From contig JAGAFD010000008.1 of the NCBI GenBank assembly GCA_017612805.1, positions 1 through 41,412 on the forward strand: 41,412 bases of DNA, written 5' to 3'. Shown here piece by piece: positions 1 through 41,412 of the stretch. A program made the position numbers and the translations under genes. The notes under the pieces were generated by a model. That model ran no database searches. It was not told where the DNA came from and was given only the letters and a program-made list of their open reading frames with translations. This DNA comes from Bacilli bacterium (lineage in GTDB: Bacteria > Bacillota_I > Bacilli_A > RF39 > UBA660). How positions within the stretch are numbered: position 1 is the stretch's first letter; the number at the start of each line of letters is the position of its first letter.

Positions 1-56
1 GATTTATATTCATCTATAATTTTTTGCTTAAACTCAGTAGAATAATGTTTTCCCAT
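1..56 (-). CDS. IS3-family transposase OrfA, N-terminus only
   Basis: Eighteen codons are visible, reading MGKHYSTEFKQKIIDEYK, before the window edge. The pattern of a basic start, then (F/Y)S.EFK..I(V/I)..Y, is the usual opening of the helix-turn-helix OrfA of IS3/IS150-type elements, which binds the terminal repeats. A good ribosome site (GTGAGGTG) lies about 7 bases upstream. The gene is truncated by the window, so intactness of the element cannot be judged. Confidence 0.7.
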   Translation of the reverse strand, partial: MGKHYSTEFKQKIIDEYK

Positions 57-94
57 AAAAATAACACCTCACTTTCATGAGATGTTATTCTACA
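1..94 (-). mobile_element. Left end of an IS3-like insertion sequence (partial)
   Basis: The minus strand shows a probable element end beginning TGTAGAATAAC at base 94, followed by an inverted repeat (61-72 against 77-88, with a mismatch) and then a transposase start. The TG-start terminus and the OrfA-like protein fit the IS3 family. The rest of the element lies outside the window, so the other end and any target duplication cannot be seen. The exact boundary is inferred. Confidence 0.5.
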
Positions 95-161
95 TTAAAT
101 CTTCTTTTTAATAAAGTAACAATTTAAGGGTTCACTTCAATAATTGCTTCTTTTTTATTTA

Positions 162-190
162 TTGAAAAAATGTTTGTTTTATGTTATGAT
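162..190 (+). promoter_or_regulatory. Sigma-A promoter of the small RNA
   Basis: The -35 is TTGAAA (162-167) and the -10 is TATGAT (185-190), with a 17-base spacer. Transcription should start near 197. No open reading frame with a ribosome site follows before the terminator at 270-300, so the product should be a short untranslated RNA. Confidence 0.7.
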
Positions 191-196
191 GTATAC

Positions 197-300
197 AGAT
201 GAAGGAAACTTCATACAATAAAAAAGGAACATTCAACGGTTTCGGGTTGGGTGTTACCATTAATGGGTTGCACCTAACTTATAGTTAGGTGCTTTTTCTT
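197..300 (+). ncRNA. Putative antisense antitoxin RNA, about 100 nt
   Basis: A near-consensus promoter and a strong intrinsic terminator bracket about 100 bases with no credible ORF. The RNA starts with a GAAA-capped hairpin (199-214). GTTGGGTG (246-253) can pair with CACCTAAC (271-278), as an alternative to the terminator stem. The RNA converges on the minus-strand peptide gene at 299-382. Its GCACCTAAC (270-278) can pair with GTTGGGTGC in the 5' leader of that mRNA (minus strand 423-415), nine pairs with one G-U. This resembles Fst/RNAII and TxpA/RatA type I systems. It matches no RNA family that I recognise, and a role as attenuator is an alternative. Confidence 0.55.
270..300 (+). terminator. 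Intrinsic terminator of the small RNA
   Basis: A perfect 9-bp stem GCACCTAAC/GTTAGGTGC (270-278 with 284-292) has a 5-base loop and is followed by TTTTTCTT. On the minus strand the same stem lies just past the stop codon of the small peptide but has no T-run, so termination in that direction would be weak. Confidence 0.85.
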
Positions 301-382
301 ATATAAAAATTACTAAAAGTAATATTATAAGTAAGAATATGATTAAAAGTAATAAGAAGATTATAAAATCTTTTTTACTCAT
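299..382 (-). CDS. 27-residue hydrophobic peptide, candidate type I toxin
   Basis: The peptide has a charged start (MSKKD) followed by 22 residues that are only Ile, Leu, Val or Phe, forming one membrane helix. It has a very strong ribosome site (GGAAGGTGGTGA, about 5 bases before ATG) and a consensus promoter (444-472). The ribosome site is sequestered in a 9-bp hairpin of the leader. The gene converges on a terminator-bounded small RNA. Size, composition and layout fit small membrane toxins of the Fst/TxpA/BsrG kind. I recognise no sequence family. A harmless small membrane protein is the alternative. Confidence 0.6.
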   Translation of the reverse strand: MSKKDFIIFLLLLIIFLLIILLLVIFI

Positions 383-389
383 AATATCA

Positions 390-412
390 CCACCTTCCAA
401 GTTGAAAAGTGG
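390..412 (-). promoter_or_regulatory. Hairpin sequestering the ribosome site of the small peptide
   Basis: In the minus-strand transcript, CCACTTTTC (412-404) pairs with GGAAGGTGG (398-390) across a 5-base loop, making 9 pairs of which two are G-U. The 3' arm contains most of the Shine-Dalgarno sequence, so translation should be inhibited unless the leader is remodelled. Fst toxin mRNA of Enterococcus has a comparable 5' hairpin. Confidence 0.6.
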
Positions 413-443
413 CAGCACCCAACAATTGAATATTCCTAATAAA

Positions 444-472
444 ATTATATCAAATAAATGTTTGCTATTCAA
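444..472 (-). promoter_or_regulatory. Sigma-A promoter of the small peptide mRNA
   Basis: On the minus strand TTGAAT (472-467) and TATAAT (449-444) are separated by 17 bases. The predicted start near 437 gives a leader of about 55 bases. The -35 lies inside an inverted repeat (ATTCAAC/GTTGAAT, 467-485) that on the plus strand is followed by eight Ts, so it may also act as a weak plus-strand terminator. Confidence 0.7.
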
Positions 473-503
473 CGAATTGTTGAATTTTTTTTATGAATTT
501 TTA

Positions 504-532
504 TTGTTAGTTTTGTTATTAAATGTTATAAT
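504..532 (+). promoter_or_regulatory. Promoter of the HerA-like gene
   Basis: TTGTTA (504-509) and TATAAT (527-532) are separated by 17 bases, placing the start near 539 and giving a leader of about 18 bases that carries the ribosome site GAGGTTGG. Confidence 0.7.
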
Positions 533-556
533 CTTCTTAGAATAGAGGTTGGCTAG

Positions 557-2323
557 ATGGAGAATTTGTTTGGTAGCGTAATTGGCTTTGATGCTAATCG
601 TATTATTTATCAAAATTTAACTAAAAAAGCTAGTATCAAATATTTGAATTATCATGTAGCGATACCTGACGGTAACGAGATTTATATTGGTGAAATAGTA
701 GCAATTGATGAAGAAACTATTTCGGTATTATTAGTAGGTCAAATTATCAATGATCAGTTTAAAGCTGGTATTATTAAGAAACCTAGTGATCCATCGAAGA
801 TTAGATTTTTATATACAAATGAATTATTTAAAATGATTGGTGATCAAAACGATTCAATTGAATCAATTGAAATTGGTCGCTCAAATATTTATAAACAATA
901 TTATGTTAAAACCAAAGCTTTAGATTTTCTAGCAAGCCATTTTGCAATTCTTGGTAATTCTGGTGCTGGTAAATCTTGTGCAGTTGCTAGAATTATTCAA
1001 AATATATTAAAACAAAAACAAGGAAAGATTCCGGAAGATGCACATATTGTTTTATTTGATGCATATGGGGAATATAATCAAGCTTTTAGAAACATTAATG
1101 ATCAAACGATTGGTTTAAATTCTAAAGTAATCAATAGTATTGTTAATGATGCTTCAGAAGAAACTTTAAATATACCATTCTTTTTGCTTGATATTGATGA
1201 TTTAGCCCTTTTATTAAATGTTCGTGAGGTTGAAACATTACATGTAATTGAAAAAGCTAAAAAGTTAGTATATGTCTTTAAATCAAATGATGAACGTTCT
1301 AATGTATATAAGAATGATATTATTGCGGAATGTTTAATGGATATCTTAACTAGTGGTCGTAATCCTAACCAAATTAGAGATCAAATAATTGCGGTATTAT
1401 CAAAGTATAATACTAATGAACTATCCCTAAATAGTGAAATTAATCAACCGGGTTATCGACGTACTTTTAAACAATGTTTAAACATCGATGAACAAGGTAA
1501 GATTAATGCTATTTCTTTAGTAATAGAGTTCTTAGCTCCTTTTATTAAAGTTGATTTAGAAGATTTAAATCCTAATTATGATTTTGATTATACAATTGAT
1601 GATTTCTATTATGCGCTAGATTTTGCTTTGATTAGTGAAGGAACTATTAATAATAGTTCGGTATATGAAAAAATGAATAATTTAAAGGTAAGATTAGCTT
1701 CAATTATTAATAGTGATAGTAAAGAATTATTTAAAACGCGTGGTTATATTGATAAGAAAACATTTGTAGAAGAATTCTTCTTAAAAGACCATGAAAAATG
1801 TCAATTAGTTAATGTTAATATTAGCCATGTTGATGATCGTTTAGCTAAAACTTTAACTAAGATATATTCACGTTTATTCTTTGACTATACAACGGAGTTA
1901 AAGGATAGGGGAAGCTTTAGTATTCATATTATTCTAGAAGAAGCTCACCGTTATATTCAAAACGATTTTGATAATACAATCTTAGGTTATAATATTTTTG
2001 AACGTATTTCTAAAGAAGGAAGAAAATATGGTACGATTCTTGGTTTAATATCACAACGTCCTAGTGAACTTTCTACTACGGTTTTAAGTCAATGTGCTAA
2101 TTTCATTATTTTTAGAATGTTCCATCCAGATGATATGGCCATAATTGATAAGATTACTACTAATGTTAATGAGGAAGCATTAGAACAAGTTAAATCTCTG
2201 CAACCTGGTTCGGCATTGGTATTTGGTAGTGCATTCCCACTAGCAACAATTGTTAAGTTTGATTTACCAAATCCATTACCTAATTCGGAAAACTTTAATA
2301 TTTTAGATAAATGGTACAAATAA
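557..2323 (+). CDS. HerA-like ATP-binding protein (HAS-barrel/DUF87)
   Basis: This is a cytoplasmic FtsK/HerA-superfamily ATPase of 588 residues. The first 100 residues form a beta-rich HAS-barrel-like domain. Walker A is GNSGAGKS at 133-140, and the Walker B region is ILEEAH near 459-464. It is followed by a conserved block (KEGRKYGT..LISQRPSELS) typical of HerA-type hexameric translocases. These proteins usually pump DNA, often with NurA nuclease in archaea or in defence systems in bacteria. No nuclease partner is adjacent here: the gene stands alone between its own promoter and a bidirectional terminator. The role in DNA processing is inferred from the family. Confidence 0.8.
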   Translation: MENLFGSVIGFDANRIIYQNLTKKASIKYLNYHVAIPDGNEIYIGEIVAIDEETISVLLVGQIINDQFKAGIIKKPSDPSKIRFLYTNELFKMIGDQNDSIESIEIGRSNIYKQYYVKTKALDFLASHFAILGNSGAGKSCAVARIIQNILKQKQGKIPEDAHIVLFDAYGEYNQAFRNINDQTIGLNSKVINSIVNDASEETLNIPFFLLDIDDLALLLNVREVETLHVIEKAKKLVYVFKSNDERSNVYKNDIIAECLMDILTSGRNPNQIRDQIIAVLSKYNTNELSLNSEINQPGYRRTFKQCLNIDEQGKINAISLVIEFLAPFIKVDLEDLNPNYDFDYTIDDFYYALDFALISEGTINNSSVYEKMNNLKVRLASIINSDSKELFKTRGYIDKKTFVEEFFLKDHEKCQLVNVNISHVDDRLAKTLTKIYSRLFFDYTTELKDRGSFSIHIILEEAHRYIQNDFDNTILGYNIFERISKEGRKYGTILGLISQRPSELSTTVLSQCANFIIFRMFHPDDMAIIDKITTNVNEEALEQVKSLQPGSALVFGSAFPLATIVKFDLPNPLPNSENFNILDKWYK

Positions 2324-2351
2324 AAACTAGATTAAATTAATCTAGTTTTTT
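2322..2351. terminator. Bidirectional terminator between herA-like gene and rnjA
   Basis: The stem CTAGATTA/TAATCTAG (2327-2334 with 2338-2345) is flanked by a run of five As and a run of six Ts. It serves both convergent genes and overlaps the last codons of rnjA. Confidence 0.85.
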
Positions 2352-4012
2352 ACTTCCATAATTACTGGTAAGATAATAGGATTTCGACCAGTTAATTCAC
2401 TAATATATGGATGTAGTTCAATAATAATTTGATTTTTTAAATCTAAGAAGTTATATACTTTTTTATCTAATTCGGTATTAACAATATCCGTAATTTTATT
2501 TTCAATATCTTTAATCAAATCAGTATTTTCATTTACTAAGACAAAACCTCTTGTTGTAACATTTGGTTTAATTAATAGTTTTTTATTATTTACATCAAGA
2601 TTAATAATTGCTACTAAAATACCATCACGGCTCATTAATTTACGATCCTTAATAACGGCAGAGCCTATATCACCGATACGAGAACCATCAACATAGATGT
2701 CTCCAGCTTGAACTGATGGGGCTCTTTTTATTTCACCATTTAACATTTCAATTACATCACCATTATGCATGATAAAGTTATTTTCCGCTTTAACACCACA
2801 TGATGTTGCAAGTTCAGCATGGCTTTTTAACATACGATATTCACCATGAATTGGCATGAAATACTTTGGCTTAACAATACGAATCATGAATTTTAATTCT
2901 TCCATTTTAGCATGTCCAGAAGTATGGATATCTTGGAAGTCAGAGTTAGTAAATACTTTTACTCCTTTTAAGTATAATTTATTAATAACCCGATTAATTG
3001 ATGCTGCATTACCCGGAATAGGTGATGATGAGAAGATTACTAAGTCATCATTTTTCAAAGAAATTTGCTTATGTTGACCATTAGCAATACGAGAAAGTGC
3101 AGCTAGGGGTTCACCTTGTGAACCAGTACATAAAATACATACTTCATTTTTCTTTAAATTATTAGCTTCATTAGAGTCAATGAAGATGGAACGATCCGTA
3201 ATTAATTCGGTATTAAGTGCTAAATTAATCGAAGTTTCCATTGAACGACCAAAAGTAACAATTTTACGATTATTATTACGACATGTTTCAATAATATGTT
3301 TAATACGATAAATATTTGATGCAAAGGTTGCAATAATAACACGACCATTATGTTTTGAAATAATGTCATTTAATGTATCATCAACTACTGATTCGGATTT
3401 AGAAAAGCCTTCTGATAAAGCGTTAGTTGAATCAGATAATAAAAGGGTTACGCCTTCTTCACCTAATTTTGCTAATTTATTAATATCAGCCATTGGTCCG
3501 ATTGGGGTTAAGTCAAACTTCCAGTCACCAGTATGAATAATATTACCGTTTGGAGTTCTTACTAATATAGCAAAACTTTCTGGAATTGAGTGGGTAGTAG
3601 TAATTAGTTCAATATCAAAATATTTAGTTTTAATAACCGAATTGGCATCAATTTCTTCATAATTATCAAAAGCAATATTACGATCATTAAGTTTGTTTTT
3701 AATTAATTCTAATGCTATACGAGAAGCATATATTTTAGGAATATTAACACTTTGTAATAAGAATGAAATACCACCAATATGATCTTCATGACCATGGGTA
3801 ATAATTAAACCTTTAATTTTATCTTCATTTTGTTTTAAATAAGTAACATCTTGAATAACATAATCAATACCTAATAATTCATTTTCCGGAAACATTACTC
3901 CGGCATCGATAATAATTATTTCATCATGATGTTTTATGACATACATATTTTTTCCTACTTCGCCTAAACCACCTAGGGCCATTACAGACGTAGGAATACC
4001 GTCTTTTTTCAT
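2342..4012 (-). CDS. rnjA: Ribonuclease J
   Basis: This RNase of the metallo-beta-lactamase/beta-CASP family acts in mRNA decay and RNA maturation as a 5'-to-3' exonuclease and endonuclease. The zinc motif HGHEDH lies at residues 73-78, with a further HTGDWK motif and the beta-CASP region. Its length of 556 residues is that of RNase J1. The start ATG has a GGAG site about 9 bases upstream. It is transcribed alone, divergently from the pilin gene. J1 rather than J2 is chosen on length and the opening residues, with less certainty. Confidence 0.93.
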   Translation of the reverse strand: MKKDGIPTSVMALGGLGEVGKNMYVIKHHDEIIIIDAGVMFPENELLGIDYVIQDVTYLKQNEDKIKGLIITHGHEDHIGGISFLLQSVNIPKIYASRIALELIKNKLNDRNIAFDNYEEIDANSVIKTKYFDIELITTTHSIPESFAILVRTPNGNIIHTGDWKFDLTPIGPMADINKLAKLGEEGVTLLLSDSTNALSEGFSKSESVVDDTLNDIISKHNGRVIIATFASNIYRIKHIIETCRNNNRKIVTFGRSMETSINLALNTELITDRSIFIDSNEANNLKKNEVCILCTGSQGEPLAALSRIANGQHKQISLKNDDLVIFSSSPIPGNAASINRVINKLYLKGVKVFTNSDFQDIHTSGHAKMEELKFMIRIVKPKYFMPIHGEYRMLKSHAELATSCGVKAENNFIMHNGDVIEMLNGEIKRAPSVQAGDIYVDGSRIGDIGSAVIKDRKLMSRDGILVAIINLDVNNKKLLIKPNVTTRGFVLVNENTDLIKDIENKITDIVNTELDKKVYNFLDLKNQIIIELHPYISELTGRNPIILPVIMEVKN

Positions 4013-4050
4013 AATTTCATCTCCAAATAAAAGTTTTTAAATCTATTAGC

Positions 4051-4079
4051 ATTATACAAAATAAATTATCATTTGTCTA
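4051..4079 (-). promoter_or_regulatory. Promoter of rnjA
   Basis: On the minus strand TAGACA (4079-4074) and TATAAT (4056-4051) are separated by 17 bases. The -35 overlaps that of the divergent pilin promoter, so polymerase binding at the two may be mutually exclusive. Confidence 0.6.
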
Positions 4080-4100
4080 GTAATAAAACTATGATATAAT
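4072..4100 (+). promoter_or_regulatory. Promoter of the pilin/ftsY operon
   Basis: An extended -10 (TGATATAAT, ending at 4100) lies 17 bases after TTTGTC (4072-4077). It overlaps the opposing rnjA promoter. Confidence 0.55.
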
Positions 4101-4121
4101 TGTTTATGAGGATTGATATTT

Positions 4122-4658
4122 ATGAATAAAAAAGGCTTTACGTTAGTCGAATTATTAGCAGTTTTAGTTATTATGGCAATTATGGTAATTATTTCTACTG
4201 TTGCTGTAGGGGCTTTAATTAATAAGTCAAAAACTAAACGTGCGGCAATATATGAAGAAAACTTACTTGATGCTGCTGTAACTTATGCTTATTTAGCAAG
4301 AATTACTTGTCCTAATAATGATTTAGGAAATAACGTTGTTAAGAATTGTTTTATAAGTAATTGTCCAGCTGATTTTATTGTTAGAAAATCAGGAAAACCG
4401 GCCGTTAATACTAAATACTCATCTACTAGTGCAACTTATAAAAATTGTGCATTACAAATTACGGCTAGTACCATCTTTAATGGTGAAGGCATTAATCGTG
4501 ATTATAATGAAGGCGATTACAGCGTTACTTCTAAGAGTGGTGAATTATATCCCGAAGCAAAAGAACGTTGTAATGCTTCCGGTAAAATTTTAATTTATAA
4601 AGATACTTATGGTTCTATTGAAGCCATTAGTTTAACATCAGGTTTATGTAACAAATAG
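4122..4658 (+). CDS. Type IV pilin-like (prepilin) protein
   Basis: This 178-residue protein opens with a class III signal peptide, MNKK-G-FTLVELL: prepilin peptidase would cut after Gly5, leaving Phe+1 and the invariant Glu+5, followed by a hydrophobic helix of about 20 residues. The exported domain has six or more cysteines and may be disulfide-bonded. ATG 4122 is preferred to an in-frame TTG nine bases earlier because GAGG lies 10 bases before it. It resembles ComGC-type pseudopilins but no comG genes are near; instead ftsY follows after 11 bases, so the two are probably co-transcribed. A competence or secretion role is inferred. Confidence 0.8.
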   Translation: MNKKGFTLVELLAVLVIMAIMVIISTVAVGALINKSKTKRAAIYEENLLDAAVTYAYLARITCPNNDLGNNVVKNCFISNCPADFIVRKSGKPAVNTKYSSTSATYKNCALQITASTIFNGEGINRDYNEGDYSVTSKSGELYPEAKERCNASGKILIYKDTYGSIEAISLTSGLCNK

Positions 4659-4669
4659 GAGGCTATAAT

Positions 4670-5653
4670 ATGGGGTTTTTTAGTAAAATTAAAAATATTT
4701 TTAATAAAAAAGAAGAACAAAAAGAAGATAATTCCGTTAAATTATATGATACGGGTTTAGAAAAAACCCGTAATGAATTTGTTTCTAAATTAAGTTTTTT
4801 AGGAATTAAATATACCAAGATTGATGATGAATATTATGAAGCTTTAGAAGAAGTTTTAATTAATGCTGATATTGGTATTAATACAGTTACAAAGTTTATG
4901 GATTCACTTAAAAAACGTGTTAAAGAAGAGAATATTTCTAGTACTAAAGATTTAACTGAAGTAATTGTTGATGAATTATTTATTATCTATGTTAATAATG
5001 AATCTTTAAGTGATAAGATTGTGGTCGAAAAAGGTAAGAAAACGATTATTCTTTTTGTAGGAGTAAATGGTGTTGGAAAAACTACTTCTATTGCTAAATT
5101 AGGTTATAAATATAAGAATCAAGGTTATAAAGTTATGATGATTGCTGGTGATACTTTTAGAGCCGGAGCTTATGAACAATTAAAAGAATGGTCGGAAAAA
5201 GTTGACACTTATTTTTATGGTAAAGATAACGCTGATCCATCATCAGTTATCTATGATGGGTTAGAAGAAGCCCTAAATAATGATAGTGAAGTAATCTTAA
5301 TTGATACGGCAGGTAGATTACAAAATAAAGATAATTTAATGCAAGAGTTATCTAAGATGAATAAAGTTATTGATAAAGTTATTCCGGATGCGATTCGTGA
5401 AACTTTATTAGTAATTGATGCAACGACTGGTCAAAATGGTATTTTACAAGCTAAAGCTTTTAAAGAAATTACTGATGTAACAGGAATTGTTTTAACTAAA
5501 CTAGATGGTACTGCTAAAGGTGGTATTGTCTTAGCTATTAAAGAAGAAGTTAATATTCCGGTTAAATTTGTTGGTTTAGGGGAAAAGATGACGGATCTTG
5601 AACCATTTGATATTGAAAACTATATTTATGGTTTATTTAAGGATATGATGTAA
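4670..5653 (+). CDS. ftsY: Signal recognition particle receptor FtsY
   Basis: This SRP-receptor GTPase docks Ffh-ribosome complexes at the membrane. A short basic N-terminal segment is followed by the NG domain: P-loop GVNGVGKTT at 131-139, DTAGR at 212-216 and TKLD at 276-279. At 327 residues it lacks the long acidic A domain of E. coli FtsY, as is usual in Bacilli. The ribosome site AGGAGG is ideal. The stop overlaps the ATG of ylxM (TAATG), showing translational coupling. Confidence 0.95.
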   Translation: MGFFSKIKNIFNKKEEQKEDNSVKLYDTGLEKTRNEFVSKLSFLGIKYTKIDDEYYEALEEVLINADIGINTVTKFMDSLKKRVKEENISSTKDLTEVIVDELFIIYVNNESLSDKIVVEKGKKTIILFVGVNGVGKTTSIAKLGYKYKNQGYKVMMIAGDTFRAGAYEQLKEWSEKVDTYFYGKDNADPSSVIYDGLEEALNNDSEVILIDTAGRLQNKDNLMQELSKMNKVIDKVIPDAIRETLLVIDATTGQNGILQAKAFKEITDVTGIVLTKLDGTAKGGIVLAIKEEVNIPVKFVGLGEKMTDLEPFDIENYIYGLFKDMM

Positions 5654-5952
5654 TGGAAGATTTTTTATATTATAATGATTTATTTGATATTTATGGTGAT
5701 TTATTAACGGATAATGAAAAAGAAAACTTTTTAGAATATTATCAAGAAGATTTATCACTTAGTGAAATTGCTTCAAATAAAAATGTCAGTCGTAATGCCA
5801 TTCATAAGACATTAAAAGTAGTAATTGATAAATTAAATAATTATGAAGCTAAATTACATGTTTATGAAATGAAACAAGCTTTAAATGAAGCAATAGAGTT
5901 AGAAAATATTAGTGAAATTAAAAATAAATTAAAGACTATTATAGATAAATAG
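5653..5952 (+). CDS. ylxM: YlxM-like SRP-associated helix-turn-helix protein
   Basis: This 99-residue protein has a sigma-70 region 4-like helix-turn-helix (around residues 30-55, LSLSEIASNKNVSRNAIHKTL), typical of YlxM/UPF0122. In Firmicutes it sits between ftsY and ffh, as here, and binds SRP components. It overlaps ftsY by one base. The end of the gene forms one arm of a terminator, so it is probably the last gene of the pilin-ftsY transcript. Confidence 0.9.
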   Translation: MEDFLYYNDLFDIYGDLLTDNEKENFLEYYQEDLSLSEIASNKNVSRNAIHKTLKVVIDKLNNYEAKLHVYEMKQALNEAIELENISEIKNKLKTIIDK

Positions 5953-5960
5953 TCTTTTTT
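5932..5960 (+). terminator. Terminator after ylxM
   Basis: AAGACTATT (5932-5940) pairs with AATAGTCTT (5948-5956), followed by a T-run. The 5' arm is coding sequence of ylxM. It separates ylxM from ffh, though a weak extended -10 (TGATATACT, 5963-5971) could start ffh transcription. Confidence 0.75.
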
Positions 5961-5988
5961 TATGATATACTAGTTATTGGTGATTGAT

Positions 5989-7296
5989 ATGTTTGAATAT
6001 ATGGGTGATCGTATATCTAATGCTATTAAAAATATTCGTGGAATGGGACGTATTTCAGAAGATAATATTAATGATGCTTTAAGAGAAATTCGTCTAGCAC
6101 TATTAGAAGCGGATGTTAACTATCAAGTAGTAAAAGAGTTTATTAATAATGTTAAAGAAAAAGCGTTAGGGCAAAGTGTTGAAAAGAATTTAAAACCTGA
6201 TGAATTATTCATTAAACTATGTAAAGATGAATTAATTAATTTATTAGGTAGTGATTATGTAGCGCTTAATACTAATGGTAATCCAGCCACTTTAATGTTA
6301 GTTGGTTTACAAGGTAGTGGTAAAACTACTACTTGTGGTAAGTTAGCAAATATGTTAAGAAAAAAACATGCTAAGAAACCACTTTTAGTAGCTTGTGATA
6401 TTTACAGACCTGCAGCTATTGATCAATTAAAAGAAATTGGTAAGCAACTTGGTATTGAAGTTTATGAAGAAGGTAAAGAAAAACCAGTTGATATTGTTGC
6501 TAATGCGCTAAATTATGCGAAAGAAAATCATTTTGACTATGTTATTGTCGATACGGCTGGACGCCTACATATTGATGATGCTTTAATGCAAGAATTAGCT
6601 GATATTACGGAAGTTCTAAAACCACAAGAAACTATTTTAGTAATAGATGCCATGATGGGTCAAGATGCGATTAATGTAATCAATGGTTTTAATGAAAAAT
6701 TAAAATTAACGGGGGCTATCTTAACAAAGATGGATGGTGATACTAAAGGTGGTGTTGCCTTAACTGTTCGTCATTTAACCAATGTCCCAATTAAGTTTGT
6801 TGGTAATTCCGAAAAAATGGATGGTTTAACCGAATTTTATCCTGAACGTATTGCATCACGTATCTTAGATATGGGGGATATTTTATCAATAGCAGAAAAG
6901 GTTGAAGGCATTGTTTCCGAAGATGAAGCTAAAGACCAAATGCAAAAAATGCGTAAGGGTGATTATAACTTAGAAGATTTCTTAGTTAATATGAAACAAA
7001 TCAAGAAAATGGGGCCTTTATCCAATATCTTAAAAATGCTTCCGCAAGCAAGACAAATGGGATTAAATAATGTTGACATTGATCCAAAAGATATGGCCCA
7101 TATTGAAGCAATTGTTTTATCAATGACGCCTTATGAAAGAAGACATCCGGAATGTATTAAAGCTAGTCGTAAACAACGTATTGCTAAAGGTTGTGCGAGA
7201 AGTGTTGAAGAAGTAAATCGTTTATTAAAACAATTTGAAGAAATGAAAAAAATGATGAAATTAATGGCTAATGGAAATATGAAACTACCATTTTAA
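5989..7296 (+). CDS. ffh: Signal recognition particle protein Ffh
   Basis: This SRP54-family GTPase of 435 residues binds signal peptides and SRP RNA. It has the N domain, P-loop GLQGSGKT at 106-113, DTAGR, TKMDGD, and a C-terminal M domain with the SRP-RNA-binding region (MTPYERRHP...RIAKGCARS) and a Met-rich tail. The ATG at 5989 follows GGTGA by 5 bases and matches the usual Ffh opening; an in-frame TTG twelve bases upstream is less likely. No SRP RNA gene was found in the window. Confidence 0.95.
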   Translation: MFEYMGDRISNAIKNIRGMGRISEDNINDALREIRLALLEADVNYQVVKEFINNVKEKALGQSVEKNLKPDELFIKLCKDELINLLGSDYVALNTNGNPATLMLVGLQGSGKTTTCGKLANMLRKKHAKKPLLVACDIYRPAAIDQLKEIGKQLGIEVYEEGKEKPVDIVANALNYAKENHFDYVIVDTAGRLHIDDALMQELADITEVLKPQETILVIDAMMGQDAINVINGFNEKLKLTGAILTKMDGDTKGGVALTVRHLTNVPIKFVGNSEKMDGLTEFYPERIASRILDMGDILSIAEKVEGIVSEDEAKDQMQKMRKGDYNLEDFLVNMKQIKKMGPLSNILKMLPQARQMGLNNVDIDPKDMAHIEAIVLSMTPYERRHPECIKASRKQRIAKGCARSVEEVNRLLKQFEEMKKMMKLMANGNMKLPF

Positions 7297-7313
7297 TTAA
7301 GACATTAATCTAT

Positions 7314-7340
7314 ACCAAAATAATAATAAAACATAAGATA
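7314..7340 (+). promoter_or_regulatory. Possible sigma-K-type promoter of the CotD-like gene
   Basis: AC (7314-7315), then 16 bases, then CATAAGATA (7332-7340) matches the Bacillus sigma-K pattern AC-N16-CATAnnnTA. The expected start near 7347 falls just after the 5' arm of the following hairpin. The pattern is short and could occur by chance in AT-rich DNA. Confidence 0.35.
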
Positions 7341-7366
7341 CACTATGAAAGGATAGTGTATTTTTT
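7338..7366 (+). terminator. Terminator after ffh, with a ribosome site in its loop
   Basis: A perfect 9-bp stem ATACACTAT/ATAGTGTAT (7338-7346 with 7353-7361) encloses the loop GAAAGG and is followed by a T-run ending one base before the ATG of the next gene. The loop is the only Shine-Dalgarno-like sequence for that gene. Confidence 0.75.
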
Positions 7367-7627
7367 ATGAATTTTTATATGAAAGACAATGAAGAAGTTA
7401 TGATGGATAATAATATGGATATGGGAGCAAGTACATGCCCAATTATGGAATGTCCACAAGAACGCATCGTTAATCGTTATATGTATTATAATGTTCCCCA
7501 TTTAATTCCTTGTAATACCAGAATTATTAATCATCATATTTATCGCCATACTTACCAACCAATTTATACTTGTTGCGAAGAAAATGTATGTAGTGAAATA
7601 AACGCTACAAATCCTTGTAATTTTTAG
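7367..7627 (+). CDS. CotD-like spore coat protein
   Basis: This small protein of 86 residues is rich in Cys, His, Tyr and Asn. The block VPHLIPCNTRIINHHIYRH (about residues 44-62) resembles the CotD family pattern (vPH..P.hT..vNHh...H.y.P) of inner spore coat proteins. Acidic and Met-rich residues open the protein, and cysteines are paired near the middle and end. The ATG at 7367 follows an AAAGG site by 10 or more bases. It is flanked by terminators on both sides, so it is monocistronic. The family assignment is by motif reading and moderate; the organism's ability to sporulate is unknown. Confidence 0.6.
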   Translation: MNFYMKDNEEVMMDNNMDMGASTCPIMECPQERIVNRYMYYNVPHLIPCNTRIINHHIYRHTYQPIYTCCEENVCSEINATNPCNF

Positions 7628-7628
7628 T

Positions 7629-7648
7629 AAAGCCAATATGGCTTTTTT
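7629..7648 (+). terminator. Terminator of the CotD-like gene
   Basis: AAAGCCA/TGGCTTT (7629-7635 with 7639-7645), with a 3-base loop and a T-run, lies a few bases past the stop codon. Confidence 0.8.
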
Positions 7649-7678
7649 ATGTTATACTTTTATTAGGAAAGTGATTAT

Positions 7679-9520
7679 ATGGCAATAACTAAAACAAACT
7701 TTGTAGAAATGACGCGTTGTGTTAAATATCCATTTTTAGAAGATTTAAAAAGAGATATTTTAACTAGTGATATGACGCTGGAAGAATATCAAAGTCAAGA
7801 ATTAAAGAGTTCTTTAAAAGAGATTGTTGGCGAAATGATTGATCTTGATGAAGATGGTAATTTAGTTGATAAGACTGATACTATTGATATTCAACTTGAA
7901 GCAATGTTGCCATACTATAAAGAAGTTGAAATTGAAGCAGCAAAAGTAGTTGAAAAACAATTTGGTGGTATTTCTAAGTTTGCTGAATCAACGTATGATC
8001 AAGAGTTATATGATACCAATATTAATGGGATTAGATATTTATGTTATATCGATATTTTTAATGAAGTTGATAATAAGAAAAATATTATTGAAGTTAAAGC
8101 TACTACTTCAAATGCTTTTGCTTCCCTTGGCTATAAAAAAGATGAAATAGATTATCCATTATTAAAAAAGATTGGAAATGTTTATCATTTAGCTGATCTT
8201 TTAGGTGAAGAAATTGCTGATCCAATTAAATACCAAAATGCCCGAAATAAACTATTTAATCGCTTTTTAGATGGTAAATATGTTTTTGATTTAGCTTTTC
8301 AAAGATATATTATTGAACATGAATTAGCGGCTTCAAATAATGAGGCTAAGTTAAGTGATTATCATTATTATTTAGCAGTTTTAAATCACGAATATGTTTT
8401 TCCGGGAAAATACGAGGATGGTAAACCAGTTTATGAGCCTGATCTTTTAGGTGAAGAAATTATTACTTTCATTGATTTAGATCAAATAACTAAGGAATTC
8501 CAACCAATTATTGATGATTTAAGAATTAGGTTAGAAAAATGCTTGTTAGCTGATAATATGACAAATTGTGAATTAGGGGAGTATTGCTGTTATAAAAAAC
8601 GTAACATGTGTAAGTATTTTAAACCAGTTTGTGGTAGCCTTATTCCAGAACATCATTCCAGTTTAACTTTTATGCGTAATCGTGGTATTGAAACACCTGA
8701 TGGAAAGTTAGTAGGGGTAGAATTAATTAATCACGGTTATTTAAATATGCTAGATATTCCAAAAGAATATATTAAAAATCAAAATCATTTAATACAATAT
8801 GAGTGTGTGGAACATAATGAGGTTTATGTTGATAAAGAAAAAATAAAAGCTGGGATTGCAAGTTTAAAATATCCATTATATCATTTAGATTTTGAAACAT
8901 TCCCATGCCCAATGCCTAGATATCGTGGGGAAAAACCTTATACACAATCAGTATTTGAATTTAGCCTACACACGGAAGTTAGTCCAGGAGTATGTGATAA
9001 AGATAAAGATAATTATGTCTTCTTAGCTCGTGATTTTAATGATTGCAGATTAGATTGTGTAAAGGAATTAGTTCGTTTAACCCAAAAACCAGGAACATTA
9101 TTAGCACAAAATGTTTCTTTTGAAAGAAGTCGTATTAAAGAACTTGCTAATATCTTTAAGGAATATAAAGAACCATTAATGCGTCTATATGATAATTATT
9201 TTGATTTAATATGGTTAGTTAATACTAATCAAGAACTATATCAAAGCCTTGGTTTTACGAAAGATGAAGCTAGTAGGGTAAATTATTATGATAAAGCTTT
9301 AGATGGCTCTTATTCGATTAAAAAGACTTTACCAGTATTTAGTGATCTATCTTATAAGAATTTAGATGTTAAGAATGGTACGGAAGCAATTGTTACGTAT
9401 GCTAACTATGATAAAATGAGTGTTGAAGAGCGAAACTTAAAGTATGAATCCTTAATTACTTACTGTAAACAAGATACTTGGGCTATGGTCGTAATTTTAG
9501 ATGCTTTACGCAATTTGTAA
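7679..9520 (+). CDS. DUF2779 protein: PD-(D/E)XK-like plus DEDD-exonuclease-like domains
   Basis: This is a 613-residue cytoplasmic protein. The N-terminal half looks like a Cas4/RecB-type nuclease: Asp125 and the EVK triad (138-140) form the PD-(D/E)XK signature. Cys14 and a later cluster (CELGEYCCYKKRNMC, about 297-311) could bind an iron-sulfur cluster. The C-terminal half begins with HLDFE (402-406), which resembles DEDD exonuclease motif I, and ends with YCKQDTWAM, like motif III. DUF2779 proteins occur widely in Mollicutes and relatives. A DNA repair or defence role is inferred; no partner genes adjoin. An extended -10 (TGTTATACT, 7650-7658) precedes it. Confidence 0.75.
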   Translation: MAITKTNFVEMTRCVKYPFLEDLKRDILTSDMTLEEYQSQELKSSLKEIVGEMIDLDEDGNLVDKTDTIDIQLEAMLPYYKEVEIEAAKVVEKQFGGISKFAESTYDQELYDTNINGIRYLCYIDIFNEVDNKKNIIEVKATTSNAFASLGYKKDEIDYPLLKKIGNVYHLADLLGEEIADPIKYQNARNKLFNRFLDGKYVFDLAFQRYIIEHELAASNNEAKLSDYHYYLAVLNHEYVFPGKYEDGKPVYEPDLLGEEIITFIDLDQITKEFQPIIDDLRIRLEKCLLADNMTNCELGEYCCYKKRNMCKYFKPVCGSLIPEHHSSLTFMRNRGIETPDGKLVGVELINHGYLNMLDIPKEYIKNQNHLIQYECVEHNEVYVDKEKIKAGIASLKYPLYHLDFETFPCPMPRYRGEKPYTQSVFEFSLHTEVSPGVCDKDKDNYVFLARDFNDCRLDCVKELVRLTQKPGTLLAQNVSFERSRIKELANIFKEYKEPLMRLYDNYFDLIWLVNTNQELYQSLGFTKDEASRVNYYDKALDGSYSIKKTLPVFSDLSYKNLDVKNGTEAIVTYANYDKMSVEERNLKYESLITYCKQDTWAMVVILDALRNL

Positions 9521-9597
9521 AGTTGTGTCAAATTTTACAAAAATAGTGTATACCGTGTCAAATGTTTAGTACAATGTTATTGTAAGGACGTGATTAA

Positions 9598-9798
9598 ATG
9601 CTATATCCATCAATTGACAAGTTACTAAATATTGTTGATTCTAAGTATATTTTGGTTCATGTTGCTTCAAAGCGTTCTAAACAAATGCAAGAACATAAAC
9701 ACTTTCAATTGAATGAATCAGAATATAAAAGTAAGAAAGAACTTGGACGTGCATTAGAAGAATTAGAAAAAGGTCTAATAACTATTAAAAGAGCTTAG
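9598..9798 (+). CDS. rpoZ: RNA polymerase omega subunit
   Basis: This 66-residue protein opens YPSIDKLLNIVDSKYILVHV, the conserved omega core that clasps the beta' C-terminus, followed by ASKRSKQM. An AAGGACGTGATT site precedes the ATG. The leader (9523-9565) holds two copies of GTGTCAAAT about 32 bases apart, of unknown meaning. The gene is monocistronic; its 3' end forms part of a terminator. Confidence 0.88.
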   Translation: MLYPSIDKLLNIVDSKYILVHVASKRSKQMQEHKHFQLNESEYKSKKELGRALEELEKGLITIKRA

Positions 9799-9808
9799 AC
9801 CTTTTTTT
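9771..9808 (+). terminator. Terminator of rpoZ
   Basis: AGGTCTAA (9771-9778) pairs with TTAGACCT (9795-9802) across a 16-base loop, followed by a T-run. The stop codon lies in the 3' arm. Confidence 0.75.
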
Positions 9809-9821
9809 ATGCAAAAAATAC

Positions 9822-9850
9822 TTGCATAGTTTTAAATTTTATGTTAAGAT
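9822..9850 (+). promoter_or_regulatory. Promoter of tRNA-Ala
   Basis: TTGCAT (9822-9827) and TAAGAT (9845-9850) are separated by 17 bases. The start would be near 9857, six bases before the mature tRNA. Confidence 0.6.
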
Positions 9851-9862
9851 TACTTTGTCATT

Positions 9863-9939
9863 GGGGAATTAGCTCAGCTGGCTAGAGCACCTGCCCTGCA
9901 CGCAGGGGGTCGCGGGTTCGAATCCCACATTCTCCACCA
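9863..9939 (+). tRNA. tRNA-Ala (anticodon TGC)
   Basis: A full cloverleaf is visible: acceptor GGGGAAT/ATTCTCC with one G-U pair, D arm AGCTCAGCTGGCTAGAGC, anticodon loop CCTGCAC with TGC, T arm GCGGGTTCGAATCCCAC, discriminator A and an encoded CCA. Confidence 0.95.
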
Positions 9940-9952
9940 TTATGATAATTAG

Positions 9953-9977
9953 CTAGGTTTAGAACCTAGTTTTTTTA
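9953..9977 (+). terminator. Terminator of tRNA-Ala
   Basis: CTAGGTT/AACCTAG (9953-9959 with 9963-9969), with a 3-base loop, is followed by seven Ts. Confidence 0.85.
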
Positions 9978-9980
9978 AAC

Positions 9981-10002
9981 CCGCACCTTATGCTAGGTGT
10001 GG
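9981..10002. repeat. GC-rich inverted repeat upstream of the gene at 10028
   Basis: CCGCACCT (9981-9988) pairs with AGGTGTGG (9995-10002), 8 bp with one G-T, across a 6-base loop. There is no T-run; it is followed by TAATATATATAAC, which could contain a -10. It may be an operator or a leader hairpin. No good -35 is visible. Confidence 0.4.
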
Positions 10003-10027
10003 TAATATATATAACAGGGTGAGGTTT

Positions 10028-10534
10028 ATGGATTTAGTATATGAAAAAAACTTTCAAACATTATGTAGTAATCCTTTTTTTACAATAATTGCTCATCGTT
10101 ATCATGGTCAACCTATTGATAAGATTATTGAACATATTTATGAAGAATTAATTGAGTTTGAAAGTAATTATTTATTAAGTGGCAAATCTTGTATTGTTTA
10201 TCCTAATATTACTAGTCAAATTGCTATTAAGCAGTATGCTTGTAATTTATCAATTGATAGTATTTTAAAAGGAGAACATTATTTACGTTTTAATCCATTA
10301 ATTATTGCTACCTATGAACCAGAAAACTATAAAAGTTATGAAACCTATGTTTTAAAAAGGCCAATTATTTGTCGTGAATCATTTTATAATGATTTACCTC
10401 AAGATATTAGTGACTTAGATGATTTTGCTTGTCATGCCGAATCAGGGTATAACACTGATTGTTATCCTAATATTAATTTTTCTCATTTTTATGATCAAAT
10501 TGGTGGAGCATTTGTTTTAAAACGCATTAGGTAA
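10028..10534 (+). CDS. Protein of unknown function, 168 residues
   Basis: I do not recognise a family. The protein is soluble, without signal peptide or membrane segment, and mixed alpha/beta by composition, with aromatic and acidic residues throughout (for example IIEHIYEELIEFE, residues 33-45) and scattered cysteines. ATG 10028 is chosen because GGGTGAGG lies directly upstream; an in-frame GTG at 10019 would bury that site. It converges on yolD with an 8-base overlap at the ends. A long-stem terminator within the tail of yolD ends its transcript. Confidence 0.65.
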   Translation: MDLVYEKNFQTLCSNPFFTIIAHRYHGQPIDKIIEHIYEELIEFESNYLLSGKSCIVYPNITSQIAIKQYACNLSIDSILKGEHYLRFNPLIIATYEPENYKSYETYVLKRPIICRESFYNDLPQDISDLDDFACHAESGYNTDCYPNINFSHFYDQIGGAFVLKRIR

Positions 10535-10853
10535 TTTTAATGATTTGGTAAAAAGAAATTGTTTGATGATTAGTTAAAACAATTTCTTTTTTTATGCTAT
10601 CTAATTTGGTAATAACGCCTTTAATATTATGGGTTTCGTTATTGATATAGTAGGTAATATTAATAACACTTTTAGTAGCAAGGGCTTTTTTAAGTTTATT
10701 TTCGTTATTAATAATAACTTCTTCATCAAATTCAGGCGGAGTGAAGTGTTTACGTTCTTGCTCTAATTCTAAAATTAAATTAGTTCCGTCAACAACAGAA
10801 TTAAAAGCACCCCATTTGGCAATCCCGCGTTTAACTGTTTGCTCGTTATTCAT
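10527..10853 (-). CDS. YolD-like protein
   Basis: This 108-residue protein has the YolD signature near its start, RGIAKWGAFNSVVDG (about residues 9-23), and the later acidic segment. YolD proteins accompany UmuC/UvrX-type polymerases on Firmicute chromosomes and plasmids and are thought to be their partner, in the manner of UmuD. ATG 10853 has an ideal GGAGG site and overlaps the end of the polymerase gene by 8 bases, which indicates coupled translation. Its function is known only by association. Confidence 0.8.
   Translation of the reverse strand: MNNEQTVKRGIAKWGAFNSVVDGTNLILELEQERKHFTPPEFDEEVIINNENKLKKALATKSVINITYYINNETHNIKGVITKLDSIKKEIVLTNHQTISFYQIIKIT
10552..10593. terminator. Terminator embedded in the 3' coding end of yolD
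   Basis: AAAGAAATTGTTT (10552-10564) pairs perfectly with AAACAATTTCTTT (10577-10589), 13 bp, followed by a T-run on the plus strand and a shorter one on the minus strand. It ends the plus-strand gene but lies inside the minus-strand coding sequence. Confidence 0.75.
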
Positions 10854-12096
10854 GGTGGCCTCCGATTTTTTCATTACGTTCTTTAGCCGTTGAATCAGCA
10901 TATAGGCTAGTACCTTTTAAAATACTATTCTTACCAAAACGTTTTTTAATACTGTCAATTGTTTCATTTAAATCATCTTCTTTTTTAGTTTCGCTAAAAT
11001 TTTCAAAGAGATTTAGTTGTTCCGAAGTTTTTTCGGTTAAACCACCAATTGATAAACTAACTTTACGAATCGGTTCATCACAATAATAGCGATCCATAAT
11101 TAATAAACATTCGGTATAGATAGTATTGTCTTTATCGGTGGGATTATCTAATTTTACGGAATGATAAAAACCACCTAAAGTGTTTTTGGAATAAGTTAGG
11201 CCAAAACCAATAACACTACCAACATATTTACTATTTCTTAAACGGGCCGTTAATACTTCAATCATTTCTTTAATAATGATTTTTACATTATCACCATTAT
11301 AGTCTTTAAATAAGACTTGGCTATGGGAGAAGGATTTATCTTTAGCTTGATGATTAAAGGTGGCAATAATGCTATTATCAATTCCATTAGCATGTTCCCA
11401 TAATTCATAGCCAATAACGCCATATAATTGTTTTAATTTATATGGATCATAGATAGCTAAATCGCCAATCGTATTAATTCCTAAACGATTTAGTTTAGCT
11501 TCCATTCTTGGCCCAATTCCCCAGAATTTTGATAATGGGGTAATTGGGAAAAACTTACTTTCAATATCATCATAGGTCCATTTACAAATCCCGTTTTTAT
11601 GTTTTTTAGCTTCGGTATCCATAGCAACTTTAGCAATTAACATATTTGGCCCAATACCACAAGTAGCTGTAAGCCCTGTACGAGCTTCGATTTCTTTTAA
11701 GATATCTTCCGCGATTTCATAATCTGTTTTTTGATACATTTTTAAGTAATTAGTTAAATCTAAAAAGCATTCATCAATCGAATAAATATGTAAGTCTTCA
11801 GGAGCAACATAATCGAGATAAACATCGATTACTTCTTTACTTTTTTTAATATATAAGTTCATTCTTGGGGGTACTTTGATATATTTAATATCTTTTGGAA
11901 TTTCATATAATCTAGTACGACCTTTAATTCCTTGATTTTTTAAATAAGGAGTTACGGCTAGGGTAATAGCACCCTTATTTGAACCAGCTACTACTAGGGG
12001 TGTAGTAAATGGATCAAGCCCACGTTCAATACATTCGCATGATGCAAAAAAGCTTTTTAAATCAACAACAATAATGTTTCTGTTTATTCGATCCAT
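10846..12096 (-). CDS. Y-family DNA polymerase (UmuC/UvrX-like)
   Basis: This is a translesion DNA polymerase of 416 residues. The catalytic acidic residues are Asp12 in VVDLKSFFAS and Asp108-Glu109 in YSIDECFLDL. Helix-hairpin-helix sequence (GIGPRMEAKLNRLGI) and a little-finger domain follow. Near the C-terminus EQLNLFENF contains a beta-clamp-binding motif (QLNLF). ATG 12096 is chosen because GGTGGTGAT precedes it and the family opening matches. It forms an operon with yolD. A LexA-like palindrome lies just upstream, which would fit SOS control. Confidence 0.9.
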   Translation of the reverse strand: MDRINRNIIVVDLKSFFASCECIERGLDPFTTPLVVAGSNKGAITLAVTPYLKNQGIKGRTRLYEIPKDIKYIKVPPRMNLYIKKSKEVIDVYLDYVAPEDLHIYSIDECFLDLTNYLKMYQKTDYEIAEDILKEIEARTGLTATCGIGPNMLIAKVAMDTEAKKHKNGICKWTYDDIESKFFPITPLSKFWGIGPRMEAKLNRLGINTIGDLAIYDPYKLKQLYGVIGYELWEHANGIDNSIIATFNHQAKDKSFSHSQVLFKDYNGDNVKIIIKEMIEVLTARLRNSKYVGSVIGFGLTYSKNTLGGFYHSVKLDNPTDKDNTIYTECLLIMDRYYCDEPIRKVSLSIGGLTEKTSEQLNLFENFSETKKEDDLNETIDSIKKRFGKNSILKGTSLYADSTAKERNEKIGGHHE

Positions 12097-12108
12097 ACCA
12101 TCACCACC

Positions 12109-12120
12109 AAACAAATGTTT
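12109..12120. promoter_or_regulatory. Possible LexA (SOS) box upstream of the UmuC-like gene
   Basis: AAACAAATGTTT is a near palindrome matching 9 of 12 positions of the Bacillus LexA core GAACATATGTTC. It lies 13 bases before the start codon and just downstream of a minus-strand TATAAT (12134-12129), a position suited to repression. Confidence 0.4.
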
Positions 12121-12212
12121 CTGTAATTATTATAACAATAATTTGAAAAAAGTCTAGTGCATTTTAGAATTTTTTTGTATAATATAATTTATAAAGAATG
12201 GAGATACTAAGC

Positions 12213-12818
12213 ATGAAAAAAATTGCTATAATTGGATTAATCTTAGCTTGTTTATTTTTAACAAGTTGTCATAAACAAACTACATATATTAAATCCGGAT
12301 CTATTGAAGGAATTACTTTTAAAGAAACTGATGAAGCAACTAATTATGTAAAAATTGAAATGTATTCAGATGATTTAATTTTAATTGAATTAAATGAAAC
12401 CGTAGCGCCAATAACAGTAGCTAACTTTAAAAAATTAGTTGCGGATAAGTTTTATGATGATGTTAAATTTCATCGCGTTATTAAAAATTTTGTAATTCAA
12501 GCGGGAATTAATAATAATAAAGAAGCTGAAAATATTGAAGGTGAGTTTGCTTCAAATGGCCATCCTAATACTTTACTTCATAAACGTGGTGTAATATCAA
12601 TGGCTCGGGTATCAGGGCAACCTAATTCGGCATCTAGTCAATTCTTTATTATGCATCAAGATAATTCATCCCTTGATGGTGATTATGCTGCATTTGGAAA
12701 AGTAATTGCTGGTTTAGATACGGTTGATAAAATTGCTTCCGTTAATACTGATAATAATGATTCACCAATTTTTGAACAAAAAATTAAAACAATTCGTTTC
12801 ATTTCTATTTCCAAATAA
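12213..12818 (+). CDS. Cyclophilin-type peptidyl-prolyl isomerase, lipoprotein
   Basis: This protein of 201 residues has a lipoprotein signal peptide ending LFLTSC (Cys19), so it should be anchored outside the membrane. The cyclophilin fold shows FHRVIKNFVIQAG and the catalytic/binding segment SASSQFFIMHQ, followed by AAFGKVIAGLDTVDKI. It would catalyse prolyl isomerisation in exported proteins. ATG 12213 follows a GGAGAT site; an in-frame start 15 bases earlier would lengthen the signal peptide oddly. A TATAAT lies at 12178-12183. Confidence 0.9.
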   Translation: MKKIAIIGLILACLFLTSCHKQTTYIKSGSIEGITFKETDEATNYVKIEMYSDDLILIELNETVAPITVANFKKLVADKFYDDVKFHRVIKNFVIQAGINNNKEAENIEGEFASNGHPNTLLHKRGVISMARVSGQPNSASSQFFIMHQDNSSLDGDYAAFGKVIAGLDTVDKIASVNTDNNDSPIFEQKIKTIRFISISK

Positions 12819-12869
12819 AAAAATATATGTTAAACTTAAATTGTAACAATAGTCAGGGGAGTTATATTA

Positions 12870-14813
12870 ATGGAAAATACAATTGTAAATATGCATGAAA
12901 TTAATGAAAAAAATATCAAGGCAAAAGAAATAAACTACTACGTTTATCAAGATTTAGTTAGAATCGAAGACACCGATTATAAAAATCGTGGTATAAAGTT
13001 TTATAACATTAGTGACGGTTCTTTCTATTTTGAGATTAAAGATGTTAATAATGTAGTAGCAATTATTCAGGATGGTCTTGATTTTTTTGTTCAATATAAA
13101 AATGGAACAATAATTCCTCATTTAAGTAAGGATTGGTATAGTGCCAGTAAAATAATGCCTTATAGTCGTGAAATTGATCTATTAAAAGAAGCTTTCTTTA
13201 ATGGAAAAACTAAGCCTTCAATTAAAGATAATCAACATATTCACGCTATTACGAAATATAAAATTAGTTCACGTTATTTGATTGAAAAACGTAGAATGGG
13301 TTATATGTTATTTAATATTACGGATCAATTAGTATCATTATTAGATGACTATAAAAGAATGGCTAATTTTATTAGTATTAAAAGAAAAAAATTAGTTTTA
13401 TTTGAAAAACATGAAGACGTACCAACAAAGTATGGATTATATGACGTAATTGATAATTGTGAATATGTATTAGATGAAGAAACATATAAAAGTCTTCGTT
13501 GTCGTAAGCCAGACGTATTTAAAATATCTTTAATTAAACAAGAATTAGAACAATTCTTTAATACGGGTGTTACTCAAGATTTTCATGTTATTAAAGGGAT
13601 AAATATTTTAGCAACTAAAGAATTTGTACCATCAAAAGATTTAAGAAAAGTAAGAATTCGTAAACCACTTATTCATGATACTATTAGTCCGGAAGAACTT
13701 GGCATGAAACGTAAAGAGGAAAAAGAGCGTATTAAAGAAGCGGGAATTCAATCACAAACTAAGAATGCTTTATATCAATTGAATAATCCGCCACGTGAAA
13801 TCCCAGACTTTGAACCAGAGTATATTGATAATTATTTAGAAATCTTAAATGGTGGAAAGAAACCTATTATTAAACCATTAAGTATTGTTAAAGAAGAAAA
13901 AGAACATGAAGCTAAACCAGTGCGTTTAATGAAACGCAAAGCTCTTGAAGAACTAAATACTTACGTTGCACCACAACGTGATATGGTCGTTATGGAAAAG
14001 AATAATTGTAAGTTCTTATATGATGCTAGTATGTATTATGTTGAGAATGAAGATATCGATCCGGAAGAATATAATTATGTTCAATCCGATGAATTTGATT
14101 TTGATTTAGATGATCCCCTTTATCGTCAATCACTTGCTTATAAGGATAGGGATTTATTAAAAGAGCCTTCTTTTATTAAAACGAAAGTTTTCTTATTTAG
14201 TAATCATGAAACCCCAATTTTTGAAATATATCATTGTGAAGGCCTTATTCAATATGGACCAGCACATTTCTATGCTATATCAAGAGGTACTAAATATCGC
14301 ATTAATGATAATATAAGTGAATATATTCATTATTTAGATTGTCCAATTCCTGAACTTAGCGATGCATTTAAAGGTTGCGAGTTAGGAAGCATTACACCGG
14401 AAGAACGTCGTAATTATTATTTAAAAAATGCTTTACATAATCGTCGTTATAATCTAACAATGCCGGGTTGTTTATATGATATGAATTTGAATTTCCCTGG
14501 TGGTCATTATCCACTTAAAGATATTGCAGATATCATTATTAATGATCAATATATGATAATCAATAATGGTATTTATGATATGGTTAATTATCGTTACTAT
14601 GATTATTCTAAAAAATATGGTCGTATTACTTTATTAAAGGATAAAAATAATAATGGTCATCCGGTATTATGGGGTCTTTCAATACCGGATCATGATACGG
14701 TTATCTTTGATGGTATTACCGGAGAAGAGTTATTTCTAAAAAAACGAATTAAAGCTAGAAGAAATGCCCCTAAAGTATTAAAAATGACATTTAAAAATAA
14801 ACCTAAGAAATAG
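12870..14813 (+). CDS. Large protein of unknown function, 647 residues
   Basis: I do not recognise a family. The protein has no signal peptide or membrane helix. Much of it reads as short beta strands with aromatic residues and turns (for example KFYNISDGSFYFEI, about residues 43-56; NNGIYDMVNYRYYDY near the C-terminus), hinting at a repeat-built beta protein such as a propeller. A charged middle section (about 260-380) may be a linker. A GGGG-type ribosome site precedes the ATG. It ends in a terminator shared with tmcAL. Confidence 0.7.
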   Translation: MENTIVNMHEINEKNIKAKEINYYVYQDLVRIEDTDYKNRGIKFYNISDGSFYFEIKDVNNVVAIIQDGLDFFVQYKNGTIIPHLSKDWYSASKIMPYSREIDLLKEAFFNGKTKPSIKDNQHIHAITKYKISSRYLIEKRRMGYMLFNITDQLVSLLDDYKRMANFISIKRKKLVLFEKHEDVPTKYGLYDVIDNCEYVLDEETYKSLRCRKPDVFKISLIKQELEQFFNTGVTQDFHVIKGINILATKEFVPSKDLRKVRIRKPLIHDTISPEELGMKRKEEKERIKEAGIQSQTKNALYQLNNPPREIPDFEPEYIDNYLEILNGGKKPIIKPLSIVKEEKEHEAKPVRLMKRKALEELNTYVAPQRDMVVMEKNNCKFLYDASMYYVENEDIDPEEYNYVQSDEFDFDLDDPLYRQSLAYKDRDLLKEPSFIKTKVFLFSNHETPIFEIYHCEGLIQYGPAHFYAISRGTKYRINDNISEYIHYLDCPIPELSDAFKGCELGSITPEERRNYYLKNALHNRRYNLTMPGCLYDMNLNFPGGHYPLKDIADIIINDQYMIINNGIYDMVNYRYYDYSKKYGRITLLKDKNNNGHPVLWGLSIPDHDTVIFDGITGEELFLKKRIKARRNAPKVLKMTFKNKPKK

Positions 14814-14825
14814 GTTTATTTTTTT
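14796..14825. terminator. Bidirectional terminator between the 647-residue gene and tmcAL
   Basis: AATAAACCTA/TAGGTTTATT (14796-14805 with 14811-14820) has an AGAAA loop, with T-runs on both strands. It overlaps the 3' ends of both convergent genes. Confidence 0.8.
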
Positions 14826-15897
14826 GATCAAATGATAATGATTGGTTATTACTAATTTGTTCATATAAGAAACTAGCAATTAATTCATATTGATAAACTA
14901 GGGTATTTTTATAATGTTCTTTAATTTTATTGGCTTTAATATATTTCATACCAGCTTCATTAAAACCAAGGATTTTTAAATAATCATCTTCTAACTTAAG
15001 TTTATCTGCTTTCGTTAAACCAACGAGAATATGAATTAACATTCGAGATATTTTATTATAAGTATAACGTTTAGTTTTAATTAAGTTAATTAACTCATCT
15101 AGGGAATTAGCTTTATTAATAACTTTTTTAATTCGTGAATCAATTCCTTCATCAACATCTAAATAAATTGATAAATCTTTTTCAGTAATTATTTTATATT
15201 TTAATAAATTAAATAAATAAGCTTCATTAATTTTGGTAATATCATTAATCACACCGGTTGGGATATAAGTTTTAATATCTTCATGATTAGCAAGTTTTTG
15301 ACGAATATTATTAGCACTAATAATAGTATCATTACTGGTTAAATCATGGTAATCATTAGTTCTTTTAATCGTTATAGGAATGATGTTACTTTTAGTTTCT
15401 TTAATTGCCTTAATATATGAAATTCCCAGTAAATCATTAGGCTTAAAGAAATCTTCGTTAATCTTTAAAGCTTTAGCAAGAGCAGTGGGATAGTTAAGGC
15501 CTTGATCTAAATAAGCTTTAACTAAATTATCATAGGCTTGATCATTTTGTTTACTAACAATATCTTGTAGTAAGTTAATATCATTTGATTCACTACCAAA
15601 AACTAATTTTGTACAATTAAATTTATTTAATAACTTAATACTTTCATAAGCAAAGATGTCAGCTGATTGGGTACCATAAACAAAAGGTAATTCTAATACA
15701 ATATCAATTTGGTTATTTAAAGCAATTTTAGTTTTTGCTTCTTTACTTAAGATTGATACATTACCACGTTCTAGAAAATAACCATTTAGTACTAATATAA
15801 TTAAACTATCAGGATACATTTCTTTAATTTTATTAATATGATATAAATGTCCATTATGAAAGGGGTTATATTCTGCAATAATGCCAATTATTTCCAC
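14803..15897 (-). CDS. tmcAL: tRNA(Met) cytidine acetate ligase TmcAL
   Basis: This nucleotidyltransferase-fold enzyme makes N4-acetylcytidine at the wobble base of elongator tRNA-Met from acetate and ATP. The opening IIGIIAEYNPFHNGHLYHI holds the HNGH nucleotidyltransferase motif, and LVFGSES and SANNIRQKL follow. I prefer GTG 15897: GAGG lies 8 bases upstream and the first residues then align with Bacillus YlbM. ATG 15903 and GTG 15906 are in frame but sit on the ribosome site. The neighbours yceD-rpmF match the Bacillus ylbM-ylbN-rpmF order, here divergent. Confidence 0.9.
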   Translation of the reverse strand: MEIIGIIAEYNPFHNGHLYHINKIKEMYPDSLIILVLNGYFLERGNVSILSKEAKTKIALNNQIDIVLELPFVYGTQSADIFAYESIKLLNKFNCTKLVFGSESNDINLLQDIVSKQNDQAYDNLVKAYLDQGLNYPTALAKALKINEDFFKPNDLLGISYIKAIKETKSNIIPITIKRTNDYHDLTSNDTIISANNIRQKLANHEDIKTYIPTGVINDITKINEAYLFNLLKYKIITEKDLSIYLDVDEGIDSRIKKVINKANSLDELINLIKTKRYTYNKISRMLIHILVGLTKADKLKLEDDYLKILGFNEAGMKYIKANKIKEHYKNTLVYQYELIASFLYEQISNNQSLSFDQKNKPIS

Positions 15898-15932
15898 CTT
15901 CATCACCTCGGTTATTATTTTAACATAACTTA

Positions 15933-15961
15933 TTGAAAAAAAGTATTAATTCTTATATAAT
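15933..15961 (+). promoter_or_regulatory. Promoter of yceD-rpmF
   Basis: TTGAAA (15933-15938) and TATAAT (15956-15961) are separated by 17 bases. The start would be near 15968, giving a very short leader with AGAGGTGA at its beginning. Confidence 0.75.
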
Positions 15962-15978
15962 GTAAGAGGTGATTATGG

Positions 15979-16461
15979 ATGATTATTAATTTAAAAGAAG
16001 TATCACATCAACCATATGAAATAGATTGCGATGTGGAAATTCCAGCAACATTTTATGAAAATAGCGAAATTAGAGAATTAAAAAACATTCATGTTAAAGG
16101 TTATTTAGTATTAAACTATGAAGATAATATTGAATATAATTTAGATATTAGTGGATTAATGGTTATTCCTAATTCTTTTACATTAGCTGATTATCCATAT
16201 GAATTTAGTTGTAATGTTTGTGAAACTGTGAATGATTTTGATAATTTTTATGATAAATTGAAAAATACACTTGATATTATTGAAATTTTGTGGCAAAATA
16301 TTGTTCTAGAGGTTCCAATTCAAGTTGGGGAAAGTAATGAAGAACCAATAAAAAGTGGTGACGGTTGGGAACTTGCATCGGAAGATAACAAAAAAATTGA
16401 TCCAAGATTAGCTCCTTTACAAGAACTACTTAAGGATAAGAAAGAGGTGGAAGATAAATGA
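15979..16461 (+). CDS. yceD: YceD/DUF177 family protein
   Basis: This 160-residue protein shows the DUF177 pattern: a beta-rich first half, then the conserved central Cys pair region (FSCNVCETV) and an acidic tail ending in [11 protein letters not shown]. YceD is nearly always encoded just before ribosomal protein L32, and is linked to 23S rRNA or ribosome accumulation in some organisms. Its stop overlaps the rpmF start (ATGA). Confidence 0.9.
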
Positions 16462-16667
16462 AGATGAATATTCAATTATTTGCTGTTCCATTTAGAAGAA
16501 CTAGTAAAACTAAAAAAAGAATGCGTCGTACTCACTTAAAGAAAGAAGTAGGTACAATTACTACTTGTCCTAAATGTGGTGCACCATTAAGACCTCATCG
16601 TGCATGTACTAAATGTGGTTACTATAATGGTAAAGAAGTAGTTAAAACTAATAATGAAGAAAAATAA
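16458..16667 (+). CDS. rpmF: Ribosomal protein L32
   Basis: This large-subunit protein of 69 residues has the hallmark [18 protein letters not shown] and a zinc ribbon CPKCG...CTKCG. It starts MKMNIQLF before AVPFRRT, a longer opening than the usual MAVPFRRT. An AGAGGTGG site lies 10 bases upstream of ATG 16458; ATG 16464 is also possible. Confidence 0.95.
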
Positions 16668-16689
16668 TCTACGATAAGTAGATTTTTTT
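16666..16689 (+). terminator. Terminator of yceD-rpmF
   Basis: AATCTAC/GTAGATT (16666-16672 with 16678-16684), with a 5-base loop, runs into a T-run. Confidence 0.8.
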
Positions 16690-16690
16690 A

Positions 16691-16718
16691 TTGACTATAT
16701 TAAAAATTGTGCTATTAT
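16691..16718 (+). promoter_or_regulatory. Promoter of the gene at 16753
   Basis: TTGACT (16691-16696) and TATTAT (16713-16718) are separated by 16 bases, directly after the rpmF terminator. Confidence 0.65.
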
Positions 16719-16752
16719 ATTTTTACGCTAAAAAAAAGGGAGATTGAAACAA

Positions 16753-17631
16753 ATGATGAAAAATATACCGGTTTTTTATGAAAATGACGAAGAACCACCA
16801 ATTATTAATGATATGATTAATCGTGCTATTAATAATATTAATACTTTTAAGGAAACTATTACTGGAAATACTTATAATGTATTCGACGAGAATTTTATTG
16901 CAGCTTGTTTTACTGGCGGTGAATTTTTAAAAGGAATGGAACATATTAACGATAGTTGTTATGATTCAGCTATTACACCATCATTATATTTACATAAAGT
17001 AATTGCTGATATGAAAACAATTACCAAGATTAAAAATAATTCATACAATAAACAAGTTGATGCTAAATATAAAGGTATTAAAGGCGAAAACTTATTAAAA
17101 GCAGAATTATTATGCGTTGCTGCTGCTAAACATAATATTCCTTATTTTGCTGCAGAATACGTTGCTAACCGTTTAATCTTCATAAGAAGTATTTCTGAAG
17201 ATATGTTTAGAGAAGCTTATGAATTGATTGAAGCTAAATATCAACCATATGAAGAAGATAAAAAATTAATGTCTAGATTAGAATTAATTAATAATGATCA
17301 TTTCTTTGGTTATATTAATATGCGTGTTACTAATATGAAAGCAACAATTGGGGATTGCTTACATGCATTTTATATTGATGAAATTATTGATAATGAATCA
17401 TGTGAATTTGATTTAGCTCAATATTTTGAAGAATGTGCTGAAGTTAATGATTTATATAAAGAAATCAATGATGCGGAAGCATTAACTGATGAAATCATTG
17501 GAATTGCTACTAATGAAAGAGCTTCATTAATTCATAAATTAACCCCAAAGCAAGCACAAAAAAGATATCGTAAAGGTTTATTTAATAAAAGAAAAGCCGA
17601 ATTAGCTACTGGTAAATCTAGCGCTTGTTAA
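16753..17631 (+). CDS. Protein of unknown function, 292 residues
   Basis: I do not recognise a family. It reads as a soluble, mostly helical protein: long amphipathic stretches such as INDMINRAINNINTFKETI (about residues 17-35) and several alanine-rich helices, with a basic C-terminus (KRYRKGLFNKRKAEL). ATG 16753 follows AGGGAGA by 9 bases. It has its own promoter and terminator, so it is monocistronic. Confidence 0.7.
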   Translation: MMKNIPVFYENDEEPPIINDMINRAINNINTFKETITGNTYNVFDENFIAACFTGGEFLKGMEHINDSCYDSAITPSLYLHKVIADMKTITKIKNNSYNKQVDAKYKGIKGENLLKAELLCVAAAKHNIPYFAAEYVANRLIFIRSISEDMFREAYELIEAKYQPYEEDKKLMSRLELINNDHFFGYINMRVTNMKATIGDCLHAFYIDEIIDNESCEFDLAQYFEECAEVNDLYKEINDAEALTDEIIGIATNERASLIHKLTPKQAQKRYRKGLFNKRKAELATGKSSAC

Positions 17632-17632
17632 T

Positions 17633-17658
17633 AAAAAGTTCAATAAGAACTTTTTTTT
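17633..17658 (+). terminator. Terminator of the gene at 16753
   Basis: AAAAAGTTC/GAACTTTTT (17633-17641 with 17647-17655) has a 5-base loop and a T-run to 17658. It is followed by an extended -10 (TGTTATAAT, 17660-17668) for the next gene. Confidence 0.85.
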
Positions 17659-17693
17659 ATGTTATAATAATAATATAGTTTGGGAGGTTTATT

Positions 17694-17957
17694 ATGGCCA
17701 GAATACAATTAAGTGATGTTGCACTACATGGTGTAAAAGGAGCTAAGGTAGTTAAAAAAACTAAAAAACAACTTGAAAAGGAAAAGAAAGAATGCGAAGA
17801 ATATTGTAAAGCTGCAAGATATGAAAGGGCAATGGAATGCCAAGGGGTAATTAATGCTCGATCTTATGGTTGCCCATCACCAGCAGCAGCACCAATTGTT
17901 TTTACTCAAAGTAATGGACAAGAATTAAAATTAACCCCAAAGAGGAATATAAAATAG
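17694..17957 (+). CDS. Small basic protein of unknown function, 87 residues
   Basis: I do not recognise a family. Residues 18-40 are Lys/Glu-rich and probably helical (KVVKKTKKQLEKEKKE), followed by four cysteines (ECEEYC, MECQG, YGCPS) and an Ala/Pro stretch. An ideal GGGAGG site precedes the ATG. The FemABX gene follows after 10 bases, so the two form an operon; a wall-related role is only a guess from position. Confidence 0.65.
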   Translation: MARIQLSDVALHGVKGAKVVKKTKKQLEKEKKECEEYCKAARYERAMECQGVINARSYGCPSPAAAPIVFTQSNGQELKLTPKRNIK

Positions 17958-17967
17958 GAGACTAACA

Positions 17968-19182
17968 ATGATATTAGAAGAAATAACAAAGGAAGAATTT
18001 GATTTATTTGCCAAAACTTTAAATTGTCAAAATTTCTTCCAATGTGGAGCAATGAAAGATTTTTTTGATGTTAATAATCAAGAAAATTATTTAATTGGTT
18101 TAAAGGATAATGGTAAATTGGTTGCAGCAACATTATTAGTTTATCGTTCTACTTTCTTAGGCAAGAAAATGTTTGAAGCTACCAAAGGTTTTATTCTTGA
18201 TTATAATAACTTGGAACTAATCAAAATATTTACCGAAAAAGTTTATGAATTTATTAAAAGTAAGAATGGTTATCGTCTTTTAATTAGTCCATATATTCCG
18301 GTTATTGAAAGAGATACTGATGCAAATATTGTAGCTGGTGGTTTTGATAATACTAAGGTTTTAAAGTATTTAGAAAAGATTGGTTATAAAGATATTGGGG
18401 TTGGGGTTCAAGTTAAATGGGATTACGTTTTAGATATAAATAAACGCACTCCAGAAGAGCTTTTGGCTTCATTTAAACCTAATACGAGAAATTATATTAA
18501 TCGTACAATTAATAAATATAAATTAGAATGTAAAGACTTAACTTATGATGAGTTAGCAGAGTTTAAAAAAATTACCGAAGATACTTGTCAAAGACGAGGT
18601 TTTAAAGATAAAACACTAGATTATTATCAAAAGATGTATAAAGCTTTTAAAGATGATGTCGTATTTAAAATTGTATCCCTTAATTGCGATACTTATATTA
18701 ATACTTTAGAAGAAGAAAATAAAACCTTAGAAGCAAAGATTAATGAACTTTCGGATGGGCCTTCTAATAAGAATAAAAAAGAAGTTATGAAAAATGATAT
18801 CCAAAATAACTTAAAGAAAATTGAAGATACCCAAGCTCTAAAAGAAGCACATGGTAATATTATTCCACTTTCGGGAGCAATGTTTATGTTATATGGTCGT
18901 GAAATCATATATTTATTTAGTGGTTCTTGTGATGAATATATGAATTTCTGTGGACAATATCGTATTCAATGGGAGATTATTAAACATGCTAGTTTAAATC
19001 ATTATGAACGTTATAACTTCTTTGGTATTATGGATGTCTTTAATAAAGATGGTAAAGATTATGGTGTTTATGAATTTAAAAAAGGCTTTAATGGTTATGT
19101 TGAAGAATTAGCTGATGTTTATGAATATGGCAAAGGCTTTAAATATTTCTTATATAAAATGTTAAAATTAATTAAAAAATAA
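17968..19182 (+). CDS. FemABX-family peptidoglycan bridge aminoacyltransferase
   Basis: This 404-residue cytoplasmic protein has the Fem architecture: two GNAT-like halves and, within the second, a helical coiled-coil arm (about residues 245-295, NTLEEENKTLEAKINELS...) that binds tRNA or acts structurally. FQCGAMKDFF at the start and YNFFGIMDVFNKDGKDYGVYEFKKGF near the end are typical. These enzymes transfer amino acids from aminoacyl-tRNA to lipid II to build cross-bridges. The amino acid cannot be told from sequence. It supports a real cell wall in this organism. Confidence 0.88.
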   Translation: MILEEITKEEFDLFAKTLNCQNFFQCGAMKDFFDVNNQENYLIGLKDNGKLVAATLLVYRSTFLGKKMFEATKGFILDYNNLELIKIFTEKVYEFIKSKNGYRLLISPYIPVIERDTDANIVAGGFDNTKVLKYLEKIGYKDIGVGVQVKWDYVLDINKRTPEELLASFKPNTRNYINRTINKYKLECKDLTYDELAEFKKITEDTCQRRGFKDKTLDYYQKMYKAFKDDVVFKIVSLNCDTYINTLEEENKTLEAKINELSDGPSNKNKKEVMKNDIQNNLKKIEDTQALKEAHGNIIPLSGAMFMLYGREIIYLFSGSCDEYMNFCGQYRIQWEIIKHASLNHYERYNFFGIMDVFNKDGKDYGVYEFKKGFNGYVEELADVYEYGKGFKYFLYKMLKLIKK

Positions 19183-19202
19183 TTGGTTTACACTGTTTTG
19201 TA

Positions 19203-19232
19203 AAGTTGGCAAGAAATTGCTAACTTTTTTTT
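19203..19232 (+). terminator. Terminator of the FemABX operon
   Basis: AAGTTGGCAA/TTGCTAACTT (19203-19212 with 19217-19226) makes ten pairs, one of them G-T, with a GAAA loop and a long T-run. Confidence 0.85.
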
Positions 19233-19241
19233 ATTTTTTAT

Positions 19242-19270
19242 TTGCAATTAAGGGGGTTTAATAGTAATAT
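19242..19270 (+). promoter_or_regulatory. Promoter of the mraZ cluster
   Basis: TTGCAA (19242-19247) and TAATAT (19265-19270) are separated by 17 bases, placing the start near 19277, just before the MraZ boxes. Confidence 0.65.
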
Positions 19271-19282
19271 TAAGTTAGGCAG

Positions 19283-19307
19283 TGGTACATTGTGGCAGAA
19301 AGTGGGG
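19283..19307 (+). promoter_or_regulatory. MraZ operator: three direct repeats
   Basis: TGGTA, TGGCA and TGGGG begin at 19283, 19293 and 19303, an exact 10-bp period. MraZ is known to bind direct TGGGN-type repeats with this spacing upstream of its own gene and to regulate the division cluster. The third box overlaps the ribosome site region of mraZ. Confidence 0.75.
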
Positions 19308-19314
19308 GATTTCA

Positions 19315-19749
19315 ATGTTCATGGGTGAATATCATCATAATATTGATGAAAAAAGACGATTGATTATTCCAGCTTCATTTAGAAGTGAACTTGGATCTAA
19401 GTTTGTTATTGCAAGAGGCTTAGAAAAATGTTTATATGTGTATTCTTATGATGAATGGAATCGTATCGTTGAAAAATTAAAAACTCTACCTTTTACCAAA
19501 AAAGACACCCGTACATTTATGAGATACTTCTTTTCTGGTGCTACTGAATGCGAATTCGATTCTACCGGTCGAATTAACATTGCCTCATTGTTAGCAGAGT
19601 ATGCCGATATTACAAAGGAATGCGTAATTATTGGTGCTAACGATCGTATAGAGATTTGGTCTAGTGATAATTGGACTCAATTCTTTAACGATAATGCTTC
19701 ACAACTTGAGACAATTGCAGAAAACTTATTTCAGGATGATAGCTTTTGA
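19315..19749 (+). CDS. mraZ: Transcriptional regulator MraZ
   Basis: This AbrB-like DNA-binding protein of 144 residues opens with FMGEYHHNIDEKRRL and has a second similar half (ECEFDSTGRINIASLLAEYA), the double SpoVT/AbrB fold that assembles into rings. ATG 19315 is the family start, preceded by GGGGGAT; an in-frame start at 19282 would lie in the operator. It probably regulates its own cluster. Its TGA stop overlaps the rsmH ATG. Confidence 0.95.
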   Translation: MFMGEYHHNIDEKRRLIIPASFRSELGSKFVIARGLEKCLYVYSYDEWNRIVEKLKTLPFTKKDTRTFMRYFFSGATECEFDSTGRINIASLLAEYADITKECVIIGANDRIEIWSSDNWTQFFNDNASQLETIAENLFQDDSF

Positions 19750-20663
19750 TGAAACACTATAGTGTGCTTCTTGATGAAGCTATCTCCAACCTTAATGTTT
19801 TAGAAGATGGAACCTATGTTGATGCCACACTCGGCTATGGTGGCCATTCTAAAGAAATTTTAGCGAGATTGAAAAGGGGTTTTCTTTTCGCCTTTGATCA
19901 AGATATAGAAGCTATCAATTATTGTGAGGATTATCTAAAACAATTTGGTAGCAACTATAAGCTTGTTCATTCTAACTTTGTAAATTTAAAGAGCGAGTTA
20001 CAAAAAGAAAACATTGACCACGTTGATGGAATCCTTTTTGACTTAGGTTTTTCTTCACCACAAGTTGATGATGAAGAAAGAGGCTTCTCTTTTATGCGAG
20101 ATGCCAAGCTTGATATGCGTATGAATCGAGATCAAAGTTTAAGTGCTTATGAAGTAGTAAATAACTATGAATATGAAGACTTATTAAATATTTTTTATAC
20201 GTATGGCGAAGAAAATTTAAGTAAACAAATTGCTAAAAAAATTATTGAAAAACGACCAATTAATACCACGATGGAATTAGTTAAAGTGATTAATGAAGCA
20301 GTTGGTAATAAATACTTTAGTTTAAATCATCCGGAAAGAAAAATCTTTCAAGCGATTCGTATTGAAGTAAATGGTGAATTAAAGGTTTTAGAAACAGTAT
20401 TACCAGATGCTATAAAGATGTTAAATAAAGGTGGTCGTATTTGTGTTATAACATTCCATTCCCTAGAGGATCGAATTGTTAAACAAATATTTAAAAAATA
20501 TAGTGAAGTTGATGAAATGGTTAAAGGATTACCAAATATTCCTGATGAATACAAGCCATTAATCAAATTAGTAAATAAAAAACCAATTTTACCTAGTGAA
20601 AAAGAATTAACGGAGAATTCACGAAGTAAGAGCGCAAAATTAAGAGTTATTGAAAGGATCTAA
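19749..20663 (+). CDS. rsmH: 16S rRNA (cytosine(1402)-N4)-methyltransferase
   Basis: This SAM-dependent methyltransferase of 304 residues modifies C1402 in the ribosomal P site. Visible motifs are the opening HYSVLLDEAI, the SAM-binding GTYVDATLGYGGHS, DGILFDLGFSSPQVDD and the C-terminal ENSRSKSAKLRVIE. ATG 19749 shares its A with the mraZ stop, which indicates coupling. Confidence 0.96.
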   Translation: MKHYSVLLDEAISNLNVLEDGTYVDATLGYGGHSKEILARLKRGFLFAFDQDIEAINYCEDYLKQFGSNYKLVHSNFVNLKSELQKENIDHVDGILFDLGFSSPQVDDEERGFSFMRDAKLDMRMNRDQSLSAYEVVNNYEYEDLLNIFYTYGEENLSKQIAKKIIEKRPINTTMELVKVINEAVGNKYFSLNHPERKIFQAIRIEVNGELKVLETVLPDAIKMLNKGGRICVITFHSLEDRIVKQIFKKYSEVDEMVKGLPNIPDEYKPLIKLVNKKPILPSEKELTENSRSKSAKLRVIERI

Positions 20664-20667
20664 GGAC

Positions 20668-20967
20668 ATGAAGAAAACTAATCGTAAAAAGGTTAAAATG
20701 CTTAAAGGAGAACAATTTTTATATTTAATCTTATTAATTATTTTAGTTGCTATCCCAATATTAAAAGTATATTCTCAAGCTAAACTTTCTGAAACTAATA
20801 TTGAAGTTGAACAATTAAGCGTTAAAATCGAACGACAAGAAAGCATTAATGAAAGTGTTAGTATGAAAATTAACGAATTAGTTTCTTTAGATAAGATTCA
20901 AAATGTTGCAAATGAAATTGGTTTATCTTATAATAATGATAATATTAAAGTAATAAAAGAGAACTAG
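20668..20967 (+). CDS. ftsL: FtsL-like cell division protein
   Basis: This bitopic membrane protein of 99 residues has a basic cytoplasmic start, one membrane helix (about residues 15-35, FLYLILLIILVAIPIL) and a heptad-rich extracellular helix. Position between rsmH and the class B penicillin-binding protein, with the DKIQNVANEIGL segment, supports FtsL, part of the FtsL/DivIC septal complex. ATG 20668 is preferred over TTG 20650. Confidence 0.8.
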   Translation: MKKTNRKKVKMLKGEQFLYLILLIILVAIPILKVYSQAKLSETNIEVEQLSVKIERQESINESVSMKINELVSLDKIQNVANEIGLSYNNDNIKVIKEN

Positions 20968-20982
20968 TGGATGTGATCAAAA

Positions 20983-23082
20983 ATGAAAATAAATAATTCC
21001 TTAAAAATGAATAAATTAACGATTTTAGGAATTATTTTTTTATTTGGTGCAATAATTTTCCAATTAGTTCACGTTACGCTTTTTACTAAAACCGATGGAA
21101 TTGATTTAACGGAGTTTGATAAGAACCGTATTAGTTCAAGAGAAATTTTAAATGCTAGTAGAGGTACAATCTATGATGTTAATGGTTCAATATTAGCAAA
21201 GAATGTTAATTCTTATACGGTTATTGCTTATTTATCTTCATCACGTACTAAAAATGCTAATCATCCAGAACATGTTGTTAATAAAGAAGAAACTGCTGAA
21301 AAATTAGCGCCATTAATTAATATGGAAAAAGAAGATATTTTAAGTTTATTAAACTGGAATGCTTATCAAGTAGAACTTGGTCCTGGAGGAAGAGGTATTA
21401 CGGAACTAAAAAAAGAGGAAATAGAAGCTTTAGATTTACCAGGGATTAGTTTTATTAAAAGCACAAAAAGATATTATAATATGAATAATTTTGCATCATC
21501 CATTATTGGTTATGCAAGAAAAAATGATAATGATGAAATTGTTGGGGAAATGGGAATTGAAAAACAATATAATAAACAACTTTCTGGTACGAATGGTTAT
21601 AAAGAATACCAAAAAGATGCTTATGGTTATCAAATTCCTAATACACCTTCAATTACTCAAGAACCGGTTGCTGGTCAAGATATTTATTTAACAATTGATA
21701 ATAATATTCAATTAATCTTAGAAAACGTGGTCACTAATTTAACTAATAATTATGAAATGGAATGGGTTACAATTAGTGTTATGGAAGCTAAAACGGGAAG
21801 AATTGTTGGTTCTGCAACTAACTTGGGCTTTAATTTAAATACGTTAGATAATGTTAAATCTTATTTAAATCCATTAGTTAGTTTTGCTTATGAACCTGGT
21901 TCAACAATGAAGATTTTCTCATTCTTAGCGGCAATGGATAATAATATGTATAATGGTAATGATACTTATAAATCTGGTACAATTCAAGTTGATAATGCCT
22001 TAATTCAAGACTTTAATGGTGTTGGATGGGGTACCATTTCTTATAATACTGGCTTTAGTTATAGTTCGAATGTTGCTGCAACTAAACTTGGTTTAAAACT
22101 AGGTAATGATAAACTAAGAACATTCTATCAAAAGGCTGGTTTTGGTAAGAAAACAGGTATTGAACTTCCAAATGAGTCTGATGGTAAGATTGCTTTTAAA
22201 TATCGTAGTGAACTTGCTAATGCCTCATTTGGTCAAGGTATTATGGTAACACCAGTACAATTATTACAAGGTTTAACGATTATGGCAAATGATGGTGATA
22301 TGATTAAACCTTATATCGTTGATAAAATAGTTGATCAAAAAGGTAATGTGACGTATCAAGGTAAAAGAACAGTAGTAGGTAATGTTGTATCAAAAGCTAA
22401 TGCTCAAGCGATGCGTGATATGATGAAAGATGTTGTTTATTCTAATTTAACAGATGCAAGATATTATAAAGCTAATAATATTACGGTTATTGGTAAAACT
22501 GGTACAGCGCAAATTGCGGAAAATGGTAGTTATTTAACAGGAAAATACAATTTTATTCGTTCGTTTGCTGGATTGTTCCCTTATGAGGAACCAGAATATG
22601 CTATTTATATTGCAACGAAAAAGTTTGTAGGACCAATTTCGGCTGTTGCAAAAAATACGGCAACGGCGATTGAAGAAATTGCTAAATATAAAGATATAGT
22701 TGAAGTTGAATCAACCGTAGATAAAACTAAGATTATTACATTAGGAAACTATATTAATAGTAATGTTTCTGAAACTATTGAAAGCTTAAATAATGTTGGG
22801 TTAAAACCAATTGTTATTGGAAATGGTAATAATGTTATTAATCAAAACCCATTAAAGAATGCTTTAGTATTAAAGGGTAGCAAAGTATTTATCATAACGG
22901 ATTATAATGAAATAAAGATGCCTAATATGAAAGGCTGGACTTCCGCAGAAGTGGTAAGTTATTGTAATTTGGTAGGTTTACATTATAATTTAAATGGCTA
23001 TGGACGTGTGGTTGGAACAAGTATTGAAGCTGGTTCAGTAATCGATTTAGCTAGTGAATTAAATGTTGAACTAAGTATTTAG
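20983..23082 (+). CDS. Class B penicillin-binding protein with PASTA domains (FtsI/PBP2B-like)
   Basis: This septal transpeptidase has 699 residues. A membrane anchor lies at about 12-34, followed by the dimerisation domain (SREILNASRGTIYD) and the transpeptidase domain with STMK (307-310, catalytic serine), SSN (361-363) and KTG (505-507). Two PASTA-like repeats occupy about 575-699. It would cross-link peptidoglycan at the septum together with FtsW, encoded here at 38964. It follows ftsL by 15 bases and is the last gene of the cluster; mraY and murD, which often follow, are absent. Confidence 0.93.
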   Translation: MKINNSLKMNKLTILGIIFLFGAIIFQLVHVTLFTKTDGIDLTEFDKNRISSREILNASRGTIYDVNGSILAKNVNSYTVIAYLSSSRTKNANHPEHVVNKEETAEKLAPLINMEKEDILSLLNWNAYQVELGPGGRGITELKKEEIEALDLPGISFIKSTKRYYNMNNFASSIIGYARKNDNDEIVGEMGIEKQYNKQLSGTNGYKEYQKDAYGYQIPNTPSITQEPVAGQDIYLTIDNNIQLILENVVTNLTNNYEMEWVTISVMEAKTGRIVGSATNLGFNLNTLDNVKSYLNPLVSFAYEPGSTMKIFSFLAAMDNNMYNGNDTYKSGTIQVDNALIQDFNGVGWGTISYNTGFSYSSNVAATKLGLKLGNDKLRTFYQKAGFGKKTGIELPNESDGKIAFKYRSELANASFGQGIMVTPVQLLQGLTIMANDGDMIKPYIVDKIVDQKGNVTYQGKRTVVGNVVSKANAQAMRDMMKDVVYSNLTDARYYKANNITVIGKTGTAQIAENGSYLTGKYNFIRSFAGLFPYEEPEYAIYIATKKFVGPISAVAKNTATAIEEIAKYKDIVEVESTVDKTKIITLGNYINSNVSETIESLNNVGLKPIVIGNGNNVINQNPLKNALVLKGSKVFIITDYNEIKMPNMKGWTSAEVVSYCNLVGLHYNLNGYGRVVGTSIEAGSVIDLASELNVELSI

Positions 23083-23094
23083 AAATGATATAAT
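23066..23094 (+). promoter_or_regulatory. Promoter of the TM2/DUF2752 pair
   Basis: TTGAAC (23066-23071) and TATAAT (23089-23094), with a TGA extension, are separated by 17 bases. The -35 lies in the last codons of the penicillin-binding protein gene. Confidence 0.7.
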
Positions 23095-23117
23095 TTGATT
23101 ATTGGAGGTATATGATT

Positions 23118-23474
23118 ATGGCTAAATTTTGTGAAAATTGTGGTAGCGAAGTAAAAGACGGCGCTCAAGTATGTTTAAACTGTGGTACTATTATTGAAGG
23201 TAGTGCAAAAAAGAAAGCAACTAAAAATCCAAATGCTAAATCTAAAATGGCTGCTGGTTTATTAGGTATTTTCTTAGGAAGTTTTGGTGTTCATAACTTC
23301 TATTTAGGTTATACTGGTAAGGCAGTTGCTCAATTATTACTAACTTTAATTGGTACACCAATAACTTGTGGTTTTGCTTATCCAATTCCATTAATTTGGG
23401 GTTTAATCGAAGGTATCTTAATTCTTTGTGGTAACATTGATAAAGATGCTGATGGTGTTCCATTAGAAGATTAA
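23118..23474 (+). CDS. TM2-domain membrane protein with zinc ribbon
   Basis: This 118-residue protein starts with a zinc ribbon (FCENCGSEVKDGAQVCLNCG) and continues with a TM2 domain: two membrane helices and the segment GSFGVHNFYLGYTGKAVAQL. Function of the family is not established. ATG 23118 gives a 9-base spacing from GGAGG and the usual MAKFC opening; ATG 23112 is the alternative. Its stop overlaps the next start (TAATG). Confidence 0.9.
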   Translation: MAKFCENCGSEVKDGAQVCLNCGTIIEGSAKKKATKNPNAKSKMAAGLLGIFLGSFGVHNFYLGYTGKAVAQLLLTLIGTPITCGFAYPIPLIWGLIEGILILCGNIDKDADGVPLED

Positions 23475-23842
23475 TGATTAAACGTATTTTTCATTTATTA
23501 TTACCATTTATTATTATTTTGGGGTTATTTCTAATATCAAAATATCTTGGTTATCAATGTATCTTCCGTAAGTATTTACATATTCATTGTGCCGGATGTG
23601 GATTAACAAGAAGCTTTAATGCTTTATTCCATGGTAATATTAGTGATTGCCTATATTATAATGTATTAACTTTCCCAATAATTGGAATGGTAATATTTTA
23701 TGAAGTACTAGCAGTAAAAGATATCATAAAAAAACAAAATAAGCTTTTTGATACTTATTTTGGTTTTATTGTTAATCATATTATATTTTTTGCTGGCATA
23801 ATTATTGTTAGTATGATTTATGCAAATGTATGTAATATTTAG
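23474..23842 (+). CDS. DUF2752 membrane protein
   Basis: This 122-residue membrane protein with three or so helices carries the DUF2752 hallmark CAGCGLTRSF (about residues 39-48) after CIFRKYLHIH. It is often encoded next to TM2 proteins, as here, with one-base overlap. Function unknown. The conserved cysteines suggest metal or redox chemistry at the membrane, but this is a guess. Confidence 0.85.
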   Translation: MIKRIFHLLLPFIIILGLFLISKYLGYQCIFRKYLHIHCAGCGLTRSFNALFHGNISDCLYYNVLTFPIIGMVIFYEVLAVKDIIKKQNKLFDTYFGFIVNHIIFFAGIIIVSMIYANVCNI

Positions 23843-24239
23843 AACCTTCATGGTTCTTTTCTTTTTTAAGATATTTTAACCATGATTTAGGAATAAAAAC
23901 TAAGTCATTACTATCATAAATAGTTGGAATAGAAAAGTTATTATTCTTTAAATCTTTAAGAGCTTCTTTAAGATTAAAAGCAATACCTTTTTTTGTTATA
24001 ATTATATTGAAGGCAATTAATCCGGTACGGTTATTTCCATCAACAAAGGGTTGATATAATTTTATTAAACTAGCTACTTTAGTTGCTTTATGAAGAATAT
24101 TTTTATAATCGGTTTCATTTAATGCCTCATTAATAGCTTGATCTATAACTGCTAAATGCTGAAAGTCTTTTGTTCTTAATTTGGCTTCATCCTTGCAGAC
24201 TAATTGGTTAATTTTATATAGTTTTTCATAATATGTCAT
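23808..24239 (-). CDS. Fic/Doc-like protein with altered active site
   Basis: This small protein of 143 residues has a Fic motif reading QPFVDGNNRTG at 63-73. The family consensus is HPFx(D/E)GN(G/K)R; the catalytic histidine is glutamine here, while the phosphate-binding DGN and Arg71 remain. The preceding helix and the following GLIAFNII fit a compact Doc/Fic core. It would bind a nucleotide but probably not transfer it. No antitoxin-like gene adjoins. ATG 24239 has GGTGG six bases upstream. Its 3' end overlaps the DUF2752 gene tail to tail by 35 bases. Confidence 0.75.
   Translation of the reverse strand: MTYYEKLYKINQLVCKDEAKLRTKDFQHLAVIDQAINEALNETDYKNILHKATKVASLIKLYQPFVDGNNRTGLIAFNIIITKKGIAFNLKEALKDLKNNNFSIPTIYDSNDLVFIPKSWLKYLKKEKNHEGSKYYIHLHKSY
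23841..23867 (+). terminator. Terminator of the TM2/DUF2752 pair
   Basis: AGAACC/GGTTCT (23841-23846 with 23852-23857), with loop TTCAT, is followed by TTTCTTTTTT. It lies within the 3' coding end of the Fic-like gene on the other strand. Confidence 0.75.
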
Positions 24240-24294
24240 CCAAAACCACCGGGATTTATAATAACACATAATGATCCAAGAAAGAAGTGATTTT

Positions 24295-24570
24295 ATGCAA
24301 AATTTAAATAATTTATTTATAAATATCTATCCATCTTTAGATTTGCATGGGGAGTTTAGTGATACAATTGCTTATTTAATTAATGATTTTATTAATGATA
24401 ATGTTAAGTTAGGTAATAAAATAATTGTGATCATTCATGGTAAAGGTGAAGGAATATTAAAGGAAAGAACGGAGGAAATTCTTAAAAATCATAAGTTAGT
24501 TAATAGTTATGCTTTATCCGTTGATAATCCAGGAGCAACAATTGTTGAATTAAAGGTTTCTAGCAAATAA
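24295..24570 (+). CDS. Smr-domain protein
   Basis: This stand-alone Smr domain of 91 residues has the LDLHGE motif, the glycine-rich IIHGKGEGILKERTEEIL, and the terminal GATIVEL strand. Smr domains, as at the end of MutS2, nick DNA or RNA. Without a MutS part this protein may act on RNA or stalled ribosomes as some short SMR proteins do; this is inference. ATG 24295 is chosen over 24271 because it has an AAGAAGTGA site and the family starts near here. Confidence 0.85.
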   Translation: MQNLNNLFINIYPSLDLHGEFSDTIAYLINDFINDNVKLGNKIIVIIHGKGEGILKERTEEILKNHKLVNSYALSVDNPGATIVELKVSSK

Positions 24571-24614
24571 AAGTCAAGCAATTTTGTATATTATAACAAA
24601 ATGTATACAGATAC

Positions 24615-24643
24615 TTGACATTTTTTATAGATTGTGGTATTAT
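24615..24643 (+). promoter_or_regulatory. Promoter of the gene at 24678
   Basis: TTGACA (24615-24620) and TATTAT (24638-24643) are separated by 17 bases. It falls inside an upstream extension of the reading frame, which supports the later start at 24678. Confidence 0.8.
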
Positions 24644-24677
24644 TTATACACATAGAAGAATTTGGGGGAATTTGGAA

Positions 24678-25094
24678 ATGAATTATATTTTAGACTATAT
24701 TAATGAAAATGAATATAGAAAATTAGAAAGAGCATTAAAAAAATATAATATGCTTGCTTTCAAAAAATTAAACTTTGAGTATTACCCAGCACTTCGTAAT
24801 GGTAAATTCTTAGGTGAATTAATCAGTTCCAATAAAAAGGCTGGTACGGAAACTTATGAATTAAGATTACCAAGTGATAGAATGTTTGCTCAAGTACATG
24901 GTGAATGTAATTTAATTTATACAGTATATAAAAAAGAAGGTACTGTTATGTTAAATGAGTTAACACCTAAAGAAATCTTATTAGAAGGACATCAAAAAGA
25001 ATTAAGTACTTATAAAGGTATTATGATTTCTTCTAAGAATGCATCTAAAGATAAATTCAAAATTGATTTATTAACGATGTTACAAGATAAATAA
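24678..25094 (+). CDS. Protein of unknown function, 138 residues
   Basis: I do not recognise a family. It is soluble and alpha/beta, starting with a helix (NYILDYINENEYRKLERAL) and followed by strands (AGTETYELRLPSD, HGECNLIYTVYKKEGTVML). No catalytic motif is visible. The consensus promoter and long-stem terminator suggest steady monocistronic expression. The start is fixed by the promoter and a GGGGGAATTTGG ribosome-site region. Confidence 0.7.
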   Translation: MNYILDYINENEYRKLERALKKYNMLAFKKLNFEYYPALRNGKFLGELISSNKKAGTETYELRLPSDRMFAQVHGECNLIYTVYKKEGTVMLNELTPKEILLEGHQKELSTYKGIMISSKNASKDKFKIDLLTMLQDK

Positions 25095-25102
25095 TAAATA
25101 TT

Positions 25103-25139
25103 AAAAGAGCTTAATTATTAAGCTCTTTTATATTTTTTA
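25103..25139 (+). terminator. Terminator of the gene at 24678
   Basis: A perfect 12-bp stem AAAAGAGCTTAA/TTAAGCTCTTTT (25103-25114 with 25118-25129) is followed by TATATTTTTTA. Confidence 0.8.
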
Positions 25140-25168
25140 TTGAAATAAATGCCCGGTTATGTTATTAT
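25140..25168 (+). promoter_or_regulatory. Promoter of tRNA-Met and tRNA-Leu
   Basis: TTGAAA (25140-25145) and TATTAT (25163-25168) are separated by 17 bases; the start near 25175 leaves a leader of about 17 bases. Confidence 0.7.
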
Positions 25169-25191
25169 TATGTTGCATGTTAATTATGCAT

Positions 25192-25268
25192 GGACCTTTA
25201 GCTCAGTTGGTTAGAGCATCCGGCTCATAACCGGGCGGTCGTAGGTTCGAGTCCTACAAGGTCCACCA
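25192..25268 (+). tRNA. tRNA-Met (anticodon CAT)
   Basis: Acceptor GGACCTT/AAGGTCC, D arm AGCTCAGTTGGTTAGAGC, anticodon loop CTCATAA, T arm with GTTCGAGTC and encoded CCA. The standard first pair G-C suggests an elongator tRNA; a lysidine-modified Ile tRNA with the same CAT anticodon cannot be excluded. Confidence 0.92.
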
Positions 25269-25282
25269 TTTATTTTATTGAT

Positions 25283-25367
25283 GCGGGTATGGCGAAATTG
25301 GTAGACGCGCTAGACTTAGGATCTAGTGGAGTGATCCGTGTGGGTTCGAGTCCCTTTACCCGCACCA
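25283..25367 (+). tRNA. tRNA-Leu (anticodon TAG)
   Basis: Acceptor GCGGGTA/TACCCGC, loop CTTAGGA with anticodon TAG, a long variable arm (TGGAGTGATCCGTG) typical of Leu tRNAs, and encoded CCA. It lies 14 bases after tRNA-Met and is probably co-transcribed. Confidence 0.95.
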
Positions 25368-25396
25368 ATTTTTTTTTACGATAATTTATTTAAACG

Positions 25397-25419
25397 CAAT
25401 CATGTGATGATTGTTTTTT
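25397..25419 (+). terminator. Terminator of the tRNA-Met/Leu pair
   Basis: CAATCA/TGATTG (25397-25402 with 25408-25413) is followed by six Ts. Confidence 0.75.
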
Positions 25420-25497
25420 ATTGTTATATTATTATTTATGTTATAATAGATGTTAGTAAAAAGTTATAATTTATTAATTAACGGGGAGTATGGTTAT

Positions 25498-26013
25498 ATG
25501 TTAGATAAAACACAATTAAAAATAAGAAAAGATGCCTTTATTCAAGTAGCTAATATTATATCAGCAATGCAATCATATCATTTTTATAAGGCTGTATCTA
25601 CTGATCAACCGCGTATTAAAGATGCCGCAGTAACGTTAGATTTAGCGGTATCGATTAAAACTGGTATACCACTACCTAGTGGTCGATGGGGAACACCAAT
25701 TGCTTTAGCTTTAGAAATTAATGATTATATTTCAGCCGAGTATTTAATTGATAATGCGGAAAGATTAAACTTAACTACTAAGACGGTATCAAGTGATTTA
25801 GGTGGTGCTAACGCTTGGAATTTAAAAAATGAATATTTATTCTCACAATTAACTAATGAACTAGAGCCTTTAACAAAAGACGATATCCAACCGGAATATT
25901 ATTATCGTCAATATTTAAAAATGTTTAAAATGCATGCTTTAGCTAATAAAAGACTTGAAAGTAAGCTAGCTATTACCGAAGAAGATAAAAATATTTTTAA
26001 ATTATTACCATAG
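25498..26013 (+). CDS. Protein of unknown function with an ankyrin-like segment, 171 residues
   Basis: I do not recognise a family with confidence. The segment GTPIALALEINDYISAEYLI (about residues 61-80) resembles one ankyrin repeat, but clear neighbouring repeats are not seen. No signal or membrane helix. ATG 25498 has GGGGAG nine bases upstream. An extended -10 (TGTTATAAT, 25440-25448) lies upstream. A terminator follows at once. Confidence 0.65.
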   Translation: MLDKTQLKIRKDAFIQVANIISAMQSYHFYKAVSTDQPRIKDAAVTLDLAVSIKTGIPLPSGRWGTPIALALEINDYISAEYLIDNAERLNLTTKTVSSDLGGANAWNLKNEYLFSQLTNELEPLTKDDIQPEYYYRQYLKMFKMHALANKRLESKLAITEEDKNIFKLLP

Positions 26014-26036
26014 CATAAATTATTTATGCTTTTTAT
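26012..26036 (+). terminator. Terminator of the gene at 25498
   Basis: AGCATAAA/TTTATGCT (26012-26019 with 26023-26030), with a 3-base loop, is followed by a T-run; the stop codon abuts the stem. Confidence 0.8.
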
Positions 26037-26045
26037 TTGTGAAAA

Positions 26046-26081
26046 AAAGGAAATTAAACAAAAAACGCTAATATAATAGTA
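26046..26081 (+). promoter_or_regulatory. Sigma-H-like promoter element, copy 1
   Basis: AAAGGAAAT (26046-26054) fits the sigma-H -35 (RnAGGAwww), and TAAT (26069-26072) lies 17 bases after AGGA, the spacing of Bacillus spoVG (AGGA-17-GAAT). CGCTAATATAATAGTAGG (26066-26083) is identical to the element before comEA. A sigma-A reading (GGAAAT-17-TATAAT) is also possible. Confidence 0.5.
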
Positions 26082-26111
26082 GGGAGTATATGTAAAGTAA
26101 ATGGAGATTAT

Positions 26112-26140
26112 TTTACTTTTAAAGTTTTTTTTACTATAAT
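26112..26140 (+). promoter_or_regulatory. Second, sigma-A-type promoter of the ABC exporter
   Basis: TTTACT (26112-26117) and TATAAT (26135-26140) are separated by 17 bases, close to the ATPase ribosome site. The -35 overlaps an AT-rich hairpin (26094-26101 with 26112-26119) that may end or slow transcripts from the upstream promoter. Confidence 0.55.
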
Positions 26141-26161
26141 AGAAAAGGTGAGGAGAAGAAT

Positions 26162-27061
26162 ATGGAAACAATTGTAAAATGTGAAAACGTAAATAAAAAA
26201 ATTGGCAGTAAGCAAATTTTAAAAGATGTTTCTTTTGAAGTTAATAGCGGTGATATCCTAGCTTTTATTGGACCAAATGGTGCTGGTAAAACAACTACTA
26301 TTAAATTAATGCTTGGGCTACAAAAAATAACTAGTGGTAATATTTATATTAATGGTTATGATATTAAGAAAAACTTTGTAAAAGCAATTAGTAAAGTTGG
26401 AGCAATAGTTGAAAATCCAGATTCATATATGTATTTATCTGGATATGATAACTTAAAGATGGCTCAAAACCTATATGGCAGAAAAGACAAAGCGGAATTA
26501 GAAGCCATTATTAAAAAGATTGGTTTAGAAAATCGTATTCATGATAAAGTAAGTAAGTATTCTTTAGGGATGCGTCAAAGATTGGGAATTGGTCTTGCAT
26601 TACTTAATCATCCTAATTTATTAATTTTAGATGAACCAACTAATGGATTAGATCCAGAAGGAATTAGAGATTTGAGAAACTTACTTAAAAGTTTAGCTAA
26701 AGAAGGAATGGCAATCTTTGTATCAAGCCATAACTTAGCAGAACTTGAATCATTTTGTAATAAAGTCGTTATTATTCAAAATGGGGTTATTATTGATAGT
26801 GCTAAAACCAAAGATTTAAAACATGATGTTAGTGATGCTGGTTCTATTTATACGATTGTTGTTGATAGCAATAAGAAGTTAGGTAAAAAATATGAACTTG
26901 TTGATGAAGATAAAGTTATTGTTAAAGGTAATAAAGAAAATGTAGCTAAAGTAGTTAGTGAACTAGTTGTTTTAGGTAAAAAGATTTATTTAGTTACTGA
27001 ACAAGAATTAAGTTTGGAAGAAGCATTCTTAAAGAAGACAGGAGGTAATAAAATTGATTAG
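26162..27061 (+). CDS. ABC transporter ATPase (export type)
   Basis: This cytoplasmic ATPase of 299 residues has Walker A GPNGAGKT at 37-44, signature YSLGMRQR, Walker [14 protein letters not shown] and the switch His in [11 protein letters not shown]. It resembles the ATPases of CcmA/BcrA-type ABC-2 exporters used for antibiotics, peptides or lipids. The start has GGTGAGGAG upstream. It overlaps the permease gene by 8 bases. Substrate unknown. Confidence 0.93.
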
Positions 27062-28514
27062 ATTAATTGGTGCTGAATTTAAAAAAGTATTTAGTAAAAA
27101 AGCCATTTATATTATGTTAATTATTGCCCTTGGCTTTGGTATTTTAACTAACTTAATTTATAAATATGCTGATAAATTAGATTTTATTTATGATAATCGT
27201 TATCAAAGTAAAGAAGAACGTGATGATTTAATTAAATATAGCAAAACCTTAAATTTAAAGAAACCAGAAGAATTAGATGAATATATTTATAATCAAACAG
27301 AAATTTATTTTTATGATTTTTGTATTGATAATGAAGAATGGCGTTGTAATATTTTAACTAGTGATTATTATGAATTAGTTTATAACTATATGAATAGTTT
27401 ATATAATCCTAAAGCTGATTTAAATAAAGAAGAAACTAAAGCGGCATTAGATAAAGCAGTTAAAGAGTTAAAAGAAAATGATGTCTTTGGTATTTATAAA
27501 ATCAAAAAAGCAGCTTTACAAAAAGAATTAGATTCATCAATTGTAACCAGTGATGCAACTGTTGGTAAAAAAGATAAAGAATTCTTAGAAGCAAGAATTA
27601 TTGATCAAACTAATGAAATATTAAAATATGATTTATTACTTGAACATAAGATTTCGGCTGATCGTAAAGATACTAATCGTTATAGTCAAGTAGAAAGCTA
27701 TATAATGGCGAAAACTAATAATGAAACAATGGATCTATCTGATAAGTTAAGTAAAGAACAAAAACAAGAATATCGTAATAATAAAGAAATAATTAGTTTA
27801 AATAAATATTTGATTGATCATGACCTTGATGATAGCCAACCTACGGTTGCTGCTAATTTAAAATATTTCTTTGGTGATTTTTCATTCTTTATTGTTTTAT
27901 TTGTAATTATTATTAGTGGGGGAATAATGGCTGATGAGTATCATAAAGGTACTATTAAGCAATTATTAATTAAACCATATACAAGAAGTCAAATACTATC
28001 TAGTAAACTTTTAACGGTATTATTATTAATTCCAATCTTTGCTTTAATGGTATTTGCAATTTACTTTATATTAACTTGTTTATTTACTGGCTTTAAAGGT
28101 ATCTTTGATGCAATTCCAGTATATGATTATGTTAAAGATCAAGTGGTAATTTATAATGTATTTAATTATAACTTAATGATGTTTGTTGCTCGTGTACCAT
28201 ATTTTGTAATTGTAAGTTTAATTTCACTTGCAGTTAGTACGATTACTGGTTCAACAGCCCTTTCAATTGTTATGCCACTTGCCTTAGTATTCTTTAGTAA
28301 TATCATTAATATGGCTATTACTAACTTCCAATTTAAATGGTTAAGATGGTTTGTAACATATATTTGGAATTTAGAAAATTATATTTTCGTTCGTAATTAT
28401 GATGGTGTATTGAACTCATTAAGATTTAATATTATCTTTATCATTATTTATATTTTAGTGATTGCAATATTACCATATATCTTCTTTAATCGTAAAGATA
28501 TTAAAAATGTGTAA
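27054..28514 (+). CDS. ABC-2-type permease
   Basis: This 486-residue partner of the preceding ATPase has one membrane helix near residues 15-35 (AIYIMLIIALGFGILTNLI), a large hydrophilic extracellular domain (about 40-265), then five or so helices from about 275 to the end. The start is a TTG (27054), with AGGAGG placed well, giving [16 protein letters not shown], a typical ABC-2 opening. The large external domain resembles bacitracin/lantibiotic-type exporters. Substrate unknown. Confidence 0.88.
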   Translation: MIRLIGAEFKKVFSKKAIYIMLIIALGFGILTNLIYKYADKLDFIYDNRYQSKEERDDLIKYSKTLNLKKPEELDEYIYNQTEIYFYDFCIDNEEWRCNILTSDYYELVYNYMNSLYNPKADLNKEETKAALDKAVKELKENDVFGIYKIKKAALQKELDSSIVTSDATVGKKDKEFLEARIIDQTNEILKYDLLLEHKISADRKDTNRYSQVESYIMAKTNNETMDLSDKLSKEQKQEYRNNKEIISLNKYLIDHDLDDSQPTVAANLKYFFGDFSFFIVLFVIIISGGIMADEYHKGTIKQLLIKPYTRSQILSSKLLTVLLLIPIFALMVFAIYFILTCLFTGFKGIFDAIPVYDYVKDQVVIYNVFNYNLMMFVARVPYFVIVSLISLAVSTITGSTALSIVMPLALVFFSNIINMAITNFQFKWLRWFVTYIWNLENYIFVRNYDGVLNSLRFNIIFIIIYILVIAILPYIFFNRKDIKNV

Positions 28515-28546
28515 AAAAAAATAATCCATTATGGATTATTTTTTTG
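28513..28546. terminator. Bidirectional terminator between the ABC permease and slipin genes
   Basis: AATAATCC/GGATTATT (28520-28527 with 28533-28540) is flanked by A- and T-runs on either side; the slipin stop codon lies in it. Confidence 0.85.
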
Positions 28547-29330
28547 TGATTTTTTGAACAGCATCTTCAATTACATTATGATTAACGCTTTCAAATGCTC
28601 TTAATACTTCTACTGGAATAGCAAAAATAATCGTATTAGATTGATCAGATGAAACATCATTAATCGTTGATAAAGTACGTAAATGTAGAGCACCAGGAGT
28701 ACTACCCATTAATTCAGCAGCTTCTTTTAAGTTTCTAGCAGCTTCAACTTCACCACGTGATTTAGTAATTACGGCTTCTTTTTCACGTTCTGCTTCAGCA
28801 ATTTTAGCAATAACACGTTTCATTTCTTCTGGAAGTGAAACATCTTTTAACTCAACGTTTTCAACTTTGATTCCCCAAGGATCAGTTGCTTTATCAATAA
28901 TAGAACAAATCTCATTACTGATTTTATCCCTTTGACCTAAAAGTTCATCAAGTGTTACAGCACCAACAGCATTACGCATAGTTGTTTGAGCTAATTGAGA
29001 TACTGCATAACGGAAGTTTTCAACGGCAATGATTGCTTTACCAGCATCAAATACTTTGTAATAAATAACGGCATTAATTTTAACACTAACGTTATCTTTA
29101 GTAATTGCTTCTTGTTCTGGTACGTCAACAGCTTTGGTACGAATATCAACTTTTCTAAAGCTTTGGATAATTGGTAATACTACATGCCATCCTGGACCAA
29201 GTATTTTGCTGAAATGACCAAAGCTAAATAATAAGCCACGTTCATATTCGTTAATTTGTTTTATTGAAGATAGGATAATGCACATAAAAACAAATCCGAC
29301 AAATAAAACAAATCCAATAAGAATTTCCAT
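28536..29330 (-). CDS. Slipin/stomatin-like SPFH protein
   Basis: This 264-residue membrane protein has an N-terminal membrane helix (about 3-24) and an SPFH/Band 7 domain. EYERGLLFSFGHFSKILGPG, VDIRTKAVDVPEQEAITKDN and the helical tail AEAEREKEAVITKSRGE are typical of slipins. These oligomerise and organise membrane patches, often paired with an NfeD protein; none adjoins here. An AAAGGAGCAA site precedes the ATG. Confidence 0.93.
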   Translation of the reverse strand: MEILIGFVLFVGFVFMCIILSSIKQINEYERGLLFSFGHFSKILGPGWHVVLPIIQSFRKVDIRTKAVDVPEQEAITKDNVSVKINAVIYYKVFDAGKAIIAVENFRYAVSQLAQTTMRNAVGAVTLDELLGQRDKISNEICSIIDKATDPWGIKVENVELKDVSLPEEMKRVIAKIAEAEREKEAVITKSRGEVEAARNLKEAAELMGSTPGALHLRTLSTINDVSSDQSNTIIFAIPVEVLRAFESVNHNVIEDAVQKITKK

Positions 29331-29434
29331 TTTATTGCTCCTTTCATAATTTATTTTAACATAAATAATAATTATTTGATAATTAAATATTTAAAAAAAC
29401 TAAAAATGAGTTATACTATTAATGAGGGATTAAT

Positions 29435-30646
29435 ATGAAGAAAGTATCATACATCATTAAATCAATTCTATCATTAATAATCGTATTACTTTTTAGTATT
29501 TCTTATGTATATATTTATCATATTAATAAAGATAATAAATACTTAAATGATTTTAAATATAAGAAAACGGTCTATTATGAAAACCAAAAGATAAATAAAA
29601 AAATCGCTGAATTAGTTAAGAGAGATGTGCTGGTTAGTAATAATGTATTAGGTAAGAAATATGTTAATTTACTAGCTTATGAAAATGGGGTCTATACGAG
29701 TTATATTTATGGTTATTATAATGGTAAGTTAATTAATATTGATAAGATTTTTAAAAGTGAAGAAGCTTATCAATTATTTATTAATAAAACGAAAGAAATG
29801 TGTTATTTAAAGTATCCCGTTTTTGCATGTGATGATTTAATGACTAATGGTAATATGTCTTATGAAATATTAGATAATAAGATTAATGTTTATTTTAATA
29901 AGAGTGAATTATTAAAAGATGTTAATGAAGATTATTTCGTTGAAGTTAATTATCATGAATTAATCGTTGATGATGCTGATATTTTAAATTATGTATTTAG
30001 TTTAGATACTAACTATACTAATCCTAATACTTATAAGATCAATCCTAATAAACCAACGATTGCGTTTACTTTTGATGATGGGCCTGGTCCATACACCAAA
30101 GAAATCGTTGATAATTTAGTTAGTTATCATTATAAAGCTACATTCTTTGTAGTAGGTAATCGTTTAGGAAAATATGGTGATGTTTTAAAATATCAATATA
30201 AGAAGGGAATGGAGATTGGAAACCATTCTTATGATCATTCTAGTTTACCTAAATTAAAGAATGGTAAATTAGAAAGTAATATTAATGCGACTAATGAAGC
30301 TATTAATAATTTGATAGGAGAAAAGCCTTTTTTAATTCGTCCACCTTATGGGGCAATTAATGATTATGTAAAAGAAAGTCTTCCTAATGCTTTTATTTTA
30401 TGGAATGTAGATACAAATGATTGGTTATATCGTGATGCAGATTATGTTAAAAATTATATTTTGACGCATGCTTCGGATGGGGATGTAATCTTAATGCATG
30501 ATATTCATCAAACCTCTAAAGAAGGCGTTATTAATGTATTAAAAGATTTATATTTGAGAGGATTCCAAGTAACAACGGTTAGTGAATTAGCATCAATAAA
30601 AGGTAAAACTTTAGAACAACATTCAGCATACCGTGGCTTTAAATAG
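29435..30646 (+). CDS. Polysaccharide (peptidoglycan) deacetylase
   Basis: This is a 403-residue protein with an N-terminal membrane anchor (about 8-30), an exported domain, and a C-terminal NodB/CE4 domain. TFDDG (212-216) supplies the catalytic Asp and metal-binding Asp, HSYDH (264-268) supplies two metal-binding His, and RPPYG and LMHDIH complete the active site. It resembles PgdA-type N-acetylglucosamine deacetylases that protect the wall from lysozyme. All key residues are present. A TATACT lies upstream with no clear -35. Confidence 0.9.
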   Translation: MKKVSYIIKSILSLIIVLLFSISYVYIYHINKDNKYLNDFKYKKTVYYENQKINKKIAELVKRDVLVSNNVLGKKYVNLLAYENGVYTSYIYGYYNGKLINIDKIFKSEEAYQLFINKTKEMCYLKYPVFACDDLMTNGNMSYEILDNKINVYFNKSELLKDVNEDYFVEVNYHELIVDDADILNYVFSLDTNYTNPNTYKINPNKPTIAFTFDDGPGPYTKEIVDNLVSYHYKATFFVVGNRLGKYGDVLKYQYKKGMEIGNHSYDHSSLPKLKNGKLESNINATNEAINNLIGEKPFLIRPPYGAINDYVKESLPNAFILWNVDTNDWLYRDADYVKNYILTHASDGDVILMHDIHQTSKEGVINVLKDLYLRGFQVTTVSELASIKGKTLEQHSAYRGFK

Positions 30647-30980
30647 CAATTTCTTCTTCAAATGAATCATTGAAAGTTGTATATACATAAATAAAACCAG
30701 CAATAAAGAATAATATTGAAGCAAATAAATTATAGATGTTATTTGCTTTTTTATTTTTTAAATAAGCTTTATAGTTTAAATAAACAAAGTAGCCATAGAT
30801 AATTAAGGATATAACAAAAATACCTAAATTAATATAATGGAAATAGTTATAATCTTTTTTATTATGACTTGTTACAAAGTGTTCTTCAAAGATATTGGAA
30901 ATTATGGCCATTATACTAATAAAGATATAAATATACCAGATATAGTTTTCGTTATGAATTTGTTTTATTTTATTATTCAT
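30639..30980 (-). CDS. Small membrane protein of unknown function, 113 residues
   Basis: I do not recognise a family. Three hydrophobic stretches (about residues 14-32, 50-70 and 85-103) suggest three membrane helices, with a Lys-rich loop and an acidic C-terminus. No good ribosome site or promoter is visible; it starts 21 bases after the terminator of the upstream tRNA cluster and may depend on read-through. The 3' end overlaps the deacetylase gene by 8 bases. Confidence 0.55.
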   Translation of the reverse strand: MNNKIKQIHNENYIWYIYIFISIMAIISNIFEEHFVTSHNKKDYNYFHYINLGIFVISLIIYGYFVYLNYKAYLKNKKANNIYNLFASILFFIAGFIYVYTTFNDSFEEEIAI

Positions 30981-31001
30981 GTTTAATTTTATGCATGCAT
31001 T

Positions 31002-31031
31002 AAAAAAAGAACTCTACAAATGGAGTTCTTT
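31002..31031 (-). terminator. Terminator of the tRNA Lys-Ile-Glu cluster
   Basis: On the minus strand AAGAACTC/GAGTTCTT (31030-31023 with 31014-31007) is followed by seven Ts. Confidence 0.8.
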
Positions 31032-31041
31032 AATTAACTAA

Positions 31042-31118
31042 TGGTGACCCGTACGGGATTTGAACCCATGAATGCATGCGTGAAAGGCATGTGTGTTAAA
31101 CCACTTCACCAACGGGCC
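31042..31118 (-). tRNA. tRNA-Glu (anticodon TTC)
   Basis: Acceptor GGCCCGT/ACGGGTC with one G-U, anticodon stem CATGC/GCATG with loop CTTTCAC, T arm with GTTCAAATC and encoded CCA. It is third in the minus-strand tRNA cluster. Confidence 0.93.
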
Positions 31119-31128
31119 AAAAAACAAA

Positions 31129-31205
<77 letters not shown>

Positions 31206-31281
31206 ATTTGGTTTTTTGGTAAAACCTATTTCATTTTAATATAAAATGTTTCTTTTTGCAACAGTTTTTTAACAAAATAAA

Positions 31282-31357
31282 TGGTGTCCCCTCAGAGATT
31301 CGAACTCTGGACCCACTGATTAAGAGTCAGTTGCTCTACCAACTGAGCTAAGGAGAC
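31282..31357 (-). tRNA. tRNA-Lys (anticodon CTT)
   Basis: Acceptor GTCTCCT/AGGGGAC, D arm TAGCTCAGTTGGTAGAGC, anticodon stem ACTGA/TCAGT with loop CTCTTAA, T arm with GTTCGAATC and encoded CCA. First in the cluster, nearest the promoter. Confidence 0.95.
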
Positions 31358-31376
31358 ATTTTCAAACTGCTATTTA

Positions 31377-31404
31377 ATTATATCATATTATTCATTTTTT
31401 TCAA
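31377..31404 (-). promoter_or_regulatory. Promoter of the tRNA Lys-Ile-Glu cluster
   Basis: On the minus strand TTGAAA (31404-31399) and TATAAT (31382-31377), with TGA before it, are separated by 16 bases. Confidence 0.7.
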
Positions 31405-31459
31405 TAAAAATCTTAAAAATATTCAATTTATATGATAAAATCGTAAGTAGGTGATTAAT

Positions 31460-31753
31460 GTGAAAACTTTATATGATATTCAAGATAAAGAGGGCAAAAA
31501 AAAGGTTAAACAAGAATTAAAAAACAATAAGAAGAATTTATATAATCGTTTAATTAGAATTAGAATAGTTGGGCTGATATTATTAGTATTAGATTTATGT
31601 TTAATTGGCTTATCCATTTATGAAAAAGTAACAAATTATTATAATTATATTGCTTATTTTATGTTCTTAGTAGCTGCCTTATTCTTCTTATATGAATCAT
31701 GGGCTTTAATTAAAAAAGAGTGTAATAAAATTTTAAAAAAGAAGCAAAAATAA
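31460..31753 (+). CDS. Small membrane protein of unknown function, 97 residues
   Basis: I do not recognise a family. A basic first third (KKKVKQELKNNKKNLYNRLI) is followed by two membrane helices (about residues 35-53 and 64-82) and a lysine-rich tail, so both ends should be cytoplasmic. GTG 31460 is chosen because TAGGTGA lies 7 bases upstream; GTG 31451 is in frame but overlaps that site. It sits alone between tRNA genes. Confidence 0.6.
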   Translation: MKTLYDIQDKEGKKKVKQELKNNKKNLYNRLIRIRIVGLILLVLDLCLIGLSIYEKVTNYYNYIAYFMFLVAALFFLYESWALIKKECNKILKKKQK

Positions 31754-31774
31754 AAAAGTCTATTGCTAGACTTT
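31752..31774 (-). terminator. Terminator of tRNA-Ser
   Basis: AAAGTCTA/TAGACTTT (31755-31762 with 31767-31774) has a 4-base loop. The minus strand continues into six Ts; the plus strand has only a short T-run for the convergent membrane protein gene. Confidence 0.75.
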
Positions 31775-31789
31775 AATAAACAAAATATA

Positions 31790-31880
31790 TGGCGGAGCAA
31801 GAGAGATTTGAACTCTCGCACCAGTTACCCGGTCTACACCCTTAGCAGGGGCGCCTCTTCAGCCTCTTGAGTATTGCTCC
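31790..31880 (-). tRNA. tRNA-Ser (anticodon GCT)
   Basis: Acceptor GGAGCAA/TTGCTCC, anticodon loop CTGCTAA, long variable arm, T arm with GTTCAAATC, discriminator G and encoded CCA. The long variable arm and discriminator G fit tRNA-Ser. Confidence 0.95.
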
Positions 31881-31898
31881 ATAACCAAGTTCCTTTTA

Positions 31899-31927
31899 AT
31901 TATATGATAGAATTACCTTTTAGTCAA
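31899..31927 (-). promoter_or_regulatory. Promoter of tRNA-Ser
   Basis: On the minus strand TTGACT (31927-31922) and TATAAT (31904-31899) are separated by 17 bases. It directly follows the terminator of the lipoprotein gene upstream. Confidence 0.75.
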
Positions 31928-31950
31928 CAAAAAAGAACCCCATGGGTTCT
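31928..31950 (-). terminator. Terminator of the yidD-lipoprotein operon
   Basis: AGAACCC/GGGTTCT (31934-31940 with 31944-31950) has a 3-base loop; on the minus strand it is followed by seven Ts. Confidence 0.8.
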
Positions 31951-31954
31951 TCTT

Positions 31955-32836
31955 TTATTTTCCTAAAGTAATGGTTCTAATGTTTTCGATATACTCTTTC
32001 ATGAACGTTAAATAAGTAAGATTATTATTGCGATCTTCAGTAGTTAAGTTTTTCATGGTATTAACAGTAATTGTTTTAGCACCATAATTATTTTCTAAGT
32101 CTTTAATTAAATCAGTTTTTTCATCAGTATTAGCGATAATAATATATTTATACTTTTTACTTTTAAAGCTTGATTTAATCGCATTTAAATTGTTTTCACT
32201 AATTGTTTCTTTATCTTCTAAACTTAAGACATTAAAACCATAATTATTTAAGTATTTAAACATATTATTTGAAGCAACAATCGTATGTTGATCTTTATCT
32301 TTAGCAGATGATGCAATTGCTCTTAATTCAGCATCCATTTTACTAACTTCTTCTTGAAGCGGTTTATAGTTATTTTCAATTTCATCAATAATATATTTAC
32401 TACTAATATAATCTTCTAGGTTATTTTTAATGGTAGTTGCAAGCATTAAATAGTTATTTGGACTCATCCATAATTCTTCAACACCATTTTCATATTTTAA
32501 ACCATAAGATACATCAATAATTTTAATTTTATGATTAGCATTAATAAATTCTTTAGCAATATTTTTTTCATTACTTAAACCGTTATAAATAAATATACCA
32601 GCTTTACTATAGTTATTAATTTGTTTTTTAGTTAATTTATATTCATTAACATTAACCCCATTAGGATAGATTGAATATACTTTTGAATTATTACCATATA
32701 ATGTTTCGGTTAAATATTCAATTGGATAAACTGTTGTATAGATTTTAACACCTTCTAAGGAATCTCTTTTAAAACAACCTGTTAAAAGCGTAGTGGTAAA
32801 TAATCCTAGAATTAATAGTTTAATAAATTTTTTCAT
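31955..32836 (-). CDS. ZnuA/AdcA-like metal-binding lipoprotein lacking the usual histidines
   Basis: This lipoprotein of 293 residues has its lipobox ending LLTGC at Cys21. It has the cluster A-I solute-binding fold: [16 protein letters not shown] opens the first lobe, and a long central helix (about 150-178) and the second lobe follow. The family's metal-binding histidines appear lost: the usual DPHxYxP region reads NVNEYKLT, the HxWLxP region reads LWMSPNN, and the second-lobe histidine region reads SNNMFKYL. It may bind another ligand or be degenerate. No transporter genes adjoin. It overlaps yidD by 4 bases (ATGA). Confidence 0.75.
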
Positions 32837-33054
32837 AATTGCTCCTTTTTCTTAACCGGGTCATAACCATATTTTCCAAAAGGATGACACCTTAATATTC
32901 TTTTAATACCTAAAATTAAGCCTTTAAAAAAACCATATTCATTTAATGCATCAATCATATAGTTACTACAAGTAGGGGTAAAACGACACATCTTATGACT
33001 TTGTAATGGTAATCTTTGATATAACCTAATTAACCATATTAATATTCTTTTCAT
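32833..33054 (-). CDS. yidD: Membrane protein insertion efficiency factor YidD
   Basis: This 73-residue protein matches YidD: an amphipathic N-terminal helix (LIRLYQRLP), then [15 protein letters not shown] with its cysteines, [16 protein letters not shown]. YidD assists the YidC insertase at the inner face of the membrane. ATG 33054 is the family start. There is no ribosome site, and the predicted transcription start falls at about the first base of the ATG, so the mRNA is probably leaderless. Confidence 0.92.
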
Positions 33055-33061
33055 AATAAAA

Positions 33062-33090
33062 ATTATACTATAAATTATGTCTTTTTGCAA
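33062..33090 (-). promoter_or_regulatory. Promoter of yidD, seven bases from the start codon
   Basis: On the minus strand TTGCAA (33090-33085) and TATAAT (33067-33062) are separated by 17 bases. Only 7 bases lie between the -10 and the ATG of yidD. Confidence 0.7.
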
Positions 33091-33153
33091 AATATGTTTT
33101 AATTATTTATTAAATTTGTTATAATAAACAGTAGTAAAAATGGAAGTGAGTAT

Positions 33154-33801
33154 ATGGATTTCTTAAAACGTTATGGAATTAAAATTAATAATACAACGCT
33201 TTTAGAAGTAGCCCTTACTCATAGTAGCTATGCTAATGAACATGCGGCTATGAGTTATGAACGTTTAGAGTTTTTAGGGGATGCTATTTTAGAAGCCGTA
33301 TCTTCTGAGTATTTTTATAATAATACAAATTTGTCTGAGGGCGAAATGAGTAAGCTTCGTGCAAGTTATGTTTGTGAAGCAGCGTTATGTGAATACTCTA
33401 AAGAAGTTGGTATTGATAAATGCATTAGAGTCGGCCATGGTCAAGAAGGTAATGTTAATGAAACGATTATTGCCGATTGTTTTGAATCCGTAATTGGGGC
33501 TATTTTCTTAGATCAAGGTTTTGATGTTGCGAGAAGTTTTATTTTAAAAGTTATGGTGCCATTTATAATTAGTGAAACCATTTTTTATGATGATTATAAA
33601 AGCGTTTTACAAGAAATGGTTCAAACGGATAAGAAATCTTTAGAATATCGTGTAATAAAAGAAGAAGGACCTGCTCATCAAAAATATTTTGAGGTTGAAG
33701 TATTAGTTGATGGTATTGTTTATGGAGTAGGTTCAGGATCTTCTAAAAAACAAGCTGAACAAAATGCGGCTAAAGTTGCATATGAAAAAAGAGCTAGATA
33801 G
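33154..33801 (+). CDS. rnc: Ribonuclease III
   Basis: This double-strand RNA endonuclease of 215 residues processes rRNA precursors and structured mRNAs. The signature ERLEFLGDAIL (36-46) contains catalytic residues, with a second acidic site in DCFESVIGAIFLD. The C-terminal dsRNA-binding domain (about 145-215) ends GSSKKQAEQNAAKVA. An extended -10 (TGTTATAAT, 33117-33125) precedes it. It is co-transcribed with smc. RNase III also degrades toxin-antitoxin RNA duplexes in type I systems. Confidence 0.95.
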   Translation: MDFLKRYGIKINNTTLLEVALTHSSYANEHAAMSYERLEFLGDAILEAVSSEYFYNNTNLSEGEMSKLRASYVCEAALCEYSKEVGIDKCIRVGHGQEGNVNETIIADCFESVIGAIFLDQGFDVARSFILKVMVPFIISETIFYDDYKSVLQEMVQTDKKSLEYRVIKEEGPAHQKYFEVEVLVDGIVYGVGSGSSKKQAEQNAAKVAYEKRAR

Positions 33802-33810
33802 GATGATACA

Positions 33811-36747
33811 ATGTATTTAAAAAGTATTAAAGCAGATGGATTTAAATCATTTGCTGATAAAATTGATATTGAATTAACTACGGGTATTACTGGTGTAGTA
33901 GGTCCTAATGGTTCTGGTAAATCCAATATCGTGGATGCAATTCGTTGGGTATTAGGAGAACAAAGTATTAAGTCTTTACGTGGTGATGGAACAATGACGG
34001 ATGTCATCTTCCAAGGATCAAAAAGTCGTAATGCTTTAAAAAGAGCTAGTGTTAGTTTAGTTTTTGATAATTCAGATCATTATTTAAACAGTGATTTTTC
34101 CGAAATTGAAGTTAAAAGAATTGTTTATAATACTGGTGAAAATGAATACTTATTAAATAATACCAAAGTAAGATTAAAAGATATTACTGATTTATTTATT
34201 GATTCAGGGGTTGATAAAGAAGCTTTTAATATTATTTCACAAGGGGAAGTAACTAATATTGTTAATTCTAAACCTCATGAAAGAAGAGTTATTTTTGAAT
34301 CAGCAGCATCGGTTTTAAAATATAAAAAACGTAAAGAAGAAAGTTTAAGAAAATTAGAAAAAACTAAAGATAATTTACAAAAGATAGAATTATTAATTAA
34401 TGAAATTAATGAAACAATGGCACCACTTGAAGAAGAAGCAAAAAAAGCTTCTAAGTTCATTGAATTAAGAGATAAATTAAAAGATATTGAAATTGCTTTA
34501 ATAGTTAGTGATATTACCAAAATTAATAACGAATCAAATATTTTAAAACAAGAATTAGATAACTTAAAAGCTAAATTAGAAAGTATGGAAAACGAAGATA
34601 CTTCGGATAATACTTTAATTGAAGAACTTAAGTTTCAAAAATTAAATTTAGATGATACAATTAGCACTTTAAATGAAGAATTAATTAGTTTAAATGAACG
34701 AATTGCTAAAGTAGATAGTGAAAAAAGATTAAATGTTGAACGCCAAAGTAGTGATGCGGGTGTTGATAGTAATAAATTAGTTTCATTAAAAGAAGAAATC
34801 TTAAATATTAATAAAAATATAACCGTTATTAGTAATGAACTTAATTTAATTAATGAGGATTTAACTAAAGAAAATGCTAATTTAGATCGTTTAACTACGG
34901 ATCGTAAAAATTTAAATATTAAGAATAATACTTATGCTGTAAGAAAAGATGAATTAAACTCCGAATTATTTAAGATTAAGAATTTGATTTCAATTACGGA
35001 AAATAATATTTCAGGCGATGGATTACTTACTAATAGTGTTAAAAAGATTTTAAATAATCCGCGTTTAAAGAAACATGATGTATTTGGTCGTTTATTTGAT
35101 TATGATTCAATTTATGCTAAAGCTTTAGATTGTGCTATTGGTTATAATTATAATGTATTAGTAGTAGATAATGAAGAAGATGCTAAAAGTGCTATTAATT
35201 ATTTAAAAGAGAACGATTTAGGAAGAGCAACCTTCTTTCCATTAAACATTATTAAACCAAAATGGATTGATCAAGATATTGTTGAGCGTATTAGTGTAGT
35301 TAATGGCTTTATTGGAATTGCTAGTGATTTAGTTACTTATGATAAACAATATGAAAATATTATTAAGAATCAATTAGGTAATATTATCGTTGTTAAAGAT
35401 ATTGATGCCCTAAATTTAATTGGTCGTATTATTAATTATCAATATCGTATTGTTTCACTAGATGGTGATATTTTAAATAAAGGTGGTTCTATTACTGGTG
35501 GTTCAGCTAAGAGTAATAATGGTAAGTTAGAAGAAAAAGCTAAATTAGTAAATTATAAAAATAAAGAACAAGAATTACTTGCAAATTTAGAAACGTTGAA
35601 ATTAGAAATTGAAGCTAATCAAGATGATATCGATGTTATTGATACGCAAGAAAAGAGTACTTTAAATGAAATCTATAAGTATCAAGAAATGATTAATAAT
35701 AAAAATCAAACTTTAGAAGATTATCGATATCAATTAAATATTAAAGAAAGTGAATATAATGCACTTGATTCAAAAAAAGATGCAAAATTAGATAATGTCA
35801 TTGATCAATTATTAAAAGAATATTATGAATTAGTTGAACAAAGAGATACTCTTGTTAAAACAATTAATCATCATAAAAATGATTTATTTTCTTTAAATAA
35901 TCAAATTGATGAGTGTGAGCTTAATATTAAGAAACATAATAGTACTTATAATGCATTATTAAATGATATTAAGAATAAGGAAGTAACCTTAGCGAAAAAT
36001 GGGGTTATGTTAGATAATTTATTACTTAATTTAAGTGATTTTTATAGTATGACTTATGATTATGCTTTAAATAATTTTGAATTAGAAAAAGATATTAATG
36101 TTGCGCGTAAGGAAGTTCGTAGTTTAAAACTAGAAATTAAAGATTTAGGCGATGTTAATACTGGTTCAATTGCGGAATATGATCGTTTACAAACTCGTTA
36201 TCAATTCTTAAATGAACAAAAGAGTGATTTAGATGAAGCCATTAATAATTTACTAGGAATTATTAATGAAATGGATGAAATCATGAAAACAAAATTCTTA
36301 GCGACTTTTGAAGAAGTTAAAAAAGAATTCGGTATTGTCTTTAAAGAATTATTTAAGGGTGGAGAAGGTACTTTAAAACTTACTGATCCTGATAATATCT
36401 TAGAAACTGGTGTTGAAATATTAGCTGTTCCACCAGGAAAGAAGATAAGTTCTAATACGCTGCTTTCGGGTGGTGAAAAAACATTAACGGCGATTGCTTT
36501 GTTATTTGCAATTCTCAATGTTAAAAAAGCCCCATTCTGTGTATTAGATGAGGTGGAAGCAGCATTAGATGAAGCTAATGTTGATATGTTTGGTAATTTC
36601 TTACTTAAAAAGAAAGATGCTTCACAATTCATTATTATTACGCATAAGAAACGTACCATGGAATATGCTGATTACTTATATGGTATTACCATGCAAGAAT
36701 CTGGTGTTTCCAAATTAGTTAGCGTAAAATTAGATAATTTAAAATAA
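33811..36747 (+). CDS. smc: Chromosome segregation protein SMC, short form
   Basis: This condensin ATPase of 978 residues has Walker A GPNGSGKS at 31-38 and the N-terminal head. A coiled coil runs from about 165 to 390, the hinge from about 410 to 560 (VFGRLFDYDSIYAKALD... with the GGSITGGSA turn), a returning coil to about 800, then signature LSGGE (885-889) and Walker B VLDEVEAALD. It organises the chromosome with ScpA and ScpB. Bacillus SMC is about 1,186 residues; the length here matches mycoplasma P115, with both arms shortened alike. It follows rnc by 9 bases. Confidence 0.95.
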   Translation: MYLKSIKADGFKSFADKIDIELTTGITGVVGPNGSGKSNIVDAIRWVLGEQSIKSLRGDGTMTDVIFQGSKSRNALKRASVSLVFDNSDHYLNSDFSEIEVKRIVYNTGENEYLLNNTKVRLKDITDLFIDSGVDKEAFNIISQGEVTNIVNSKPHERRVIFESAASVLKYKKRKEESLRKLEKTKDNLQKIELLINEINETMAPLEEEAKKASKFIELRDKLKDIEIALIVSDITKINNESNILKQELDNLKAKLESMENEDTSDNTLIEELKFQKLNLDDTISTLNEELISLNERIAKVDSEKRLNVERQSSDAGVDSNKLVSLKEEILNINKNITVISNELNLINEDLTKENANLDRLTTDRKNLNIKNNTYAVRKDELNSELFKIKNLISITENNISGDGLLTNSVKKILNNPRLKKHDVFGRLFDYDSIYAKALDCAIGYNYNVLVVDNEEDAKSAINYLKENDLGRATFFPLNIIKPKWIDQDIVERISVVNGFIGIASDLVTYDKQYENIIKNQLGNIIVVKDIDALNLIGRIINYQYRIVSLDGDILNKGGSITGGSAKSNNGKLEEKAKLVNYKNKEQELLANLETLKLEIEANQDDIDVIDTQEKSTLNEIYKYQEMINNKNQTLEDYRYQLNIKESEYNALDSKKDAKLDNVIDQLLKEYYELVEQRDTLVKTINHHKNDLFSLNNQIDECELNIKKHNSTYNALLNDIKNKEVTLAKNGVMLDNLLLNLSDFYSMTYDYALNNFELEKDINVARKEVRSLKLEIKDLGDVNTGSIAEYDRLQTRYQFLNEQKSDLDEAINNLLGIINEMDEIMKTKFLATFEEVKKEFGIVFKELFKGGEGTLKLTDPDNILETGVEILAVPPGKKISSNTLLSGGEKTLTAIALLFAILNVKKAPFCVLDEVEAALDEANVDMFGNFLLKKKDASQFIIITHKKRTMEYADYLYGITMQESGVSKLVSVKLDNLK

Positions 36748-36772
36748 AAACTAGGATAATTTCCTAGTTTTT
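36746..36772 (+). terminator. Terminator of rnc-smc
   Basis: AAAAACTAGGA/TCCTAGTTTTT (36746-36756 with 36762-36772) has a 5-base loop. Confidence 0.85.
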
Positions 36773-36833
36773 ATTTACTTTTTATATTATTTAGGTATAA
36801 TAAAAAATGACTTTATTATTTAGGGGGATTATT

Positions 36834-38042
36834 ATGGTAGAAAATACTTTAGAAAAAGAAAATATAGAAGAAGTAAAAGCTAAATATAAAGAAGCAAAAG
36901 AAAAACACGATGAACATTTTAATTATTTAAGAAGAGTTGGTATAGATATTCGTCATAATAGCAAATTAAGGGAATTATATGATACAGTAAATCATTATAA
37001 AAGAATTATCGATTATCATGATATTTGGGAATTATTATCTCCTATCAGACCAGAATTAAAGAAAATTGCTGAGGCTATTGGTTATGATGAGGAAGAAGAC
37101 TATTTTGAATATTCTTTAGAGGAACATGGTGATATTAAATGCCTTCGTTATGCATTTAATCATCGTATTCAAACTACTGGTATATCATATAAATATTTAT
37201 CTTCTTATGGATATATGATGTATAATGAAGAAGGGCATATTTATTTATCGAATAATGGAATATGTGATGGCAATTGGTCTATTTCTGATTATCCAACTAA
37301 AGGAGTTACAACATCGCAAGATCATATTTGTCACAAGATAACTTTTATTGATGATAATTATTTTTATATTAGTATGCGTAATCATAATACGGAATTATAT
37401 TGTATTCTTGATGGTAAATGCGAATTAGTTCATGCTTTTGATGAAAATGTTAATATTAAATATTGGCCATCTTTATGGGAGAAAAAAGTAATCGTTTGTG
37501 ATCATGATATATATAATGCCGATGAAGATAAATTTATCTTTACTAGTAAAAAGGCATTTATTCAACCATATGATAAAAAATATTTTTCAATTCCAATTAG
37601 AAAAAATGGTTTACTATCTATGGGAACCGCTGAACAATTAAAGAATCAAATGATCGATTTCATGAAGAAAAATAATTTGCTACTTATTAGTGATTCAATT
37701 GAAGTAACTTGTTGTGATAATAATTATAAATCAATTGAAAAATATTATGATACATTTTGTTTTATGGATTTAAATGGTAATATTGTTAGTGAATTATATG
37801 TAGTATCATGTGATAATTTAGCGACTAGTACATACCGTGTAACTAATGACACTTATGTTGTTACTTTATATGAAATAAAAGAAGATTTAACTGATGCATT
37901 ATTGAAGGAAATAAAAGCGGAAAATGAACGTATAGAACGTGAATTAGAAAAGATGAGAGGTGTTTTCTTAAACCAATTAGAGTTTATGAATGATTCCGAA
38001 AATCAAGATCCAGATGCTAATAAATTTACATTAGAAAACTAG
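36834..38042 (+). CDS. Protein of unknown function, 402 residues
   Basis: I do not recognise a family. A charged helical N-terminus (about residues 1-60) is followed by a long beta-rich part with aromatic strands and turns (GYMMYNEEGHIYLSNNG, NTELYCILDGKCELV) and an acidic C-terminal helix. The middle resembles the unknown protein at 12870 in style and may be a propeller-like fold. TTTACT-16-TATAAT (36774-36801) is a plausible promoter, and AGGGGGATT precedes ATG 36834. Confidence 0.7.
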   Translation: MVENTLEKENIEEVKAKYKEAKEKHDEHFNYLRRVGIDIRHNSKLRELYDTVNHYKRIIDYHDIWELLSPIRPELKKIAEAIGYDEEEDYFEYSLEEHGDIKCLRYAFNHRIQTTGISYKYLSSYGYMMYNEEGHIYLSNNGICDGNWSISDYPTKGVTTSQDHICHKITFIDDNYFYISMRNHNTELYCILDGKCELVHAFDENVNIKYWPSLWEKKVIVCDHDIYNADEDKFIFTSKKAFIQPYDKKYFSIPIRKNGLLSMGTAEQLKNQMIDFMKKNNLLLISDSIEVTCCDNNYKSIEKYYDTFCFMDLNGNIVSELYVVSCDNLATSTYRVTNDTYVVTLYEIKEDLTDALLKEIKAENERIERELEKMRGVFLNQLEFMNDSENQDPDANKFTLEN

Positions 38043-38060
38043 GATGTTATCCTAGTTTTT
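38035..38060. terminator. Terminator between the 402-residue gene and def
   Basis: AAAACTAGGA/TCCTAGTTTT (38035-38044 with 38050-38059) has a 5-base loop. It is stronger on the plus strand. Confidence 0.75.
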
Positions 38061-38610
38061 ATATTTCACGCATTAAGTCTTTTCCTTTAAATGGATCTTT
38101 TGGGTCAATCTTATCAACGAATAAAATACCATTTAAATGATCGATTTCATGTTGGAAAGCAATAGCGATATCTTCGCGAACACGAATTTTTTGTTTATTA
38201 CCATCAATGTCATAATATTCAACATTAATACGAGCATGTCTTGGTACAATACCATCTACCGGACGATTTACGGATAAACATCCTTCACCTTCACCAACAT
38301 AAATCATTTCTTCGGATTCACTTAAGATGGTTGGGTTAATAATAATGTGTTCTTCAAAGGTATGGTCTTCATTTTCGTTAGCAATAACAAAGATCCGAAG
38401 TGGTATTCCAATTTGAATCATAGCAAGCCCCATACCAGCTCTTAATTTATATTTTTTTTCATATTTTTCATTTTGACTCATTTTAAGATATTTAATCATA
38501 TCATAAATAGTATCTTTCATTTCTTTATCAAGTGGAAATACTACTTCTTTTGATACGGTTCTTAAGATTTTGTTTTTTTCATCTAATATTTTAATATTTG
38601 GTAATTCCAT
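38059..38610 (-). CDS. def: Peptide deformylase
   Basis: This metalloenzyme of 183 residues removes the formyl group from new proteins. All three motifs are present: GMGLAMIQIG (motif 1), EGCLSV (motif 2, metal-binding Cys) and QHEIDHLNG (motif 3, two metal-binding His and catalytic Glu). The insertion between motifs 1 and 2 marks the Gram-positive type 2 form. It is monocistronic on the minus strand. Confidence 0.95.
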   Translation of the reverse strand: MELPNIKILDEKNKILRTVSKEVVFPLDKEMKDTIYDMIKYLKMSQNEKYEKKYKLRAGMGLAMIQIGIPLRIFVIANENEDHTFEEHIIINPTILSESEEMIYVGEGEGCLSVNRPVDGIVPRHARINVEYYDIDGNKQKIRVREDIAIAFQHEIDHLNGILFVDKIDPKDPFKGKDLMREI

Positions 38611-38655
38611 AATAAATCACTCCACATTGATAATAAATTATATCAAATAATAGAT

Positions 38656-38680
38656 AAAAATGGAAGATTTTTTCTTCCAT
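38656..38680 (-). terminator. Terminator of the YjcZ-like gene
   Basis: ATGGAAGA/TCTTCCAT (38660-38667 with 38673-38680) has a 5-base loop; the minus strand continues TTTTTA. The last base of the stop codon lies in the stem. Confidence 0.75.
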
Positions 38681-38844
38681 TAATTATTATTCCACATATA
38701 TCCTGCACCAATAATGATAACAAGTAAAATAAATAATACAATCCATATTGCAGAACCAACGCCAGATCCAGTTGTATATCCAGTTACTGGCATACATCCT
38801 GTGTTATTTCCACCCCAGTAACCATTGTTTCCATAGTAATACAT
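38680..38844 (-). CDS. YjcZ/SscA-like small glycine-rich membrane protein
   Basis: This 54-residue protein has a Tyr/Gly/Asn-rich start (MYYYGNNGYWGGNN), a GSGVGSA turn and one membrane helix (IWIVLFILLVIIIGAGY, residues 33-49). This layout resembles the YjcZ/SscA family of small sporulation proteins, whose helix has the form F.LIVVLFILLIIVG. The ribosome site AAAGGAGGT, 6 bases before ATG, is perfect, and a terminator follows, so it is a real gene. A minus-strand TATAAT lies at 38869-38864. The role is uncertain in a species not known to sporulate. Confidence 0.75.
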   Translation of the reverse strand: MYYYGNNGYWGGNNTGCMPVTGYTTGSGVGSAIWIVLFILLVIIIGAGYMWNNN

Positions 38845-38963
38845 ATTTTTACCTCCTTTGTTTATTATAATTTATTAAAATTGTCTTATTTTTGACATAT
38901 TAAATGCCTAATTTTACTTAAAATTATGGAAAAATATGTTATTATTAGAATAGGTGAGGAAGC

Positions 38964-40103
38964 ATGAGGAGTAAGCTAAAAAAAATGGATATTCCATTAT
39001 TAATTGCAATGTTATTATTTTTAGTTTTAGGCTTAACGATGATTTTTAGTGCTTCGAATGTATCGGCAGTTTTAAGATATCATGTTTCAACAACTTATTT
39101 TTTTAAACGCCAATTAGTATTTATTATTGCTGCATTATTATTTGGTAGTATTTTTGTTTTAAATATTCCTACTAAAAAATATCGTTTTTTAGGAGTAGTT
39201 TATTTTATTGTTTCAGTAGCTAGTTTATTCTTGTTATTTGTTTATGGTAAAGTGGCTGGTGGTGCTAAGAGTTGGTATGCGTTAGGAAGCTTATCGCTTA
39301 ATTTACAACCAATTGAGTTTGTTAAAACATCATTAATTATTTTCTTATCAATTTATTATTCAGTTATTTATCGGATTAAAAATCGCCCACCAATTACTAC
39401 ATTTATTCCGTTTGCTATTACCGGATTTATTGCGCTTTTAATAGTGTTACAACCCGACTTAGGGGGAGCATTAATTGTTTGTGCCTTAATGGGATTACTA
39501 TATTTAAACTTACCAGATGAAAAGAAGAATAAAACCAAATTAGTTAAATATACCTTAATTGCTTTAGTGGTTGGCGGATTAATATTATTCTATTCCGGTT
39601 CACATTTTTTTGGTAGTTACCAATTAAAGCGCTTAAACTTTTCAAAACCATGTTCAAGATATATGGAAGATACGGGTTATCAAGTATGTAATGGTTTTAT
39701 TGCAATGCATAATGGTGGATTCTTGGGAAAAGGTTTGGGTAAATCAACCCAAAAATATTTATATTTACCAGAAGCTCATACCGATTTTATTTTCCCAATT
39801 ATTGTTGAAGAGTTAGGTTTTGTTACGGGACTTGCGGTAATCTTTGGTTACGCTTTTATGTTATATCGTATTTTAGGAATAGCTAGAAAAGCCAAAACTA
39901 TTCAAAATCAAGTATTAAGTTATGGTTGTTTATTTTATATGCTAATTCATATCATGATTAATTTATTGGGAGTTTTAGCATTAATGCCACTTACCGGAGT
40001 ACCACTTCCATTCTTAAGTTATGGTGGTTCTTATAATATTAACTTAATCTTAATGATCTTTATTGTGGAACGTGTTTCCATTGAAAACAATACTAGTAAA
40101 TAA
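38964..40103 (+). CDS. ftsW: SEDS peptidoglycan polymerase, FtsW-like
   Basis: This integral membrane glycosyltransferase of 379 residues has about ten helices. Conserved segments are LQPIEFVK, VLQPDLGGAL, GYQVCNGFIAMHNGGFLGKGLG, the EAHTDFIFPIIVEELG catalytic loop region, and PLPFLSYGGS near the end. It would polymerise lipid II with a class B penicillin-binding protein, probably the one at 20983. RodA is the alternative. Two cysteines in the GYQV loop are unusual compared with model FtsW proteins. It is monocistronic. Confidence 0.92.
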   Translation: MRSKLKKMDIPLLIAMLLFLVLGLTMIFSASNVSAVLRYHVSTTYFFKRQLVFIIAALLFGSIFVLNIPTKKYRFLGVVYFIVSVASLFLLFVYGKVAGGAKSWYALGSLSLNLQPIEFVKTSLIIFLSIYYSVIYRIKNRPPITTFIPFAITGFIALLIVLQPDLGGALIVCALMGLLYLNLPDEKKNKTKLVKYTLIALVVGGLILFYSGSHFFGSYQLKRLNFSKPCSRYMEDTGYQVCNGFIAMHNGGFLGKGLGKSTQKYLYLPEAHTDFIFPIIVEELGFVTGLAVIFGYAFMLYRILGIARKAKTIQNQVLSYGCLFYMLIHIMINLLGVLALMPLTGVPLPFLSYGGSYNINLILMIFIVERVSIENNTSK

Positions 40104-40129
40104 AAATTGCAAGAAATTGCAATTTTTTT
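40102..40129 (+). terminator. Terminator of ftsW
   Basis: AAAAATTGCAA/TTGCAATTTTT (40102-40112 with 40117-40127) has a GAAA loop and a T-run. Confidence 0.85.
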
Positions 40130-40138
40130 AATGAAAAA

Positions 40139-40174
40139 AAAGGAAATCATTCGTTTTTCGCTAATATAATAGTA
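40139..40174 (+). promoter_or_regulatory. Sigma-H-like promoter element, copy 2, before comEA
   Basis: AAAGGAAAT (40139-40147) and TAAT (40162-40165), 17 bases after AGGA, repeat the arrangement at 26046. CGCTAATATAATAGTAGG (40159-40176) is shared exactly. Its position 10-15 bases before the comEA ribosome site and start supports a real promoter, possibly read by a sigma-H/ComX-type factor controlling competence. Confidence 0.6.
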
Positions 40175-40184
40175 GGAGGGAAAA

Positions 40185-40868
40185 ATGAAAAACTATTTAT
40201 TTAAAAAGTATTATCCATTCATCATTATTATTTTGTTAGTAATTAGTAATGTTTTTACTTATTGTTATTTTAGTAATAATAAGGAAACTAATATTGTGGA
40301 AGAAAAGCCAATTAATGAGGTTGCTTTAATTGAAGATACTAATTTAATAACGGTTGATATTAAGGGTGAGATTAAAAAGCCAGGAATTTATGAGTTAGCC
40401 TTAGGTAGTAATGTAGCAGATTTAGTAAAGTTAGCTGGAGGAATTAAAAAAACGGGAACTACTGCTAATCTTAATTTAGCCAGAAAACTTACTGATCAAA
40501 GTGTCATTGTAATTAAAAATAAAAATCAAAAAAATACTAAAACCGTTGAAGAACCATGTGTTTGTAAAGATATTGAAATAAGCAATTGTAATAATGAATC
40601 AAGCATAATTGAAGTGGTTAAATCCGATAAGTTGGAAGGGGAGGCAAAACCAACTATTACGGAAGCAAAAACAAGTAATAAAGTAAGTATTAATAATGCT
40701 TCTAAAGAAAGTTTGATGACCTTATCCGGAATTGGTGAAGCTAAAGCGGTAGCAATCATTAATTATCGTAATGAGTATGGTAACTTTACTAAATTGGAAG
40801 ATCTAACTAAAGTAAGCGGCATTAGTGAAGCAATTTTTAATAAAATTAAAGACAATATTGAATTATAA
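40185..40868 (+). CDS. comEA: Competence DNA receptor ComEA
   Basis: This 227-residue membrane-anchored DNA-binding protein of the transformation machinery has a membrane helix near residues 10-30, an SLBB domain (about 60-112, VDIKGEIKKPGIYEL), a linker of low complexity with three cysteines, and a C-terminal double helix-hairpin-helix (about 163-227, VSINNASKESLMTLSGIGEAKA). All parts of Firmicute ComEA are present. It overlaps comEC. The start has an AGGAGGG site. Confidence 0.93.
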   Translation: MKNYLFKKYYPFIIIILLVISNVFTYCYFSNNKETNIVEEKPINEVALIEDTNLITVDIKGEIKKPGIYELALGSNVADLVKLAGGIKKTGTTANLNLARKLTDQSVIVIKNKNQKNTKTVEEPCVCKDIEISNCNNESSIIEVVKSDKLEGEAKPTITEAKTSNKVSINNASKESLMTLSGIGEAKAVAIINYRNEYGNFTKLEDLTKVSGISEAIFNKIKDNIEL

Positions 40869-41412
40869 TTGGTTTATTTATTTATTATTATTTATTTTAT
40901 TAATTAGACCAATTTATTATTTATTTAATTATCAAAAATATTACCCGTTACCTAAAGATAATAAAGTTAAAATCATTGTTAAAAGCTATAAGATTAATGG
41001 TAATAAATTAACTATTAATGGTAAGTACATTTATTATCTTAAAGATTTAGATGAATTAACTAATATTAATATTGGTTATGGTTATCAAGTAACGGGAATG
41101 GGTAGTTATCAATATTATCAAGATAATAAGCTTCCCAATAATTTTAATAATCGTTACTATCAAAATTTATTAGGAAATCATTATTATTTTATATTTGATA
41201 ATATTAAAGCTATAGAAACTAAAAATGTTTTTTATCAAATTAAAAATAAGGTTACTGCTCATTTAAAAAGTTATGATAATTATGATTATTATTTAGCTCT
41301 TTTAATGGGTGATAAAAGTTATTTAGATAGTGATATCGAAGAACGATATCAAAGTAATGGGGTTGCTCATTTACTAGCGATATCGGGCTTACATTTATCT
41401 TTGTTTATTTTT
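40858..41412 (+). CDS. comEC: DNA-uptake channel protein ComEC, 5' part
   Basis: The reading frame stays open from the end of comEA to the window edge. It shows a membrane helix at the start (WFIYLLLFILLI), an OB-fold-like domain (KIIVKSYKINGNKLTING...YQVTGMG), and the competence-domain hallmark VAHLLAISGLHLSLFIF at the edge. The start is unclear: TTG 40858 overlaps comEA by 11 bases, and GTG 40825 is also in frame. No stop or frameshift is seen. The channel and hydrolase-like parts lie outside the window. Confidence 0.88.
   Translation, partial: MNYNWFIYLLLFILLIRPIYYLFNYQKYYPLPKDNKVKIIVKSYKINGNKLTINGKYIYYLKDLDELTNINIGYGYQVTGMGSYQYYQDNKLPNNFNNRYYQNLLGNHYYFIFDNIKAIETKNVFYQIKNKVTAHLKSYDNYDYYLALLMGDKSYLDSDIEERYQSNGVAHLLAISGLHLSLFIF

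Follow-up and report, generated by a model that had tools for sequence, protein, structure and literature searches.

Sigma-H, a stress and sporulation factor, is encoded in the spore former Bacillus subtilis between rlmB and secE-nusG and reads promoters with an RNAGGAWWW -35 and a GAAT -10 element, one of them in the dnaG-sigA operon, while the com genes of this organism are driven by ComK and not directly by sigma-H. In Listeria, sigma-H drives both the dnaG-rpoD operon and comEABC directly, from AAAGGATTT-type -35 elements at a spacing of N11-12, and the published -35 consensus is (A/G)(A/C)AGG(A/G)WWW (PMC4754846). The com genes of L. sakei are also switched on by sigma-H (PMC3364868), and the regulon of pneumococcal ComX holds radC, bacteriocins and a gene resembling those of recombination-promoting nucleases (PMC6560143).

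The window analysed here is a stretch of 41,412 nucleotides on contig C8 of the genome of an uncultured Bacilli bacterium (G000; 1.05 Mb, 10 contigs, 94% complete). We found the pattern AAAGGAAAT-N11-CGCTAATATAATAG twice in it, both times on the plus strand, at 26046-26079 and 40139-40172 (Table 1). The first site reads AAAGGAAATTAAACAAAAAACGCTAATATAATAG, the second AAAGGAAATCATTCGTTTTTCGCTAATATAATAG, and each is followed by TAGG. In agreement with the sequence-only reading, which had paired these two places, the variable region is exactly 11 bases long and AGGA-17-TAAT is present in both; 100 dinucleotide-preserving shuffles gave a mean of 0.00 matches per window versus 2 in the real sequence. 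A position matrix scan of the whole window revealed no third site above background. The site at 40139 lies 12 bp upstream of the comEA start codon, and comEC is followed on the contig by a YhcG/DUF1016 nuclease gene (PF06250; ORFs 826-2874 and 2887-3777 of L163).

Table 1. Positions of the two sites and of the genes and signals around them in the window.
Feature	Position	Strand	Remark
-35 element AAAGGAAAT of second site	26046..26054	+	
-10 block CGCTAATATAATAG of second site	26066..26079	+	missing before orthologous exporter in G001
ATGTAA start-stop pair behind GGGAG ribosome-binding-like stretch	26090..26095	+	from sequence
Sigma-A-like promoter TTTACT-17-TATAAT, between site and exporter gene	26112..26140	+	10/12; consensus match only
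ABC ATPase of ABC-2 type exporter	26162..27061	+	PF00005 2e-30
ABC-2 type membrane subunit	27054..28514	+	PF12679 4e-18
-35 element AAAGGAAAT of comEA promoter	40139..40147	+	fits sigma-H -35 consensus in PMC4754846
-10 block CGCTAATATAATAG of comEA promoter	40159..40172	+	TAAT where sigma-H sites have GAAT
comEA (SLBB + helix-hairpin-helix DNA receptor)	40185..40868	+	PF12836 HHH_3 4e-19, PF10531 SLBB 5e-13
comEC, start only; continues past window	40825..41412	+	

Both window sites and nearly all other sites identified match the sigma-H -35 consensus (A/G)(A/C)AGG(A/G)WWW with AAAGGAAAT, and the spacer, 11 in the window sites and 11 or 12 in G000 and the same-genus genome G001, is within the 11-12 of sigma-H. 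The -10 consensus (A/G)(A/G)(A/C)GAA(A/T) is not matched: G000 and G001 carry CG(A/C)TAAT, with TAAT 2 of 7 positions off (C for R, T for G), and the -10 block also holds the sigma-A sequence TATAAT. Compared with the Listeria monocytogenes regulon (PMC4754846), the -35 type, the 11-12 spacer, the dnaG-rpoD and comEA-comEC core and the distance of the sites from the start, some tens of bases, are alike, whereas the Listeria -10 is RRMGAAW and here CG(A/C)TAAT is followed by ATAATAG.

A search of the whole G000 genome at ≤3 mismatches yielded 6 sites versus 0 for the reversed control. A looser pattern added 2 more, one upstream of dnaG and one upstream of a YhcG nuclease gene, giving at least 8 (control 3 matches), and both kinds recur in G001. 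Mismatch searches used fixed spacing and may thus have passed over weak sites whose spacers differ; gene names are Pfam matches or readings of the sequence. Each G000 site shares its strand with the gene or operon that begins shortly downstream, usually with the start codon 12-23 bp further on. They precede comEA-comEC with the YhcG/DUF1016 gene behind it, the ABC-2 exporter at 26162, a small gene with radC and further downstream genes, a gene for an MvaI/BcnI-family restriction endonuclease, a secreted protein gene (393 aa), a C39-peptidase ABC exporter, another YhcG nuclease gene (spacer 12) and dnaG-sigA, where TATATA is found without TATAAT. In G001, the sole sister species compared, sites are located before comEA (CGATAATATAATAG, spacer 12), radC, dnaG-sigA, the C39 exporter, the secreted-protein gene and two YhcG genes. 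The regulon of several genes proposed from the window is therefore supported and is rich in competence and DNA-processing genes, but at ≤3 mismatches no sites were seen before comG, dprA, recA or ssb, where the proposal had advised looking for them. The Listeria regulon also has comG and coiA, in place of which radC, the YhcG nucleases, the restriction enzyme and the C39 exporter are found here. Two YhcG/DUF1016 nucleases of the putative competence regulon (L163:2887-3777 and L164:3943-4833) correspond to the PADLOC candidate phage defence PDC-S02.

By its sequence, the site at 26046 is a genuine copy of the element. There is no gene directly behind it; the start-stop pair found instead may belong to a leader or be what is left of a lost gene. 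Upstream of the ABC-2 exporter gene of G001 (C81:1489) the DNA aligns to that of the window but lacks the site. Because of the start-stop pair, the intervening sigma-A-like promoter and the missing G001 site, control of this exporter is the weakest claim of the sequence-only reading: it is the least supported member of the putative regulon, and its control by the 26046 site is doubtful. It may receive read-through from the site, and its own sigma-A promoter probably serves it. A terminator- or riboswitch-like leader between site and exporter was considered and rejected, as the fold does not surpass those of shuffled sequences (z 0.41 and -1.05), and no terminator-like match was found there. 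Of the claim that an exporter belongs to the regulon, the part naming this ABC-2 exporter is thus in doubt, and the conserved exporter member is a different one, the C39-peptidase ABC exporter.

The two sites in a single window, one of them before an exporter without a conserved site, could suggest a repeat in the DNA or a similarity by chance, without any regulator in common. This has next to no probability in our view: matches are absent from shuffles and reversed controls, fixed ends enclose variable spacers, and other species and genera have orthologous sites with genome-matched -10 variants, a conservation at orthologous genes that already refutes it. In most genera examined the dnaG-sigA site keeps its -35 element and spacing, and the -10 varies between GAAT, GTAT, TAAT and CAAT. 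It reads CGATAAT in G000, G001, G012 and G013, AAGTAAT in G008, CTATAAT in G025, CAGTAAT in G030, TGGCAAT in G021, GTCGTAT in G002, G007, G011 and G026, GTTGTAT in G004, G017, G029 and G032, ACAGTAT in G003, GTAGAAT in G016 and GTGGAAT in G019. In the other families of the class that we inspected, no such site was apparent ahead of dnaG. Sites before comEA were seen in about seven genera, and about a dozen genera possessing SigH showed no clear site there. Genomes with an odd -10 have the same one at comEA and dnaG (GGCAAT in G021, GTAAT in G008), the trace expected of one trans-acting factor with a genome-specific taste. As related genera carry GAAT (G016, G026, L110), GTAT or TAAT at the same promoters, the promoter of G000 and G001 is best regarded as a diverged orthologous one and not as a strict-consensus one. 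In G026, 14 sites are listed (reversed control 0), mostly AAAGGAAAT-N11-GTCGAATAATA with the classical GAAT, a form that meets the published sigma-H consensus in full. They precede comEA-comEC, a C39 exporter, comK (upstream of recF-gyrB), ruvB, dnaG, a KilA-N protein and several PD-(D/E)XK/Rpn nuclease-like genes, of which only L235 passes the Pfam PDDEXK_2 cut-off and the rest were called by eye.

Orthologues of SigH are present in most genera of the family, at 57-147 bits with TIGR02859, under its strict cut-off of 294.8. The gene order mrnC-rlmB-sigH-secE-nusG is shared by the four loci read in detail (G001, G016, G027 and G006), and the best PDB match of the G016 protein is a sigma-H factor (4e-24). 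The sigH or comX homologue that the sequence-only reading had called for is thus encoded in most genera, including the same-genus G001, but was not found in the readable G000 assembly, from which rlmB and nusG are missing too; nor was the sigH neighbourhood found at the G000 contig ends, the first 4 kb of C2 being read as N. From the joint absence of rlmB, sigH and nusG we infer that G000 does encode SigH, and since NusG is nearly universal, this segment has most likely just gone unread.

In total, six sigma genes are readable in G000, by sequence and neighbours those of SigA, SigE, SigF, SigG and SigK and of a 601-aa SigA-like factor. The latter (L012:577-2379; G000 C10:103888) has a long N-terminal extension, and its gene follows a Tad-like pilus operon and a pilin-like gene. 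No other readable sigma gene of G000 is unassigned, which makes it a candidate for a lineage-specific factor other than SigH that reads the sites. We consider this very unlikely, as its region 4 retains the SigA recognition helix VTRERIRQIEAKA, which reads TTGACA-type -35s, and as sites are present in many genera whose common extra factor is SigH. In G001 a 754-aa protein with weak matches to sigma regions 2 and 4 (L046; C24:4700-6313) is encoded directly behind a site-bearing YhcG gene; the corresponding place in G000 has no counterpart. Sporulation genes kept in G000 (L017 and L018; C9 and C7) comprise SpoIIGA-SigE, SigG, SigF and SigK genes as well as SpoVAC/AD/AE-like, GerE-like and SpoIIIAH-like genes, and with its 1.05 Mb genome the organism is apparently a spore former.

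More serious is the possibility of a sigma-A promoter at which an activator, such as ComK or another competence activator, binds AAAGGAAAT instead of a -35 hexamer. Nearly all sites of the genus contain TATAAT, with GGAAAT at 17-bp spacing, and nearly every genus of the family, like G000 itself, has a ComK gene. Yet the dnaG site departs from TATAAT, other genera show GTAT or GAAT without it, and both the fixed spacing of 11-12 and the AGGA-17-xAAT geometry are what sigma-H promoters have. ComK boxes are AAAA-N5-TTTT pairs, and no such pairs were apparent by eye at a fixed position; in G026 comK itself bears a site, which would put ComK downstream. On balance we regard this explanation as unlikely. 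As for comK itself, the Spo0A core box TGTCGAA/TTCGACA occurs in 11 of 26 comK upstream regions (shuffles expect 0.3) and in 0 of 22 of comEA, suggesting that comK may be under Spo0A control; the 26 regions are that of G000 (L261:1416-1500) and those of 25 other genera. A Spo0A box as the element shared by the sites was rejected: TGTCGAA is not kept in G000, since A-tracts precede CG as often as T-tracts, although the G026 sites read TTTTGTCGAATA.

The reading we favour with considerable confidence is that RNA polymerase carrying the SigH orthologue of the lineage uses the 34-36 bp element as a promoter, with AAAGGAAAT as -35 and CG(A/C)TAATATAATAG as -10 block at the usual sigma-H spacing of 11-12, TAAT replacing GAAT, and with SigH encoded in the unread part of G000. 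Active SigH would then have dnaG-sigA transcribed together with the DNA uptake genes comEA-comEC, with the DNA processing genes (radC, the YhcG PD-(D/E)XK nucleases and the MvaI/BcnI-type restriction enzyme) and with the C39-peptidase ABC exporter and secreted protein genes. The computation shows the sites with their genes and conservation and, in relatives, the SigH gene family with its syntenic position; that SigH reads the sites, and when it does so, we infer. The sigma-H-like promoter of the earlier proposal holds up well, given the exact sigma-H -35 and spacing, the SigH orthologues in the family and the core of dnaG-sigA and comEA-comEC, both site-bearing, as in Listeria. A factor dedicated to competence, as also proposed, seems not to be at work, because dnaG-sigA is a target as well: targets confined to competence in the manner of ComX are not what we found, the same site type preceding dnaG-sigA in most genera examined. 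The ComX box TMCGAATA has no known AGGA -35, and ComX is not known to drive dnaG-sigA. Unlike the factor considered here, ComX of Streptococcus pneumoniae is dedicated to competence, but it is alike in having comEA, radC and a recombination-promoting-nuclease-like gene under a SigH-like factor and in a site wider than its 8-bp core, with a T-rich stretch upstream (PMC6560143); the extra members found here (radC, nucleases, restriction enzyme, C39 exporter) recall this regulon. With B. subtilis sigma-H the lineage shares the RNAGGAWWW -35, the dnaG-sigA promoter and the gene place at rlmB/secE-nusG, in contrast to the GAAT -10 and the ComK-driven com genes of that species. Most likely, then, the mode of control is a familiar one, which here has a changed recognition sequence and has taken in unusual nuclease genes.

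As a tentative extension, on the doubtful side, the -10 specificity of SigH may have drifted with its targets from GAAT to GTAT, TAAT and CAAT, partly via the region 2.4 residue that corresponds to position 100 of B. subtilis SigH. Genera with G as first -10 base all have Ser, Thr or Asn at this residue (14 of 14), compared with 3 of 9 among those with T or C (Fisher p 0.0008). We take this association only as a hint, since genera are not independent samples and since G001 itself combines Thr with TAAT. In the same extension, the competence regulon may have gained PD-(D/E)XK nuclease families, which would couple uptake with recombination promoted by nucleases or with the breakdown of phage DNA entering the cell.

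Our literature search found no papers on competence in these uncultured Bacilli. As far as we found, this is the first evidence that an uncultured gut and rumen Bacilli family with 1 Mb genomes may run a sigma-H-driven competence program beside its sporulation genes. In the family, SigH proteins and their matched promoters form a natural series in which a -10 element has changed, and the putative regulon would connect poorly understood PD-(D/E)XK nucleases (YhcG, Rpn-like) with DNA uptake, much as the pneumococcal ComX regulon includes a nuclease-like gene.
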